From positions 682,353 through 746,352 of the forward strand of contig DAIDHW010000001.1 of the NCBI GenBank assembly GCA_027451865.1: a DNA stretch of 64,000 bases, read 5' to 3'. The notes beneath the pieces were generated by a model, which was given only the letters and a program-made list of their open reading frames with translations, had not been told where the DNA came from and ran no database searches. A program made the position numbers and the translations under genes. Origin of the DNA: Leptolyngbyaceae cyanobacterium clean351 (lineage in GTDB: Bacteria; Cyanobacteriota; Cyanobacteriia; DAIDHW01). Below are positions 1 through 64,000 of the stretch, one piece after another. Numbering within the stretch: the first letter of the stretch is position 1; every line of letters starts with the position of its first letter.

Positions 1-1
1 C

Positions 2-709
2 GATGTCATCCTGGCAACTAACATGATCTCAGTGGGAGTCGATGTCCGGCGCCTCGGCATCATGGTGGCCTGCGGACAACCGAAAAATACGGCTGAGTAT
101 ATCCAGGCCACCTCCCGGGTTGGCCGGACCTATCCCGGCCTCGTGATCACGGTCTACAACTGGGCGCGGCCGCGGGATCTTTCCCACTTCGAACGCTTTG
201 AGCACTATCACGCCACGTTCTATCAGAACGTTGAGGCGCTGTCCGTTACCCCGTTTGCTCCTGGTGCCCTTTATCGAGGCCTCAGTGCTGTCCTGGCATC
301 ATTAATTCGTCTGTCCGGCGAAGAATTCAACGGCAACGATAAAGCGGGAGCCATTGAACGCAATCATCCCTACGTACGAGCCGCTGTGGATGCGATCGTT
401 CACAGAGCCGAACTTGTTGGTAATGCTCAGACAGGGCAACGCATTCGTGAAGAACTAGAGGTCAAGCTCGACCGCTGGCTGGCCCGCTCTCAGAAGCTAG
501 TCGGGGGAGCCCAGCTCAAGTATCAAATCAAATCCAGAGATGGCACCTCTGTTAACCTGCTCAGTTCAGCGGGGAAAGCAACCTGGGATGATTTCACCTG
601 TCTCAACTCACTGCGTAACGTTGAACCCACCGTTAACCTGGTACTGACCGATCAGCCTCCAGATGACGACTTTTCCCGCATACCACAGCCTTATCTTGAA
701 ACTACATGA
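2..709 (+). CDS. drmA: DISARM-type helicase DrmA, C-terminal part (cut by window edge)
   Basis: The frame is open from the first bases of the window, so this is the 3' end of a longer gene. The visible part starts in a superfamily 2 helicase core. ATNMISVGVDV fits motif V, and YIQATSRVGR fits motif VI with its arginine finger. The following stretch, with RDLSHFERFEHYHATFY and VTPFAPGALYRGL, is characteristic of DrmA-like helicases of DISARM anti-phage systems. In DISARM, DrmA works with DrmB to recognise and block incoming DNA. The stop overlaps the next start (ATGA), so translation is probably coupled to drmB. A general DUF1998-associated helicase is the alternative. The Walker A and B motifs lie outside the window. 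Confidence 0.8.
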   Translation, partial: DVILATNMISVGVDVRRLGIMVACGQPKNTAEYIQATSRVGRTYPGLVITVYNWARPRDLSHFERFEHYHATFYQNVEALSVTPFAPGALYRGLSAVLASLIRLSGEEFNGNDKAGAIERNHPYVRAAVDAIVHRAELVGNAQTGQRIREELEVKLDRWLARSQKLVGGAQLKYQIKSRDGTSVNLLSSAGKATWDDFTCLNSLRNVEPTVNLVLTDQPPDDDFSRIPQPYLETT

Positions 710-2565
710 CTGGATCGACCTACAAACACAAAGTTGGTGAGCTACGCCCAAGCCAAATCCTCTTTACCTTTGGCATTGGCTCCATTGCCGATCTGCCCAA
801 CCTGTCCGTCATGATCATGGGCCTCGAGGGCTGGGATAAAGGGCATACAGTCGAGTTGAGTGAAGAACGCCTCCTGGCGGCAGTTCGGCAGGAGTTGGGA
901 TCGCAGGTTAGAGAACTGCGCTCTCCCCCACTGCCGCCTGAAGAGGACACCTTTAATCCCTTTGATGAAGCTGTTCGTATCGGCATTCCCGTTGCACCCT
1001 TTCCCACCTGGATGGTCTGTCCCTTTTGCCGCTTACTTGCTCCCCTACAATCAGGACTCTTTGAACTGAAGTCCCACCCTTATCGAATTAACGAAACGCG
1101 CTACGTTCACAAAAACTGCCCCAAGGCTAAAAAGCCTCCGGGGGTGATACCTTCCCGCTTCCTGGTTGCTTGCGAGCATGGTCATCTAGACGACTTTCCG
1201 TGGCATTACTTTGTCCACCGGGGACCCTCGGATTGCCAAGGCGTGTTGCGATTTGAGGAGTACGGCGTCACCGGTGCGGCCACCGATATTATGGTTCGCT
1301 GTCAGGGCTGCGATGTTAGACCACGCCAGCTATCTGAAGCATTTGGCGAAACAGGCAAACAAACGATGCCGAGATGTCGAGGTCGCCATCCACACATCCG
1401 AGGCTTTGATGAGTGTGACAAGCAGATGAGAGGAATGCTGCTCGGTGCTTCCAATAGCTGGTTTGCCATCTCACTCTCAGCCCTTTCTATCCCCGTCAAC
1501 TCTAATCAGTTAGCTCAGCTGATCCAAGAAAACTGGGCTGTCGTTGGTAAAGCCAATAGTCCTGAAACCCTTGGTATCCTCTTGGAGGCAATGCAGGCAA
1601 CTGGACAACTTCAAGCCTTCGCAAAATACTCAATTGACGAGGTCTGGACAGCTATCGAACAGCAGCGAGATGGTGGTGAGGATGACGATGTCCATGACCT
1701 CAAAACGCCAGAATGGCAAGTCTTCTCCTTGTCTGTTCCCCCCCAGAGCAGCCGAGAATTTCAGCTACGCCCCGTCGCTCCTCCCACCAGCTATGACCAG
1801 TATTTCAGTAAGACAGTTCTTGTAGAGCGAATTCGAGAAGTTCGGGCCCTAATCGGCTTTACACGTATCCAGTCACCGGGCGACTTCGATGATACTGGGA
1901 AAATTCCTGCAGAGTATAGGGCCCGTATTAGCCGCAACGACCCCCTCTGGGTGCCTGCAACTGAAGTCAAAGGTGAAGGCATCTTCCTGGAATTTAACGA
2001 GTCACTACTGCGTGATTGGGAAGAATCTAAATCTGTTGTAAGTCATGCCAAACTTACGTATGAGGCCCAGAAACGGTGGCTGCGGATTCGGAATCTTTAC
2101 CCCGCAGGATTTCCAGCGCCATCGATGCGATACATGCTGATTCATTCCTTTGCCCATGCGCTGATGCGTCAGCTCGCAATTGAATGCGGATACAACGCAG
2201 CAAGTTTACGGGAGCGTATCTATTCAAAACCACCTCACGATGAAAATGGTCCTCAAGCAGGAGTCCTTATCTATACCGCCGCTCCAGACAGCGAGGGGAC
2301 GCTAGGAGGACTAGTTAGTCTGGGTGAACCTGGCACGCTCGGGTATCATATCTCACAGGCACTTGCGGGAATGCGCCTCTGCGCCTCTGACCCGCTCTGT
2401 GCTGACCACAGTCCCAACGAAGGTACACCCTCTCTCCACTGGGCTGCCTGCCACGCTTGCCTGTTTAGCCCTGAAACATCCTGCGAACGGGGGAATAAAT
2501 ATCTCGATCGCTCTCTGCTAGTACCGACATTTGCCTCAACTGACCTTCACTTTTTTAAGACCTAA
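706..2565 (+). CDS. drmB: DISARM-type DUF1998 protein DrmB
   Basis: This 619-residue protein carries a C-terminal DUF1998 domain, the signature of DrmB. Visible elements are IHSFAHALMRQLA (about residue 480), GVLIYTAAPDSEGTLGGL (about 525) and a cysteine-rich end with CADHS, HWAACHACLF and SCERGN. Further Cys pairs (CPFC near 104, CEHGH near 156, CQGC near 200) suggest several zinc sites. In DISARM, DrmB forms a complex with the helicase DrmA. The start ATG overlaps the drmA stop by four bases. Length and domain layout look complete. No RBS is needed if translation is coupled. Confidence 0.85.
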   Translation: MTGSTYKHKVGELRPSQILFTFGIGSIADLPNLSVMIMGLEGWDKGHTVELSEERLLAAVRQELGSQVRELRSPPLPPEEDTFNPFDEAVRIGIPVAPFPTWMVCPFCRLLAPLQSGLFELKSHPYRINETRYVHKNCPKAKKPPGVIPSRFLVACEHGHLDDFPWHYFVHRGPSDCQGVLRFEEYGVTGAATDIMVRCQGCDVRPRQLSEAFGETGKQTMPRCRGRHPHIRGFDECDKQMRGMLLGASNSWFAISLSALSIPVNSNQLAQLIQENWAVVGKANSPETLGILLEAMQATGQLQAFAKYSIDEVWTAIEQQRDGGEDDDVHDLKTPEWQVFSLSVPPQSSREFQLRPVAPPTSYDQYFSKTVLVERIREVRALIGFTRIQSPGDFDDTGKIPAEYRARISRNDPLWVPATEVKGEGIFLEFNESLLRDWEESKSVVSHAKLTYEAQKRWLRIRNLYPAGFPAPSMRYMLIHSFAHALMRQLAIECGYNAASLRERIYSKPPHDENGPQAGVLIYTAAPDSEGTLGGLVSLGEPGTLGYHISQALAGMRLCASDPLCADHSPNEGTPSLHWAACHACLFSPETSCERGNKYLDRSLLVPTFASTDLHFFKT

Positions 2566-2637
2566 TCTGTGAGTCGTTCTACAGGAGCTTGCTACCCTAC
2601 TATCCAGGACTGACAAGTCTCACAGGGACTGATTGCT

Positions 2638-2679
2638 TTGGTGTATTGGGAGCACTCTATTCAGGATGCTTGCACCGGA
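2638..2679 (+). repeat. 42-bp fragment duplicated from the SNF2 helicase gene
   Basis: These 42 bases match positions 5558-5599 inside the helicase gene at 41 of 42 positions. The only mismatch is G at 2648 against T at 5568. Both copies lie in the same orientation, 2,920 bp apart. The flanks differ, so this is a small displaced fragment and not a mobile element with visible ends. Confidence 0.85.
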
Positions 2680-2764
2680 TGCAGGTCAGGTTTTGGCCGA
2701 CTGTAACCGGGAACCCGCCCCCAGCCATTGCTCTAACCCTTGTCAGTCCTCCCCGGGAGGGAGG

Positions 2765-2923
2765 CTAGCTTCTTCGCCAGGTCAAACTGGGACCTAGGGC
2801 GTGGACTTGGCAGTAACGCTTGCCATTGACGAGGTGACCAGCCCGGTCAAAGATGGCAAACTCACGGTCTCGGTTGTAGCAGCTGTCTGTGAGTTGGGCC
2901 GTTAGCGCTACCGATGCTGTGGG
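2765..2923 (-). pseudogene. Remnant of a MOSC-domain protein (N-terminal barrel)
   Basis: The minus strand has a 52-codon open stretch with no start codon, bounded by stops on both sides. It contains YNRDREFAIFD followed by GHLVNGKRYCQVHALG. The pattern DREFA-(I/L)-FD followed by VNGKR is typical of the MOSC N-terminal beta-barrel domain, found in molybdenum cofactor sulfurase-related proteins. Nothing downstream resembles the MOSC core. I infer a decayed gene fragment predating or accompanying assembly of the island. A tblastn search would settle it; at this length chance resemblance is possible. Confidence 0.4.
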
Positions 2924-3040
2924 CTAGTTAGGCCTGTTCCTCCCGCTGTCAATACATTGAGCTATAGTGTATCTGCACTGTGGAAAATGGTAGGCGCCGG
3001 ACTTTCCCCAGCGACCCTATTACCGGAAACCCTTAACTCG

Positions 3041-6000
3041 ATGGCTCAACTCGAAGACCTCACCCGTGGTACTACAGTCAAAGGCATCCTGCCGACCCAC
3101 AACGTTACCGTCATCGACACGAGGTGGCACGGGAGTGACGTGGTTGAGCTGACCTACAAGGATGCGAACGGTCAACCTCACACTGAGCTCCTGTTTCGCG
3201 ACCGTGAGCCGACCCTGGAAGTTGTCACCCAAGGGCGACCGTGGAGCTTTGATGGGGATGGGGCGTTGCTGCGGTTGGTTTCCGAGGCCCATCGCATTCG
3301 GCTAGCGCACTTATTTGACCCGCTGCTAGCGGTTCATACCTCATTGGTGGAACCCCTCCCTCACCAAATCATGGCAGTCTACGGCGAGATGCTGGCCCGT
3401 CAACCACTGCGGTTCCTCCTAGCTGACGATCCGGGAGCCGGAAAAACCATCATGGCTGGACTGTTTATCCGTGAATTACTGATCCGGGGAGACCTACAAC
3501 GGTGCATGATCGTTTGTCCTGGGAGTTTGGCCGTGCAGTGGCAGGATGAGCTGTTTCAAAAGTTTCATCTGCCCTTTGAGATGCTGACCAATGACCGGAT
3601 CGAAGCGGCTCGTACCCGGAATGCCTTCCCGGAAATGCCACTGGTCATCGTTCGGTTGGACAAGCTCAGTCGCGATGAACAGCTGCAAGCCAAGCTGAGG
3701 CAAACCGATTGGGATCTGGTGGTGGTGGATGAGGCTCACAAACTGTCCGCCTCGTTTTTTGGGGGTGAACTCAAGGAAACCAAGCGTTATAAGCTCGGTA
3801 AGTTACTCTCAACGCTGACCCGCCATTTTCTGTTGATGACGGCAACTCCCCACAACGGGAGAGAGGAGGACTTCCAGCTTTTCCTCGCCCTGCTAGATAG
3901 CGATCGCTTTGAGGGACGATTCCGAGACGGGGTACATGCCTGCGACACATCTGACATGATCCGGCGCCTGGTCAAGGAAGACCTACTGAAGTTTGATGGC
4001 AAACCGCTCCTTCCTGAACGTCAGGCACACACGGTAAAGTATGTCCTGTCGGATCTGGAGGCTGTTCTTTACAAGCAGGTTACTGCCTACGTCAGGGAAG
4101 AGTTTAACCGAGCCGAAGCATTAGCCAACGATGGCCGCAAGGGAACCGTTGGTTTTGCTTTGACGATCTTGCAGCGTCGCCTCGCTTCATCTCCAGAAGC
4201 CATTTATCAATCTCTCCAACGACGGCGGGAACGGTTAGAGAAACGGCTGCGAGAGGAGGAACTCTTAAAAAGGGGGGTATCAGCACAGATTAACCTTGGT
4301 CCTACCATTGACCCGGAGGATTGGGAGAATGATTTTGAGGACCTCTCTAGTGATGAACACGAGGCTAGAGAAGAAGAGGTGGTTGACCAGGCCACGGCAG
4401 CTCGCACGATCGCTGAACTACAAGCCGAGATTGGCCAGCTTGGTAAACTCGAAGATCTAGCCTTGCGGGTTCGACGCAGTGGTAAGGACCGCAAGTGGGA
4501 TGAGCTATCTAAGTTATTACAAAATAGCGCTGAGATGTTTGATGCCGGGGGCCATCGGCGCAAACTGGTGATCTTCACCGAACATCGGGATACCCTGATC
4601 TATCTGGCAAGTCAAATAAAGAACCTCATGGGGCGACCTGAGACGGTGGTCACAATTCACGGTGGCATGGGACGGGAAGAGCGTAAGAAGGCCGAGGAAG
4701 CCTTTAAGCAGGATGTCACTGTGCAAGTCTTGATCGCCACGGATGCCGCTGGAGAAGGGATTAACCTACAACGGGCACACTTGATGGTGAACTACGATCT
4801 GCCCTGGAATCCCAATCGACTAGAGCAGCGGTTTGGGCGGATTCACCGGATCGGTCAGACCGAAGTCTGTCACCTGTGGAACCTGGTGGCAGAGGAGACC
4901 CGTGAAGGGGACGTGTATCTCTCGCTGCTCAAGAAGCTGGAGGTTGAGCAAAAGGCATTAGGTGGCAAGGTTTTTGATGTATTGGGGCAAGCAATCGCCG
5001 GTAAGGAACTGCGAGAACTGCTGATTGAAGCGATTCGCTACGGCGATTGCCCAGAAGTAAAAGCGAAGCTTGACCAGGTGGTCGCCGATCGCCTCGACCA
5101 ACGCCGATTACGAGAGTTGCTCGAGGAACATGCCCTAGCCCGCGACTCGATGGATGCGACCAAGGTGCAGCAGATTCGCCAGGAGATGGAGCGGGTGGAA
5201 GCTCGAAAACTCCAGCCCCATTTCATTGCATCCTTTTTTTTAGAAGCCTTTCAAGGATTAGGCGGTACGATTCGACAGCGGGAAACTAAACGCTATGAAA
5301 TTACTCATGTTCCGGCGGTGATCGGCAATCGCAATCGCCTCATTGGTGTGGGTGCAGCCATCTTAAAACGGTATGAACGTATTTGTTTTGAGAAGGAACT
5401 CATCAGTGTTCCCGGAAAACCCCTGGCTGATTTTGTCTGCCCTGGTCATCCCCTCCTCGATGCCACCGTTGATTTGATATTAGAGAATCATCGGGATCTA
5501 CTCCGGCAGGGTGCCATCCTGGTAGACGAAAACGATCCGGGGGAAGAAGTCCGCGCCTTGGTGTATTTGGAGCACTCTATTCAGGATGCTTGCACCGGAC
5601 GGGATGGACGGCGGCGGGTCGTCTCACGTCACATGCAATACGTGGAAATTGACAGCACAGGTCAAACCCTTGGCGCTGGTTATGCCCCCTATCTCGACTA
5701 TCGACCCTTAGAGGAAGCGGAAAAGCCTTTGACAGAGTCGGCGCTGAAGGATTTGGGTCTGCGGGAGGATATTGAAGGCAAGGCGACCAGCTATGCCATT
5801 GCTCATTTGGTGCCGAACCATCTTCAGGAGGTGCGGGAACGCAAGGAAGAGCTGATGGAAAAGACGGTGCGGGCAGTGCGGGACCGGCTGACGAAGGAAA
5901 TTAACTATTGGGACCATCGGGCAGCCGACCTGCGGTCCCAGGAGCAAGCAGGCAAGCCCAATGCCAAGCTTAACTCTACCAAAGCCCAACAACGGGCGGA

Positions 6001-6619
6001 TGAGTTAGCCGCCCGACTGCAAAAGCGCCTGTGTGAGTTGGAGCAGGAGCGCAAGCTTTCGCCGATGCCCCCTATCGTTGTGGGCGGGGCGCTAGTGGTG
6101 CCCATCGGTCTGCTGCAACGGCTACAAGGAAAACGGGAATCGACGACTAGCACCTTTGCCCGGGAAACAAGGCGGGTTGAGCTCGCCGCCATGGATGCAG
6201 TCATGGCAGCAGAACGGGAGTTGGGGTATGAGCCCCGGGATGTCAGCGCTCACAAGTGTGGTTACGACATTGAATCGGTGGAACCGGGGACTGGACAGTT
6301 ACGCTTGATCGAGGTGAAAGGTAGGATAGAAGGGGCACAAACGGTTACAGTCACCAAGAACGAAATCCTGGTTGCCCTCAATAAACCGGATAATTTTATC
6401 TTGGCCTTGGTGCAGGTCCCAGGGGATGGGAATTTCCCAGAAGAAGATGCGTTTGCCGTGCGCGAGTCTGGGGGGGGCTATCAGGTGCAGGGCAAGGGCT
6501 GCGTCTTGCGCTATGTCAGGAAACCATTTCAACAGCCAGACTTCCGGGCCTGCAGTGTGAACTATCCCTGGAAAGACCTTTGGAATGATGGCTATGACCC
6601 AAGGAGGACAACCCCATGA
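3041..6619 (+). CDS. drmD: DISARM-like SNF2 helicase with DUF3883 domain
   Basis: A protein of about 1,190 residues with a SNF2/RapA-type helicase core: Walker A in DDPGAGKTIMAG (near residue 130), DEAH (near 229), TATPHNG (near 265), then in the C-terminal lobe TDAAGEGINLQ (near 563) and RFGRIHRIGQ (near 591). A coiled, charged middle follows. The C-terminus has RLIEVKGR (near 1,088), typical of DUF3883, a PD-(D/E)xK-like fold. DrmD is the SNF2 helicase of class 1 DISARM. The frame extends upstream to a TTG at 2957, but MAQLEDLTRGT matches the usual family start, so I chose ATG 3041. The stop overlaps the next ATG (ATGA). Confidence 0.8.
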   Translation: MAQLEDLTRGTTVKGILPTHNVTVIDTRWHGSDVVELTYKDANGQPHTELLFRDREPTLEVVTQGRPWSFDGDGALLRLVSEAHRIRLAHLFDPLLAVHTSLVEPLPHQIMAVYGEMLARQPLRFLLADDPGAGKTIMAGLFIRELLIRGDLQRCMIVCPGSLAVQWQDELFQKFHLPFEMLTNDRIEAARTRNAFPEMPLVIVRLDKLSRDEQLQAKLRQTDWDLVVVDEAHKLSASFFGGELKETKRYKLGKLLSTLTRHFLLMTATPHNGREEDFQLFLALLDSDRFEGRFRDGVHACDTSDMIRRLVKEDLLKFDGKPLLPERQAHTVKYVLSDLEAVLYKQVTAYVREEFNRAEALANDGRKGTVGFALTILQRRLASSPEAIYQSLQRRRERLEKRLREEELLKRGVSAQINLGPTIDPEDWENDFEDLSSDEHEAREEEVVDQATAARTIAELQAEIGQLGKLEDLALRVRRSGKDRKWDELSKLLQNSAEMFDAGGHRRKLVIFTEHRDTLIYLASQIKNLMGRPETVVTIHGGMGREERKKAEEAFKQDVTVQVLIATDAAGEGINLQRAHLMVNYDLPWNPNRLEQRFGRIHRIGQTEVCHLWNLVAEETREGDVYLSLLKKLEVEQKALGGKVFDVLGQAIAGKELRELLIEAIRYGDCPEVKAKLDQVVADRLDQRRLRELLEEHALARDSMDATKVQQIRQEMERVEARKLQPHFIASFFLEAFQGLGGTIRQRETKRYEITHVPAVIGNRNRLIGVGAAILKRYERICFEKELISVPGKPLADFVCPGHPLLDATVDLILENHRDLLRQGAILVDENDPGEEVRALVYLEHSIQDACTGRDGRRRVVSRHMQYVEIDSTGQTLGAGYAPYLDYRPLEEAEKPLTESALKDLGLREDIEGKATSYAIAHLVPNHLQEVRERKEELMEKTVRAVRDRLTKEINYWDHRAADLRSQEQAGKPNAKLNSTKAQQRADELAARLQKRLCELEQERKLSPMPPIVVGGALVVPIGLLQRLQGKRESTTSTFARETRRVELAAMDAVMAAERELGYEPRDVSAHKCGYDIESVEPGTGQLRLIEVKGRIEGAQTVTVTKNEILVALNKPDNFILALVQVPGDGNFPEEDAFAVRESGGGYQVQGKGCVLRYVRKPFQQPDFRACSVNYPWKDLWNDGYDPRRTTP

Positions 6620-6846
6620 ATGCCCATAAGCTAGCTGCGACTCTAATGGAGGATGGAACCCTTGTTTTGCAAGGGTTACCGTTTCATGCGGGGGATACCG
6701 TAGAAATCATTATTCTGGAGCAGCCAAAAGCGGAACTCCCAAACCAAGCATCCCAAGCAGACTATCCATTGCAAGGGACAGTGCTACGCTATGACGATCC
6801 CTTTGAGCCAGCGGTGCCTGCTGAAGATTGGGAAGTGTTGAAATGA
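6616..6846 (+). CDS. Putative antitoxin of a VapBC-type pair
   Basis: This is a 76-residue acidic protein. Its N-terminal half (TLMEDGTLVLQGLPFHAGDTVEIIIL) looks like a short AbrB/MazE-like beta fold, and its tail (YDDPFEPAVPAEDWEVLK) is common in cyanobacterial antitoxins encoded before PIN-domain toxins. It should neutralise the adjacent PIN toxin and may repress the pair. Its ATG overlaps the helicase stop (ATGA) and its stop overlaps the toxin ATG (ATGA), so expression appears tied to the defence operon. The antitoxin role rests on its position and sequence pattern. Confidence 0.65.
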   Translation: MNAHKLAATLMEDGTLVLQGLPFHAGDTVEIIILEQPKAELPNQASQADYPLQGTVLRYDDPFEPAVPAEDWEVLK

Positions 6847-7232
6847 TTGTCTTGGATACGCACATCTGGGTGTGGTGGGTCGATAATAGCCCTCGGCTGA
6901 CGGAACAACTACGCGAATTAATTGCAGCCCATCAATCAAGTGGATTGGGAGTTAGCATCTTTTCTTGCTGGGAAGTCGCCAAATTAGTAGAGAAAGGCCG
7001 GATCCAGCTTGTTCGCCCTGTGAATGAGTGGCTAGATCTAGGTCTGGCTTATCCTGGCGTGCAACTGCTGGAGTTGACATTACCTATTGTGGTGAAAGCA
7101 ACCCAATTAGAAGGGTTTCACAATGACCCAGCGGATCAAATCATTGTGGCAACAGCCCAAGACCGCGCATGCCCGTTGCTGACTGTGGATGCCAAGATCG
7201 TCAACTATCCGTATGTTCAAGTTCTGAAGTAA
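6843..7232 (+). CDS. PIN-domain toxin, VapC family
   Basis: A 129-residue PIN-domain ribonuclease. The acidic residues expected to bind Mg2+ are visible: D5 in MIVLDTHIW, E44 in SCWEVAK, and D95 and D98 in HNDPADQIIVATA. VapC toxins cut RNA, often tRNA or rRNA, when not held by antitoxin. I chose ATG 6843 over an in-frame TTG at 6828 because the protein then starts directly at the first PIN strand, and this ATG overlaps the antitoxin stop. Its place inside a phage-defence operon suggests an addiction or abortive-infection role, which is inference. Confidence 0.85.
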   Translation: MIVLDTHIWVWWVDNSPRLTEQLRELIAAHQSSGLGVSIFSCWEVAKLVEKGRIQLVRPVNEWLDLGLAYPGVQLLELTLPIVVKATQLEGFHNDPADQIIVATAQDRACPLLTVDAKIVNYPYVQVLK

Positions 7233-7244
7233 TTTTTATCCCTC

Positions 7245-10200
7245 ATGACCTACCGCAAAAAGCTCATCGAAGTTGCCCTGCCCCTGGAAGCCATCAATAC
7301 GGAGTCAGCCCGGGAAAAGTCGATCCGTCATGGACACCCCAGCACTTTGCATTTATGGTGGGCACGGCGCCCGTTAGCTGCCTGTCGAGCGGTGCTGTGG
7401 GCTGCGTTAGTGGATGACCCCTCCAGCTGGCCGGATCGGTTTCCCACGGAGGAAGACCAGAATCGGGAACGGCAGCGGCTGTTTGACATTTTGGGGCGGA
7501 TTACCCTTGAGACTGATAGAAAAGGTCACACCAAGCAGGTGGTGCGCGGTCTGGTGTCGTGGGATGACATTAATAACCCCAAGTCGGGAGTGCTAGAGGC
7601 AGCTCAGCGAGAGATTGCCCGCTGTCTGGCGTGGGATAGGGGGGAAGAGCCGCCGACGGAACCGGATGCGGTGCGGGAGTACATTGCCAAGTATGCCCCT
7701 CCTGTCTATGACCCTTTTGCCGGCGGGGGTTCAATTCCCTTGGAGGCGCAGCGGTTGGGTTTGGAGGCTCATGCGAGTGATTTGAACCCGGTGGCGGTGC
7801 TGATTAATAAGGCGCTGATTGAGATCCCACCCAAGTTTAAGGGTCAGGCTCCCGTTAATCCAGAGAGCCGAGCGAAGAAGGATATTTCCTCTTGGCAGGG
7901 TGCGCAAGGGCTAGCAGCAGATGTGCGGTATTACGGGCAGTGGATGCGGGAGGAGGCGTTTGGGCGGATTGGCCACTTGTATCCCAAGGTTAAGGGGGAT
8001 TCCCCTCATCCCCTAGCCCCTTCTCCCACCAGGGGTGAGGGGGATAAACCAGAGCAACTAACGGTCATTGCCTGGTTGTGGGCAAGGACGGTGAAATGCC
8101 CTAACCCAGCCTGTGGATGTGCGATGCCGCTAGTACGGAGTCTTGAGCTTTCGACCAAGGAAGGGAAAAAAGCTTGGGTGGAGCCTGTGATTGATCGTTC
8201 TCCCCTCTCCCCTAGTGGGAGAGGGGCTGGGGGTGAGGGGCCAAGGGTGCAGTTTGTGGTGAAGTCGGGGGAGGGTAAAGCACCGGAGGGAACCGTAGGC
8301 CGCAAGGGGGCGCGCTGCATCGCCTGCGAAACTCCTGTAGCACTCGATCATGTCCGCCAGGAGGGACGCGCCGGACGCATGGGGCAGCAGCTAATGGCGA
8401 TCGTGGCAGAGGGACAAAACGGACGGGTTTATCTGGCACCCACCGCGGAACAGGAAGCCATTGCCCATTCCGCTCAACCCCAATGGAAACCGGATACTGA
8501 TTTACCCAAAGAGGCGTTAGGATTCCGGGTACAAAACTATGGCATGACCAAACACGCCGATCTCTTCACCCCCCGCCAACTAGTCGCCCTCACCACCTTC
8601 AGCGATTTGGTAAGTGAAGCACGGGAAAAAGCCACTCGGGATGCGGTGGCAGCAGGACTAGCCGATGATGATGTGCCGTTGAATGAGGGGGGGAGGGGGG
8701 CTAGGGCCTATGGAGAGGCAGTAAGTGTTTATTTGGCGTTTGCGGTTGATAAAGCTAGTGATTATTGGTCAGGAATTTGTACCTGGCACGTGGGACGTGT
8801 AACAGTTACACATACATTTGGCAGACAGGCCATCCCCATGACCTGGGATTTTTGTGAAGCAAATCCTCTGAGTGACTCAACGGGAAATTTTAACAGCGCC
8901 ATCGAATGGATTGTTAAAGTCCTCGAGGTTGCCTTTCCCAATTCTCCATCACAAGTCACACAACACGATGCGACCGCCCCTCACCCCCACGACACCACCC
9001 CCAAACTCATCTCCACCGATCCGCCCTATTACGACGCAGTACCCTATGCCGATCTCTCGGATTTCTTCTATGTTTGGTTGCGTCGCTCCATCGGTTCAGT
9101 TTATCCCAATATCTTCAGCACTGTTTTAGTCCCTAAAGCCCAAGAACTGGTCGCTGATAATTTCCGACATGGCAGCAAAGAGAAAGCCAAAGATTTTTTT
9201 GAAGCAGGGCTGACCAGGGTTTTTCACCGCGCCAATTATCTCAGTCGTCACGATTATCCTATCACAGTTTACTACGCTCTCAAGCAGACTGAAAGCACTT
9301 CTGAAAACGATGAAGTCGATGAACCGGATGAAATTAATTCTGCTCCTAAAAAAAACAAAAAAGCTGACGGACAAAGAGCTTCTACAGGCTGGGAAACCAT
9401 TTTGGAAGGGTTGATTCAGTCGAATTTCAGCATTGATGGCACTTGGCCCCTGCGTACCGAACTCGTCAATCGAATGCGCGGACAAAAATCCAACGCCCTC
9501 GCCTCCTCCATCGTCCTCGTCTGCCGCCCCCGCCCCACCGACGCCCCCAAAATCACCCGCCGCCGGTTCCTCACCGAACTCAAGCGTGAACTCCCACCTG
9601 CCCTAAGAAATCTCCAACAAGGCAACATCGCCCCCGTAGACTTGGCCCAAGCCAGCATTGGCCCCGGCATGGCGGTCTTCTCCCAATACGCCGCTGTTCT
9701 AGAAGACGATGGCTCCCCCCTGCGGGTGCGTACCGCCCTGCAACTGATCAATCAGATCCTCGACGAATTCCTCACGGAGCAGGAAGGTGAGTTTGACCCC
9801 GACACCCGCTGGGCCCTCACCTGGTTTGAGCAGCATCAGTTTGAGCCTAGCCTGTACGGTGACGCTGAAACCCTCAGCAAAGCTAGAAATACCAGTGTAC
9901 AAGGCATGGTCGATGCGGGCATCCTAGAAGCCAAGGGCGGCAGGGTGCGGTTGTTGAGGCGAGATGAATTGAAGGACACCCTCATCTCCCAACCCCTTCT
10001 CCCATCAAGGGAGAAGGGGGGCAACACTGCTCTTACTCCCCTCTCCCCTGGTGGGAGAGGGGCCGGGGGTGAGGGAGCCAACCACTGGGCAATCACCCAA
10101 GACCTGACCTACAAACTCGATAAAGGAGGCGAAATGGCTGCCGCCAAACTATTAGCTCAACTAGGAGGCAGGGGCGAAATTGCCCGCGACCTCGCCTATC

Positions 10201-10337
10201 GGCTTTATAGCCTCTGCGATCGAAAAGGCTGGGCAAAAGAAGCCCTAGCCTACAACAGTTTAGTCATCTCCTGGCCCGAAATCACTCGGCTAGCATTAGA
10301 GGAGCAGCATAAATCAGTCCAAACCAGTCTTCTATAG
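7245..10337 (+). CDS. DUF1156 DNA methyltransferase (anti-phage associated)
   Basis: A 1,030-residue protein. The start ([48 protein letters not shown]) is the DUF1156 domain. An AdoMet-binding motif follows at [15 protein letters not shown] (about residues 155-170). The catalytic motif [18 protein letters not shown] lies near residue 590, as in N6-adenine/N4-cytosine methyltransferases. A zinc ribbon, CPNPACG and later CIAC, lies between them. DUF1156 proteins occur with DUF499 in anti-phage loci, presumably marking self DNA. The gene starts 12 bases after vapC. Four GC-rich palindromic repeats are inserted in frame at about residues 252, 318, 911 and 930; one splits the zinc ribbon. I see no stop or frameshift. 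Confidence 0.85.
   Translation: [1030 protein letters not shown]
8000..8045 (+). repeat. In-frame palindromic repeat, copy A
   Basis: This is a GC-rich imperfect palindrome beginning CCCCTCATCCCC and ending GGGGTGAGGGGG. It is read in frame as [15 protein letters not shown] within the DUF1156 gene, between LYPKV and [10 protein letters not shown]. The inserted peptide is unlike its surroundings. It belongs to the same repeat family as the copies at 8200, 9978, 10035 and 11853. Confidence 0.8.
8200..8240 (+). repeat. In-frame palindromic repeat, copy B
   Basis: The palindrome centres on CCCCTAGTGGGAGAGGGG and ends GGGTGAGGGG. It is read as [14 protein letters not shown]. It sits between the CPNPACG and CIAC halves of the methyltransferase's zinc ribbon and is nearly identical to copy E in the DUF499 gene. 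Confidence 0.85.
9978..10021 (+). repeat. In-frame palindromic repeat, copy C
   Basis: A shorter, more diverged member: CCCCTTCTCCC, a short loop, then GGGAGAAGGGG. It is read as [14 protein letters not shown] near the C-terminus of the methyltransferase, 13 bases before copy D. Two copies so close together suggest a preferred insertion spot or local duplication with divergence. Confidence 0.75.
10035..10076 (+). repeat. In-frame palindromic repeat, copy D
   Basis: CCCCTCTCCCC, the loop TGGT, then GGGAGAGGGG and GGGTGAGGGA. It is read as [14 protein letters not shown], in the same reading phase as copies B and E. It lies in the C-terminal part of the methyltransferase just before [13 protein letters not shown]. 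Confidence 0.85.
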
Positions 10338-10349
10338 CTCCGTCCAATT

Positions 10350-10991
10350 ATGGTCACTTTACAACTCCGACAACTCACCGTCCCACCCGGTCAACGCCTC
10401 CTGATTCACGACCTGGATTGGTCAGAATTTGAAGCTATCCTCGATGAACTAGGTGAAAACCGAGCCAGCCGGATCGCCTATAGCGATGGAATTTTGGAAA
10501 TCAGGATGCCATCACCCAAACACGAGCGCGAGAAGTCCATTATTGGAGACGTAGTCAAGATCCTATTAGAAGAGCTAGAAATTGACTGCGAATGTTTTGG
10601 GTCAACCACCTTCAAGCGGCAGGCAATGAAGTACGGGATTGAACCTGATGAATGCTTCTATATCCAAAACCACCAGACCATGATTGGCAAGGATCGGCTG
10701 GATTTATCCATGGATCCGCCACCAGATCTTGCCATCGAGGTTGATATCACCTCCAAAACCCAAATTGATGCTTACATCCGCCTGGGTGTGCCGGAACTCT
10801 GGGTCTATGAAGATGCTGAGCTAAAAATCTACATCCTGGAAGCAAAGCAATATCAGACTTCCACCACCAGCCCAACGTTTCCGCAGCTACCGATTTTGGC
10901 ATGGATTGCAGAGGTGTTAGAGCAAAGTCGAGCGACCGGTCGAAGCCCTGCCTTGAGAGCCTTTCGCCAAAAAATTCGCTCAACCCTGTAA
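10350..10991 (+). CDS. Uma2-family (DUF820) putative endonuclease
   Basis: A 213-residue member of the Uma2 family, PD-(D/E)xK-fold proteins that are extremely numerous in cyanobacteria. Visible core residues are D100 in YGIEPDECFYIQ and E130 in PDLAIEVDITSKT, with HERE near residue 58. Cellular roles are largely unknown; many are thought to be transposon- or defence-linked nucleases. The gene begins 12 bases after the methyltransferase stop and is followed closely by the DUF499 gene, so it is probably co-transcribed. Whether it is part of the defence system or a passenger cannot be decided from sequence. Confidence 0.85.
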   Translation: MVTLQLRQLTVPPGQRLLIHDLDWSEFEAILDELGENRASRIAYSDGILEIRMPSPKHEREKSIIGDVVKILLEELEIDCECFGSTTFKRQAMKYGIEPDECFYIQNHQTMIGKDRLDLSMDPPPDLAIEVDITSKTQIDAYIRLGVPELWVYEDAELKIYILEAKQYQTSTTSPTFPQLPILAWIAEVLEQSRATGRSPALRAFRQKIRSTL

Positions 10992-11058
10992 GTAACGCTT
11001 GAGCTACCGGATCAACTTGCCGAATAAATTAATACTTATCCGCAAACCCATCCAACCT

Positions 11059-14000
11059 ATGGCGATTAGCAACTACGACCGAGTCGGCAAAGCCTTGAAT
11101 CTACTCCGTGATGGGCTATACCCCTACATTGAGCGGGAGATGAAGGCCATACATGGCGATCGGTGGTTGATTCCTGTTTCCTCTAGCCTGCCCGACCACT
11201 ATGTGGCTCGTCGTGAAGTTCAAGATATCCTCAAAGAAGATGTTTCTGCCCTGCTCATAGTGATGTGGGAGCAGTGGAATAATGTCTTTCGCAATACCTT
11301 GGGGCGCACCGAACGAAGTATCATCAGCGAGCTGCGAGATACCCGAAACGACTGGGCGCACACCTCCGCCTTCTCAACAGACGACGCCTATCGTGCCCTC
11401 GATAGCATGGCCCGTCTCCTCACTGCCATTTCTGCCCCAGAAGCCGATCAGGTCGAAAAACAGAAGCAAGAATTGCTGCGGGTTCGTTTTGAAGACCAAG
11501 CTCGGCGGGAAACTCGGCGTGCGGCAGTCGTTCCCACGGTCGGCCAGCCCATGTCTGGACTCAAGCCGTGGCGGGAAATTGCCACCCCTCACCCGGATGT
11601 CGCCTCCGGTCGCTACCAGCAAGCGGAATTTGCCGCTGATCTGTGGCAGGTCTACCTGGATGAAGGTTCTGATGAGTATCGCCTGCCGACCGAGTTCTTT
11701 CGCCGCACCTATTTAACGGATGGACTGAGGCAACTGCTCACGGGCGCACTGCTGCGCCTTAGTGGCAAGGGTGGCGACCCAGTCATTGAACTTCAGACCA
11801 ACTTCGGTGGTGGTAAAACCCACGCCATGCTTGCCCTCTATCACCTGTTCTCTTCTCCCCTCTCCCCTAGTGGGAGAGGAGCCGGGGGTGAGGGGCTGCT
11901 ACCGGGAATGGAACCCCTTTTCCAGGAAGCAGGGGTGAAGGAACCCCCTCAGAACGTCAATACTGTCATCTTGGTCGGTAACAAAATTTCCCCGGGCCAG
12001 ATTCATCAAAAGCCAGATGGCACCCGAGTGCGGACCCTTTGGGGGGAGATTGGCTGGCAACTCGGTGGCAAGGAAGGCTACGAGATGATGCGCGCAGCCG
12101 ACGAAAGCGCGACCAATCCGGGGGATACCCTCAAGGATCTTTTCAATAGGTATGCGCCCGTTCTCATCCTGGTGGATGAGTGGGTTGCCTACGCCCGTCA
12201 GCTCCACGATAAGAGCGATCTGCCCGCCGGAACCTTTGATACGCACTTCACCTTTGCCCAGACCCTCAGCGAGTCGGCCAAGAATGCCCAAAAAACCCTG
12301 TTGGTGGTCAGCATCCCCTCCTCTGATATTGAGATTGGGGGGGACCGCGGCAAGGAAGCCCTAGACAGGCTTAAAAACGCGATCGGTCGGGTGGAATCTC
12401 CCTGGCGACCCGCCAGCGCGGAGGAGAGCTTTGAAATTGTGCGGCGGCGCCTATTCCAAACGACCACTGACCCCAGCCTATTTGTGCAGCGGGACGCCGT
12501 GGTAAAAGCCTTCTTCGAAATGTATCGCGATCAAGGACAGGAATTCCCTAGGGAATGTGGGAAAACTGACTACGAGCGGCGCCTGCGAGAGGCATACCCC
12601 ATCCACCCCGAATTGTTCGATCGCCTGTATTCCGACTGGTCTACCCTCGACAAATTCCAGCGGACTCGGGGGGTGCTGCGGCTCATGGCAAAAGTTATCC
12701 ACTCCCTCTGGGAGCGCAATGACCAGAGCCTGATGATCATGCCAGCCCATGTGCCCATGGATGATCCCCAAGTACAAGCTGAACTGACTCGTTATCTGGA
12801 GGACAACTGGGTTCCCGTGATCGATAAGGATGTTGATGGATCCCATTCCCTCCCCCTTTCCCTCGATCGCGATAACCCTAACCTGGGTCGTTACTCTGCC
12901 TGTCGCCGCGTCAGCCGCACCGTCTACCTGGGGTCTGCGCCCACCCGCACCGTCTACCTGGGGTCTGCGCCCACCTTGCGCGCCGCCAATCGCGGGTTAG
13001 AAGACGGCAGGGTGAAGCTGGGCTGTGTTCAACCAGGGGAAACTGTTGCGATCTTTGGGGATGCTCTGCGACGGCTCACGGACCAGGCCACCTATCTGTA
13101 CTTCGACGGCAGTCGCTACTGGGTTTCCACCCAGCCCAATGTCAACCGCACCGCCCAGGAACGCGCCGATCAGCTTTTGAGCGACCGCTACCAAGTCTGG
13201 AAGGAAATCACGGATCGCTTAAAAGAATCCAGTAAGAAGCCCAGCGGCCGGGGAGACTTTGGGGCTGTCCACGTTGCCCCTGAATCCACCGCCGATATCC
13301 CAGATGACCCTTCCTTAGGGGTAAGGCTGGTGGTGCTTGATCCACAGCACCTCCACACTCGTTCAAGTAAAGATAGCCCAGCCCGCAGGTGGATTGATGA
13401 TGCTCTCAACCACAAAGGCAGTGGGCCGCGATACTACAAGAACACCCTGCTTTTTCTGGCCGCAGATAAATCTAGTACTGAAGATTTAGAACGAAAGGTT
13501 GCCCAGTACCTAGGGTGGGAATCTATCCTGGCTGATGATAAGCAGAAGACCCTTAACCTGGATAATTTTCAACGAAGTCAGGCTGAAACCAAACGCAATA
13601 GTACCAACGAAGACGTTGATCGGACCCTCTGTGATACCTATCAGTGGCTACTAATACCAACTCAAGGCGATCCCCAGGGCGGTATCGAGTGGAAGGAAAT
13701 CCGCCTGCAAGGGGGGGAGGGTTCGCCCATCCTTCGCGCCAGTCGCAAAGCAGTCTACGAAGGGGATCTCCTCACCAAGTACGCAGCTGCCAACCTGCGA
13801 CTCGAAGCACTGGATAAGCTTCTCTGGCGAGACACGAACCATATCGATCTAAAACGGCTTTGGGAATGTCTCACCCAGTACCTCTATCTCCCACGCCTAA
13901 AGGATGAGTCCGTTCTTCTGAAAGCCATTCAAGATGGGGTAGCCTCAACCGTGTGGGCTGATAGTTTTGCCTATGCGGAAGGCTTTGATGACGTCAAGGG

Positions 14001-14475
14001 CAAGTATCTTTGTCTGCGTACCGCCATGGTTATCAGTCCCAGCATCAGCCCTCAAAGCCTGCTGGTGAAGCCAGATGTTGCTCAACAGCAACTTGATGCT
14101 GAAGCGGCGCAGGCAATCACAAGCACTACGGTTGGAACAACTGGTGGCAGTACACCGTCTGTTCGCACCAGCAGTGACTCCCAGTATGGTTCTGGTGAAA
14201 ATGCTGCCAAGGATAGCGACGGGGTAGGAGCAACTCCCATCCTCCGTAGATTTTATGGAAATGTGGATATTGATGCGCTGCGGATTAACCGAGATGCCCC
14301 GACGATCGCCAACGAGGTGATTCAACACCTAATCACGTTGAATGGCGCGAGGGTCAAAATTACCCTGGAGATTGAAGCTGAAATTCCTGAGGGAGTACCT
14401 GATGACGTAGCGCGTACGGTTATGGAAAACTGTCGAACGCTCAAATTTAATCGTCAATCCTTTGAGCAGAGTTAA
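11059..14475 (+). CDS. DUF499 ATPase (anti-phage associated)
   Basis: A protein of about 1,138 residues. It starts with a Swt1-like/HEPN-type helical region ([24 protein letters not shown]). An AAA+-like ATPase follows, with Walker A at [10 protein letters not shown] (near residue 247) and Walker B at [14 protein letters not shown] (near 371). DUF499 proteins pair with DUF1156 methyltransferases in anti-phage loci, where they probably remodel or translocate DNA. A TTG at 10999 would add 20 residues, but [13 protein letters not shown] is the natural family start. A palindromic repeat adds about 15 residues after Walker A (near 265), and a 30-bp tandem duplication gives [10 protein letters not shown] twice near residue 620. 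The frame stays open throughout. Confidence 0.8.
   Translation: [1138 protein letters not shown]
11853..11895 (+). repeat. In-frame palindromic repeat, copy E
   Basis: CCCCTCTCCCCTAGTGGG with the complementary arm AGAGGAGCC and GGGGGTGAGGGG. It is read as [14 protein letters not shown], in the same frame as copies B and D, directly after the Walker A helix (LALYHLFS) of the DUF499 protein. It differs from copy B at only a few bases. Confidence 0.85.
12916..12975 (+). repeat. Perfect 30-bp tandem duplication in the DUF499 gene
   Basis: Two identical 30-base units (12916-12945 and 12946-12975) encode [10 protein letters not shown] twice in a row. Because the unit is ten codons, the frame is kept. 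Lack of any mismatch implies a recent slippage or duplication, or an assembly artefact. Confidence 0.95.
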
Positions 14476-14659
14476 CACGACAAAATCAATGAAGATCTAG
14501 GTATCGCCTCGGATTCCATAGATTGTCGAAGGTGCAAAGGAAGGGGTAAAGAAAGCCCGGTCGCGGGTGGGTGGATTGGCCCAGCTGCGGGGAGGGTGGA
14601 CCGCAATATTTACTAAAGACAAGCAGGCAAAAAAATCTTGCACAGGTTTTTAGAGCTAA

Positions 14660-15682
<1,023 letters not shown>

Positions 15683-15925
15683 AAGCGGGTTGTGGTGCTT
15701 TTGCGGGATGGCCAGTAACTATTTAGTACTTTTATCCTGAGGCTCCCCCCAGGACTCGGTCCAAAGTAAACAGCTTTTGACTCTAACCGGCCTCCAGGGT
15801 GCAAATACATGGCCTTACGCATCAAGGTTATGAATCAACCATGAGCCGGAGTAACCCTAAGTTTTGTTACTGGCCTTCAATGTTATAACAAAGGGGGAAT
15901 GTGAGACTGATGTGAGGAAATCTGT

Positions 15926-16948
15926 ATGGCTGTCAGTATGCTGCAAGCCCTGGAAGTGGGCAAGTATTTAGTTGCCCAGCGACTCAAGGGGCGCAAGCGC
16001 TTTCCCCTCGTGTTGATGCTAGAACCCTTATTCCGCTGCAATCTGGCCTGCTCCGGCTGCGGTAAAATCCAGCATCCCGTGGAGGTCCTGCGCCAACACC
16101 TAACCCCCGAACAGTGCTTTGCCGCCGTCGAAGAGTGTGGCGCCCCCGTCGTCTCCATTCCCGGGGGAGAACCCTTGATGCACCCCCAAATTGACGAGAT
16201 CGTCAAAGGGCTAGTAGAGCGCAAAAAGTTTGTTTACCTGTGCACTAATGCCATCCTTCTAGAGAAGAGTCTGGATAAGTTCCAACCCTCCCCCTACCTG
16301 AGCTTTAGCATCCACTTGGATGGCCTGCGGGAGCACCACGACCACTGCGTTGACCGCAAAGGGGTATTTGATATTGCCGTGAGTGCTATCAAGGCCGCCA
16401 AGGCCCGGGGCTTCCGAGTAACTACTAATACCACCGTATTTGAAGGCACGGACCCCAAGGAGATGCAAGAGTTTTTTGACTTTGTTACCGACTTAGGGAT
16501 TGACGGGATGATGATTTCCCCCGGCTACAGCTATGAGTGGGCCCCAGACCAGGAGCACTTCCTCGGCCGGGCCCAAACTACAGCCCTATTCCGGGAAATC
16601 CTCGCCCCCTACCGCAGCGGCCAGAAACAATGGAACTTTAACTTGAGTCCCTTTTTCCTCGACTTTTTGACCGGGGACAAGGACTACGAGTGCACCCCCT
16701 GGGGCAGCCCCAGCTACAGCGTCCTCGGCTGGCAGAAGCCCTGTTACCTACTTAACGAGGGCCACTACAAGAGCTTTGCCGAACTGCTTGAGCACACGGA
16801 CTGGAGCGAGTACGGCCATCGCAGCGGCAATCCCAAGTGTGCTGACTGCATGGTCCACTGTGGCTACGAACCGACCGCCGCCATGGACGCCATGGAGCCC
16901 ACCAACGTCGCCCGTTCCCTCGGGAGTATGCTGGGTCTGGCTCGCTAG
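15926..16948 (+). CDS. hpnH: HpnH, adenosyl-hopene transferase (radical SAM)
   Basis: This 340-residue radical SAM protein has the cluster motif CNLACSGC (C38, C42, C45) and continues with GEPLMHP and a C-terminal Cys-rich SPASM-like end ([12 protein letters not shown]). The whole protein follows the HpnH pattern. HpnH attaches the 5'-deoxyadenosyl group to diploptene, the first step in extended (C35) hopanoid side chains. The start is [14 protein letters not shown], with GAGG seven or eight bases upstream. No other hopanoid gene (shc, hpnG) is nearby, which is common in cyanobacteria. Confidence 0.92.
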
Positions 16949-17054
16949 AGCTGTCGGGCCGCCGCAAGTGTTAGAATGAAGCCGCAAATATTTGACCACC
17001 CCGCCCCCAGTTTGCCTCGGCCGTAAACGGGGGCTCGACCATTGGAGGATTTTC

Positions 17055-17303
17055 ATGCGTATCCCCGCCCTGTCCGAAGAACCTTGGAATCAAAGGGCCG
17101 CCATCATCCCCCTTACCCAGCGAGAATCCCTTTTGGCCTGGCTGGAAGAATCGGGTCGCCTGACTGCCCGCAGCGCCCAGGATTTTGACTACCGTCCTGA
17201 GGAAGCCCCAGAATTGGCGGAACTTATGCTCTCCGATGACCAGGAATTTGACATTGATGGGGAAGAATTTGGGGACGACATTGGCCTGGACGAGGACGCC
17301 TAG
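17055..17303 (+). CDS. DUF3134 family small acidic protein
   Basis: An 82-residue acidic protein with RAAIIPLTQRESLLAWLEESGRL followed by a run rich in D and E to the end. This matches DUF3134, a small protein family restricted to cyanobacteria with no known function. I chose ATG 17055 because it has an excellent GGAGG ribosome binding site and starts the conserved region; a TTG at 16992 is the longer alternative. A strong terminator follows 24 bases after the stop. Confidence 0.85.
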   Translation: MRIPALSEEPWNQRAAIIPLTQRESLLAWLEESGRLTARSAQDFDYRPEEAPELAELMLSDDQEFDIDGEEFGDDIGLDEDA

Positions 17304-17326
17304 GGAGCTTGGCTCTGTCCGTCAGG

Positions 17327-17351
17327 CCCCCTCTGCCTGAGAGGGGGTTTT
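17327..17351 (+). terminator. Rho-independent terminator after the DUF3134 gene
   Basis: The stem CCCCCTC pairs perfectly with GAGGGGG around a 7-base loop and is followed by TTTT. It sits between the rightward DUF3134 gene and the leftward P-type ATPase gene. Confidence 0.85.
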
Positions 17352-17362
17352 GTTTCCAGTCC

Positions 17363-19831
17363 CTAGACTAGGGCTGGGGACCGGTGCACACTGGTGGTGC
17401 GGAACACTTGGGTTTCCGCCTCGTAGGCCCAGCCGATCCCGTCGGGGTCCATGGCTTGGCTCCAGGCAAGGAAGTTAGGCTTAGAGCGCTGGTGGGTGAG
17501 GGATTGGCTAGTTACCCCCAGCCGTTTGGCCAGCTCCCGTTGCTTGAGGGCTCCTCCTAGGCTGTGGCGCTCCTGCTGCTCCTGCAGCCGCTCCTCTTCA
17601 GCCGCTACCTCGGCCGCAGTGAGCTGATGACCGAGGGTAATGGTCTCCCCAGGACCCATGAGGGGGCGCAGACCGTTGAGCTCCGCCAGGATCGCTGACC
17701 CGTTGTTGACCACGATCGCTAACACCGGGTCAAGGGCGAAGAAGACCCCGGAGGCTAGAGCCAGGAGGTTAGGCACCGCCACGATCGCCGTGTTCTGCCA
17801 GATGATGTCCATGGCTTGGCGCGCCACTTTGATCCCGAGCAGCAAACCCCGCAGGTCGTCCTCCATCAGGACTACATCGGCGGTCTCACGGGCAATGTCA
17901 GTGGCACCGGCGAAGGAAATGGAGACGTCGGCGTAGGCTAGGGCAGCCGAGTCGTTGATCCCATCACCGCAGAAGGCAACGGTCTTACCCCCATCGTGCA
18001 GGTCCTTGACCACCTCCACTTTCCGTTCCGGGAAGGCTTCGGCGTAGACGTTATCGGGGTTCATCCCCAAGTTGCCGGCAATGGCCCGAGCCACGCGGGT
18101 AACATCGCCACTGAGCATGTAGGCGTCGATCCCCAGGCGCCGCAATTCCTGGATCACATCCTTGCTTTCCGGGCGTGGCGGGTCGCTGTAGAGCACCACT
18201 CCCAAGAGTTGACCGTTACCGGCCACGTAGACTAGGGACTGACCCCCCGCCTTGGCCTCGGGGTAGCGCCGGTCAAACTCCTCTAGGTCCACTTGCTCCT
18301 GGGCCATGAACCTAGGGCTACCCACTGCCACCCGCAGCCCATCAATGACAGCTAGGGCACCCAAGCCCACCTTATATTCCCAGGTTTCACACTCCCGCAG
18401 GGGCACCCCCTCGGCCTTGGCGTGGTGGATAATCGCTTCAGCAATGGGGTGGGTCAGGCCCTGTTCGGCGGTGGCCGCCAGACTCAAGACATCCCGGGGC
18501 CCAAACTCCTTGCCCATGGTGAGGATTGCGTTAACGCCGGCATGACCGACGGTAAGGGTGCCCGTTTTATCAAACACCAAAGTATCAATGCGCGCCAGGA
18601 ACTCAATCGCCCGGCCACTGCGGATCAGCACCCCGGCCCGGGCCGCGTAGGTGAGGGCCGAAAGGATCGTAGTCGGGACTGAGACCCGGATACCGGTGCC
18701 AAAGTCCAGGGTTAACAGGGCCACAGCTCGGCTCAAGTCGGCGTTCAACAGCCCCACCCCAGTACCAATAAGCAGGGTAGGCACCACCGCCTGATTGGCA
18801 ATGGTGGCGGCATAATTTTCAATCCGCGTGTCGTGGACTGGGGCTGCCTGCATCAGGTTAAAGATCACTCCGGCTCGGGTGTTAGTCCCTACCCGCTCCG
18901 CCAGGATCGTCAGCTGGCCGTCCGCCAGCAGAGTCGAGGCAAACACCTCATCCCCGAGGCGCTTAGTAACCGGGATCGATTCTCCAGTTAATTTGCACTG
19001 GTCTACCACCCCAGTCCCCTCGAGGACAATACCATCCACGGGGATCTGGTCACCCGGGTAGACCACCACGTGGTCTCCTTCCACCACATCTTGGGTGGGA
19101 ATCTCGAGAATCTCCCCCGAGCGCACCACAAAGGCGGTTTTGTTCAAGCAGTCAAGCAGGTCCAGGGAAGCCCGCTCACTGCCGCGGGCGGTCAGGTCCC
19201 GGATCGCCTCTCCCCCCTCAATTAGTCCCAGCATAAAGGCCGGGGCAAAGAAGTGGCCTTGAAGGGTGTGGAGACCGAGGGCTAGCCCGTCTAGGAAGTC
19301 GATGGTTAGCTGACGTTCCTGCTCAATTGCCTCCCAGGCCCGCTGGAAAACCGGCACTGCCCCCAGGAAGATGGTGGCGCCGATCACCACGGGAGGAATG
19401 GGAGCCCCCCCTAGAGCCGCCAAGCTCAAGGCTAAACCCACTACGGGTAGCCCTAGGCGCTGCATAAAATCCACTGGTTCAGGAGCCTTGGCCTCCGGGG
19501 CCCTAGCCCCTACCTCCACCCGGGGGGCCTGTTGGATGCAGCCGATCAGGGCTTCTTGCACCACCAAAAACTCCTGGTCCTCGTCGTACTCAACGATCAC
19601 CGAGTGGGCCATAGTGCTCAGACGCACCCCCTGGACCCAAGGGAGACGGCCAAGGAGGTATTGCAACTGGTCCGGATAGGGAGAGTCAGCAGTCACCCGA
19701 TCGATGCGGAACCGGAACCGCCCGGGAGTCCAGTGAGCCACCTGATAGCAAACTGTTTCCTGACTGACGGTCTCATCGGCAACCTCTGCTGTTTCGGCCA
19801 TGTTCTCAACTAACCGGTCCGCAACCACCAT
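17363..19831 (-). CDS. P1B-like P-type ATPase with atypical ion site and HTH-like tail
   Basis: An 822-residue membrane ATPase. An N-terminal HMA_2-like domain (VAHWTPGRFRFRIDRV, residues about 31-95) is followed by an actuator domain with TGES, the phosphorylation site DKTGTLT (D421) and the hinge GDGINDSAALAYAD. Where P1B metal pumps have CPC in the ion-binding helix, this protein has FGT (377-379, in LDFGTGIRVSVPTT), so the transported ion cannot be assigned. The last 60 residues (from about 762) read ELAKRLGVTSQSLTHQRSK followed by FLAWSQAMDPDGIGWAY, a helix-turn-helix-like module seen in other cyanobacterial proteins. The start may instead be an internal Met at residue 11. Confidence 0.85.
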   Translation of the reverse strand: MVVADRLVENMAETAEVADETVSQETVCYQVAHWTPGRFRFRIDRVTADSPYPDQLQYLLGRLPWVQGVRLSTMAHSVIVEYDEDQEFLVVQEALIGCIQQAPRVEVGARAPEAKAPEPVDFMQRLGLPVVGLALSLAALGGAPIPPVVIGATIFLGAVPVFQRAWEAIEQERQLTIDFLDGLALGLHTLQGHFFAPAFMLGLIEGGEAIRDLTARGSERASLDLLDCLNKTAFVVRSGEILEIPTQDVVEGDHVVVYPGDQIPVDGIVLEGTGVVDQCKLTGESIPVTKRLGDEVFASTLLADGQLTILAERVGTNTRAGVIFNLMQAAPVHDTRIENYAATIANQAVVPTLLIGTGVGLLNADLSRAVALLTLDFGTGIRVSVPTTILSALTYAARAGVLIRSGRAIEFLARIDTLVFDKTGTLTVGHAGVNAILTMGKEFGPRDVLSLAATAEQGLTHPIAEAIIHHAKAEGVPLRECETWEYKVGLGALAVIDGLRVAVGSPRFMAQEQVDLEEFDRRYPEAKAGGQSLVYVAGNGQLLGVVLYSDPPRPESKDVIQELRRLGIDAYMLSGDVTRVARAIAGNLGMNPDNVYAEAFPERKVEVVKDLHDGGKTVAFCGDGINDSAALAYADVSISFAGATDIARETADVVLMEDDLRGLLLGIKVARQAMDIIWQNTAIVAVPNLLALASGVFFALDPVLAIVVNNGSAILAELNGLRPLMGPGETITLGHQLTAAEVAAEEERLQEQQERHSLGGALKQRELAKRLGVTSQSLTHQRSKPNFLAWSQAMDPDGIGWAYEAETQVFRTTSVHRSPALV

Positions 19832-19881
19832 GACAAATCCCCTGTCTTTGTGAAGCTATTGAGCCGTCAACGGAACTCTCT

Positions 19882-21081
19882 CTAGCCTAACTTTTCTGAC
19901 CAGACTCTGGTAGGTAATCCCCACACGTAGATGAATCCTTCGGCCGCCCTATGGTCAAACTCATCCTCAGCCCCGTAGGTGGCTAGGTTAGCGGCGTAAA
20001 GGGAGTAGGGAGAGCGACGACCCACTACGGTGGCATTACCCTTAAATAGCTTCAGGCGCACCGTGCCCGTAACTCGGGTTTGGGTATGGCTAACAAAGGC
20101 GTCCAAGGCTGGCTTGAGGGGGCTGTACCACAGGCCGTTGTAAACCAGCTGAGCATAGGTCTCCTCAATACCGCGTTTGTAGTGGGTGATATCGGCGGTG
20201 AGGGTGAGGCTTTCTAGGTCTCGGTGGGCCTGGATCAGCACCTTGAGGGCGGGAGTTTCGTAGACCTCCCGGGACTTAATCCCCACCAGCCGATTCTCAA
20301 CCATATCCACCCGGCCGATACCGTGACGACCAGCCCGGTGGTTGAGCTCCTGCACCAGGGAAACCGGGTCTAGGGGTTCCTGGTCAAGGGCGGTGGGAAT
20401 CCCCTGCTCGAACTCAATCTCCAGATATTCAGGGGTGTCAGGGGCGTCGGCCACAGGGCGGGTGAGCAGATAAACTTCCTCAGGGGGCTCCACCTCCAGG
20501 TCTTCTAAAGGTCCAGCCTCGATACTGCGACCGAGGAGATTGCGGTCAATGCTGTAGGGGGAGGCCTTTTTTACCGGGGCGGCAATCCCAAATCTCTCCC
20601 CGTAGGCAATGGTTTCCTCCCGGCTCATCCCCCACTCTCGGGCCGGGGCCAGAACCTTGAGACGGGGGTTCAAGGCGGCGATCGAAACGTCAAAGCGTAC
20701 CTGGTCGTTGCCTTTGCCGGTGCAGCCGTGAGCCACCGCGTCAGCGCCGTAGGTAGCTGCCGCCTCCACCAGGAGCTTGGCAATTAGAGGCCGTGCTAGG
20801 GCCGTGGAGAGGGGGTATTGGTTTTCGTAGAGAGCATTGGCCTGCAGAGCCGCAAAGGCATAGTCGCGAATGAAAGACTCAGTAGCATTTACTACCAGGG
20901 ACTCGGTAGCCCCAGACTTGAGGGCTTTGAGCCGGATGGGCTCTAACTCGTCCCCTTGGCCCAAGTCGGCCGCCAGGGTGATCACCTCTTTCACACCCCA
21001 CTCGTGGTGCAAGTAGGGGATGCACACAGAGGTGTCTACCCCCCCGGAATAGGCTAGTATGACTCTTTCGGCGCGACCCAT
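19882..21081 (-). CDS. argG: Argininosuccinate synthase
   Basis: A 399-residue enzyme joining citrulline and aspartate with ATP in arginine synthesis (cytoplasm). The N-terminal PP-loop [23 protein letters not shown] and the [13 protein letters not shown] segment are diagnostic. Length is normal for the family and the start [14 protein letters not shown] is unambiguous. The gene stands alone and is divergent from a small membrane protein gene. The 140-nt region between them contains a perfect inverted repeat (21132-21157). Confidence 0.97.
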
Positions 21082-21131
21082 GATGCGTATTTCCTTAGAA
21101 CTAAGAAGTTAATTATCAGCTAGGGGCAAGC

Positions 21132-21157
21132 GGTTTTGTCACTAGATTAACAAAACC
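21132..21157. promoter_or_regulatory. Inverted repeat in the argG divergent promoter region
   Basis: GGTTTTGT and its exact complement ACAAAACC are separated by 10 bases. The repeat lies 50 bases upstream of the argG start and 66 bases before the likely start of the rightward small gene. It could be an operator. It is not followed by a T-run, so it does not look like a terminator. It does not match the NtcA consensus (GTA-N8-TAC). Confidence 0.45.
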
Positions 21158-21222
21158 CCCGTGTTGATTTGGCTGCCCAAGGCGCTAGAATGACCCTGAG
21201 TTTTGCCTACCCGGGGGTTTCG

Positions 21223-21399
21223 ATGGAGAAAATGCTCATTGGCAGTGGTGGCTTCGTGGGTTCTGTAGCCGGTGGTTACTTGCCAATGCTGTGGGGGGGG
21301 AGTATGCTCTCCCTTACCAGTATTTTGCTCGGGGTGTTGGGGGGAATCCTGGGGATTTGGTTTGGCTACAAGGTCAGCAAATACCTGGGATTCCTATAG
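21223..21399 (+). CDS. Small conserved membrane protein
   Basis: A 58-residue hydrophobic protein with a glycine-rich first half (GSGGFVGSVAGGYLPMLWGGS) and one clear membrane segment (ILLGVLGGILGIWFGYKVSKYLG). An in-frame start at 21169 exists, but the extra 18 residues are non-hydrophobic and unconvincing, so I chose ATG 21223. Small single-span proteins like this are common and mostly unstudied in cyanobacteria. I do not recognise a function. Confidence 0.65.
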   Translation: MEKMLIGSGGFVGSVAGGYLPMLWGGSMLSLTSILLGVLGGILGIWFGYKVSKYLGFL

Positions 21400-21444
21400 G
21401 AGAGTCGGCTTTTGAGGCCTTGAATTTTCAGGATTAGCCCTGCC

Positions 21445-24216
21445 ATGGTAAGAGAGCGCCGTATGGAATCTAATCTCGCCCCGGACCGGGAGGCTCCTAC
21501 ACTCCGGGTAAACGCTCCGCATTGGTTACAGGATTATCCCCTTGGTTCTACCCCTCTCCTGATCGGGTCTCATCCGGCCTGTGACATTGTGATCCCCGAG
21601 CCGGGAGTAGCCAACTGTCATGCCCGTGTCCAGGCCCACGGTTCCTCCTACATCCTCACTAATCTTGATGGACCCTACGGCCATGGCCTGCGCCACCACG
21701 GTAAAGCGGTGCAAGAGTTGCCGTTGTTACCAGAGGATGAGGTACACCTTACCCCCCAGGTCTTTTTGACCTACACCAACCAGCCCCCGGAAGAACTGTG
21801 CCTGTCCAGGTCCTCCCGCGCAGACCAGCCAGTCACCCTGATCCTAGACCCCGCCAGTCGCGACCTGGGGACTCGCTCTTCTGCCCTGGCCCAGATTTCC
21901 CTCCCCCAGTTTCAGGAATTCACCATTGGCCGTGACCCCCAAAACCATCTGGTCTTGCCCTACCCGACCGTCTCCCGGTTCCACGCCAAGATTGAGTGCC
22001 AGTCGGGGGTCTTCATACTGGTGGACTTGGACTCTAGTAACGGCACTTACCTCAACGGCAAGCGCATTACCACCCCAGCCATGCTACGCCCCGGGGATAA
22101 GGTGCGGATCGGCTGTGACTGCCTGGTACTCAACCCCGACCGGACCCTCACCCACCACGGGGAAGCGGGTAACCTGCGCCTAGACGCCTTGGAGCTCACC
22201 CAAGTCCTCCCCTCCGGGGTCAAAATCCTCAACGGAGTATCCCTGTCGATCATGCCCCGGGAATTTGTCGCCATCCTGGGAGCGAGCGGCAGTGGCAAAT
22301 CAACCCTCCTAGATGCCCTCAACGGCTTACGGCCAGCCTCGGCCGGGCAGGTCCTAGTCAATGGCGTGGATCTGTACCGTAATTACTCAGCCTACTTCAC
22401 CCAGATGGGCTACGTGCCCCAGCGCAATATCATTCATGAGGAGTTGACCCTAGACCAGGTCATGGACTTTAGTGCCCAGCTGCGCATGCCCCCCGACACC
22501 ACCCCTGAGGAGCGCCGGCAACGGGTCCAGTCTGTCCTGAAGGAGTTAGGCCTGAGCCATCGTGGCCAGGTACAGGTGAAGCACCTCAGTGGCGGGCAGC
22601 AGCGCCGAGCCTGCATCGCCGTTGAGCTGCTTACTAAACCGAGCCTCTTCTTTTTAGATGAGGCCACCTCCGGCCTGGACCCCGGTACGGAGGCGGACAT
22701 GATGAGCCTACTACGGGAACTAGCGGACCAGGGACGGACAATCATTATGGTCACCCACATTACCCAGAATCTCCGGGAGTGTGACTTGGTAGCTTACATG
22801 GCCCCCGAGGGACGCCTGGCCTACTTCGGCCCCCCTGAGCACATGCTGGACTACTTCCGTCACACCTTCACCCAGGAGTTACAGGGCATCAAGCTCCTAG
22901 ACTTTTCGGGAGTCTACCGAGCCCTGGACCGGGAGAAAAATCCCCCCGCTCCAGACAGCAAAACTTTAGAACAAAGATACCGACAATCCCCCCTATATCA
23001 AGAGTACATTGTGGAGCGGCAGCAGTCGGTAGTAGAGAATCGCCCCTACCAGTCCCTAAGACCCAAAGCCTGCCCCCGCCCCAGCCAAAGACGGGTTCCC
23101 GCCTGGCAGCAGCTGCGCATTCTCACCGCCCGCAATCTGGCGGTGCTTTTCCAAGACCGCACCAGCCTGCTAATTACCCTGACTATGGCTCCTCTCCTGG
23201 CCATGCTGGACTTTATCACCTGGGACCGGCATCTTTTCGACCCCACTCGGGGAGACGCTAACGAGGCCATCACCATGCTATTTGTGAGCACTCTGGTGGC
23301 GATGATGATCGGGGCCATGACCACCATGCGCGAGTTAGTCAAGGAGGAGGAGATCTACCGTCGCGAACGGATGATTGGTCTGAAGCTGTGGCCCTACATA
23401 CTCTCTAAGGTAGGGGTAGGGGCCCTGATCGCCCTTTACCAGGCAGGCCCCTACCTGTTGGTGAAGGAGTTGGCGGTCAACTGGCCAGGGGGGGGCTGGC
23501 TGACCCTGGGTTTCTACATCACCTTCGCCCTGGCAATTTTCGGCGGCATGATTCTCGGCCTTTTGGTCTCGGCTGTAGCCCCCAACCAGAATAGTGCCCC
23601 CCTGCTGATTATTCTATTTCTGGTGCCTCAGATTATTTTTAGCGGCGGAATTCAGCCCGTAGACTCCTTAGGCTGGCCCGGACAACTGGCCAACTCCCTG
23701 ACGGTGATCAAGTGGCCCTTTGAGTCCCTAGTCACCCTTTCCGGCATGGGCCGGGATGTTGCCCGGGACCCCTGTTGGCGGGATCTGTCCCAAGCCCAAC
23801 GGGATAACCTCACCCCCCCCCAGCTCCAGCAGTGCCGCTGTTACGGTCCCAATATATTCAAAACCTGTAACTTCCCCGGCATCAAGGCCAAGTACGTAGT
23901 CCAGGTGGACCAACCGGAACCTAGGCGTCCCGAGGCCCCCCCTAAGCCCCAGGACCCCAGTCAGTTTGGGGCCTACCTCCAACGCCTTGACAGTTACCAA
24001 AAAGCCCTCAACCAGTGGCAAAGCGCCTACAGTGCTTGGCAAAAACCCCGCTCCCAGGCCATCGATGGGGCCCAGGGGTTGATCCAGAGATTCTACAAGG
24101 ATGAAGGCTATATGTTCCACGTTAATGTGCCCGCCTACTGGCTTAAATTGGGCTTGGTCAATGTGGCCATGGTGGGGGGGGTATTTCTGCTGCAAAGACG
24201 TCGAGACGTAGTCTAA
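21445..24216 (+). CDS. FHA-FHA-ABC transporter fusion (ABCG/White-like)
   Basis: A 923-residue fusion. Two forkhead-associated domains (about 20-115 and 135-235; the second has FTIGRDPQNHLVLPYPTVSRFHAKI and SSNGTYLNGKRI) bind phosphothreonine peptides. An ATPase follows with Walker A GASGSGKSTLL (about 280), signature LSGGQQRRACIAVEL and Walker B FFLDEATSGLDPG. The C-terminal 350 residues hold an ABC2-type membrane domain with about six spans and a large extracytoplasmic Q/P-rich loop. The layout matches ABCG half-transporters, presumably dimeric. The FHA domains suggest control by Ser/Thr kinases. An alternative start is ATG 21463. The stop overlaps the next gene's ATG by one base. Confidence 0.9.
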   Translation: MVRERRMESNLAPDREAPTLRVNAPHWLQDYPLGSTPLLIGSHPACDIVIPEPGVANCHARVQAHGSSYILTNLDGPYGHGLRHHGKAVQELPLLPEDEVHLTPQVFLTYTNQPPEELCLSRSSRADQPVTLILDPASRDLGTRSSALAQISLPQFQEFTIGRDPQNHLVLPYPTVSRFHAKIECQSGVFILVDLDSSNGTYLNGKRITTPAMLRPGDKVRIGCDCLVLNPDRTLTHHGEAGNLRLDALELTQVLPSGVKILNGVSLSIMPREFVAILGASGSGKSTLLDALNGLRPASAGQVLVNGVDLYRNYSAYFTQMGYVPQRNIIHEELTLDQVMDFSAQLRMPPDTTPEERRQRVQSVLKELGLSHRGQVQVKHLSGGQQRRACIAVELLTKPSLFFLDEATSGLDPGTEADMMSLLRELADQGRTIIMVTHITQNLRECDLVAYMAPEGRLAYFGPPEHMLDYFRHTFTQELQGIKLLDFSGVYRALDREKNPPAPDSKTLEQRYRQSPLYQEYIVERQQSVVENRPYQSLRPKACPRPSQRRVPAWQQLRILTARNLAVLFQDRTSLLITLTMAPLLAMLDFITWDRHLFDPTRGDANEAITMLFVSTLVAMMIGAMTTMRELVKEEEIYRRERMIGLKLWPYILSKVGVGALIALYQAGPYLLVKELAVNWPGGGWLTLGFYITFALAIFGGMILGLLVSAVAPNQNSAPLLIILFLVPQIIFSGGIQPVDSLGWPGQLANSLTVIKWPFESLVTLSGMGRDVARDPCWRDLSQAQRDNLTPPQLQQCRCYGPNIFKTCNFPGIKAKYVVQVDQPEPRRPEAPPKPQDPSQFGAYLQRLDSYQKALNQWQSAYSAWQKPRSQAIDGAQGLIQRFYKDEGYMFHVNVPAYWLKLGLVNVAMVGGVFLLQRRRDVV

Positions 24217-24980
24217 TGCTCATTGCCACCTGGAATGTCAACTCAATTCGCACCCGCCTCGACCAGGTGACCACCTGGCTAGAGAGTCATCCCCTAGACC
24301 TTCTGTGCCTGCAGGAAACGAAAGTCTCTGACGAGGAGTTCCCCCGGAAGCCCTTCAGCCAGCTTGGTTATCACCTCTACCTCAGTGGGCAAAAAAGCTA
24401 CAACGGGGTAGCCCTGGTCAGCCGGGAACCCTTGACTGAGGTCAGCTGTGGCTTTGCACCGGTCTTGGGGGAACAAGGGGGCCTAGACGACCAGAAACGG
24501 CTGATCACCGGGCTGCTGCGGGGGGTGAGGGTAGTGAACCTCTACGTGCCCAACGGTGGCTCCGGCAGTGAAAAGTATGAGTACAAGCTGCACTGGCTCC
24601 ACACCCTGGGCAAGTACGTCAAATCAATCCTGGCGGAGGCGGTGTGTCTGTGCGGCGACTTCAATGTTGCTCCGGAAGACCGGGACATCCACGATCCGGT
24701 TGCCTACGCTGGCCATGTTATGGCCACTGTGCCGGAACGCCAAGCCCTAGGGGCTCTGATGGCCCTGGGGTTAAAGGACCCCTTCCGGGAATTTACGCCC
24801 GAATCAGGTCATTACACCTGGTGGGACTACCGGGCCGGGTCATTCCGCCGCAATCGCGGTTGGCGGATTGACCACTTCTACCTCTCAAGTCATCTGGTAC
24901 CTAAGCAGTGCTGGATTGACCCTTCCGTAAGAGAACTCCCTCGTCCTAGTGACCACGTGCCAGTACTCCTAGAGCTCTAG
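24216..24980 (+). CDS. xth: Exodeoxyribonuclease III (AP endonuclease)
   Basis: A 254-residue enzyme of the exonuclease III/AP endonuclease family that cuts abasic sites and trims 3' ends in base excision repair. Visible motifs are ATWNVNSIRTR (N7), LCLQETKV (Glu metal ligand), CGDFNVAPEDRD and the C-terminal SDHVPVLLEL (catalytic His). Length is normal. It starts on the last base of the upstream ABC gene's stop, so translation is probably coupled. Its stop shares CTAG with the convergent CheA gene. Confidence 0.95.
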   Translation: MLIATWNVNSIRTRLDQVTTWLESHPLDLLCLQETKVSDEEFPRKPFSQLGYHLYLSGQKSYNGVALVSREPLTEVSCGFAPVLGEQGGLDDQKRLITGLLRGVRVVNLYVPNGGSGSEKYEYKLHWLHTLGKYVKSILAEAVCLCGDFNVAPEDRDIHDPVAYAGHVMATVPERQALGALMALGLKDPFREFTPESGHYTWWDYRAGSFRRNRGWRIDHFYLSSHLVPKQCWIDPSVRELPRPSDHVPVLLEL

Positions 24981-27900
24981 GGGACGGCTGACCCCAATAA
25001 CCCTCCCAGGGTACTCAAGAGCTCTCCCTCGAGGTAGGGCTTAGTGAGATAAGCAGCTGCCCCCAGGTGCCCGGCTAGCTGCCGGTGCTTGTCGGCGCCC
25101 CGAGAGGTGAGCATGACCACGGGGATCTGACTGAGGGCTGGGTTTTGGCGTCGCTGGACCAGAAACTCAAACCCGTTCATGTTAGGCATTTCCACGTCAC
25201 TGACCACCAATTGAACCTCCGGATGCTGCTGCAGCTGCGCTAGAGCCTCTCGCCCATCGCGTGCCTGCAGCACCCGGTAGCCAAACCTCTCCAAGGTCAA
25301 GGCCAAGGTTTGACGAACTGTAATCGAGTCATCGGCTACCAGCACCGTGGCCAGCTGGGGACGGCGGGCCCTAGGGGTCTTGCTGGGGTTGGGGTTGCTG
25401 CCCTTGGTTTTCCGGGTCAGATGAGCCACATCTACTACTGGCACCAAGGTACCATCCCCGAGGATGGTGCAGCCGTAGAGGTAGTCCGGCGGCCGGATCA
25501 CCAGCCCAAAGGGCTTGATCACCAATTCCTCCTCCGTCACCAGGCTATCCACCTCCACAGCCGCATAGCCACTCCCTTGACGGATGAGCAAGAGGGGGGC
25601 ACTCCAGTGTTTCGGGGCCGGCACGGCACTGAGCACCGGACTCGGCGGGGCAGGAGCAGCCCCCAGGGGGTAATTCACCAAGTCCCGGAGGGCATAGATA
25701 GGGACGAGCTGTTCTTGCCAGGTGAGGAAGCGCTGACCGAGAGCTAGTTTAATTTGCTTCTCCCTCGGGAGGATAATTTCCTGGATATTGTCCGAGGGCA
25801 GGGCAAAGGGACTAGACCCCCCAAAACAGATGAGTAACTTGGCGATGGTCAGGGTCAGGGGGATGCGCAGCACAAACCTGGTCCCACCCCCGGGGACAAA
25901 ATTCAGGGTAACTGTACCCTTGACTTTTTCTAGCTCAAACCGGACCACATCTAACCCCATACCCCGGCCAGATAGCTCACTGACCCGAGCCGCCGTAGAG
26001 AACCCGGGGAGAAATAGAAGATCGAGGATGTCCTTAGGCGCTAGGTCCTGGTCGGGCCGGATGAGATTGAGCTCAATGGCGCGCTCTTTTACCCGTTCTA
26101 AGTTCACCCCTTGGCCGTCATCGGCAATCTCAATTACCGTTTGGTTGCCCTGGTGGTAAGCCCGGATTTCAATCCGCCCGGTGGCCGGTTTCCCCTGGGC
26201 TTGGCGCACCTCGGGGGGCTCGATTCCGTGGTCAAAGGCATTGCGCAGCAGGTGCAATAGGGGGTCTTGGAGGCGTTCTAGAACTGCCCGGTCTACCAGA
26301 ACACCAGTGCCAATTAGCTTTAGGTCTACCGGCTTGTCGTAGCGCAGACTCAGGTCGTGCAGGGTGCGGGGAAAGCGGCGCAGAATGTCGTCGAGGGGGA
26401 GCATGCGGGACCACAGCAGCTCCTTTTGCAGTTGACCTAGCATCTGCCGTTGCCTGGCGAGGGCTTGGTTAGACTGGTCACTCACTAGGGTAATATCGGC
26501 TGCTACCTCCGACAACTGGGCGACCTCCTCGAGGGCCTCCTGCAGTAACAGCTGGAGACTAGAATAGTTGTCCAGCTCCAGGGTATCAAAGCTAGGTAAG
26601 TTACTTACTGCCCCCGCCTCGCTCCGCCGCCCCGTCTCGGTTTCGGCCATGGTCTGCAACTGCCTGGCCAGGTTATTGAAGCGCTCAAATCCTTTGAGGA
26701 GATTGGCCACGCGGGCTGACATTTGGTCATGGCGTAAAGATAACCCATTGCGGCTGATTACTAGCTCGCCTACGAGGTTATTCATCCGCTCTAGACGGTC
26801 TAAATCTACCCGCAGGGTGGTGCGCACCACCGTCTCTTCCCCCCCCTGGGGCTTGTGGACGTACTTTTGTTGGACCTGGGAGGTTTGGGGAACCGGGGTC
26901 GGCTCCGCCGGGGGAAGAGACTCGAAGACCCCCTGGATTTCCGCGGCCCAGTATTCGGGGGGAGCCAGGCTCTCCCCTGACTCCTCAAGGAGAGTAGCCG
27001 GGTCACCCTGGGGCTCAGGAGCGGTGGCAAAGGGTTGCTCGAGGAGGGTGGCCGGCTCCGGGAGAGAGTCAGGCTCTGGGCCTTGAAACCAAGCAAAGGG
27101 GTGGTCAATAATCGTGGCTGGCTCCCCGAGGGGGAAATTATCAGCTTCTAGCCCTAGCTGGGGCGGGTCTAACTCTTGGGGCCCAAAATCCTCCGCAAAG
27201 AAGGGATGATCCGTGAGGGTGTCTATCTCCTGGGGCCCCTCCTCGGAACCCAACTGGGCATCCTCCCCTTCCTCGGTAAATATGCTGTCCAATAGGGCTG
27301 ATTGCTCCTGGGGACTAACCGACCAAGGCTCGGCCTCTAGGGCTTCAACAGCCCACAGGTCCGCCGCGTCGGCTATCTCCGTGTCTCCCCACTGCTCACC
27401 CCAGAGGGAGGGCGTGACAGGGTCCGGCACCTTTAGCCAAGCGGTCAGCTGTTCGCTTGGTTCCCCCCCGCGGGTACGGTCTCCCGCCAGGACAGCCTGG
27501 TGAGCCGCCCAGAAGTTGTCTAGGGCCTGGCGAGCGATCTGCTCACTGTGGTCAGGATGGGCAGCCAAGGCCTGCAGGGTAGTCTCGGCGATCTCCCGAA
27601 ACCCCGGTAGGTTCAATAACTCAGCGATCCCTAGGAACACCTCCGCCTGGGTGCGCAACTCAGGCAAGACCGCCTGGGGCTGCTGGTCCAGGATTGCCGC
27701 TAAGCGCTCTAACCCCTGGGCGACATCGACCGTGAAGATGGCAGCGGCCACATCCACCCCCAGGTCCGCCGCGGAGGGGAGGTAGGTTTCCGCCGCCATG
27801 TAGTCGCCTAGGCGCCCGGTCAGCTGATTAAACAGCGCCTGGGCCCGATGGTGATCCACCTCGTGGCTGCCCTGGGTAAATTCGGCCACCAAGGGCTCCT

Positions 27901-28201
27901 GGAGGCAATCAAAGGCTTCCATGAGCAGGGACTGTAACTGGACATCGAGGACCAGATCCGGATGGTGCAAAGCCCCAAAAAAGGTCTCTAGGTGGTGGGC
28001 TAGTTCCTTGATGTCCTCCAACCCCACACTGGCCGATCCCCCCTTGATCGAGTGGGCCGCCCGCATGAGGTTATGGACCCGGGCAGTAGTGCGCTCCTGG
28101 GCCAAGGCCAATAGTTCTGTCTCGATGGTGTGCAGCAGTTCTAGGGCCTCCTGGGCAAAGAACTGGTAGGCTTGGTCGCGGATATCTAGGTCAATAGCCA
28201 T
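24977..28201 (-). CDS. Hybrid CheA-type histidine kinase (PixL/PilL-like)
   Basis: A 1,074-residue kinase. The N-terminal Hpt domain has the phosphorylated histidine H50 in RAAHSIKGGSASV. A long acidic, proline-rich linker (about 250-470) contains repeated EPAT-(I/L)-(I/L)-x-x-PF units. The dimerisation and HATPase core follows (LLHLLRNAFDHGIEPPEVR, SGRGMGLDVVR), then a CheW-like domain and a C-terminal receiver with D1002 in VVSDVEMPN. It should receive signals from the adjacent receptor and phosphorylate the two regulators, controlling type IV pilus motility. It is the last gene of the operon and convergent with xth. Confidence 0.92.
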   Translation of the reverse strand: MAIDLDIRDQAYQFFAQEALELLHTIETELLALAQERTTARVHNLMRAAHSIKGGSASVGLEDIKELAHHLETFFGALHHPDLVLDVQLQSLLMEAFDCLQEPLVAEFTQGSHEVDHHRAQALFNQLTGRLGDYMAAETYLPSAADLGVDVAAAIFTVDVAQGLERLAAILDQQPQAVLPELRTQAEVFLGIAELLNLPGFREIAETTLQALAAHPDHSEQIARQALDNFWAAHQAVLAGDRTRGGEPSEQLTAWLKVPDPVTPSLWGEQWGDTEIADAADLWAVEALEAEPWSVSPQEQSALLDSIFTEEGEDAQLGSEEGPQEIDTLTDHPFFAEDFGPQELDPPQLGLEADNFPLGEPATIIDHPFAWFQGPEPDSLPEPATLLEQPFATAPEPQGDPATLLEESGESLAPPEYWAAEIQGVFESLPPAEPTPVPQTSQVQQKYVHKPQGGEETVVRTTLRVDLDRLERMNNLVGELVISRNGLSLRHDQMSARVANLLKGFERFNNLARQLQTMAETETGRRSEAGAVSNLPSFDTLELDNYSSLQLLLQEALEEVAQLSEVAADITLVSDQSNQALARQRQMLGQLQKELLWSRMLPLDDILRRFPRTLHDLSLRYDKPVDLKLIGTGVLVDRAVLERLQDPLLHLLRNAFDHGIEPPEVRQAQGKPATGRIEIRAYHQGNQTVIEIADDGQGVNLERVKERAIELNLIRPDQDLAPKDILDLLFLPGFSTAARVSELSGRGMGLDVVRFELEKVKGTVTLNFVPGGGTRFVLRIPLTLTIAKLLICFGGSSPFALPSDNIQEIILPREKQIKLALGQRFLTWQEQLVPIYALRDLVNYPLGAAPAPPSPVLSAVPAPKHWSAPLLLIRQGSGYAAVEVDSLVTEEELVIKPFGLVIRPPDYLYGCTILGDGTLVPVVDVAHLTRKTKGSNPNPSKTPRARRPQLATVLVADDSITVRQTLALTLERFGYRVLQARDGREALAQLQQHPEVQLVVSDVEMPNMNGFEFLVQRRQNPALSQIPVVMLTSRGADKHRQLAGHLGAAAYLTKPYLEGELLSTLGGLLGSAVP

Positions 28202-28242
28202 GCACCCTCCTTCAGAACTGGGCTAACTGCCCCTAGGAACCC

Positions 28243-31023
28243 CTAGGCACTGATCTTAAACCGACTAACCGTAGCCTGCAATTCCTCCGCTAGCAGCAGC
28301 AGGGTATGGAAGGAGTCCGATACGCCGCTGGCCTCCTTGGCAGTTTGGCCGGCAATCTGGGCTACGTCCTCCATGGCCTCCGCTGCTAGGGCCGAAACCT
28401 GGGATTGGCTAGTAGCCGAACGGGTAATGTTTTCTACAAGAACGTCAATCTCAGCACCGGCCCGGGCAATCTGGTTAAGGGTCTGGCGCGTGGCATCCAC
28501 CAACTCTGTCCCCGTCACCACCTGCTGGGTGCCCTCCTCCATCGCCCTGACCACCTCAGCGGTTTCGGTTTGAATCTGGGCCACTAGGTCCTCAATTTCT
28601 GCCGTAGCTGCCGCCGACTGGCGAGCTAGGGAACGCACCTCCTCCGCCACCACCCCAAAACCCCGCCCCTCTTCCCCAGCCCGGGCCGCCTCGATGGAGG
28701 CATTCAACGCCAGCAGGTTAGTTTGAGCAGCAAAGGAGCCAATGAGGTTCACCACCTTGGAGATCTTTTGGGAGGACTCCCCGAGGCGCTTGATCTTTTT
28801 GGCGGTTTCCGCCACTGTGGTGCGGATGCCCTGAATCCCCTCTACGGTCCGGTTCATAGCCTCGTCCCCTCGGGCCAGGATTTGGGTAGCCTCCTGGACC
28901 ACCCCTTCCGCCTTCAGGGCGTCGGCGGCCACTTCCTGGCTCGATTTGGCTAGGGCCTGGATCCGGTCTAGGGCCTGGGTCACCTCCTGGGTCTGACGCT
29001 GGGCTTCCTCAGCTAGCTTTGTGGCTGCGCCCTCACTGTCTTGGGCGGTGCCGGCCACCTGTTCGGCCGCCGCTTTTACCTGAAGGACGATCTGACGCAG
29101 ACTGGCAACGGTGGCGTTGTAGGAGTCGGCGATGGTGCCAATTTCATCCTCCGTCACCCGAGCCCGCACCGTCAGGTCCCCCCGGCCCACCGGGTCTACC
29201 TCCATCAGCAGGCTTAGGGCACGGCTCTGGAGGGACTCCTTCAGCCGTCGCTGCTCGTCTGCTAGCCGCTCGGCTTCCGCCCGGGAGTTCATTACCTCGT
29301 CTAGGAACACCGAGCGGCTGATGGCCACCCCAATCCACTCGCCAAACTCCTTCATCAAGGCAACTTCCCGCTCCTCCCAGGTGTGGTGCTTGGCGCAGTG
29401 GTGGGCCACCAACAGTCCGTACAATTGTCCGCGGATCACCACGGGCACCACCAAATTGGCCTTGATCTGCAACCGCTCCATCAATTTCAGGTGGTCGGGG
29501 TGGAAGTTGGCGTTAAACACATCCGCCGTGGGCACCACCCGGCCCTGGCGGTAGGCACTGATCAAGGTTTGGGGGATGCAGGGGTCGCCAATTTCCTGGG
29601 CCAGGGCTACGGGCCAGCCCGGCAGCACCGATTCCCCAGTAATGTAACCGCTCCAGTCCGGCCGGAAGGCGTAGACCACCACCCGGTCCACCCCCAGGTC
29701 AGCCCTCAAGCTAGCCAGAACCGTGTTTAGGGCTTCCCGCCGGGTCTCGGGTAGTTCAGCTACAGCCAATTCTGCCAGTTGGCGCTGGGCGATGGCCCGC
29801 CGGTCGGCCTCAGTCTGGGCCCGCTGCCGCTCCTGCTCGGTGCGCTCCGTGGCCTCGGCCTGGACCGCTAGCAGTTGCTGGATCTGGCCCGCCATCTGGT
29901 TAATGTTCTCCCCCAGGACTGCCAGTTCATCTGTGCCGGTAACGGGCACCCGGACGCTCAAGTCCCCTTGGCCAATCTGGTCTACCGCTTGGCTTGCCCG
30001 GACTACCGGCCGTGAGGCCCGCTCCGCTAGTAGGGCGCTGATCGCCCCCCCGGCCACGGCTACCCCTACACTCACCAACACCACCAGGAACAGGATCTGC
30101 CGCTCAGGGGCTAGGGCTGTCTGGGCATCGGTAGTGTATACCACACCCCAATTTAGCCGGGGCAACCCCGGAACAGCGGGCATAACACTAAAGTAGACCA
30201 GTTTAGTAGTGTGGGTAAATTGATCGGTAATTTCTAAAAACTTAGGTTTACCCGCCTGGGCAACTCCTTGCAGACCAGGCAGTTCATCGAAGGCGTTGCG
30301 GTCGATTTCCCCGGGTTGGGAGCTGAGGAACACTTGGCCAGCAATGCTCTTGCCGTTAGTCCCGACTCCCGCGAGGGGAAACACCAGATAGGTCGGGGCG
30401 TTCCCAGTTTGGCTGATGTCTCCCGCCAAGGTCTGACTCAAGACGGGGGTGAGAATCCTGGACCTGACCACCCCTACTACGTTGCCCGAGGCATCCTTTA
30501 GGGGACTGGAGATGAATAGGGAAGTATTGGAGACCTTGGAGACGGATTTTACGGGCGAGCTGATAAAGGTATGCCCAGCCATGGCCTGCTTGAAGTAGTC
30601 CCGGAAAGCCACGTTACCCGGGCTAGGCAGGGGCCCGGCATTTAAAACCAAATTCCCCTGGGGATTGAAGATGGCTATGTTGGCATAATCAAAGACCTTG
30701 ACCGGGGCAGCGAGGCGCGCCACCCTAGCAGCTTGAGCTGCCGGGTCGGTGCTGGCTAGGGCCGGATCGTTTCCTAGGACTTGCACGTTGCGATAGCGGG
30801 CCCCGATCAGCTGACCGATATCATGGGTGAGGTAAGCATCCGCTTGGAGCTGTTGATTTTTGATCTGCTGGTCTACAAACTGGCGCGCCACCAGGGCTGA
30901 GACTCCCCCTACCACCAGGGCTGAGGTCGCACTCAGGATAATTGCTGCCACCGTTGTCTTTGTCCTCAGGCTCCAGCCGCGGCGACGCTCAGTCGGGAGA
31001 GAAGGGATGGGAGTGCTAGTCAT
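28243..31023 (-). CDS. Methyl-accepting receptor with Cache, HAMP and GAF domains
   Basis: A 926-residue receptor. It has a membrane span (about 22-47), a dCache-like periplasmic sensor (about 55-300), a second span (about 310-335), HAMP, a phytochrome-type GAF domain (about 430-590), a second HAMP (about 605-655) and a signalling domain with [29 protein letters not shown]. It resembles PixJ/PilJ. The GAF keeps C482 in DPC, equivalent to the second cysteine of DXCF cyanobacteriochromes. The bilin-attachment site 28 residues later reads PDH (D510, H511) instead of the usual CH. Covalent bilin binding is therefore unlikely, and this is probably not a PixJ-type photoreceptor. Confidence 0.9.
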
Positions 31024-31035
31024 GAATCCACCTTG

Positions 31036-31539
31036 TTAGGAGAGGGAATGGGTCTGGACTTGCTCGAGAATGGCGGCGGGGTCGAGCACGGGGAGGACTT
31101 CCCGGTCCGGCGACAGCCGATACCCCTGGAGCAAAAGAGCAAATCCAGGGGAGGAAGGGGGGACAGCCAGGGCCTGAATCTGGTCGGCTTGACAGCGCTC
31201 TAGGTCCTCAAGAGCGGCTACCCCCAAGCCCAAAAATTTGTTGCCCACGGAGCGACGATTACTGGCCTGGTGAATAATAATACAAGCAATCTGGGCAGGG
31301 GCCTGGTCCCAGAGGGAGGGGAAACCAGCCAAGGCTCCCAGGTCTGCTAGCCAGAGCACCTCTCCCCGCCAGTTGTGTACCCCCAAGACCCAAGCCGGCA
31401 GATCCGGGATCGGCAGGACTTGCTCCGGGGAGAGGCTAAGCACCTCCGTCAGATGCCCCGCAGGCAGAAGGGCGCGGGTTGAACCTAGGCGAAACCGGAG
31501 GTAAGACTGGCTAGGAGAGTCACTACTGATGGCCGTCAT
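31036..31539 (-). CDS. CheW-like coupling protein (PixI/PilI-like)
   Basis: A 167-residue CheW-domain protein linking the receptor to the CheA kinase. The beta-barrel pattern is visible: LPAGHLTEVLSL, PDLPAWVLGVHNWRGEVLWLADLG and a C-terminal helix after DREVLPVLDPAAIL. It lies 3 bases after the CheY-like gene and 12 before the receptor gene on the same strand, so it is co-transcribed with both. Confidence 0.9.
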   Translation of the reverse strand: MTAISSDSPSQSYLRFRLGSTRALLPAGHLTEVLSLSPEQVLPIPDLPAWVLGVHNWRGEVLWLADLGALAGFPSLWDQAPAQIACIIIHQASNRRSVGNKFLGLGVAALEDLERCQADQIQALAVPPSSPGFALLLQGYRLSPDREVLPVLDPAAILEQVQTHSLS

Positions 31540-31542
31540 AGC

Positions 31543-31908
31543 TTAGCTGTTCAAAAAGCTCTTTACCACCCGCACCAGCTGCTCCTGGTCCACTGGCTTG
31601 GTCAGGTAGGCACTGGCCCCCTGCTTCATCCCCCAATAACGGTCCATGTCTGTGTTTTTGGTAGAGCACATGACGATGGGAATCTGGCCTGTACTGGGGT
31701 CTGCCTTGAGTTCCCGGCATAGTTCAAAGCCACTGCGGTCCGGCAATACCACATCTAGGATGATGACATCCGGGCGTTGCAGCCGAATCTGATTGAGAGC
31801 TTCTCCACTGGTGGTAGCCTTAGTCACCCCCACCCCCGCCCGTTGGAGGCACTCCTGCAGGATGCCCATTTCCGTCGGTGAATCTTCCACGATCAAGGCC
31901 AAACCCAT
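31543..31908 (-). CDS. CheY-like response regulator (PixH/PilH-like)
   Basis: A single 121-residue receiver domain. It has the acidic pair in VEDSP, the phosphorylation site D52 in VIILDVVLPDRSG, the switch Ser/Thr in VMCSTKN and the lysine in YLTKP. Small receivers of this type act as the CheY or phosphate-sink partner in cyanobacterial pix/pil taxis systems. It precedes cheW by 3 bases. Its leader contains a CTAG-rich motif (31921-31941) that recurs upstream of the gene at 44049. Confidence 0.92.
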   Translation of the reverse strand: MGLALIVEDSPTEMGILQECLQRAGVGVTKATTSGEALNQIRLQRPDVIILDVVLPDRSGFELCRELKADPSTGQIPIVMCSTKNTDMDRYWGMKQGASAYLTKPVDQEQLVRVVKSFLNS

Positions 31909-31920
31909 GACTCCCCTCTC

Positions 31921-31941
31921 CTAGAAATTAGACTAGTCCTA
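31921..31941. promoter_or_regulatory. CTAG-rich motif in the leader of the CheY-like gene
   Basis: Read on the minus strand it is TAGGACTAG followed by TCTAATTTCTAG, ending 12 bases before the ATG. A near match (TAGGACTAG then CTAAATCTAG) lies at 44066-44084, 16 bases before another minus-strand gene. It could be a regulator site, part of a transcription start region or chance in a CTAG-rich genome. Confidence 0.3.
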
Positions 31942-31993
31942 CAGTCTATGATCCCACCTTGCGGCCAATTGTGATGTGCCCTAGCCCACCTGT

Positions 31994-33262
31994 CTAGGGT
32001 ATCCCCGGGGATGGCTGGACTGTTTGGTGCAGGTGTTTTTCTACCGTGGCGATTACCGTCTGGCCCTCTACTGGCTTAGCCAGAAAATCGCTAGCCCCCG
32101 CTACCCGAGCCCGGACCCGGTCGACAATCCCGTCGTTGCCAGTCAAGATCACTACGGGCACCTTCTGCAGGGCAGAAACCTTGCGCAGCTGGGTGCACAC
32201 TTCGTAACCGTTCGTGTTGGGCATGACCAGGTCTAGAAACACCAGGTCCGGTTTGGCACCCAGTAGGCTAGGAACAGCCCGCAGGGGGTCTTGAATACCC
32301 TGAAAGCGGTATCCGGCTCCCGTGAGAATGGTTTGCATCGCCTGCAGGACCTGGGGACTGTCATCCACACACACCACCAACGGCCCGCGGGGGGAGGCAG
32401 GCTTAACCGTGGCCGGGGGCGGTGACACGGTCAGGGGCGGGGGGAGGTCCTTCACCTCCACTAGTTCCAAGGCTCCCGACTGGAGGTAGGGCAGGAGGTA
32501 GGCCGCTATTTCCACCACATCTCGTTTGCGGAAAGTTGCCAGGTCTCGGAAGGTCTGCTGGCCAGTGAGGATGCTTTTGAGGCCCTCGTAGGCCGGCCCT
32601 GGGGCCTGACGCTGGAGCTGCTCTAGCTGGTGGATAGCCGGCGCCAGGTTGGGGGAGCGGTCGGCGAGCTTAGCCTCCTGCCAGCGCCGCCACAGGTCCC
32701 CAGCTAAACCAATGACCTTCTCCGGGTCTAGCACCACCAGGTAGGCAGGTAGGGTCGGGCCCCGGTGGGTGAAGAAGGCCACCTCTCCCACCTGGGAAAT
32801 GTCAAACAAAGCTTCCATGGTCATCATCTCGGCAATCCGGATGGCTTGGTCTCGGCTGATGTGACCATCAGTGACCCAGTGGCACAGGAGCTGATACTGC
32901 CACCACTCGGGCAACAGGTCCGGGGTCTTAACCATCAACCGGGCCCTCACTTCCGGCTGCCGCCAGTTAATTTGGGGACAATGGGCCACCAGGCAACGCT
33001 GCCAAGCCCTAGTGGGATGCTCTCCGCCGGCCACGTAGACGATCCGCCCTAGGTACATGTGAAACGCCCACTGCCGCCCAGCCTTGGAGCGCAGGGTCAA
33101 GTTGCCACTGTAGCGGATCTGTTTAAGGGTATGGAAAAACTTCGCCTGCCGGCCAGAGTCAAATCCGGTTACGGAAACACTAAAGGACGCAGCAGCGGAG
33201 GAACTATTGGCAAAGGGGGGTAAGTGATCTAGGGTACTATGAGAGTTGATAGAGAAGATCAT
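31994..33262 (-). CDS. PatA-type response regulator (PixG/PilG-like)
   Basis: A 422-residue protein with an N-terminal PATAN/DUF4388-type region (FHTLKQIRYSGNLTLRSKAGRQWAFHMYLGRIVYVAGGEHP, about 40-280), a proline-rich linker and a C-terminal receiver. The receiver has VCVDDSP, D344 in LVFLDLVMPNTNG and K in FLAKP. PatA-type regulators head cyanobacterial pix, pil and related taxis operons and act near the PilB motor. It is the first gene of the five-gene minus-strand operon. No RBS is obvious before the ATG. Confidence 0.9.
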   Translation of the reverse strand: MIFSINSHSTLDHLPPFANSSSAAASFSVSVTGFDSGRQAKFFHTLKQIRYSGNLTLRSKAGRQWAFHMYLGRIVYVAGGEHPTRAWQRCLVAHCPQINWRQPEVRARLMVKTPDLLPEWWQYQLLCHWVTDGHISRDQAIRIAEMMTMEALFDISQVGEVAFFTHRGPTLPAYLVVLDPEKVIGLAGDLWRRWQEAKLADRSPNLAPAIHQLEQLQRQAPGPAYEGLKSILTGQQTFRDLATFRKRDVVEIAAYLLPYLQSGALELVEVKDLPPPLTVSPPPATVKPASPRGPLVVCVDDSPQVLQAMQTILTGAGYRFQGIQDPLRAVPSLLGAKPDLVFLDLVMPNTNGYEVCTQLRKVSALQKVPVVILTGNDGIVDRVRARVAGASDFLAKPVEGQTVIATVEKHLHQTVQPSPGIP

Positions 33263-33647
33263 GGGGGAGGGAACGCGTCCTGAAAGAGGGGACTAATGGG
33301 TGAACCAGGCTGACTTGGGCAATTACGCTTCCTCCTGCCACCCCGGGCAGACCTCCCCGATGGCAATTTCTAACTCATTACCCATGACCCCACTGTAGCG
33401 TGATTTTACGTACACCGTCAACGACCACCCCAATTTTACCAATCTTTACTCAGCATTTTCCCAGAGTGTAAGCACCTCTCTAGGGGGTGAGTCTGGGGTC
33501 GGATTGAGGGCGCAGCCCTAGGCAGCCAATGTCCAAGGGGCAAGGCGTTGTACAATAGAGGCGCTTATCTGAGGGGGTGGCGTCCTGCTGACCTAACTCG
33601 GGTTAGGAGCCGACAACATCAGTAAACCTGCATTAACCAGCAACTAA
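33263..33647. promoter_or_regulatory. 385-nt divergent region between the taxis operon and efp
   Basis: I see no gene here. It should hold the promoter of the leftward taxis operon and that of efp. A good -10 candidate for efp is TACAAT at 33551-33556 (about 92 bases before the ATG) with no clear -35. Just downstream lies a small inverted repeat (CCTAAC, TCGG, GTTAGG) near 33592-33607 in the putative efp leader. Its role is unknown. Confidence 0.45.
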
Positions 33648-34205
33648 ATGATCTCCAGCAATGATTTTCGGCCAGGGGTGAGTATTGAGCTAGACAACGG
33701 GATCTGGCGAGTAGTGGAATTTTTACACGTCAAGCCCGGGAAAGGCTCAGCCTTTGTGCGCACTAAACTCAAAAATGTCCAAACTGGCAACGTGGTAGAG
33801 CGGACCTTCCGGGCAGGGGAAACCGTCCCCCAAGCCAACCTAGAAAAAAGTGTGATGCAGCACACCTATAAGGAAGGGGAGCAATACATCTTCATGGATA
33901 TGGAGACCTATGAAGAGGCCCGCCTGAGCGCCAAAGAAATTGGGGACCGGGTCAAGTACCTCAAGGAGGGGATGGAAGCTAGCGTGGTGCGCTGGAAAGA
34001 CCAGGTCCTAGAGGTGGAGCTACCCAACTCAGTCACCCTCCAGGTAGTCCAAACTGACCCGGGGCTGAAGGGAGATACGGCCACGGGGGGGACTAAACCA
34101 GCCATCTTGGAAACCGGTGCCCAGGTTATGGTACCTCTGTTCATTACCCAGGGGGAGATGGTCCGGATTGACACCCGCACCGATGCCTACCTGGGGCGCG
34201 AGTAG
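33648..34205 (+). CDS. efp: Elongation factor P
   Basis: A 185-residue translation factor that rescues ribosomes stalled on polyproline stretches. All three OB-like domains are present. The tip loop [12 protein letters not shown] carries lysine at position 32, the site modified or used unmodified in EF-P. The C-terminus [17 protein letters not shown] is standard. accB starts 3 bases after the stop; the efp-accB pair is conserved in cyanobacteria. Confidence 0.97.
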
Positions 34206-34208
34206 ACC

Positions 34209-34667
34209 ATGCAGTTAGACATTAAGGACCTGTGGGAACTCCTGAAGGTTATTGACCAAACCAAATTCACTGAATTTAGCTTGAAGGTGGGGGAGTTAGA
34301 ACTGTTCATCAGTCGCCAGGGTCCGAGTGCCCCGAGCGCTCCGGCGAGTCCACCCCCCCCCGTAACCCTAGTCCCGACTCCCGAGCCAGCCCCGCCAGTC
34401 CCCGAGCCGGCTCCAGCCCACGACTGGGTAGAGATTAAATCCCTGATCGTCGGTACTTTTTACCGCGCCCCGGCTCCCAACGAGCCCCCCTTCGTCGAGG
34501 TAGGAGACTCCATTCGCCTCGGCCAGACCGTGTGTGTGATTGAGGCGATGAAGGTGATCAATGACGTGGAGGCCGAGGTGAGCGGCCGGGTGATGGAGAT
34601 CCTAGTGCAGAACGGAGAACCTGTAGAGTACGGCCAGACCCTGATGAGGATTGACCCACACCTCTAG
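34209..34667 (+). CDS. accB: Biotin carboxyl carrier protein of acetyl-CoA carboxylase
   Basis: A 152-residue protein with the biotinylation motif EAMKV (K115), a Pro/Ala linker (about 38-72) and a C-terminal biotinyl fold. It carries biotin between AccC and AccAD in the first step of fatty acid synthesis. It lies immediately downstream of efp and is presumably co-transcribed with it. N-terminal residues (LDIKDLWELLKVIDQTKFTEFSLKV) match the family. Confidence 0.97.
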   Translation: MQLDIKDLWELLKVIDQTKFTEFSLKVGELELFISRQGPSAPSAPASPPPPVTLVPTPEPAPPVPEPAPAHDWVEIKSLIVGTFYRAPAPNEPPFVEVGDSIRLGQTVCVIEAMKVINDVEAEVSGRVMEILVQNGEPVEYGQTLMRIDPHL

Positions 34668-34703
34668 AATGGGAGGCGGATGGGAACCTCTCCGGGAATC
34701 ATA

Positions 34704-35888
34704 ATGAACCGTACTTTTTGGATTATTGCCTTAATATCATTTATTAATTCCCTCAGTTTTACCATTCTCATCCCCACCATTTATCTCTACGGGCGTCAGT
34801 TCGGCCTCAATCCCTTTCAGACTAGTCTGCTTTTTTCCATCTACTCCATTGCCCAATTCCTGGCTACCCCAGTGATCGGCAAACTTTCCGACCGCTGGGG
34901 CCGCAAACCCCTGCTAATCCTCAGCCTGGCGGGTACCGTGGTTGGTAATGTGGTGGCTGGCACCACCACCAGTGCGGCTATCCTGTTTCTGGCCCGATTT
35001 ACGGACGGGATCACCGGCGGCAACAACTCTGTGGCCCAAGCGGTGATTTCGGATGTCACTACTCCCCAGGACCGGGCCCGGGGCTTTGGCTTTTTTACAG
35101 CCGCCTTCGCCTTGGGCTTCATCCTCGGTCCGGTGGTCAGCCTGGCGGCCCAATCCATCTCCCTAGGGGCCTCCTTTGTGGCGGCCGGCCTGGTGGCAGC
35201 AGTGGCCCTGGTGGTAACTATTTTTTTTCTCCCCGAGACTTTAACTACGAAGGCGGCCGGAGCTGAGAATATTTTCGATCTGGGACTAGGCAACTTGGTG
35301 CGGGGCATTGCCATACCTCGGGTCGGGGTGCTGCTGCTGCTCAACTTTTTTACCGGCACCACCTTTAGTATCTTTACCTTTGCCTTCCAACCCTACTTCC
35401 TGCACGTGCTCAACCAAACTAGTCAATCCTTGACGCTGATGTTTGTGTTGTTTGGTACCATGGGGGTCCTGATGCAGGTCCAGGGGATTAAGCTTCTGAC
35501 CCGCTGGCTAGACCCAGCCGGGATTATGTACTTGGGACTGCTGATGCGCAGCCTGACTTTCATGATGATGCCCATCTGGCCAAATGTGGGTTATTTTGTC
35601 CTGGTAGGGACGGTGTTTTCCATGTTCAATTCCCTGGTCCAGCCTATGCTCAGTACCCTACTTTCCTTAAACGCCCAACCCCAGGACCAGGGGATGGTCA
35701 TGGGTCTAAACTCCTCTTACCTCAGTGTGGCCAACGGCGTGGGACCCCTGATCGCCGGCGCCATGATCCACGACTCCCAACCCCTCACCTACAGTTACTC
35801 CCTTTACCTGTCCGGGGGATTGACCTTTGTGCTGTTTTTGGCAGCTCTGGTTACCCGCTCCCAGTACGCCGCCAAGGTTGAGTCCTAG
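34704..35888 (+). CDS. MFS transporter (TetA-like)
   Basis: A major facilitator protein of about 394 residues with roughly 12 membrane spans. The loop 2-3 signature GKLSDRWGRKPLL is present, with RARGFGFFTAAFALGFILGPV in span 5, typical of drug/H+ antiporters of the TetA/multidrug type. Substrate unknown. I chose ATG 34704 because the first span follows at once (MNRTFWIIALISF). An ATG at 34680 would add eight residues and has a GGAGG closer than normal. It ends sharing CTAG with the convergent gene. Confidence 0.88.
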   Translation: MNRTFWIIALISFINSLSFTILIPTIYLYGRQFGLNPFQTSLLFSIYSIAQFLATPVIGKLSDRWGRKPLLILSLAGTVVGNVVAGTTTSAAILFLARFTDGITGGNNSVAQAVISDVTTPQDRARGFGFFTAAFALGFILGPVVSLAAQSISLGASFVAAGLVAAVALVVTIFFLPETLTTKAAGAENIFDLGLGNLVRGIAIPRVGVLLLLNFFTGTTFSIFTFAFQPYFLHVLNQTSQSLTLMFVLFGTMGVLMQVQGIKLLTRWLDPAGIMYLGLLMRSLTFMMMPIWPNVGYFVLVGTVFSMFNSLVQPMLSTLLSLNAQPQDQGMVMGLNSSYLSVANGVGPLIAGAMIHDSQPLTYSYSLYLSGGLTFVLFLAALVTRSQYAAKVES

Positions 35889-37018
35889 GCCACATCCCCA
35901 GACAGACTCCCGTTCTCCCGGAGCATCTCTGCCATAGTCTTGATGAAGCTCGCTAGGGGCACCGCCAACAGCAGGCCGATTAGACCCCCTAGCTTGACAC
36001 CGATCAACAGGGAGACGAGGATCCAGACCGGGTTGAGGCCCGTCATCCCCCCCAAAACCCGCGGGGCGATAAAGTTATCGTTGATCTGGGAGATCAACAC
36101 CGCCAAACCCAATACCTCTAATCCCAGGCCAAAATTCTGCAGGGCGATCAGGAAACTGACTACCACGATGCTGACGATTCCGCCTACCGGGATCAAGGTC
36201 ATCAGGCCGATGCCCAACCCAAACAACAGGCCGAAGGGCACCCGCAGGACTAGGAAAGTGAAGGTCAAGGCTCCCCCGAGGACCAGGGCGAGGACGATCT
36301 GACCCATGAAGTAGTTATGAAAATTTTGATTCAGGGAGCGGCGCACCTGATTACCCAACTGGGTAGGAAACCAGCAAAATATGCCATTCCAGAGGCTCTC
36401 ACCAAATAGCATCAGGTAGGCGGTAATCACCAGGGTCAAGATCACATTGATCACCCGGTCCAGGGTGCTAAAGGCAAGGACAAACACCTGACCAGTCAGA
36501 GACTGCAACCGCCCCGATAACTGAGCTGCCAGTTGGGTGGCAGAACTAGTCAGCAGCTTACTGAGAAAACCGGTCACGTCATCCGGTAGGTTCTGGGCGA
36601 TATCCCACTCCTGCAGTACCAGCAGTAACTGCTGCCGGCCCGAGTCAAGCCACAGGGGCAGGCGATTGACTAGCTCCGTCAATTGACCGATCAGCACCGG
36701 GGCCAGGGTGACCCCCAGGGTACCTAGTAATACAAAGGCCAACAGGAATACCCCAGTCACTGCGTATCCCCGCCGCAACCCCAGCCTTTGAAACAGGCGG
36801 GCTGGGTAATCTAGGACAAAGGACAGGAGAGTAGCGGCGAGGACGATGGTCACCAGGGGTTGAAAGTAACGCAACACCAACAGCAACAACCAGCCATTCA
36901 AAATAATCAAAGGAAACACCAAACCCCAGCGAGCCCAAACCGGCAGGATGGCCACGGTGCGGGGGGCCGGGGCCCTCGGGGGTTGGGAGGCCTCTAGGTG
37001 CGGTTCTGAGCGGAGCAT
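35885..37018 (-). CDS. AI-2E/PerM family membrane protein
   Basis: A 377-residue protein with about eight spans in the AI-2E transporter/PerM layout: two N-terminal spans, a soluble middle part (about 95-210) and the conserved C-terminal block ISQINDNFIAPRVLGGMTGLNPVWILVSLLIG. Members have been proposed as autoinducer-2 exporters or Na+/H+ antiporters; the substrate here is unknown. Its stop shares CTAG with the MFS gene. It is followed upstream on the same strand by purE (34-nt gap). Confidence 0.9.
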   Translation of the reverse strand: MLRSEPHLEASQPPRAPAPRTVAILPVWARWGLVFPLIILNGWLLLLVLRYFQPLVTIVLAATLLSFVLDYPARLFQRLGLRRGYAVTGVFLLAFVLLGTLGVTLAPVLIGQLTELVNRLPLWLDSGRQQLLLVLQEWDIAQNLPDDVTGFLSKLLTSSATQLAAQLSGRLQSLTGQVFVLAFSTLDRVINVILTLVITAYLMLFGESLWNGIFCWFPTQLGNQVRRSLNQNFHNYFMGQIVLALVLGGALTFTFLVLRVPFGLLFGLGIGLMTLIPVGGIVSIVVVSFLIALQNFGLGLEVLGLAVLISQINDNFIAPRVLGGMTGLNPVWILVSLLIGVKLGGLIGLLLAVPLASFIKTMAEMLRENGSLSGDVA

Positions 37019-37052
37019 AGGATGCCGGGAGGTCGATTGCAGCTTGTTAACA

Positions 37053-37583
37053 TCATAATACGGCCGCCCCGCCTAGGTCCTCTAGGTACTGCTGGGGACC
37101 CACTTGGGCTAGGCGGGCTTGTTTAGTGATTACTGCCTGGGTCTGGGCCTGCCGATACTGCTCAAGGGCCTCTAGAAGACGCGGGTCAGCAACGGCTAAG
37201 ATCTGCACCGCCAACAAGCCGGCGTTATGGGCATTACCGATGGCCACCGTAGCTACCGGCACCCCCTTGGGCATTTGGACAATGGAGTAGAGGGAGTCAA
37301 GGCCCTGTAGATGCCGGGAAGGGACCGGCACCCCGATCACCGGCAGAGGGGTGAGGGCGGCTATCATCCCGGGTAGGTGGGCCGCCCCCCCTGCCCCAGC
37401 GATGATCACCTTCAGGCCTCGCTGGTGGGCCTGGCGGCCGTAATCTACCATGGTCTCAGGGGTGCGGTGGGCCGAGATGACCGCCACCTCCCAAGCCACC
37501 TGAAAGTCGGTGCACACCTGCACGGCCGCCTGCATCACCGGCAAGTCCGAGTCACTGCCCATGATAATTCCCACCTGCACCAT
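37053..37583 (-). CDS. purE: N5-carboxyaminoimidazole ribonucleotide mutase (PurE)
   Basis: A 176-residue class I PurE that moves the carboxyl group on N5-CAIR to form CAIR in purine synthesis. Diagnostic segments are [35 protein letters not shown] and the [22 protein letters not shown] active-site region. Length is normal. It may be co-transcribed with the PerM-like gene 34 bases downstream; the partner purK is not in the window. Confidence 0.97.
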
Positions 37584-37612
37584 GGCTGCTCCTTGCGCCT
37601 AAAATCCTACCC

Positions 37613-39268
37613 TTAAAAACCCAAGTCTGCCCGGGCCGCTTGGGCGGCCTCCCGCAGCTGCTCCGCGGGCAGGGTTTGCCAATCCGGATTACTCACGGCG
37701 GCGTAGAAGGCCGCATCGTAGGCCCGGGTACGAACCACTACCGGCATGGGGACAGCATGGCCGAGGACGAGGGCTTGCTGCTTGGAGTCCAACTTAGCCA
37801 GGACTGAACGCAGGCCCTGGGCCCCCGATACGCCCGTAAAAATGGCCTCAATATCCTTTTCGTCGTTGAGGAGGGCGGTGATGCGAGTGCCTACCTGGGA
37901 CATCACCTCCGGGTCAATCCCTGAGGGCCGTTGGTCCACCACCAGAAGGGTGACGAAGTACTTGCGCATCTCCCGGGCAATGGTGCCGAAGATGGTCTGT
38001 CCGACCGTGGCCCGGTCTAGGAACCGGTGGGCTTCCTCAATCGTGATCACGAGGGGCTGGGGTCGTTGACCAAGGTCCTTGGTGTGCAGAAAGCGCTCCG
38101 CCTTGCGCACGTAGTCAGCGTGGATGCGACGGGTAATCACGTTAGTGGCTAGCATGTAGGCCAGGAGATTGGATTGGGAGCCGAACTCCACCACCACGTG
38201 TTGGCCGGCTTCTAGGTAGGCCAGGATCTGACTAATTTGGTTGTGGGCCGAGGCACTGCGAATGTACTTTAGACCCTCAAGGCGGTTGAGTTTGCGCTGC
38301 AGGGCCATGATCGAGGCCTTGTTACCCATGCGGGTTTCACAGAACACCTGAATGTCATCGTTAGTCATGTTCAGCAGCTGGCTGATCCAATCGCGACCAA
38401 GCTCCTTGGCTAGGATCACCGCATTTTCCAGGCTGGCCTCCGATAGGTTTAGTTCCTGCCGCACCAGGGTCAGGTCCTCCACCTCGATCTGGTCAAAGCT
38501 AATAAACAGTTCGTGGGCGTTGCGCACCCCCCGGCGGCGAGTGGAGTCGGGGTCGAGGGTATAAACCTGGACCTGGTCTGGGAACAGTTGGCGCAGTCCC
38601 TTCACGGTGCTGAAGGATTTGCCCTCCCGCACCGCCTCCCAGCCGTACTCCGAGTGCATATCAAAGATCAGGTTCACCGCCGCTCGTTTCTGGATGATCC
38701 CGGCCAACAACACCCGGGTCAAAAAGGACTTGCCAGTGCCGGATTTACCAAACACCCCATTGCTGCGCTCCACAAACCGGTCTAGGTCTAGGCAAATAGG
38801 CACCGGCATATCGAGGGGCTCGCCAATGGCGAAGTTGCGGCGGTGGGGGTCATCCTCCCAACCGAACACCGTCCGAAAGTCCCGCTCCTGGGCTTCGTAG
38901 ACCTGACTAAAGTGCCCCGGCACGGTTTTGACCGGCATTAGGGCCAGGTCCGAGTCATCCCCGGGGTCGGCCTGGGGGGTGAACATGAGCATGGGGGAGA
39001 GATTCAGGGTGCCGTAGGTGCCGGTGCCGGCGATCACTTCCTGTAAAAAGGTGTCTCCGGGACGGGGGGGGTTAGCGAGAATGCGGGGGCTGGCGGTACC
39101 GAGGGCTACATCCGTGAGCATGCAGAAAAACCGGGACCGCTGGCCGTGGACGACTAGGAACTGCCCCACCCGGATATTTTCAATACAGACTTCCCCGTGC
39201 AGACGCACCTCTAGGCCTTGACTGAGGGAGCCCTGAATTACCGACCCGAGGGGCAGGACATTGGTCAT
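37613..39268 (-). CDS. HerA-like DNA-translocating ATPase (DUF87)
   Basis: A 551-residue HerA/FtsK-type ATPase with an N-terminal HAS-barrel-like beta region. Walker A is FGKSGTGKS (173-181), Walker B lies in LVITIEEAHRFLD, and VDQRPSGIDPEVMSQVGTRI provides the sensor/arginine finger region. HerA ATPases form hexamers that pump DNA, in archaea with NurA nuclease. Cyanobacterial members of this DUF87 group have no assigned role, and no nurA lies next to it here. The start follows the methyltransferase gene by 4 bases. Confidence 0.88.
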   Translation of the reverse strand: MTNVLPLGSVIQGSLSQGLEVRLHGEVCIENIRVGQFLVVHGQRSRFFCMLTDVALGTASPRILANPPRPGDTFLQEVIAGTGTYGTLNLSPMLMFTPQADPGDDSDLALMPVKTVPGHFSQVYEAQERDFRTVFGWEDDPHRRNFAIGEPLDMPVPICLDLDRFVERSNGVFGKSGTGKSFLTRVLLAGIIQKRAAVNLIFDMHSEYGWEAVREGKSFSTVKGLRQLFPDQVQVYTLDPDSTRRRGVRNAHELFISFDQIEVEDLTLVRQELNLSEASLENAVILAKELGRDWISQLLNMTNDDIQVFCETRMGNKASIMALQRKLNRLEGLKYIRSASAHNQISQILAYLEAGQHVVVEFGSQSNLLAYMLATNVITRRIHADYVRKAERFLHTKDLGQRPQPLVITIEEAHRFLDRATVGQTIFGTIAREMRKYFVTLLVVDQRPSGIDPEVMSQVGTRITALLNDEKDIEAIFTGVSGAQGLRSVLAKLDSKQQALVLGHAVPMPVVVRTRAYDAAFYAAVSNPDWQTLPAEQLREAAQAARADLGF

Positions 39269-39272
39269 GGGG

Positions 39273-39803
39273 TTACTTGGTGGCGATGACGTTCAGACTG
39301 ATGTAGGTGTCCATGGCCCGCAGGCTACTACAGTCATCAAACAGATTAAACTCGGGCACTTGGACGCACTCCCTAAACCCTACCTGGCTCACCAAGGAAA
39401 ACAACAGGTCAGCATCAAAGCCAGTTTTATGCACGTCGTACTCGTTAATTTGCCCGCCAAACATCATCGCCATCACGTGGAGACGGTCCTGGGGAGATAG
39501 CTTGGGGTGCAGGTATAACCAGCACAGGGTGCGCAGGTCCGGGACGCTAACGTACAACTTGCCCCCGGGGACAAGGACCCGATACCACTCCTGGAGAGTG
39601 TTGTATACCTCGTTGTGTAGGGCGTAGTGGAAGTGCTCGAGCACGTGGCTAGTATAGATCGCCCCTACGGATTCATCGGCAAACTCCGTCAGACGACTAG
39701 CATCTGCCACAAAGTCTACCCCTGGTCGGGGCTCAATGTCGAGGATCTTCCAGTCTGGATGAGCTTGGCGGCCACCGATATGCAGTTGTAAAGGCTCACT
39801 CAT
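39273..39803 (-). CDS. SAM-dependent methyltransferase coupled to a glycosyltransferase gene
   Basis: A 176-residue class I methyltransferase. It reads LHIGGRQAHPDWKILDIEPRPGVDFVADASRL at the AdoMet site, then IYTSHVLEHF and WYRVLVPGGKLYVSVPDL, typical of predicted methyltransferases from polysaccharide or glycan clusters. The ATG at 39803 overlaps the stop of the upstream SPINDLY-type gene (ATGA), so I chose it over a start eight codons further upstream. The coupling suggests both enzymes modify the same glycan or protein. Confidence 0.82.
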   Translation of the reverse strand: MSEPLQLHIGGRQAHPDWKILDIEPRPGVDFVADASRLTEFADESVGAIYTSHVLEHFHYALHNEVYNTLQEWYRVLVPGGKLYVSVPDLRTLCWLYLHPKLSPQDRLHVMAMMFGGQINEYDVHKTGFDADLLFSLVSQVGFRECVQVPEFNLFDDCSSLRAMDTYISLNVIATK

Positions 39804-41962
39804 AGGTTCTCCCAACGATGCTCCCACATCTGCCGGTAGGCAGCTTCCATATCCCGGGTAAACTGACGGGCATTCCAGAGGGGGGAGCGATGGCGAGCCT
39901 GGCGCAACTTCCAGACCACCTGCTGCCGCAGGGCCAAATCCTTACCCAAGCGGACCCCCCAATCCACGTACTCCTCATCACTCCAGGCTATACCTTCCGT
40001 AACCCCCACGTTGGCCAAAAATGAGTAACTGTTACGAGCGACGAATTGCTCGCCGACCTTGGTTACCAGGGGAATGCCCATCCATAGGACCTCGAGGGTA
40101 CCACTGGCGCCGCTGTAGGGGTAGCTGTCTAGGGCAATGTCCGCCACCCCCAGATTAGCACGATGGGTGGCCTCGTCCGGGTCCATGCTGGGGAAGCGCA
40201 GACGACTAGGATCTACCCCTTCGGCCGTGGCCATCACCTCCAGTTCCGCCTTGATCCCTTCGATGTCACTGTAGCCACGCACCACAAAGTAGCTGTTGGG
40301 CACCTGGCGCAGAATCGCCAGCTGGAGGCGGGTCATGGGGGGGTTGCGCTTATGACCGGTTTGGGCTGTCAGGTAGACCACCGCGTCGGCGGGAATGTCT
40401 AGGGATTGGCGCGTGAGGGTAGGGACACTAATTTCAAACCCATCTACGGCCACGTAGGTGGAGGGGAGCCGCCAGAGGGTTTCCCGGTAGTGCTCCTGGG
40501 CGTGCTCCGGCAGGACGTAGGGGTCGGCAATGTAGTAGTCAATGGTCGGCACCCCCGAGGCGTCTCCCCCGAGCCAGGTGACCTGGACCGGGGCGGGCCG
40601 GTAGGCCATCACCTCGCAGACACCAGTATGCATTGCCGTATCTAGATCCACCAGAATATCGATCTCATCCTCAGCAATTTTCTGGGCTGCCTGCCTCGCG
40701 TCGTTGCCACTGAATAGGCCCGCCCGGTGCACTGGTTCCACAAACCACCTGCGGGTCATGTCGGTAACCTCCTGCCCGTAGAAGTACACATGGATTTCAA
40801 ACTCCTCCCGATTGTGGTGCTGCAGTAACCAGCGACTGAGCCAGCCTACGGGGTGAGGGCGCAGACTATTGGCGAGGTAGCCGACCCGCAGGGGGCGACG
40901 GTCCCGGGTCCGGGGGGAGTGGACTAGGGACAAAGGGGGGAGGTTATCCTGGCACAGCTGGGCAATCTGGTTCTGGAGGGCGCGATTCCCAGCCAGGTCA
41001 TCCCGGATGTAAGTGAACATCAAGGGGGTCATGATCAAGGAGAAGGCCCGCTCGGGGATCTCTGGCCGGGTGGCAAGAAGCTCCCTGAGAATCCCCGCCT
41101 GCTGGTGGGATATCTCTAGCACCTCTGGCCAGTGGTTACCACTCATCAGGTGGAACTGCAGCAGCATGCTATGGCTAAGAGCTTGCAGGTCAAGGGTGTC
41201 AGCTTGGTTGCACAGGCGGCGGGCTAAGTCGATGGCATCCTGGAATAACCCCGCCTTGATGAAGACAAAGCCTATGTTGCGCAGGGTGTCCCTGTTAGTG
41301 GGATCGACCTGGACTGCCAGCTTACCCAAGTAGACCGCCTCTAGGGGCTTACCCTTGAGGTAGTAGGCAACGGTTGCCCAGTTGCCCAGGGCCTCCCCTA
41401 AAACCTGGGGTTCAGGGGCGATCTCCACGCACTTCCCTACCAGGTGGACGACCTCCGGGTGGAATTCTGTCCTGCCGAGGAGTTCCCACACCATCGCCTT
41501 GAGAAGTTGGGAGTCTAGGGCCTCAGCCGCCCTGAGCACCTCTTCAACCCGCCAGTCGCCTAACTGGTCCATGGCGAACAGCTGGTTTTGCAACCCGAGG
41601 CACAGCAGGTGCAGCAGATTGGTGGCGTCCCCGGGATTAAGTTCCCGCAGGTGAGCCCGCACCAGCCAAGCTAGCTTGGGCCGCTGGCGCTCTAAGAGGC
41701 GGTCGGCCTCCCGGGTAAGAATTTGGCTAAGGACTGCGCTCTGGTGGTCTAGAGCCTCAGCCGGCAGCCCAAAAGTGGCGGCCATCCAGGTGGTCTGGGC
41801 AGTCTCCTCATCCTGCTGGAGCAGGTAGGCTAGGCCCAGGTACCAATAGTTAGTCAACTCCTCTGGATCGGCCTCGCAGGCCCGCTCATAAAAGGCCACT
41901 ACTCGGTCATAGCGCTCCGCTAGAAGGTCAGGTTCTACCCGGGGGTCCCACGTTGGCGTCAT
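39800..41962 (-). CDS. TPR and SPINDLY/O-GlcNAc transferase-like protein
   Basis: A 720-residue protein with helical TPR-like repeats over about the first 330 residues and a C-terminal glycosyltransferase family 41 region. The latter has RVGYLANSLRPHPVGWLSRWLLQHH, PVQVTWLGGDASGVPTIDYYIADPYVLP and LDSYPYSGASGTLEVLWMGIPLVT. Family 41 enzymes transfer GlcNAc or fucose to Ser/Thr; bacterial ones often act on surface proteins. The stop overlaps the methyltransferase start. The acceptor is unknown; the neighbouring pilA gene makes a pilin a possible target, which is only inference. Confidence 0.88.
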   Translation of the reverse strand: MTPTWDPRVEPDLLAERYDRVVAFYERACEADPEELTNYWYLGLAYLLQQDEETAQTTWMAATFGLPAEALDHQSAVLSQILTREADRLLERQRPKLAWLVRAHLRELNPGDATNLLHLLCLGLQNQLFAMDQLGDWRVEEVLRAAEALDSQLLKAMVWELLGRTEFHPEVVHLVGKCVEIAPEPQVLGEALGNWATVAYYLKGKPLEAVYLGKLAVQVDPTNRDTLRNIGFVFIKAGLFQDAIDLARRLCNQADTLDLQALSHSMLLQFHLMSGNHWPEVLEISHQQAGILRELLATRPEIPERAFSLIMTPLMFTYIRDDLAGNRALQNQIAQLCQDNLPPLSLVHSPRTRDRRPLRVGYLANSLRPHPVGWLSRWLLQHHNREEFEIHVYFYGQEVTDMTRRWFVEPVHRAGLFSGNDARQAAQKIAEDEIDILVDLDTAMHTGVCEVMAYRPAPVQVTWLGGDASGVPTIDYYIADPYVLPEHAQEHYRETLWRLPSTYVAVDGFEISVPTLTRQSLDIPADAVVYLTAQTGHKRNPPMTRLQLAILRQVPNSYFVVRGYSDIEGIKAELEVMATAEGVDPSRLRFPSMDPDEATHRANLGVADIALDSYPYSGASGTLEVLWMGIPLVTKVGEQFVARNSYSFLANVGVTEGIAWSDEEYVDWGVRLGKDLALRQQVVWKLRQARHRSPLWNARQFTRDMEAAYRQMWEHRWENL

Positions 41963-41967
41963 GGCAG

Positions 41968-42741
41968 TTAATTTTCCTTAGGGGCAATCACGCTCAGGAC
42001 TAGGGCGCCGTCTTGATGGGAAACGACCACTTTCCCCCCTAGGGCTCTAATCCGGGCCACCGCCAGGGCCCGGACCCGCGGGTCAGGACTGGTAGTCAGG
42101 AGCATCCCCCAGGCTCCTACTTGCACCTGCTTACTGTCGGGGCGATGCTGCAGTAAAACCGCCGCCTGCTGGGCACTGGTGGCCACCAGGTCGTTACCGG
42201 CGATCCTGGCCCACCGGGCCCCGGTGGCGTAGGACTGACTCGCGGTGCGGGGCTGCCCCAGGAACAGCAGTTCATCCACGGCTTTGTACTGCCAGAGATA
42301 GTAAGCTTGGGGGACCTGGGGGGATAGGGAGGCCAGGCCCTGGTTCATCAGGGCCACAGTCCGGTCCGGCCGGCCGGCGTACAGGGAACAGGCGGTAGAC
42401 AGGTATAGGTAGGCGCTGACAAACCGGGGGTCCCGCCGGACGATCAGCTGGAAGTAATCTGGCACGAGGCCGTAGCCGGTTCGGTTACGGGCTGGAGTGT
42501 CGCCGAAGTACTGAATGAAACTCAAAAAAGCCCCGTCCGCCAGAAGATTACTAAACCCCAGGGTCGGCAGGTGTAAGGCCAAGGCCAGGCGGCTTTTTTG
42601 CAGCCGCAGGGCAGCGGCAGAGGGGGGGGCGGGGGTTTGGGCCAACAGCTGCTGCAGGGTGGCCTGCTGGAGCCGGGCTACTACCCCCAAACCCAGGCAG
42701 GTGACAAGGCTAAAAACAAGAATGGGGGAAGGCTTCGCCAT
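41968..42741 (-). CDS. Conserved cyanobacterial helical-repeat protein, membrane anchored
   Basis: A 257-residue protein with an N-terminal signal anchor (SPILVFSLVTCLGLGVVARL) followed by helical, TPR-like sequence (FVSAYLYLSTACSLYAGRPDRTVALMNQGLA). The stretch LLADGAFLSFIQYFGDTPARNRTGYGLVPDYF is typical of a cyanobacterial family without assigned function. It is probably exposed to the periplasm or thylakoid lumen. It lies 5 bases upstream of the glycosyltransferase gene on the same strand and is likely co-transcribed. Confidence 0.75.
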   Translation of the reverse strand: MAKPSPILVFSLVTCLGLGVVARLQQATLQQLLAQTPAPPSAAALRLQKSRLALALHLPTLGFSNLLADGAFLSFIQYFGDTPARNRTGYGLVPDYFQLIVRRDPRFVSAYLYLSTACSLYAGRPDRTVALMNQGLASLSPQVPQAYYLWQYKAVDELLFLGQPRTASQSYATGARWARIAGNDLVATSAQQAAVLLQHRPDSKQVQVGAWGMLLTTSPDPRVRALAVARIRALGGKVVVSHQDGALVLSVIAPKEN

Positions 42742-42977
42742 AGATTCAGACCTTAACTTCCTCCGGTCGTTTAGAGGGCGGAGGATTGTCGATCAAGCAG
42801 CCAAGTTTAACCAGATTAATTTTTGGGATTAATTTTTGGCGGGCTGACACTGCAACGGCTGCCGTTACTAAGGTAGTCTGATGCCCGCCTAGGGTCGCCG
42901 GTAGCCCTCCAGCGATCTCATCATATCTCAATTAAAGCCAAGGACAGGGTTTTAGACTTAAGACCATCCCGGCAGCT

Positions 42978-43014
42978 AAAAAAAAGGGGACCCGAGGCAG
43001 TACCCCGAGCCCCC
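42978..43014 (-). terminator. Strong terminator downstream of pilA
   Basis: On the minus strand a 12-bp stem (GGGGGCTCGGGG with CCTCGGGTCCCC, including three wobble pairs) surrounds a 5-base loop and runs straight into eight Ts. It starts 20 bases after the pilA stop and should insulate the downstream operon from high pilA transcription. Confidence 0.88.
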
Positions 43015-43033
43015 CGAGTAGGCTAGTTAAAGC

Positions 43034-43543
43034 CTATTGAATCAGGGTGTAGTTAGCGGGGCAGGTGGCGTCAGTGTTAGCAGTTCCAGTAGTACTAGCG
43101 AACTGACCTTGACAGAGGACTTGGCTGTAGTTGCCGGAGGAGAAGTTGATGGTGCCAGAGTAGGGCCGGGTGTTGTTGGTGGCGTTGTTGGGGTCAACGG
43201 CAACGATGTTGGCGTAGCTATCGCCGGTACCAGCAAAGGTGTACTTGTAGTATTGGCTAGCTAGAGAAACCCCCAACAGACCTTCTACGGCCGCAGATCC
43301 AGAGCCGGTGGCAAAGCTCAGGTGCTCAAACTGGTAGGCTTGCTGGGCCCGGTTGACGGTACCTACGGCGTCCTTGGCTTCAGATTCCCGAGCTTTCCCT
43401 ACTTGGGCGAGGAGGTTAGGCAGGGCCACGGCGGCAAGCACACCGATGATGATAACCACCACCAGTAGTTCGATCAGGGTGAAACCTTCTTGCTTGTCAC
43501 GCAGCAGGTGTTGCAGGAGCTTGGCCTTAAATTCGGTCTTCAT
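43034..43543 (-). CDS. pilA: Type IV major pilin-like protein
   Basis: A 169-residue prepilin. The leader ends in EG and is followed by FTLIELLVVVIIIGVLAAVALP, the canonical class IVa N-terminal helix with Glu at mature position 5. PilD would cleave between G and F. The C-terminal domain has two cysteines (CQGQF, DATCPANY) that probably form the D-loop disulfide, and it is rich in T, N and S. It is monocistronic with its own terminator. sigF, whose product controls pilin expression in Synechocystis, lies about 700 bases away. Confidence 0.93.
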   Translation of the reverse strand: MKTEFKAKLLQHLLRDKQEGFTLIELLVVVIIIGVLAAVALPNLLAQVGKARESEAKDAVGTVNRAQQAYQFEHLSFATGSGSAAVEGLLGVSLASQYYKYTFAGTGDSYANIVAVDPNNATNNTRPYSGTINFSSGNYSQVLCQGQFASTTGTANTDATCPANYTLIQ

Positions 43544-43656
43544 AGTTGTTCCTCAAGGGGGGGTGATTTGACATCCGCATGATTTCAAGGTGCCCAAGAA
43601 ATCTGCCCTCGATAACATCAGCCCGGAAAGATTTTTTCGGCGGTGACCATGCAAGC

Positions 43657-44049
43657 TTAGATCCGCCCGTCAGATGTCCCCACAGGGGTGTAGGGGCCAT
43701 CTACCCCGGACAACCCTTGATAATTGACCGGATGGTGTCGGTCCCCCATCAAGATAACCGCCGGGTCCTCAGGGGAGCTGGGACGTTCGGCCTCGACCCG
43801 TACGTAGGTCCCCTCTCCTGGGGCTTGGAGCGCAGGAGTCGGCAAGTCGGCCATGGCAATGACTCCCCGGTAGTCTGGCGGCGGGTAAGCCCCGTGCCCT
43901 TCCGGGGCCAGCTCCGCCAACAACAACGGGAGGGGGGTTGTGCCTAACCAGTCCACCACCAGGGTCAAAGGCCCCACCCAGGCAAGACCCCCAGGCAACC
44001 CAGCCTCCCGGAGATAGCCGAGGAACTTAACCTGCAATTCCGGCTTCAT
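43657..44049 (-). CDS. Uncharacterised protein between pilA and sigF
   Basis: A 130-residue open frame starting MKPELQVKFLGYLREAGLPGG, with no membrane segment, no known motif and a high proline content. The first dozen residues faintly resemble the PilA leader (MKTEFKAKLLQHLL), but the GFTLIE pilin motif is missing. It is on the same strand as pilA, 113 bases upstream, and divergent from sigF. It has a plausible leader with a CTAG-rich motif. I do not recognise it. The long uninterrupted frame in an otherwise empty gap supports a real gene. Confidence 0.5.
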   Translation of the reverse strand: MKPELQVKFLGYLREAGLPGGLAWVGPLTLVVDWLGTTPLPLLLAELAPEGHGAYPPPDYRGVIAMADLPTPALQAPGEGTYVRVEAERPSSPEDPAVILMGDRHHPVNYQGLSGVDGPYTPVGTSDGRI

Positions 44050-44065
44050 AGGTCAACCTACCTCA

Positions 44066-44084
44066 CTAGATTTAGCTAGTCCTA
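44066..44084. promoter_or_regulatory. CTAG-rich motif upstream of the gene at 44049
   Basis: On the minus strand TAGGACTAG is followed by CTAAATCTAG, matching the motif in the leader of the CheY-like gene (31921-31941) with a two-base gap. It also forms a small inverted repeat (ACTAG, ATTTAG, CTAGT). It lies between the divergent 44049 gene and sigF. Confidence 0.3.
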
Positions 44085-44243
44085 TTCTCTCCCAGCTCCC
44101 CCATCTCCGTATTTATTCCCCCTTGGGCATTTAGGCTAAGACAGTATCCGTAAAAGAACTGTAGTGAGGGCCCTAGGTGTACCTTGATAATTTCCTCATG
44201 GTGATCAAGATCATCATGATTACGCCTCCTGTTGGTGACTGCC

Positions 44244-45020
44244 ATGGTGACAATTGGATATCAAGTAAGGACCCAAGAACTCCTGCAAGCTTACGCCCAG
44301 AAGCCCTCCGTGGCCCTGCGCAACCAAATAGTAACTTTAAACCTAGGGCTGGTGCGCAAACTTGCCCACCGTTTGAGCCGGCAGTGCACCGAGCCCTACG
44401 AAGACCTGGAGCAAATTGGCTCTTTGGGGTTGATCCGGGCGGTGGAGCGCTTTGATCCTGGCCAGGGCTGTGCCTTTAGTTCCTTTGCCGTCCCCTACAT
44501 CCGGGGAGAGATGTTACATTTCCTGCGGGACCGAGCAGCTCTGCTTAAGCTGCCCCGGGCCTGGCAACGGGTCTACCACAGGGGCCAGACCTTAACCCAG
44601 ACCCTCCAGGGCCAGCTAGGCCGGGCCCCCCGGGAAGCCGAGGTGGCCAGTCAATTGGGGCTGTCCCTGGGGGAGTGGCGGCAGATCCGGGCTGCTGCGG
44701 CTAATCGGGGCCTCTTAAGTCTCGATGTTTCCCTCGGCACTGAGGGGAATTTGACTTTAGCCCAGACCTTAGCCGATGGGCAACAGCTGCAAAAACAACA
44801 GGCCGAAGAGGAGCACCAGCAGGTGCGAGAGGCCCTCGGCCGCCTGGAGGTGAAAACTCGCCAAATCATCGAGTCGGTCTTCTGGGGGGGGATACCCCGC
44901 AAACAGGTAGCGGAAACCATCGGTGTCAGCCCGATGACCATCACCCGTTGGATTCAGCAGGGCCTGGCCCAGTTGTTGGCCGAGCTGAGCGAAACTGACC
45001 TATCCCTGGGGGCAAGCTAG
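44244..45020 (+). CDS. sigF: Group 3 RNA polymerase sigma factor SigF
   Basis: A sigma-70 family protein of about 258 residues. Region 2 is VRKLAHRLSRQCTEPYEDLEQIGSLGLIRAVERFDPGQGCAFSSFAVPYIRGEM. Region 3 follows, and region 4 has RQIIESVFWGGIPRKQVAETIGVSPMTITRWIQQGL as the -35 recognition helix-turn-helix. The pattern fits cyanobacterial SigF, which in Synechocystis is needed for pilin transcription and motility. I chose ATG 44244 (MVTIGYQ), the usual start; an in-frame upstream start at 44232 adds four residues. Closeness to pilA fits the known regulatory link. Confidence 0.88.
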   Translation: MVTIGYQVRTQELLQAYAQKPSVALRNQIVTLNLGLVRKLAHRLSRQCTEPYEDLEQIGSLGLIRAVERFDPGQGCAFSSFAVPYIRGEMLHFLRDRAALLKLPRAWQRVYHRGQTLTQTLQGQLGRAPREAEVASQLGLSLGEWRQIRAAAANRGLLSLDVSLGTEGNLTLAQTLADGQQLQKQQAEEEHQQVREALGRLEVKTRQIIESVFWGGIPRKQVAETIGVSPMTITRWIQQGLAQLLAELSETDLSLGAS

Positions 45021-45023
45021 GCC

Positions 45024-45851
45024 CTAGGTGGGTAACTTAACATCCCGCGCCAGGCCCAACAGGGCCAGGGTACGAATCGCCCACCAGGTTACGTCTACTT
45101 CCCAAGGTTGCCAGCCACACTTAGCCACGTGGGGGTAGGCATGGTGGTTGTTGTGCCAACCCTCCCCGTAGGTAAGGAGTGCTGCCCACCAGAGGTTGCG
45201 GGTGGTGTCCGGGGTAGCGAAGGTGCGATAGCCACCCCACAGATGGGTAGCTGAGTTGATAAGCCAGGTGGAGTGCCACAGCAAAACTGCCCGCAGGAAA
45301 ACCCCGTAGACCACCAAAGACCATCCCCCCAGCCAGAACAAAAGCAAGCCTAGGGGCACCTGCAGCAGTAGGAAATAGTGGTTAAGCCACCGGTAAAAGG
45401 GGTCCCGCGCCAGGTCTGGAGCCTGTTTTTTGTACTGTTCGTACTCAAAAAACTGGGGCTGGGGATAGAAGATCCACAGCATATGACTCCACCAAAATCC
45501 CCGACGGGCTGAGTAGGGGTCCTTGACCTCATCCTCGGTGTAGGCGTGGTGGAGGCGATGGCCAGCTACCCAGAAAATGGGCCCCCCCTGGAGGGAAAGG
45601 GCCCCGAGAACAGCGATGATGTACTCTAGCCAACGGGGGACCCGGAAACTGCGGTGACTAAGGAGCCGATGGTACCCCAGGCAGACACCAATACTGCCAA
45701 ATAGCCAGTGCAGTCCCAGGGTAGTGGCCAAGGCCGGCCAGGTAAAAAACCAGGGGGCTAGGAGGGCCACCCCGTGGACGCCGGCAAAGAAAGTAACCGC
45801 CAGCCAATCTAGGGGCGGCTGGGGATAACCAGTTTGAGGAGCGGTGGTCAT
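45024..45851 (-). CDS. desC: Acyl-lipid fatty acid desaturase (delta-9, DesC-like)
   Basis: A 275-residue membrane di-iron desaturase with the three histidine boxes: HRLLSH (HX4H), HRLHHAYTE (HXXHH) and HNNHHAYPH (HXXHH). It places the first double bond in fatty acids of membrane lipids, using ferredoxin and O2. I chose ATG 45851 (MTTAPQ), which leaves 52 bases to hemN; a longer frame starts at 45971 inside hemN and is unlikely. It follows hemN on the same strand and may be co-transcribed. It ends 3 bases from the convergent sigF stop. Confidence 0.93.
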   Translation of the reverse strand: MTTAPQTGYPQPPLDWLAVTFFAGVHGVALLAPWFFTWPALATTLGLHWLFGSIGVCLGYHRLLSHRSFRVPRWLEYIIAVLGALSLQGGPIFWVAGHRLHHAYTEDEVKDPYSARRGFWWSHMLWIFYPQPQFFEYEQYKKQAPDLARDPFYRWLNHYFLLLQVPLGLLLFWLGGWSLVVYGVFLRAVLLWHSTWLINSATHLWGGYRTFATPDTTRNLWWAALLTYGEGWHNNHHAYPHVAKCGWQPWEVDVTWWAIRTLALLGLARDVKLPT

Positions 45852-45903
45852 GGAGTTGAGTATAGGTGGACACTCCCCTGGTCTGGACCGGGGGGAAGGG
45901 TAA

Positions 45904-47301
45904 TCAAACTGCTCTAGAGAATCCCGGGGCTTGTCTTGACCCCAGGTAGGCATCAAAGACGGCAGCCACATTGCGAATCAACAGCCTCCCTAAGGGGGTG
46001 ACCTGCAACTGATTAGTCTCTAAGTGCACCAAGCCATCGGCTGCCAGGGCCTCCAACCGGGGTCGCTCAGGGGCGAAGTACTGATCAAACTCCTCGAAAA
46101 GGTCAAGATGATATTTAGCTTGCAGGACATCCTTGGAAACTCGAAACTGACACATTAGCTCCTTAATCACGGCCCGGCGGACTAAGTCATCTGGCCCCAA
46201 CTTCACACCACTTTCTAGGGCCAAGGTGGGAGCTTCTAGGGCCCGGTAAAAGTCTGGTAGACACTTGTAGTTCTGGGTGTAGACGTCCTGCAGCATGCTG
46301 ATGGCCGTGACTCCAAACCCCAGCAAATCCGATTCTGGTTGGGTGGTATAGCCCTGGAAATTCCGGTGGAGGGTTCCCTGGCCCTGGGCGACGGCTAGTT
46401 CATCCTGGGGTTTGGCAAAGTGGTCCATGCCGATGAACACGTACTTATCCCGGGTCAGCTCGGTGATGGTCATGCGCAGCATCTTCAGCTTGGTAGCACT
46501 CGGGGGCAAGGTGGTAGGGCAGATCCGCTTCTGCAGGGGCTTGAGCCAGGGGACATAGGCGAAATTAAACACCGCAATCCGGTCTGGATCTAGCTGCATA
46601 GTTTTATGGATAGTCTCCCGAAAACTAGCTAGGGTCTGATGGGGCAGTCCATAGATCAGATCTACGTTAATGCTCTCAAAGGCCGCCTCGCGCATCCAGG
46701 CCATGACTTCAAAGAGCATTGACTCTGGTTGGACACGGTTGATGGCCGCTTGAACCGTGGGGTTGAAGTCTTGGATGCCGAAGCTAATGCGGTTGAAACC
46801 CATCTGCCGTAGGCCTAGGACGTAATCCCGGTTGAGGTAGCGGGGATTGACTTCAATGGATAGTTCTGCGGCCGGGTCAAAGGTGAAGTGCTCTCGCAGG
46901 CTCTGGAGCAGTTTGTGTACTTGAGGGAGGCTCAAGTAATTGGGAGTCCCGCCCCCCCAGTGCAGCTGCCGCACCCGCCGCTCCCGGTTCACAAGGCCAG
47001 CTAGCTGCTCAATTTGGAGAGTCAAGGAGGCCAAATAGCGCTCGGCCATAGACTTGAGCTTGGTGATAACGGTGTTGCAGCCGCAAAAGTAACAGGCCGT
47101 TTCACAAAAGGGGATGTGACAGTAGAGCGACAGGGGGGTGCGCTGGTAGTTGCCGAGGGCCACCGCCACTTGCCAGTTCGCCGGGTCAAACTCGGGCTTC
47201 AGTTCCGTGGCGGGGGGATAGCTAGTGTACCGGGGTAAGGGCCGGTCGTACTTGCGCAGCAGGTCAGGATCAAAAATCAGGTCTTGGGTGAAAACTGGCA
47301 T
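45904..47301 (-). CDS. hemN: Oxygen-independent coproporphyrinogen III dehydrogenase HemN
   Basis: A 465-residue radical SAM enzyme. The motif YCHIPFCETACYFCGCN gives C66, C70 and C73 for the 4Fe-4S cluster and C75, all typical of true HemN rather than HemW. GGGTPNYL and the HemN C-terminal domain are present. It converts coproporphyrinogen to protoporphyrinogen IX without O2. It lies 38 bases after the heme oxygenase gene on the same strand, and the ho-hemN-acsF grouping is the known low-oxygen tetrapyrrole module of cyanobacteria. Confidence 0.95.
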   Translation of the reverse strand: MPVFTQDLIFDPDLLRKYDRPLPRYTSYPPATELKPEFDPANWQVAVALGNYQRTPLSLYCHIPFCETACYFCGCNTVITKLKSMAERYLASLTLQIEQLAGLVNRERRVRQLHWGGGTPNYLSLPQVHKLLQSLREHFTFDPAAELSIEVNPRYLNRDYVLGLRQMGFNRISFGIQDFNPTVQAAINRVQPESMLFEVMAWMREAAFESINVDLIYGLPHQTLASFRETIHKTMQLDPDRIAVFNFAYVPWLKPLQKRICPTTLPPSATKLKMLRMTITELTRDKYVFIGMDHFAKPQDELAVAQGQGTLHRNFQGYTTQPESDLLGFGVTAISMLQDVYTQNYKCLPDFYRALEAPTLALESGVKLGPDDLVRRAVIKELMCQFRVSKDVLQAKYHLDLFEEFDQYFAPERPRLEALAADGLVHLETNQLQVTPLGRLLIRNVAAVFDAYLGSRQAPGFSRAV

Positions 47302-47339
47302 AGGGGGTACCGGTAAGCAATAAGGTTAAAGGAGAGTGA

Positions 47340-48104
47340 TCACTCCCCGCCCATCAAGGCTATGGCAGGGCCGGCCGCAGGCATGGTGCTTCCGGGTCGG
47401 TCTTGCCGGGTTAGCAGATCTAGGATTTCTGGTCCGATTGCCTGTCGCAGGTCTGGCTCTAGGTCCTGCATCACTCCTTGATTGAGGTCGAAGGCCAGGT
47501 TAGCCTCGGCCACTAGGGCCTGCTTGGTATCCTCGTCTAGGGGCAGATGGTTAAGGATGTCCCGATACCGCTGCTTAAAGGCCCGGCGGGCCTCCGGGGT
47601 GGGCAACTGGTCAAATTCGTGCAGCCGCGTGCCCGCATGGGGGGGCAATTCTAGGGCTGAACGGGCGATAACGCGCAGACTCTGGCCCCCGGAGAGGTCT
47701 CCCATGTAGCGGACGTAGGCGTGGGCTACAAGGAGGGAGGGGGAAGTGCGGGCTACTTGGTGAATTCTGGCTGCGTAGAGCCTGCCGCTGGGTACGGGTG
47801 TCAAGGGAGAGGGCCAGTCGGAGCCGTAGTAAAAGTCAAGGTCTTCCGCTAGGGCAGCTTGACGGTATAGCTCGGGCAAGTTCAAAGGCCCAAGGACGGG
47901 GTGGTCAGAGTGCCGTTTGAGTTCTGTTTCCAGTGCGGCGTAGACTAGATACAAATTAACTAAAAGCTTCCGAAAGGGTTCCCGATGCACAATTCCCTTG
48001 AGAAAACACTTCATAAAGGCCGTGTTTTCAGCTTTGGTGTGGGACAGATGGGTTCCTTCTCGCAAGAGAGTCGCTAAATCAGCAGTAACAAGCTCAAGGG
48101 TCAT
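47340..48104 (-). CDS. ho: Heme oxygenase (biliverdin-producing)
   Basis: A 254-residue heme oxygenase. The proximal heme ligand H22 lies in REGTHLSHTKAENTAF, and the distal helix in YVRYMGDLSGGQSL. The reaction opens heme to biliverdin IX-alpha, CO and Fe, the first step towards phycobilins. Grouping with hemN and acsF suggests the micro-oxic isoform (HO2-type), but the sequence alone does not decide. The leader holds GAGGT and an inverted repeat AGGTCA-N10-TGACCT. The gene is divergent from the hemerythrin gene. Confidence 0.93.
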   Translation of the reverse strand: MTLELVTADLATLLREGTHLSHTKAENTAFMKCFLKGIVHREPFRKLLVNLYLVYAALETELKRHSDHPVLGPLNLPELYRQAALAEDLDFYYGSDWPSPLTPVPSGRLYAARIHQVARTSPSLLVAHAYVRYMGDLSGGQSLRVIARSALELPPHAGTRLHEFDQLPTPEARRAFKQRYRDILNHLPLDEDTKQALVAEANLAFDLNQGVMQDLEPDLRQAIGPEILDLLTRQDRPGSTMPAAGPAIALMGGE

Positions 48105-48121
48105 GGCACATACCTCGGAGG

Positions 48122-48164
48122 TCAGGTAAATTTCTGTGACCTTTTTACAACTATATAGCGATTA
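48122..48164 (+). promoter_or_regulatory. Two-part motif, copy 1, between ho and the hemerythrin gene
   Basis: TCAGGTAAATTT (48122-48133), 18 bases, then TATATAGCGATTA (48152-48164). The same two blocks in the same orientation, 16 bases apart, occur upstream of acsF (48701-48740). The first block overlaps an inverted repeat AGGTCA-N10-TGACCT (48119-48142). This is a candidate site for an oxygen- or tetrapyrrole-responsive regulator, combined with a -10-like element. Confidence 0.6.
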
Positions 48165-48263
48165 AATCTTAAATGGAAGAAGGTCTGGGGATTTCTAGGG
48201 GGAAAATTAACAGACCTTCCCCGGCAGCTCCAGTTTCCCCCAGGCAACTTAGAACCTAAATCC

Positions 48264-48743
48264 ATGACCCCCATACCTTGGCAACACTTTTTACCTACCG
48301 GCGATCAAGCGGTGGACCAGGAACACGCAGCCCTATTCCAGAGAATCGTCCAGCTTGATCAAACCTGGCCCCCAGCCGGTGTGCTGCTCCCTAGTGCCTT
48401 GAGCGAGCTAGCAGCGGTCGCAGCCCAAGCTCAGGAGCATTTCCGTCGGGAGGAAATAGCGATGCTCCAACAGGCCTACCCAGGTTACTGGCGGCATCAA
48501 AGTGCTCATCGCCACTTGGAGCGCAAGATGAGCCGGGGGTGCCCAGGGGGTGAGGGAGAACCTCTGACTCCCTTGACTCCGTTATTACTGGCCCAATGGT
48601 TGGGCGCCCACATCCAGGCGGAGGACCTCCCCATGGCTGAGTATTTCCGGCACTACCGGACCTTCAAAGCGGAGCAGGAGGTAGTCCTGACGGCCCCCCT
48701 TCAGGTAAATTTTTCTAAAATCCAACGCTATATATCGATTTAG
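48264..48743 (+). CDS. Bacteriohemerythrin-like O2-binding protein
   Basis: A 159-residue single-domain hemerythrin with a complete di-iron ligand set: H21 in DQEHAALF, H59 and E63 in EHFRREE, H78 and H82 in RHQSAHRHL, H116 and D121 in HIQAED. It should bind O2 reversibly in the cytoplasm. It is followed 35 bases later by acsF on the same strand. acsF also has its own upstream copy of the regulatory motif, lying inside the end of this gene. A role in sensing or handing O2 to the tetrapyrrole enzymes is inference. Confidence 0.88.
   Translation: MTPIPWQHFLPTGDQAVDQEHAALFQRIVQLDQTWPPAGVLLPSALSELAAVAAQAQEHFRREEIAMLQQAYPGYWRHQSAHRHLERKMSRGCPGGEGEPLTPLTPLLLAQWLGAHIQAEDLPMAEYFRHYRTFKAEQEVVLTAPLQVNFSKIQRYISI
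48701..48740 (+). promoter_or_regulatory. Two-part motif, copy 2, upstream of acsF
   Basis: TCAGGTAAATTT (48701-48712), 16 bases, then TATATATCGATT (48729-48740). The first block is identical to copy 1 and the second differs by one base. It overlaps the last codons of the hemerythrin gene, and its second block lies about 40-50 bases before the acsF ATG, a suitable place for a promoter. Confidence 0.6.
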
Positions 48744-48778
48744 TTGATAGATTTAGGGAGACTTTTCCCTACACCCCT

Positions 48779-49831
48779 ATGGTAGCCACCGCCCCCGCCA
48801 CCTCCCGCGTGGACATGCCAGAAACCCTACTGGTGCCGCGCTTCTACACTACAGATTTTGCTGCGGCTGCTCAGCTAGATATTTCTGGCCAGGCCACGGA
48901 ATTGCAGGCGATGCTGACGGAAATGCGCGCCGACTACAACCGCCATCATTTCGTGCGCGACGCAGCCTTTGATCAATCCTGGGAGCACATCCAGGGTGAA
49001 GATCGTCAAGCTTTCCTGGATTACCTGGAGCGCTCTTGCGTGTCTGAGTTTTCCGGTTTTCTACTTTTCAAAGAGCTCTCCCGGCGACTGAAGCAGCAAA
49101 ACCCAGTCCTGGCCGAGATCTTCCAGCTAATGGCCCGGGATGAAGCCCGCCATGCCGGCTTTCTGAACAAAGCCATGGGGGACTTCCAGAGTGCCTTAGA
49201 CCTGGGCTATCTGACCAAGGAGCGCACCTACACCTATTTCCCCCTGCCGTGGGTGGTTTACACAGTCTACCTGTCTGAGAAGATTGGCTACTGGCGTTAC
49301 ATTTTAATCCACCGCCATCTCCAAGCTCATCCCGAGCACCAGTTTTATCCCCTGTTTCAGTACTTTGAGCCCTGGTGTCAAGATGAGAATCGTCATGGGG
49401 ACATCTTCAAGGCCCTGCTACGTTCTCAACCCCGGCTGTGGAGCACCTGGCAATCCAAGCTCTGGAGCCGGTTTTTCCTCCTGAGCGTGTTTGCTACCCA
49501 CACCCTGACGGTACACGAGCGGGCTAACTTCTACCGGTCCCTAGGGCTAGACGCCACGGAATTTGACCAGGAGGTAATTCGCCAGACTAACGAGACCGCT
49601 GCTCGAGCCTTCCCGGCAATTCTCGACCCAGATCACCCGGAGTTTTTCCCCCGCCTGCACCGGTGTGCGGCCCTGAATCTGGCCCTGCTGGAGATCGAAG
49701 GCAGTGAGCAACCCAAGTGGCTGAAGACCCTGCGCAAGTTGCCCCTGCAGCTGGGAATTCTCGGGCATCTGGGGCGGCTGTTGTGCTTGCCTGGAATTGA
49801 CGCCGAAGCCAAGCGCGGCACCGTCTATTAG
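48779..49831 (+). CDS. acsF: Mg-protoporphyrin IX monomethyl ester oxidative cyclase (AcsF/ChlA)
   Basis: A 350-residue di-iron enzyme that forms the fifth ring of chlorophyll with O2. Both EXXH motifs are visible: E122/H125 in RDEARHAGF and E203/H206 in QDENRHGDIF. Length and sequence match AcsF. Cyanobacteria often have an aerobic (ChlAI) and a micro-oxic (ChlAII) form. Neighbouring ho and hemN suggest the low-oxygen form, which is inference from context. It has its own upstream regulatory motif. Its stop shares TTAG with the convergent pentapeptide gene. Confidence 0.95.
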   Translation: MVATAPATSRVDMPETLLVPRFYTTDFAAAAQLDISGQATELQAMLTEMRADYNRHHFVRDAAFDQSWEHIQGEDRQAFLDYLERSCVSEFSGFLLFKELSRRLKQQNPVLAEIFQLMARDEARHAGFLNKAMGDFQSALDLGYLTKERTYTYFPLPWVVYTVYLSEKIGYWRYILIHRHLQAHPEHQFYPLFQYFEPWCQDENRHGDIFKALLRSQPRLWSTWQSKLWSRFFLLSVFATHTLTVHERANFYRSLGLDATEFDQEVIRQTNETAARAFPAILDPDHPEFFPRLHRCAALNLALLEIEGSEQPKWLKTLRKLPLQLGILGHLGRLLCLPGIDAEAKRGTVY

Positions 49832-50529
49832 GCATCTTCTAGGCGAGCCCCTTCTAGGTCAGCAGCCTCTAAAATCGTCCCGGTGAGGTCGGCCCCCCGC
49901 AAGTCCGCCTCTCGGAGGATTGCCCCTGTGCAGTCCGCGTAACTCAAGTCGGCCCCCCGCAAGTCCGCCCCCGTCAGGTCTACGGGCAGGCAATCGCGCT
50001 CCACCCCCCGCCGCAGGTTAGCTCGGCAAAACCTAGTGCCAGTTAGATCAGCCCCCCTGAGAACCGCTTCGTTGAGCTGTCCATAACTTAAGTCAGCCCC
50101 CTTCAGGGAGGCACCTTGGAGGTTAGTGCGCCGGGAGGAGGTGGAGCGCAAGTCCGCTTCAATCAGGTTGGCCCCAGCAAGGTTAGCCTGGTTCAAGATG
50201 GCACCGCTCAGGGTGGCCTTACATAGATTAGCCCCCTCCAGGGAGGCGTGGGTTAGCTGAGCCTCACTCAAATCCGCCTCTCGCAGAGCCGCCCCCCGCA
50301 AGTTCGCCTCGCTCAGGTTAGTACCCCAGAGAATTGCCTCACTCAAGTTAGCCTCCTGGAGTGAGCATTGGCTCAGGTCAGTTTTGCCCAGCAGGGCCTG
50401 ACGCAGATCGGCTCCTTGAAGGTTGGCGCCCTTGAGGGTGAGATTAGTCAAGACTGCTTCCCGCAGGTTAAGGCGGGGGAAGTCTCGGGCACCGGCAGCA
50501 TACTGTTGCAGGATTACATCTAGATTCAT
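49828..50529 (-). CDS. Pentapeptide-repeat protein
   Basis: A 233-residue protein built almost wholly of A(D/N)LxX pentapeptides (for example ANLQGADLRQALLGKTDLSQ), forming a right-handed four-sided beta helix. There is a short N-terminal helix (MNLDVILQQYAAGARDFPRLNL). I chose ATG 50529, the usual start for this type. An extended frame begins at 50577, inside the ArsR gene. Function unknown; such proteins are abundant in cyanobacteria. Probably co-transcribed with the ArsR gene 28 bases upstream. Confidence 0.88.
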   Translation of the reverse strand: MNLDVILQQYAAGARDFPRLNLREAVLTNLTLKGANLQGADLRQALLGKTDLSQCSLQEANLSEAILWGTNLSEANLRGAALREADLSEAQLTHASLEGANLCKATLSGAILNQANLAGANLIEADLRSTSSRRTNLQGASLKGADLSYGQLNEAVLRGADLTGTRFCRANLRRGVERDCLPVDLTGADLRGADLSYADCTGAILREADLRGADLTGTILEAADLEGARLEDA

Positions 50530-50557
50530 AAAATATCTCGAGGCCAAAACTTCCGTA

Positions 50558-50905
50558 CTAGACGGCCGAGGAATCAAAGCTGCGGACCTGCAGCCTGAGA
50601 CGGTCGGCGATGCTATCCCGGACTACCCTACATAGTTCAAACACGTTGGGGTCCGTAATTTCGTAGTAGGCACTGACCCCCTTGGCCTGACGGGTGAGGA
50701 TACCAGCTTGAGTCATGATCTTCAGATGCTTAGAGAGATTGGCCTGACTAAAGCCGGTAGCCTCCGTCAGGTCCATCACATTCATGGGCCCCCTGTGGAG
50801 ACAGTTAAGGATCTGCAGTCGACTAGGTTCCGACAGAACCTTAAAGTAGTCGGCAACTGAGGATAGGACATCAGGGGAAAGGGGACGGAAAGTCGGTTCA
50901 TCCAT
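50558..50905 (-). CDS. ArsR/SmtB-family transcriptional regulator
   Basis: A 115-residue winged-helix repressor: FKVLSEPSRLQILNCLHRGPMNVMDLTEATGFSQANLSKHLKIMTQAGILTRQAKGVSAYYEI. The metal-binding motif CVC of the alpha-3 helix is absent, so it is not an arsenic- or zinc-type sensor of that class. Two cysteines remain (C35, C92) in positions broadly like those of redox or persulfide sensors of this family, which is tentative. Targets unknown; the nearby tetrapyrrole genes are possible candidates. Confidence 0.88.
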   Translation of the reverse strand: MDEPTFRPLSPDVLSSVADYFKVLSEPSRLQILNCLHRGPMNVMDLTEATGFSQANLSKHLKIMTQAGILTRQAKGVSAYYEITDPNVFELCRVVRDSIADRLRLQVRSFDSSAV

Positions 50906-51148
50906 GCTCGATCCTCTAGTTTTGCTAGCCTTTTAGGGCCACCCCAAGCGCCTCAAGGCCTACCGCAAACCTAATACCCGCAATCCAAAGCGGGATATTA
51001 CCTGACTCGGGGAGATGCGTCCCCAGCGTCCGCCACCGTGAGGGGCTGGGAACTATTCAATCCTAGTATCAATTTTTAAGATTATCCTGATAAATCTGCT
51101 TGGTGAGGGGTGGGGACCGGGGTTCCGGCCCCACTGAGGTGCGGGAGT

Positions 51149-52885
<1,737 letters not shown>

Positions 52886-52912
52886 TTAGCACTGTCTGCA
52901 TGAGAGTGCTAA
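52886..52912 (-). promoter_or_regulatory. CIRCE element (HrcA operator) of groEL
   Basis: TTAGCACTG, nine bases, GAGTGCTAA: eight of nine arm positions pair, and both arms fit the CIRCE consensus TTAGCACTC-N9-GAGTGCTAA with one mismatch. It sits 73 bases upstream of the groEL ATG. The next gene on the same strand ends at the base directly after it (52913). Confidence 0.95.
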
Positions 52913-55477
52913 TTAGCCCCGGCTCTCTAGGGCGCGGTCAGCCGGGGTCAGGTCTGGGGAGCTAGGGGGAGGATTGTAGGGCCGGAAGTCGGGGTGAGTT
53001 GTGAAGATGTTGACCATGGGTACCGCTAAACCATCATTCAGGTTAATGGGAGGGAGCCCTAGTACCACCTCAATGGTCCGCAGAAGGCTCAACTGGTCGT
53101 AGTGGTCTGAGACTATTGCCCCGCGACGGACGTAGGGGCCAACCGCCAGGGCCACTGTACGGGTGGCATCGACGTGGTCTGGCCCATCCTGGGCGTCGTC
53201 TTCCTCAATCAGAACGAGGCTATGGGCCCAGACTGGACTATGGGAGATGGTTTGAACAATCTTTCCCAGGGCCGCGTCATTCTGGGCCACTAGCTGGTAG
53301 GGGTTAAGATAACCGGGCTGGACCCCAGCCGTGTGGTCGTTAGGCAACCAAATGTATTCTAGGGCGGGCACTTTACCCCGCCTCAGTTGTCCCTCAAAGT
53401 CCTGGTGCCAGTCTTGGAATCGCTGTAGGTCTGAGTAGTGTAAGTCAAACCCCGGGTAATTGAAGGGGTAGTGCACCAGATATAGGGCCATTTGGGAGCG
53501 CAAGTGCGGGTTTTGGCGCAGGGCTAGCGCTAGACTGTCATCCCCCACCAGGGTCTGGGAGAGCTGCTGGGCAAAGCTTTGGTTAGCTAACAACCCCAGG
53601 GCAGCCCGGAAGGTGCTGGCTTGACCGTAGTAGTGCCGTAGCAGATCCATCGGGTCATTTCCCCGGTCGTCGTCCTTGGCTAGGCGGAGGGATTGGGCGT
53701 AAAAGTGCCGAGCCAAGGGACTATCAGCCCCGTAGTCGGCCACGATGATCTGATAGGCTCGGGTGAACAGGTAGTAGGGTTCACCGTAGATCCGGTAGTC
53801 TAGACCCTTAGCTTCCAGGATATTCCAGAGGTAACCCGGGGAGAAGGTAGCTGGTACAGTCCCGAAGGGGTAGCCGTGGTAGCGGCCACTGTAGCTGTTG
53901 TTGCCGAGCCACTCGAGGAAGGGGCTAGCGTAACCACTGGTGGTGTAGCTGTGACCGAGGACGCTGATCTCCCCGTCGGCGTAGAAGTTGTCAAGGGTGA
54001 CGTAGGTCTTGGCTAACTGATGGGCATTAGGGGTAACTCGCCAGCCAAACAGGGTCAGATGGGGGTCCCCGTTACCCTGACCCAAGTCTCCGAGGACCTG
54101 GTCGTAGGTGCGATTTTCGCGAATGATATAGAAGACGTGTCGGATGGGCAACCGAGGACCCTGGGCGGGAGTAGTCAGGGGTGAGCCAGCAGCCACTTGG
54201 GCAGTCCAGGCCTGGAGGTGGGTGGGAATCTCCGGTTCCGCCACAATAGAGAGGGCACCCTTGAGCAGATAGAGGACGTACTGGCGCCCGCCCCGGCCAG
54301 GAATTGGTTGGGGCCCTTGGGGGTTTGGGCGGGTAGGCTCAATCCCCTTTGCACTCACTACTAGGAGGTTGTGGCCCCTCTCAAGCACCTGGGTGGGATA
54401 CCAGCCGACGGGAATAAATCCCTGGAAGGCCCGACTGTCAGGATTGTAGAGGGCCACTGCATTTAACTGGGCCTCACTCACGTACAGGTGCTGAGGGGAG
54501 ACAACACAGGCGGTGGGGGAGATGCCAAATTTAAATCGCCCCTGGCCTAAGGGCAGCTTCCCCGTAATCCGGGCCGTCTTGGTGTTGACCACCGATAGGT
54601 AGTCGGAACCACTGTTGACGACGTATAGTTGATGGCCACTACCGCAGGTATTCTGGGGTAGCTCCCCCACGGTCAGGGTACGCAGCACCTGCAGCTGCGG
54701 ACCTAAAACCAGCAGCTTATCTTCCCCCAAGAGGGTGACAAATAGTTTACCGTCCTGGCGCTCGACACTGTAGGGGTAGTACCCCACCGGTACCTGGCGC
54801 TCCACCTGCCCAGTTTTTGTGTCTAGCAGTACTACCTCACCCTGGGGATGGCCTGGGGTGGTCAGGTAGGTAACAACTAGATGGTCGGCATCCAGGGGGG
54901 TTATGCCAGCGGTGTAGCCTGCCAGATTGTAGGTGGCCGTGATCTGAAAGTCTTGGTTGAGGCGGTAGACCTGATGACTAGAGCCACCACTGATGTAGAG
55001 GTTCCCATCTAGGCCCACCACCCCCGAGGGGAACAGGGAGGGTAGCTTGAGGGTTTTAACGATCTGGTGCCGCGGCAGGTCCACCACCGAGACTGTCGGT
55101 GGTCCAGGAGCACTGTAGCCGCCGTTGAGGACCACCAGGAAACCGTGGTAGAGGAGGGCGGCGGAGGGGAGGGTGCCCAGGGGGACCTGAACTCCGGCCG
55201 GGTGAAGGTGCCAGCCCGTGGGGATGGTCACCGCTGGGTCAGTTGTAGGGTGAGAGAGTGTTTGAGTTGCGGCCACGTACCTTTGGATCTGGGCGTAGGG
55301 GGTATGGCGGGCGAACTCCCACACCTCTTGATTGAGAGCATTAGCCTGGCCAGGCTGGTCCGGTTCCCGGAGGTTGAGGCGCGGGAGAGCCCCAAAGCCC
55401 TTAGCCAGGCAGACGGAGCTAGTCATTACCAGGGTGCCAGTAAGCAGGACCCAGCGTCCCAATCTCCGTAAGCCCAT
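52913..55477 (-). CDS. YncE-like beta-propeller and phosphoesterase fusion, exported
   Basis: A protein of about 854 residues with a signal peptide (LGRWVLLTGTLVMTSSVCLAKG), a seven-bladed YncE-like propeller (about 60-430; repeats such as VVDLPRHQIVKTLKL and VVNTKTARITGKLPLG) and a phosphoesterase domain. The latter has IRENRTYDQVLGDLGQGNGDP and VLIEEDDAQDGPDHVDATRT, resembling phospholipase C/acid phosphatase families. It probably cleaves phosphate esters outside the cytoplasm; the substrate is unknown. I chose ATG 55477 because it places the signal peptide at the N-terminus; an open frame extends to 55609. Confidence 0.88.
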   Translation of the reverse strand: MGLRRLGRWVLLTGTLVMTSSVCLAKGFGALPRLNLREPDQPGQANALNQEVWEFARHTPYAQIQRYVAATQTLSHPTTDPAVTIPTGWHLHPAGVQVPLGTLPSAALLYHGFLVVLNGGYSAPGPPTVSVVDLPRHQIVKTLKLPSLFPSGVVGLDGNLYISGGSSHQVYRLNQDFQITATYNLAGYTAGITPLDADHLVVTYLTTPGHPQGEVVLLDTKTGQVERQVPVGYYPYSVERQDGKLFVTLLGEDKLLVLGPQLQVLRTLTVGELPQNTCGSGHQLYVVNSGSDYLSVVNTKTARITGKLPLGQGRFKFGISPTACVVSPQHLYVSEAQLNAVALYNPDSRAFQGFIPVGWYPTQVLERGHNLLVVSAKGIEPTRPNPQGPQPIPGRGGRQYVLYLLKGALSIVAEPEIPTHLQAWTAQVAAGSPLTTPAQGPRLPIRHVFYIIRENRTYDQVLGDLGQGNGDPHLTLFGWRVTPNAHQLAKTYVTLDNFYADGEISVLGHSYTTSGYASPFLEWLGNNSYSGRYHGYPFGTVPATFSPGYLWNILEAKGLDYRIYGEPYYLFTRAYQIIVADYGADSPLARHFYAQSLRLAKDDDRGNDPMDLLRHYYGQASTFRAALGLLANQSFAQQLSQTLVGDDSLALALRQNPHLRSQMALYLVHYPFNYPGFDLHYSDLQRFQDWHQDFEGQLRRGKVPALEYIWLPNDHTAGVQPGYLNPYQLVAQNDAALGKIVQTISHSPVWAHSLVLIEEDDAQDGPDHVDATRTVALAVGPYVRRGAIVSDHYDQLSLLRTIEVVLGLPPINLNDGLAVPMVNIFTTHPDFRPYNPPPSSPDLTPADRALESRG

Positions 55478-55629
55478 CGATCTAGCTCCACAACCAGTAC
55501 ATACCAGATGATATCCTCCAGGCGCCCCGGGTTGCCCAGCCACGCCCCAATCGAGGTAGGACCGGCTCGGATTACTTGTTAAACTAAATACATAAACTTT
55601 AATAATCACTGGTTTCGGCCCTGGCCCCT

Positions 55630-56871
55630 ATGACCTCCCAACCTTTGATCACCCCTGCTAATTACCCTACTCCTAGTTCTGGAGACTACGATGTGGTGGT
55701 TGTAGGGGGAGGGGTGGTGGGCCTGACCTTAGCCTGTGCCCTCAAGGACTGTGGGATGCGGTTAGCCCTAGTGGAGGCCCAGGCTGACATCCCCAGTACT
55801 GGTCAGGCTTACCACATCTCCATCCTCTCCAGTCGGATTTTCCAAAGTCTCGGTCTGTGGCCGACCCTAGCCCCGCAAACCACTACCCTGGAGCGGGTGT
55901 GTCTTGAGGAGCCTGCCGGCACCAGGGCGGTCCTTTTCACCCCCGCGGACCTGGGTACCCCTGCCGTGGGCTACGTGGCTGAACAACAAGTCCTCCTCTC
56001 TAGCCTAACTGCCTCTTTGCAGGGCTTAGCTAACCTAGACTGGTGGCGGCCAGCCCAGGTCCAGGAAGTAATCTACGGGCAAGAGTGGGCAACCCTGAAA
56101 CTAGGCCAGGCCGGCCAGGAATTCTACATTAGAACTAAGTTGGTAGTAGCAGCGGATGGAGTCCGCTCCTTTGTCCGTCAGGCCGCCGCCATCCCCATGT
56201 ACGGCTGGAAGTACTGGCAATCCTGTCTAGTGACTACGGTAAGTACAGAAAAGCCTCACCAGCAAACTGCCTACGAAAGATTTTGGCCCTGCGGCCCCTT
56301 TGCGATTCTCCCTCTCCCGGAGGCCCGCTGCCGGATCGTCTGGACGGCCCCACACCAGGAAGCCCAAGCCCTCCTCAACCTACCGGAGGCTGAATTTATC
56401 ACTGCCTTAACACGCCAGTACGGTGAGGCCATGGGTAGGATTACGGCCATTGGCGAGCGGTACCTGTTCCCGGTGCAGCTGCGGCAAAGCCGGCGCTACA
56501 GCCAAGCTCGCCTAGCCCTAGTGGGGGATGCGGCCCATGCTTGCCACCCGGTGGGGGGGCAAGGGGTGAACATGGGAATCAGGGATGCCGCAGCTTTGGC
56601 CCAGGTACTGCAAAAGGCCTGGGGAGAGGGAAAAGACCCGGGGGACCCGGCAGTCCTCCGGGCCTACGGCCGCTGGCGCTGGGGGGAGAATTTATTAGTT
56701 CTGGGTCTCACAGATATGCTGGTGCGTTGCTTTTCCAACCGCTGGTGGCCCCTGACTACTCTGCGCCGGGGGGGGATCGCTCTGCTGCGTCGGTCTTCGC
56801 GCTTGCGAGGACATGTGCTAGGGATGATGACTGGGTTTTTGGGCCGGAGGCCGGACTTAGGCCGGGGGTAG
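55630..56871 (+). CDS. FAD-dependent hydroxylase, UbiH/Coq6 family
   Basis: A 413-residue flavoprotein monooxygenase with the Rossmann start VVVVGGGVVGLTLACALKD, ADGVRSFVRQ and LVGDAAHACHPVGGQGVNMGIRDA. Family members hydroxylate aromatic rings of quinone precursors; in cyanobacteria such genes are usually annotated only as FAD-dependent hydroxylase. A plastoquinone-related role is possible but unproven. It is divergent from the phosphoesterase gene and overlaps the convergent DUF4115 gene by 15 bases. Confidence 0.88.
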   Translation: MTSQPLITPANYPTPSSGDYDVVVVGGGVVGLTLACALKDCGMRLALVEAQADIPSTGQAYHISILSSRIFQSLGLWPTLAPQTTTLERVCLEEPAGTRAVLFTPADLGTPAVGYVAEQQVLLSSLTASLQGLANLDWWRPAQVQEVIYGQEWATLKLGQAGQEFYIRTKLVVAADGVRSFVRQAAAIPMYGWKYWQSCLVTTVSTEKPHQQTAYERFWPCGPFAILPLPEARCRIVWTAPHQEAQALLNLPEAEFITALTRQYGEAMGRITAIGERYLFPVQLRQSRRYSQARLALVGDAAHACHPVGGQGVNMGIRDAAALAQVLQKAWGEGKDPGDPAVLRAYGRWRWGENLLVLGLTDMLVRCFSNRWWPLTTLRRGGIALLRRSSRLRGHVLGMMTGFLGRRPDLGRG

Positions 56872-58122
56872 GTAGGTAGCTGAGGTTACCTCTCCAGGTT
56901 GACCCATGGGGTGAAAGGGCTGGCCATTGGCTGATACGGAGACGAATCCAGCACTGCCGACAGAAAGCCGCAGGTAATGCTGGGCAGCCCATTGACGCTG
57001 GTCACCCTTGTGCAGTAGACCAGCAAATATGCTCTTGCCATCGGCGGTGACTTGCACCCAAGAGGTTCCCCGGAGAGATATAGCCACCTGAACGTGGTTC
57101 TGGGGGGCGGCAGCCGGGAGAGTATCCCCCGCTTGGAGGAGCTTGAGGTCTTGATTGTAGGTGGCCAGGGCCTGGTTAATTTGAGCAGCTAAAAAGGAGT
57201 TAGCCGGAGCAGCCTCAAGAAGGCCAATTGCTCCCTGGAGTTGAATTCTACGGTGGACCAAAGAGGTAGGATGTCCTGGCATGTCCAGATTAGCAGCCAA
57301 GTTTTTCGCTGCCGCCAAGTAGCGCTGGGCTTTATCCTCTAGCTGGATCTGCTGGTTGATACCCGCTAGGGCAGCCTCGGCCGATTGCAGAGTCCTGGTC
57401 ATGGTTGGGGACTGGAGGCCAGGCAAATTAGCCATGAAGCTGGGGGCACGCCCCGCAGAGAGGATGGCAATTGCTCCCAGGAGGCTTTGTTGGGACTGCT
57501 GTAGTTGGGCAAAGTTATGGGTTTGGTTAGCCGGGGCCACCTGAGTAAGTATTTTTTGGGCTTGCTGCAGGGCCTGCTGTTGTTTTGCCTGCACTGACCA
57601 GAATCCCAAACTGGCTAAGCCCAAGACTCCCAACCCCCCTAGAAGGATGAGGAGGTTTCGCGGGGGAGAGCGCCGCGCTTTGGTGCTTAGGTTCTGAACC
57701 ACTACCGGGGGGGCTGACTCCTCTGCTGGGGCTACCAGGGGGGCCAATTCCTCTACCGGGGCTACCGGGGGGGCCAACTCCTCTGGCCCCTGCCAATTTT
57801 CCGGTGTAGCCACCAGCGTCCCAGACTCGGGGATATTCGGGCTAATCCTAAACTCCTCCGCCCAGGTGGTGCCATCCTGGGCCTGATTGGAGACGCTTAC
57901 CCGCAGGAATCCCTGGGGTCGCAGGTCATCCATGGCCTTTTGCAGGGCCGGGATGATTGTGGCAGCATTGAGCAGCTGGTCAGACTCTAAGACCAAGTAC
58001 AAACAGGCTTCGTAGGCAGTAGCCTTGACCCTTAGCCCCCGACCCTGCAGAGCTTGATTCATCAGCAAGGCGATTGCCGTTACATCTCCCTGACGAGCTG
58101 CAGCTAGAGGCTTAGTTTCCAT
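56857..58122 (-). CDS. Membrane protein with RodZ-like DUF4115 domain
   Basis: A 421-residue protein. An N-terminal cytoplasmic domain (about 1-110) precedes a linker with three degenerate (E)LAPxVAPxEE-type repeats (about 113-141). One membrane span (NLLILLGGLGVLGLASLGFW) is followed by a coiled-coil-like region and a C-terminal DUF4115 domain (WVQVTADGKSIFAGLLHKGDQRQWAAQHYLRLSVGSAGFVSVSANGQPF). DUF4115 is the periplasmic domain of RodZ, but the N-terminal RodZ helix-turn-helix is missing, so I do not call it RodZ. An envelope role is likely. Confidence 0.78.
   Translation of the reverse strand: METKPLAAARQGDVTAIALLMNQALQGRGLRVKATAYEACLYLVLESDQLLNAATIIPALQKAMDDLRPQGFLRVSVSNQAQDGTTWAEEFRISPNIPESGTLVATPENWQGPEELAPPVAPVEELAPLVAPAEESAPPVVVQNLSTKARRSPPRNLLILLGGLGVLGLASLGFWSVQAKQQQALQQAQKILTQVAPANQTHNFAQLQQSQQSLLGAIAILSAGRAPSFMANLPGLQSPTMTRTLQSAEAALAGINQQIQLEDKAQRYLAAAKNLAANLDMPGHPTSLVHRRIQLQGAIGLLEAAPANSFLAAQINQALATYNQDLKLLQAGDTLPAAAPQNHVQVAISLRGTSWVQVTADGKSIFAGLLHKGDQRQWAAQHYLRLSVGSAGFVSVSANGQPFHPMGQPGEVTSATYLPPA
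57709..57787 (-). repeat. Degenerate 30-bp repeats in the DUF4115 gene linker
   Basis: About two and a half copies of a unit encoding roughly APPVAPVEEL; the DNA copies share CTCCTCT and GGGGCTACC blocks. It is an in-frame expansion of the Pro/Glu linker ahead of the membrane span. Confidence 0.7.
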
Positions 58123-58412
58123 GGGGGTAAGGGTCAGAGTTTATGAGCATATTAGCCAGGTCAAAGTCACCACGAACCATTAAACCTGGGAATGGAAGTC
58201 TGCGCAGGTTTCAGCTGCCGCCGGCTTGACCACTGGGAGTTCTGCACCCGGGAGGCTGGGGCCTGCCACCGAACAGCCACCCTGGGAACATCCTAGCCCA
58301 AGCCTCAGACCTCTCCATCAGTGATACTATACGTAAGGGTTTGACTCAACAATATTTAACCAGGGAAGCTCGGGTCACGTTCCCACCCCGGCAAAAATCA
58401 ACCGAGTCATCA

Positions 58413-58730
58413 ATGCAAGAAGAAACTCTCCCTCCAGAATTGCAAGCTTTAGCCAGCAAGGTACGTCATCTAGCTCAGGAGTACGCTGGAGACAACCTAG
58501 CCCTCCTAGCTCTGTTAAGGCTACTACAATCCCTCCACAAGGAAGTGCGTGAGGGCCCCTTTCAGGATTCTCTCCCGGGGACGCGTCAAGCTTTGCTCGC
58601 TCTACTCAAGGACATTGAAGCCCAAGGGGGTTGGCCCTACATTTACCGACTTAACTTGCATAGCCTCATGGGGCAACTGGAGGAGGAGCCGGGAGTAATA
58701 TCCGGCTCCCCAACGAATCTGGGGGATTAG
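58413..58730 (+). CDS. Conserved small cyanobacterial protein
   Basis: A 105-residue, mostly helical, acidic protein (PPELQALASKVRHLAQEYAGDNLALLALLRLLQSLHKEVREGPFQ). I chose ATG 58413 because it begins the conserved-looking helical part; an upstream in-frame start at 58341 adds 24 unconvincing residues. I see no catalytic or binding motif. It is divergent from the DUF4115 gene and shares TTAG stop bases with the convergent DUF1269 gene. Confidence 0.65.
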   Translation: MQEETLPPELQALASKVRHLAQEYAGDNLALLALLRLLQSLHKEVREGPFQDSLPGTRQALLALLKDIEAQGGWPYIYRLNLHSLMGQLEEEPGVISGSPTNLGD

Positions 58731-59221
58731 ACTTTCCCACCCTTATCCAGAATATCTTGCAGCTTGGCCTCATCTTCCCGGGAAAGGGAGGTGCGTAAGA
58801 CCTTGCCACCAAACCGACTCACTTCCTCAAGTACCTTGTCGGGGGTGACCTCACGAATCAGAACAAATATGGCAGAGGTACCAGGGGTGATAGTGGCGCC
58901 AACTTCCTTGATAAATTCGTCATCGATGCCAATGTCAGCGAATCTGCCCGCCAACGCCCCGGCCGCCAGTCCTGCTGCCCAGCCTAGGAGGGGTTGGAAT
59001 AGGAGCAGTCCTACCAGGACGCCCCAGAAGCCACCGCTAAAAGCTCCCTCCAAGGTCAGATCTTGAGTCTGATTAATTTTAATCTTCCCTTCAGGATTGC
59101 GGATGACGACTGCTGCGTCTTCCAGATCTACCAGGTGTTCGTGCTGTAGGCGGGTCAATTCGAGGAGGACTTGACTGGCTTTGAACTGATCATCGAAACC
59201 AACCACGATTAAATGGCTCAT
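58727..59221 (-). CDS. DUF1269 membrane-associated protein
   Basis: A 164-residue protein with the DUF1269 pattern: LIVVGFDDQFKASQVLLELTRLQHEHLVDLEDAAVVIRN at the start, a glycine-rich hydrophobic middle (GGFWGVLVGLLLFQPLLGWAAGLAAGALAG) and FIKEVGATITPGTSAIFVLI. Function unknown; members are often stress-associated. I chose ATG 59221 (MSHLIVVGF). A longer frame to 59266 is less likely. Confidence 0.85.
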   Translation of the reverse strand: MSHLIVVGFDDQFKASQVLLELTRLQHEHLVDLEDAAVVIRNPEGKIKINQTQDLTLEGAFSGGFWGVLVGLLLFQPLLGWAAGLAAGALAGRFADIGIDDEFIKEVGATITPGTSAIFVLIREVTPDKVLEEVSRFGGKVLRTSLSREDEAKLQDILDKGGKV

Positions 59222-59289
59222 AGCAACCTCTGAAAGTTCACAAACCGAGTCCATTCTACCAGTCACTACCGAGGGACTAGTGAGAAAGA

Positions 59290-59841
59290 CTACTTAACCG
59301 AAGGGGTTGGCGTATTATCCTCAGGATAAGGAGTCTTAACAAAGCCCAGTTCGTATAGTTGCCCATAGGCCTTCTGACCAGTGGTGCGAGTGGGCTGCTG
59401 GGATTTGACCACTTCCACCAGCAAGGGCACGGCTAAATCAGGCTGGTTCTGGGAGCGATAAACCAAGGCCAGTTGATAGGTGACCTGGTCGCGCATTTCC
59501 GCCGCCGCCAAGGCTTGGGAGCGCTGCTGGCGGGCAATGTTGTTATCGATGGCACTGAAGCTACCCGCCAGGTCTTGATAGAGGTTAGAGACTTCATTGG
59601 CAACATCGCGCGCCTCCTGAAGAGTCTTGATGGCCAAGGGATAGTTTTGCGAGGAGATGGCAGTCTTTGCCTGGTCCATTAGCCGTTTTGCCCCACCTAA
59701 ACTAAGCAGCCCCGTGTCAGCAGGTTGGGGGGCGGTTTGGGTAGGGGTCTGGGCCTGGCCCTGGAGAGTCACAGTGCACAGAAACACCATTATCAGGGTT
59801 ACCAGTCCTGGGATAAAGAAGCGACGGATCAGATTCAACAT
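59290..59841 (-). CDS. Exported helical-repeat protein
   Basis: A 183-residue protein with an N-terminal signal peptide or anchor (FFIPGLVTLIMVFLCTVTLQGQAQ), a Pro/Thr-rich stretch and a helical TPR-like region (AKTAISSQNYPLAIKTLQEARDVANEV, TYQLALVYRSQNQPDLAVPLLVEVVKS). It is probably periplasmic or lumenal. I recognise it only as a cyanobacteria-type conserved protein of unknown function. It may share a transcript with the DUF1269 gene 68 bases downstream. Confidence 0.7.
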   Translation of the reverse strand: MLNLIRRFFIPGLVTLIMVFLCTVTLQGQAQTPTQTAPQPADTGLLSLGGAKRLMDQAKTAISSQNYPLAIKTLQEARDVANEVSNLYQDLAGSFSAIDNNIARQQRSQALAAAEMRDQVTYQLALVYRSQNQPDLAVPLLVEVVKSQQPTRTTGQKAYGQLYELGFVKTPYPEDNTPTPSVK

Positions 59842-59968
59842 AGGGGAGAAACTTCAGATAAGGCCAAGACTAACCACTACAATACACTATTGTCCCTCGT
59901 CTCCCACCCCGCTTAGCCCCCTAGACCCCCGTCACCCCAGCCACAAGGCCTACCCTGGAGTTAGGGGA

Positions 59969-60640
59969 TTAGCCCGGGGCTTTGGCGTGAGCCGCGGCTT
60001 CCAGGGGATGGGCCCAGGCGAAAATAGCCTCGGCCTTAGGAGGGCCAGTAAAGCGCCAGTGCCAAGGTTTATTCTCGACGCCTAGGGGGTTGTGGGGGGG
60101 AAAAGACTCCTCAAAGCTGTATTCGTGGCCATGCTCGTGGAGCCACGCGGAGGCAGCAGTGTGGGCAAAACTCTCCATAGTGTCCGTGTCTGCCCGATGA
60201 CCATCGCCAATGTCGAGGGCGTACCCCGTGTGGTGTTCACTATGGCCGGGGGGAGCACTGATCAAAGCAGCGGCGGCCGGAGAGCCACGGCGCTGGATTT
60301 GGACTTGGAAGAGAAGATTTTGCGTCTGGTAGGAGCGAAATCCGGAAATGGGAATCAGCCATACCCCCTGGGAACAAACCGCAAAGGCCATGCGGAAAAA
60401 AGCTTCTGCAGCCTCGTAATCCATCCGCTCAACCCACAAACACAAGACGCTTAGGGTCATCCTCTACGTAGGGCAGTTGACCGTACAGTAGGGAACCTGG
60501 GCTCGTCGGACTAACCACACTCACCCCAGGATGGTCGGCCCCTACAGGAGTGAGGGAGGTGTTGCTGTGGGTCAGGGCGGTCACCCCAGCTCCAGGGTAA
60601 ACAATACCCCCAGGCCCAGGGCCGCCAAGGTCGAGCGCAG
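59969..60640 (-). pseudogene. VanY-like D-Ala-D-Ala carboxypeptidase (M15B), twice frameshifted
   Basis: The catalytic domain is intact in one frame (59969 to about 60432): ISGFRSYQTQNLLF, the zinc site SEHHTGYALDIGD and PWHWRF. The N-terminal parts lie in other frames. LLYGQLPYVEDDPKRLVFV is joined through one extra base in the CCC run at 60433-60435. A membrane anchor (LAALGLGVLFTLELG) is joined through one missing base in the CCCC run at 60584-60587. Correcting both gives a continuous anchored peptidase of normal layout, starting just after the miaB stop, perhaps at a TTG at 60628. Either it is a recent pseudogene or both are homopolymer errors. Confidence 0.7.
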
Positions 60641-60649
60641 GTTCCGCTT

Positions 60650-61999
60650 CTAGGCCACAGCAGCGACCAGAGAGCCACTCAAGCTGAAGGCGTTGGCTTG
60701 GTCGATCCTGACGGTGACTAATTTTCCCTGCAGCTGTCCAATCACACCGGGGAAAAAGGTTAACCGATTACCACGGGTGCGACCGAGCACCTGTTCGGGA
60801 TATTTCGGGTTTTGCTCCTCAACTAATACTTGTTCGTGGCGCCCCAGATAGCGGCGGGAGCGGGCGGCGGCGGTCTGGCTCACTAGTTGGTTAAGGCGCT
60901 GGAGCCGGTCTTGCTTGATGGCTTCCTCAACTTGGTCATCCATCACCGCCGCCGGAGTCCCGGGGCGGGGGGAGTAGGCGGCGGTGTTCAGCTGGTCAAA
61001 CCCTAGGTCCGTCACCAACTCCAGGGTGTGCTGAAACTGGGCTTCTGTCTCCCCCGGGAAACCAACAATGGCATCGCCGCTGATGGCTGCATCGGGCATG
61101 TACTCCCGAATCATGGCGATGATCTGGCGGTAGCGCTGGTGAGTATACCCCCGAGCCATAGCCTTTAGAATATCGTTGTCCCCGGATTGGAAGGGGATAT
61201 GAAAGTGTTCGCAGACCTTAGGCAGTTCGGCACAGGCCTGGACTAGACGGCGGGTGAAGTAACGGGGGTGGCTAGTGGCAAAGCGGATCCGCTCGAGACC
61301 TGGCACATCGTGCAAGAAGTAGAGTAGGTCAGTGAAAGTGTACTGATGACGACCGGTAGGAGTGATCCCAGGGAGGTCTCGGCCGTAGGCATCAATATTC
61401 TGTCCCAGGAGGGTTACCTCCCGGTAGCCCGCCGCCGCTAGGGAAATCACCTCAGAGCGGATGGCTTCAGGGGTACGTGACTGTTCCCGGCCCCGCACCT
61501 GGGGAACTACACAGTAGGTACAGCTTTCGTTGCAGCCATAGATTACATTCACCCAGGCTACCACGGCACTCCGGCGGCGGGGCTTAGTAATGTCTTCGAG
61601 TATCTGCACAGGCTCTGTGGCCACCACCTGGGAACCACTGAAGACCTGCTCCAGGAGGTCGGGCAGCCGGTGGGCGTGCTGGGGACCCATCACCAAGTCT
61701 AGCTCTGGCACCCGGCGCAACAGTCGCTCCCCCTCCTGCTGAGCGACACAGCCAGCCACCACCAGGGTCAGGTGGGGCTCCCGGTGCTTCCGTTGGGCTT
61801 GGCGACCTAGGTAGGAATAAACCTTTTGCTCAGCGTGGTCACGGATGCTACAGGTGTTGTAGAGAATCAGGTCTGCCTGGTCTGGATCGTCGGTGCGGTC
61901 TAGTCCCATAGCCTCAAGGGCTCCTGCCATACCCTCCGAGTCAGCCTGGTTCATTTGGCAGCCGAAGGTGGTGATGTGATAGCGACGGAGTGGACGCAT
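60650..61999 (-). CDS. miaB: tRNA-2-methylthio-N6-dimethylallyladenosine synthase
   Basis: A 449-residue methylthiotransferase. Auxiliary cluster cysteines are C14, C50 and C84 ([22 protein letters not shown]). The radical SAM cluster is C156, C160 and C163 in [10 protein letters not shown]-terminal TRAM domain follows. It adds the 2-methylthio group to i6A37 of tRNAs reading UNN codons. The gene precedes the frameshifted peptidase and follows purS on the same strand. Confidence 0.95.
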
Positions 62000-62035
62000 A
62001 GGAACAGGTGTGAGAAGCGACGGCTAGCGGGGGAT

Positions 62036-62293
62036 TTAGCTGGCAGTCAAGTCGAAACGGTAGTCTTCAATTACTGGATTGGCCAGCAGTTGACTACAGG
62101 CCCGGTCAACCTCCCGGTGGGCCAACTCCAGGGAGGGGGCCTCAAGGGTGAGCTGGATGTACTTGCCGATACGCACTTGACTGACCATATCGTAACCCAG
62201 ATTCACCAAACCTACCTGGACAGCCGCCCCGGCCGGGTCCAGGACAGACGGCCGGAGAGTGATGTACACCTGAGCTGAGTATTGTCCGCCCAT
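62036..62293 (-). CDS. purS: Phosphoribosylformylglycinamidine synthase subunit PurS
   Basis: An 85-residue PurS: AQVYITLRPSVLDPAGAAVQVGLVNLGYDMVSQVRIGKYIQLTLE. It bridges PurL and PurQ in the FGAM synthase complex of purine synthesis. Length is normal. purQ and purL are not in the window. Confidence 0.93.
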   Translation of the reverse strand: MGGQYSAQVYITLRPSVLDPAGAAVQVGLVNLGYDMVSQVRIGKYIQLTLEAPSLELAHREVDRACSQLLANPVIEDYRFDLTAS

Positions 62294-62352
62294 AACACCT
62301 CGCCAAAAAGTTAAAACCCCGGTCTAGCCTGAGGCCAGACCACCATCATCAT

Positions 62353-62484
62353 CTAGAGGTTTCCGCCCCGGGTAGCCAGCAAGAAAATTACTACTGGACC
62401 GGAAAGCATGATCAGGCTCACCATTGTCAGCTGCACTAGGGCTTCCCAATTTACGCTACTGACAAGACTACTCAACATTTCCAT
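62353..62484 (-). CDS. psb30: Photosystem II protein Psb30 (Ycf12)
   Basis: A 43-residue single-span protein easily missed because of its length. The end LMLSGPVVIFLLATRGGNL (one residue approximate at the left edge) and the preceding NWEALVQLTMVSLI match Psb30/Ycf12, a small subunit near cytochrome b559 that stabilises photosystem II. ATG 62484 is the first start; a second ATG two codons later (62478) is equally possible. It stands between purS and the divergent UPF0016 pair. Confidence 0.82.
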   Translation of the reverse strand: MEMLSSLVSSVNWEALVQLTMVSLIMLSGPVVIFLLATRGGNL

Positions 62485-62636
62485 GGGTGCTGCTCCGTCA
62501 ATACCACGACTTACCATACTGCCGATTTTAGGGGATGGGATTACCTTGCTTTTAGAAAAATTTACAAAACTCTAAATTTCTTCGCGGGTAAGTTGCGTCT
62601 GGGCTGGCCTAGTCAGATAATGAAAGGGATTACTGC

Positions 62637-62975
62637 TTGCTTGAGAATTTGGCTCCTAAACCCCTTGATCCCCCCCTGACTAAAGCCGCCGACTCGGCTC
62701 TCAAGGTATTCGCTTCAACCTTTTTGACAGTCTTTCTGGCGGAGCTAGGGGACAAAACCCAGGTGACTACCCTCCTCATGAGTGCCCAATCCCAAAATCC
62801 AGGGGTGGTATTTTTGGGGGCTGCCTTGGCCCTGGTTCTGACTAGCCTGCTAGGAGTGTTACTTGGCCAATTTATTGGCAGCCGGCTTTCGCCAGTGCTC
62901 CTGCAGCGGGCCGCCGGGGTGTCCCTAGTGGGGATTGCCCTGAGTCTAGCCTGGGAATTAATTCATGTAGGGTAA
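62637..62975 (+). CDS. Half-size UPF0016/GDT1 cation exporter, first subunit
   Basis: A 112-residue membrane protein with one copy of the UPF0016 signature, FLAELGDKTQVTTLLMS, and about three spans. Full-size GDT1/Mnx proteins have two such repeats. Here they are split over two adjacent genes, as in the hemi manganese exchangers described in other cyanobacteria. It probably exports Mn2+ from the cytoplasm, supporting photosystem II. The start is a TTG at 62637 with AAAGGG upstream, so the exact start is uncertain. Confidence 0.85.
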   Translation: MLENLAPKPLDPPLTKAADSALKVFASTFLTVFLAELGDKTQVTTLLMSAQSQNPGVVFLGAALALVLTSLLGVLLGQFIGSRLSPVLLQRAAGVSLVGIALSLAWELIHVG

Positions 62976-62978
62976 TTC

Positions 62979-63308
62979 ATGTCTTGGCAACTGCTGCTAG
63001 TCAGCTTCGGCACAGTTTTCCTCTCCGAATTGGGAGATAAAAGTCAGTTGGCCGCCATTGCCCTCGGGGGCAGTACTAAGTCTCCCCAGGCCGTATTTCT
63101 CGGCTCGGCCCTAGCCCTAGTCTTAGCTAGCGGCCTAGGGGTCCTCCTGGGCCACGGGGCGGGGGTTGTCCTGCCCACCATCTGGGTCAAGGGCCTAGCG
63201 GCGGCGGGGTTTTTAATTATGGGCCTACGGTTGCTCTTGACCCCGGTGGAAACTGACCAGGGGGGAGCCCAGACAGCTCAGGTCCAGGATATGCCCCGCC
63301 ACCACTAG
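62979..63308 (+). CDS. Half-size UPF0016/GDT1 cation exporter, second subunit
   Basis: A 109-residue membrane protein with the partner signature FLSELGDKSQLAAIALG and about three spans. It starts 3 bases after the first half-gene, so the two should form a hetero-oligomer of the GDT1/Mnx fold. The tail (VETDQGGAQTAQVQDMPRHH) is hydrophilic and is encoded within the 84-bp overlap with the convergent cobU gene. Confidence 0.87.
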   Translation: MSWQLLLVSFGTVFLSELGDKSQLAAIALGGSTKSPQAVFLGSALALVLASGLGVLLGHGAGVVLPTIWVKGLAAAGFLIMGLRLLLTPVETDQGGAQTAQVQDMPRHH

Positions 63309-63800
63309 GTAAACGGGTTCGGCCAAGAGGGCCACCCGGCGCAGCAGCGTGCCGAGGCGGTCACGGAACAAACCCCCCGCCGGGAAAGCCGGTACTACTC
63401 CCCAGCCCACCTCCTCAGCCACCAGAATTACTTGACAGGCCACTCCAGCCAGAGTCTGCAGCAAGTCCTGTTCCACCCGGTTCCAGGCCGGTGAGTCCAG
63501 CTCGAGAAGATTGGCTAACCAAGTCCCGAGGGAGTCAACTAACACGCACTGGTCAGGCCCACTCCTGGCCAATACTAAGCTGAGCTCCCTAGGTTCTTCA
63601 ATCACCTGCCAAGTGGAGGGCCGCCGCTGGCGATGCCGCTGTAGGCGGTCTGCCCACTCCTGGTCTTCGGGATAGTTAACGGCGGTGGCCACGTACAGGA
63701 CTGGTTGACCGGACTGGCAGGCTAGGGTTTCAGCCCACTCGCTCTTGCCTGACCGGGCTGGCCCTGTAACTAGGACCACACGGCTAGGTTTCTGGGGCAT
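63225..63800 (-). CDS. cobU: Adenosylcobinamide kinase/guanylyltransferase CobU/CobP
   Basis: A 191-residue enzyme with the P-loop VTGPARSGKSEWAE, VLYVATAVNYPEDQEWADRLQRHRQRRPSTWQVIEEP and VLVDSLGTWLANLL. It phosphorylates adenosylcobinamide and transfers GMP in the assembly of the cobalamin nucleotide loop. The last 28 codons overlap the convergent UPF0016 gene. The start overlaps the end of the upstream membrane protein gene by 17 bases, so those two are probably co-transcribed. Confidence 0.92.
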   Translation of the reverse strand: MPQKPSRVVLVTGPARSGKSEWAETLACQSGQPVLYVATAVNYPEDQEWADRLQRHRQRRPSTWQVIEEPRELSLVLARSGPDQCVLVDSLGTWLANLLELDSPAWNRVEQDLLQTLAGVACQVILVAEEVGWGVVPAFPAGGLFRDRLGTLLRRVALLAEPVYLVVAGHILDLSCLGSPLVSFHRGQEQP

Positions 63801-64000
63801 CTTCCATGGTTGGAGGAGCCTCCGCCAGCAGGGAAACTGCTAACTGCCACAGCAGCAATAGCACGATCCAGGTCAGTAACACCACGGCCTCGGGCCGACG
63901 TATGAGTTGTGCTAGGTCTAGCTTTTCTGGTTCAGGGATGAGGGCCAAAGCCTCGGTAGCCACGGCCAGGTCACAGGCGGCCACTCCCGCCTCCAAGCAC
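63784..64000 (-). CDS. Membrane protein, partial at the window edge
   Basis: At least 71 residues; the frame is open to the window end, so the N-terminus is missing. It has one hydrophobic segment (AVVLLTWIVLLLLWQLAVSLL) after EPEKLDLAQLIRRPE, and a short acidic tail. I do not recognise the family. It overlaps cobU by 17 bases, suggesting co-expression. Confidence 0.6.
   Translation of the reverse strand, partial: CLEAGVAACDLAVATEALALIPEPEKLDLAQLIRRPEAVVLLTWIVLLLLWQLAVSLLAEAPPTMEDAPET

Follow-up and report, generated by a model that had tools for sequence, protein, structure and literature searches.

In-frame TM/PIT triplex-motif repeats in a cyanobacterial Hma defence locus and their association with DUF559 nuclease genes

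Short palindromic repeats resembling those considered here are known from several bacteria. Closest are the TMECO repeats of Escherichia coli, for which triplex formation has been demonstrated in vitro; they are always intergenic as reported, and no link to a mobile element or to a class of flanking gene has been reported for them (PMC4666352). REP/REPIN sequences are likewise short palindromes that form inverted pairs, bracket a dedicated enzyme gene, the RAYT (Y1_Tnp) transposase, and have many non-autonomous copies. Rickettsia palindromic elements (RPEs) are in-frame palindromes within genes, DNA-repair genes included, and are absent from homologues, as found here for the present repeats; RPEs are not known to bracket a nuclease gene. 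A nuclease ORF within conserved host genes is common to EDxHD homing endonucleases (I-Bth0305I), inteins and the units described below.

The present analysis concerns a stretch of 64,000 nt from the genome of a Leptolyngbyaceae cyanobacterium (the window, in whose numbering the features of the locus are given). By domain and PADLOC assignments, the repeat-bearing locus is an Hma defence system adjoining DISARM, of which part of DrmA and DrmB lie at 23–2565 (plus strand, PADLOC). The repeat-free HmaA helicase (SNF2/NOV_C; 2957–6619, plus strand; domain search and PADLOC) is followed by HmaB, a DUF1156 adenine methyltransferase (7245–10337, plus strand; Pfam PF06634, 5.8e-32, and PADLOC HmaB), which hosts copies A–D of the repeat. 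HmaC (10999–14475, plus strand; domain search and PADLOC), a Swt1-like HEPN protein with a DUF499 AAA+ ATPase, hosts copy E and likely starts at the ATG at 11059. All three components are present, each matched by PADLOC with an E-value of 0, and a putative nuclease of the Uma2 family (10350–10991, plus strand, domain search) lies between HmaB and HmaC. The helicase, the methyltransferase and the HEPN-DUF499 ATPase correspond to those of the described Hma system, a DUF499-containing relative of Type-1 BREX, and nothing in the system is new besides the inserts and the Uma2 gene (PMC12839542).

All five palindromic repeats of the original prediction were found, each a few bases from its predicted position. 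The reading frame is open through all of them, and they all lie inside HmaB or HmaC, none being intergenic. Copy A (8003–8043, minus strand) is a triplex motif of subtype 2 whose pyrimidine arm is imperfect, and contributes the peptide PHPLAPSPTRGEG to HmaB at aa ~253–268, while copy B (8202–8240, plus strand), of subtype 1, encodes PLSPSGRGAGGEG at aa ~319–332. Copies C (9979–10019, minus strand, subtype 2, HmaB aa ~910–922, translated in the HmaB frame as PLLPSREKGG) and D (10038–10075, plus strand, subtype 1, HmaB peptide PLSPGGRGAGGEG) are the left and right halves of a tight inverted doublet, predicted to fold into a pair of hairpins whose outer tails base-pair and close the structure (z = -4.2). 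Copy E (11857–11895, plus strand, subtype 1) lies directly after the GGGKT P-loop helix of HmaC, and its in-frame peptide is PLSPSGRGAGGEG, given as SPLSPSGRGAGGEG in the feature table. B, D and E are read in the same phase as similar peptides, as had been anticipated. A and C lie in inverted orientation and form a subtype of their own, marked by one additional A in the purine arm, GGGAGAAGGGG..GGGGATGAGGG; the original prediction had missed this distinction, as well as the tie of the repeat type to the DUF559 nuclease.

Judged by sequence and layout, the five copies are class-II intrastrand triplex motifs, i.e., TM/PIT repeats, to which TMECO of E. coli belongs. Each consists of a pyrimidine arm, a loop, a purine arm, a short loop, and a mirror-matched third strand that is antiparallel and triad-compatible. 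A general triplex-motif finder detects B, C, D, and E and returns no match in 608 kb of shuffled sequence; copy A fails its arm criterion through mismatches. The third strand tracks the changes in the purine arm, subtypes 1 and 2 differing in both together. Near DUF559 genes, the third strand is found on the purine side in 193 of 443 hairpins vs 6 on the mirrored side, and the hairpin's own third strand gives 0.45 mismatches as compared to 1.84 when swapped. The layout and the third-strand match are identical to those of TMECO, the sequence is nearly so, and the inverted pairs are again made of one A-type and one B-type copy (PMC4666352); the present copies differ, however, in lying in frame inside genes and in belonging to a repeat type tied to DUF559. 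An Rfam search of the repeats gave no family. The suggested kinship with the Rickettsia elements is not supported, the sequence and layout being those of TM/PIT triplex motifs; the RPEs were compared by description, and their layout is different as far as known.

The five copies are non-random. In host-wide pattern searches, the subtype-1 pattern (≤3 mismatches) matches B, D, and E and nothing else in the entire 2.48-Mb genome, with zero matches for the control. No further copy occurs in the rest of the window, in line with the original prediction, but the restriction of the repeat to the defence island fails, as subtype 2 also has two copies outside the window near 490 kb and another on contig 9. 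It further occurs in DrmMI as an inverted pair, 7.7 kb upstream of the window and in the same island. The host has ~10 copies in all.

Comparison with HmaB and HmaC relatives supports the view that these are protein-coding palindromes inserted in frame, since homologues either have nothing in the corresponding loops or have loops of a different length. The HmaB inserts occupy three variable-length loops, empty in most homologues. At the first one (aa 254, the site of copy A), the loop is empty in G045 and G207, holds a doublet in G125 and a single TM in the host, and in the sister alleles of G286 and G085 contains a complete, in-frame unit of the form TM-DUF559 nuclease-TM. At the site of copy B, G085 has a TM doublet and the nearest empty alleles lack any TM; at that of copy D, G286 has a plus-strand TM. 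In place of copy E, HmaC homologues have a short loop such as MGVPASK joining ALYHLF to LPGLEP. We also considered copy A as a chimera of two TMs, and rejected this because its DNA, compared with G286 and G125, is a full TM with mismatches. The linker CCAGAG after copy A resembles that of the G286 unit; together with the full-length TM, this is only suggestive of copy A being a leftover of a complete unit.

It had been proposed that the island came from a repeat-rich genome or that these genes tolerate insertions. Tolerance is borne out, the same HmaB loops in other species being filled by unrelated repeat peptides. An origin in a repeat-rich lineage is plausible, because the closest sister of this HmaB allele (82% identical; branch supports 0.98 and 94) belongs to a genome with 370 copies, the most repeat-rich among those sampled, vs ~10 in the host.

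The association with DUF559 extends far beyond this locus. Among 80 DUF559 (PF04480) loci from many phyla, picked by protein alone, triplex motifs flank the domain in 62, on both sides in 42; the finder saw no motif at the other 18. The motif density is 3.3/kb within 300 bp (155 in 46.5 kb) vs 0.07/kb beyond 1 kb (20 in 285 kb), and in the phylum set 23 of 28 loci are flanked, with 55 motifs near and none far. The flanking pairs are mostly inverted, with inner edges 309–523 bp apart (median 376), and the two flanks are more similar within a unit (0.80) than across loci (0.64; the highest of 300 permutations reached 0.671). Some units are genes standing alone, and others are embedded in frame: they split MetH, IleRS, and LeuRS, and lie within R-M genes, in HsdR and HsdM, and in GH31 proteins. 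The orientation of the pair depends on this context, being +- in 28 stand-alone cases and -+ in 1, vs -+ in 17 embedded cases and +- in 4 (p = 1e-8). In E. coli, the DUF559 gene ycjD carries TMECO copies at its 3' end; a clean empty site was not found in two ycjD-less E. coli strains, where a larger replacement (an efflux operon) is present. In the open-access literature searched, we found no paper joining DUF559 or YcjD to TM repeats.

The DUF559 domain is predicted to be a nuclease resembling the EDxHD/Vsr fold. Its active-site pattern E-x-D-G-x-x-H-x(6-8)-D is invariant, with E59, D61, H65, D72, and also D48 conserved across 15 sequences; it matches PDB 3hrl and has been termed EDxHD (PMC9403480). 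The pattern is similar to that of the EDxHD homing endonucleases, but DUF559 units have no visible intron or protein-splicing element, the host protein appears to retain the domain, and the unit ends are triplex repeats.

That one small nuclease gene is bracketed by this TM type across many phyla suggests that the repeats are ends or leftovers of mobile units. We consider it probable that the TM repeats are the ends and relics of DUF559-nuclease units and that the Hma locus arrived already carrying them. The TMs, often inverted pairs or doublets, would end a unit of ~0.45 kb whose sole gene encodes the DUF559 (PF04480, Vsr/EDxHD-like) nuclease, either as a stand-alone gene or lodged within another gene as a single uninterrupted reading frame. 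Solo and doublet TMs would be non-autonomous copies or the remains after loss of the nuclease part. In the Hma lineage, units may have entered three tolerant HmaB loops and one HmaC loop, and the repeat-carrying allele would then have passed to a host devoid of DUF559. While sequence comparison establishes the TM-DUF559 association, the in-frame insertion, the repeat identity, and the presence of complete units where sister alleles have this site, the role of DUF559 in mobility is something we infer: it would drive the spread of TMs, the probable route being cleavage in or close to TM structures, after which repair between TMs would copy DUF559 in.

A rather unlikely, though not negligible, alternative is that DUF559 is a homing parasite, the TMs spreading otherwise (replication slippage or another transposase) and DUF559 settling at TMs by cutting there. 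The resemblance to the EDxHD/Vsr fold (invariant pattern, PDB 3hrl match, PMC9403480) would fit such behaviour, and two loci, L020 and L021, with doublets on both sides, look like insertions into a doublet. Copy numbers point the same way: TMs are kept without DUF559 in 9 of 53 genomes, including the host, where no DUF559 gene occurs, and some genomes hold hundreds of TMs vs 1–5 DUF559 genes, which under the preferred reading requires action in trans or old activity. The preferred reading is also weakened by the 18 DUF559 loci at which the finder saw no motif, by the larger replacement in place of a clean empty site in the ycjD-less E. coli strains, and by the dispersed variants, which in 20 genomes match the one next to DUF559 only loosely; this last result is mixed, with most genomes fitting, and G104 is an exception, with 54 CCCTCTCCC hairpins while its examined DUF559 bears mainly the CCCTCCCC type. 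Against homing into pre-existing TMs stand the greater likeness of the two TMs of one unit than of TMs across loci, the narrow unit length, and the sites of embedded units, which in most relatives are empty rather than TM-bearing.

Movement by a RAYT (Y1_Tnp) transposase, with the repeats as REP elements, is very improbable. The inverted pairs and dispersed intergenic copies do resemble REPINs, and REPs within genes are already known (PMC3733652), but Y1_Tnp has no match in the host or in the repeat-bearing G229 and G282, and of 6 Y1_Tnp loci examined, 5 lack a triplex motif within 300 bp, on which grounds it was rejected as the repeat partner. The five copies, read by eye, have no GTAG or CGTC tag at their ends, and TM repeats differ further from REPs in that the repeat includes the third strand, the partner is the DUF559 nuclease, and the unit is often embedded in frame. 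It is equally hard to believe that the peptides are kept for protein function, serving defence enzymes as flexible linkers or additional domains. R-M and defence genes do make up 27 of 33 repeat-bearing genes outside genus g58, vs 0 of 464 control ORFs, and a methyltransferase that gained a nuclease domain could thereby become a restriction enzyme. However, the homologue loops hold unrelated peptides or nothing, and these repeats lie between genes in other genomes and, in genus g58, within polA, ligA, cobN, and others.

TM/PIT repeats, found in hundreds of bacteria, have been assigned neither an origin nor an enzyme, and DUF559 proteins such as E. coli YcjD have no assigned role; the link between them makes both the origin of the repeats and the role of DUF559 directly testable in a laboratory strain. 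We are inclined, with some reserve, to see here a hitherto undescribed kind of very small mobile element, which would consist of DUF559 bracketed by triplex-forming repeats, spread through bacteria, insert unspliced in essential and defence genes, and be the source of TM/PIT repeats, including those of E. coli K-12 (ycjD). If true, this would add a class of element that is retained in the protein rather than spliced out, and would offer methyltransferases a simple route to gain nuclease domains.

The five in-frame repeats of the Hma defence genes (copies A–D in HmaB and E in HmaC) were found in the window at the positions given by the original prediction, and the reading frame stays open through all five, as it had claimed. 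They divide into two subtypes, with B, D, and E on the + strand and A and C on the − strand. The former have the form CCCCTCTCCC-loop-GGGAGAGGGG-NN-GGGGGTGAGGG, the purine arm of E carrying one change. The purine arm of A and C is one A longer, and their third strands are GGGGATGAGGG-like instead of GGGGGTGAGGG, in match with this extra A. Folding of C and D jointly gives two hairpins that are closed by the outer tails (z = −4.2).

A sequence search of the literature matched the repeat to the intrastrand triplex motif (TM) of Holder et al. 2015 (PMC4666352), which consists of a pyrimidine arm, a loop, a purine arm, a short loop, and a third strand. The type B motif of E. coli (TMECO), CCCTCTCCCTGTGGGAGAGGGCCGGGGTGAGGGC, has the same layout as the window copies and nearly identical letters (PMC4666352). 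For TMECO, inverted pairs combining an A-type with a B-type copy have been reported (PMC4666352), and C/D constitutes an inverted pair of this kind. The third strand is a genuine component of the repeat. Near genes encoding the DUF559 nuclease, a matching third strand is present on the purine side of 193 of the 443 purine-arm hairpins and on the mirrored side of 6, and the mismatches amount to 0.45 for the own third strand versus 1.84 for one swapped from another locus. The triplex finder was written for the present analysis, and repeats of other designs escape it.

The window covers 682353–746352 of contig 1 of the 2.48 Mb host genome, which is taken to be cyanobacterial on the basis of its relatives. 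In this genome, subtype 1 (≤3 mismatches) is represented by B, D, and E only, while subtype 2 comprises, besides A and C, copies at four further places: one in DrmMI at 7.7 kb upstream of the window, two around 490 kb, and one on contig 9. The repeat is thus rare in the host, and the proposed restriction to the defence island holds as a concentration but not as exclusivity. PADLOC matches were obtained for all of HmaA, HmaB, and HmaC, the genes of a known system termed Type-1 BREX-related (PMC12839542). HmaB has a DUF1156 domain, and the N-terminus of HmaC is a Swt1-like HEPN domain. A putative nuclease gene of the Uma2 family lies between HmaB and HmaC (window 10350–10991), and HmaC also contains a 30-bp in-frame tandem duplication (window 12912–12971; RTVYLGSAPT twice, 97% identical). 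The window starts with the DISARM genes DrmA (part) and DrmB, and the neighbouring DrmMI (L016:7992–12350, contig 1 at ~672–676 kb) carries an in-frame inverted repeat pair, the second copy being degenerate.

Subtype 1 (≤3 mismatches) was detected in 53 of 386 genomes of the phylum, with a maximum of 370 copies in genome G286. The surroundings were taken for 158 copies among the matches listed, high-copy genomes being under-sampled; many of these are intergenic, and those within ORFs of at least 250 aa occupy 49 distinct ORFs. If genus g58 is set aside, R-M or defence genes account for 27 of the 33 repeat-bearing genes (ORFs of at least 250 aa, among the matches listed). They comprise type IIG enzymes, MmeI-like enzymes, type III Mod/Res, ISP, HmaA, and HmaB, and none of the 464 control ORFs taken from the neighbourhood of other copies is homologous to them. 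In g58 (L103–L121; genomes G193 and G346), in-frame repeats are located in the polA, uvrC, uvrD, mfd, ligA, cobN, and NFACT genes. Those in DNA-repair genes agree with the published trend for REPs within genes, of which such genes are a frequent target (PMC3733652).

In several repeat-bearing R-M genes there is a DUF559 insert bracketed by the repeats, and the calculations on two sets of loci show that the TM repeats and DUF559 form units. In 28 loci of the phylum, selected by a DUF559 profile and with both flanks long enough, triplex motifs lie within 300 bp of DUF559 in 23 (55 motifs) and beyond 700 bp in none. A wider set, selected solely by protein patterns from a named genome collection, comprises 80 loci of Bacteroidota, Chloroflexota, Proteobacteria, Patescibacteria, one archaeon, and other groups, and it has 3.33 motifs per kb within 300 bp versus 0.070 per kb beyond 1 kb; DUF559 is flanked in 62 of these loci, on both sides in 42. 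The inner edges of the TM pairs are 309–523 bp apart (median 376; 64 two-flank loci, both sets pooled), and the flanks of one locus have a likeness of 0.80 versus a permutation maximum of 0.671 (n = 300). The orientation is +− in 28 stand-alone DUF559 genes and −+ in 1, versus −+ in 17 embedded domains and +− in 4 (p ~1e-8). DUF559 is present in 44 of the 53 genomes with subtype-1 TMs versus 195 of the 333 without (p = 7e-4, which ignores kinship), and the dispersed TM variants track the DUF559-flanking variant only partially. One 560-aa ORF (L153:385–2064) combines a GHMP-kinase domain with two DUF559 domains, one of which is bracketed by repeats.

Both the units and solo repeats are found in frame at sites that are vacant in relatives. 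Compared with 16 relatives, HmaB has three variable-length loops. The one at aa 254 is empty in G045 (75% identical) and G207 (74%), and it holds TM-DUF559-TM in a single open frame in G286 (82%) and G085 (78%), a TM doublet in G125, and a single TM in the window. At aa 320 there is a TM doublet in G085 and copy B in the window, and at aa 908 one TM(+) in G286 and the C/D doublet in the window. The window and G286 proteins are sisters in the HmaB tree (support 0.98 and 94). In other species (L266–L269, L261, L263, L273), the loops at aa 254 and 320 accommodate unrelated repeat peptides (NHGDTEDTENLRDLCASVV; NHKGTEDTK; SPLTSHSSLLTP/NTSLLTP), which indicates that these loops are tolerant. The site of copy E in HmaC is a short loop in homologues. 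Beyond the phylum, TM-flanked DUF559 interrupts IleRS, LeuRS, and MetH (the last at two separate sites) and also occurs inside HsdR, HsdM, and a GH31 enzyme; the frame stays open in all of them. Tolerance of the loops, frequent transfer of the genes, and a gain from the added nuclease domain are each compatible with the over-representation of R-M genes.

The annotation of the E. coli protein YcjD assigns it to DUF559. In MG1655, a TMECO copy of the published list (PMC4666352) is 165 bp off the ycjD 3′ end, and strain 118UI has two copies at this end, one overlapping the gene end; the repeats of the ycjD loci (L288:1706–1942; L289:1765–2005) lie at the 3′ end and shortly beyond it. No unit mobility was seen among close strains in the comparison of the ycjD locus. 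Among open-access papers, none was found that connects DUF559 or YcjD with these repeats.

DUF559 resembles PDB 3hrl and the EDxHD/Vsr nucleases (the name EDxHD is used for such nucleases in PMC9403480), and its E-D-H-D residues are invariant. The nuclease may cut TM structures or the DNA close to them, in which case repair would copy the unit in; lone TMs would be non-autonomous or remnant copies. In the host, a six-frame profile search gave no match to DUF559, although it can miss members, the E. coli control being unflagged despite its annotated ycjD, and a profile search gave none to Y1_Tnp. The TM copies of the host are therefore most simply explained by their arrival together with the defence genes.
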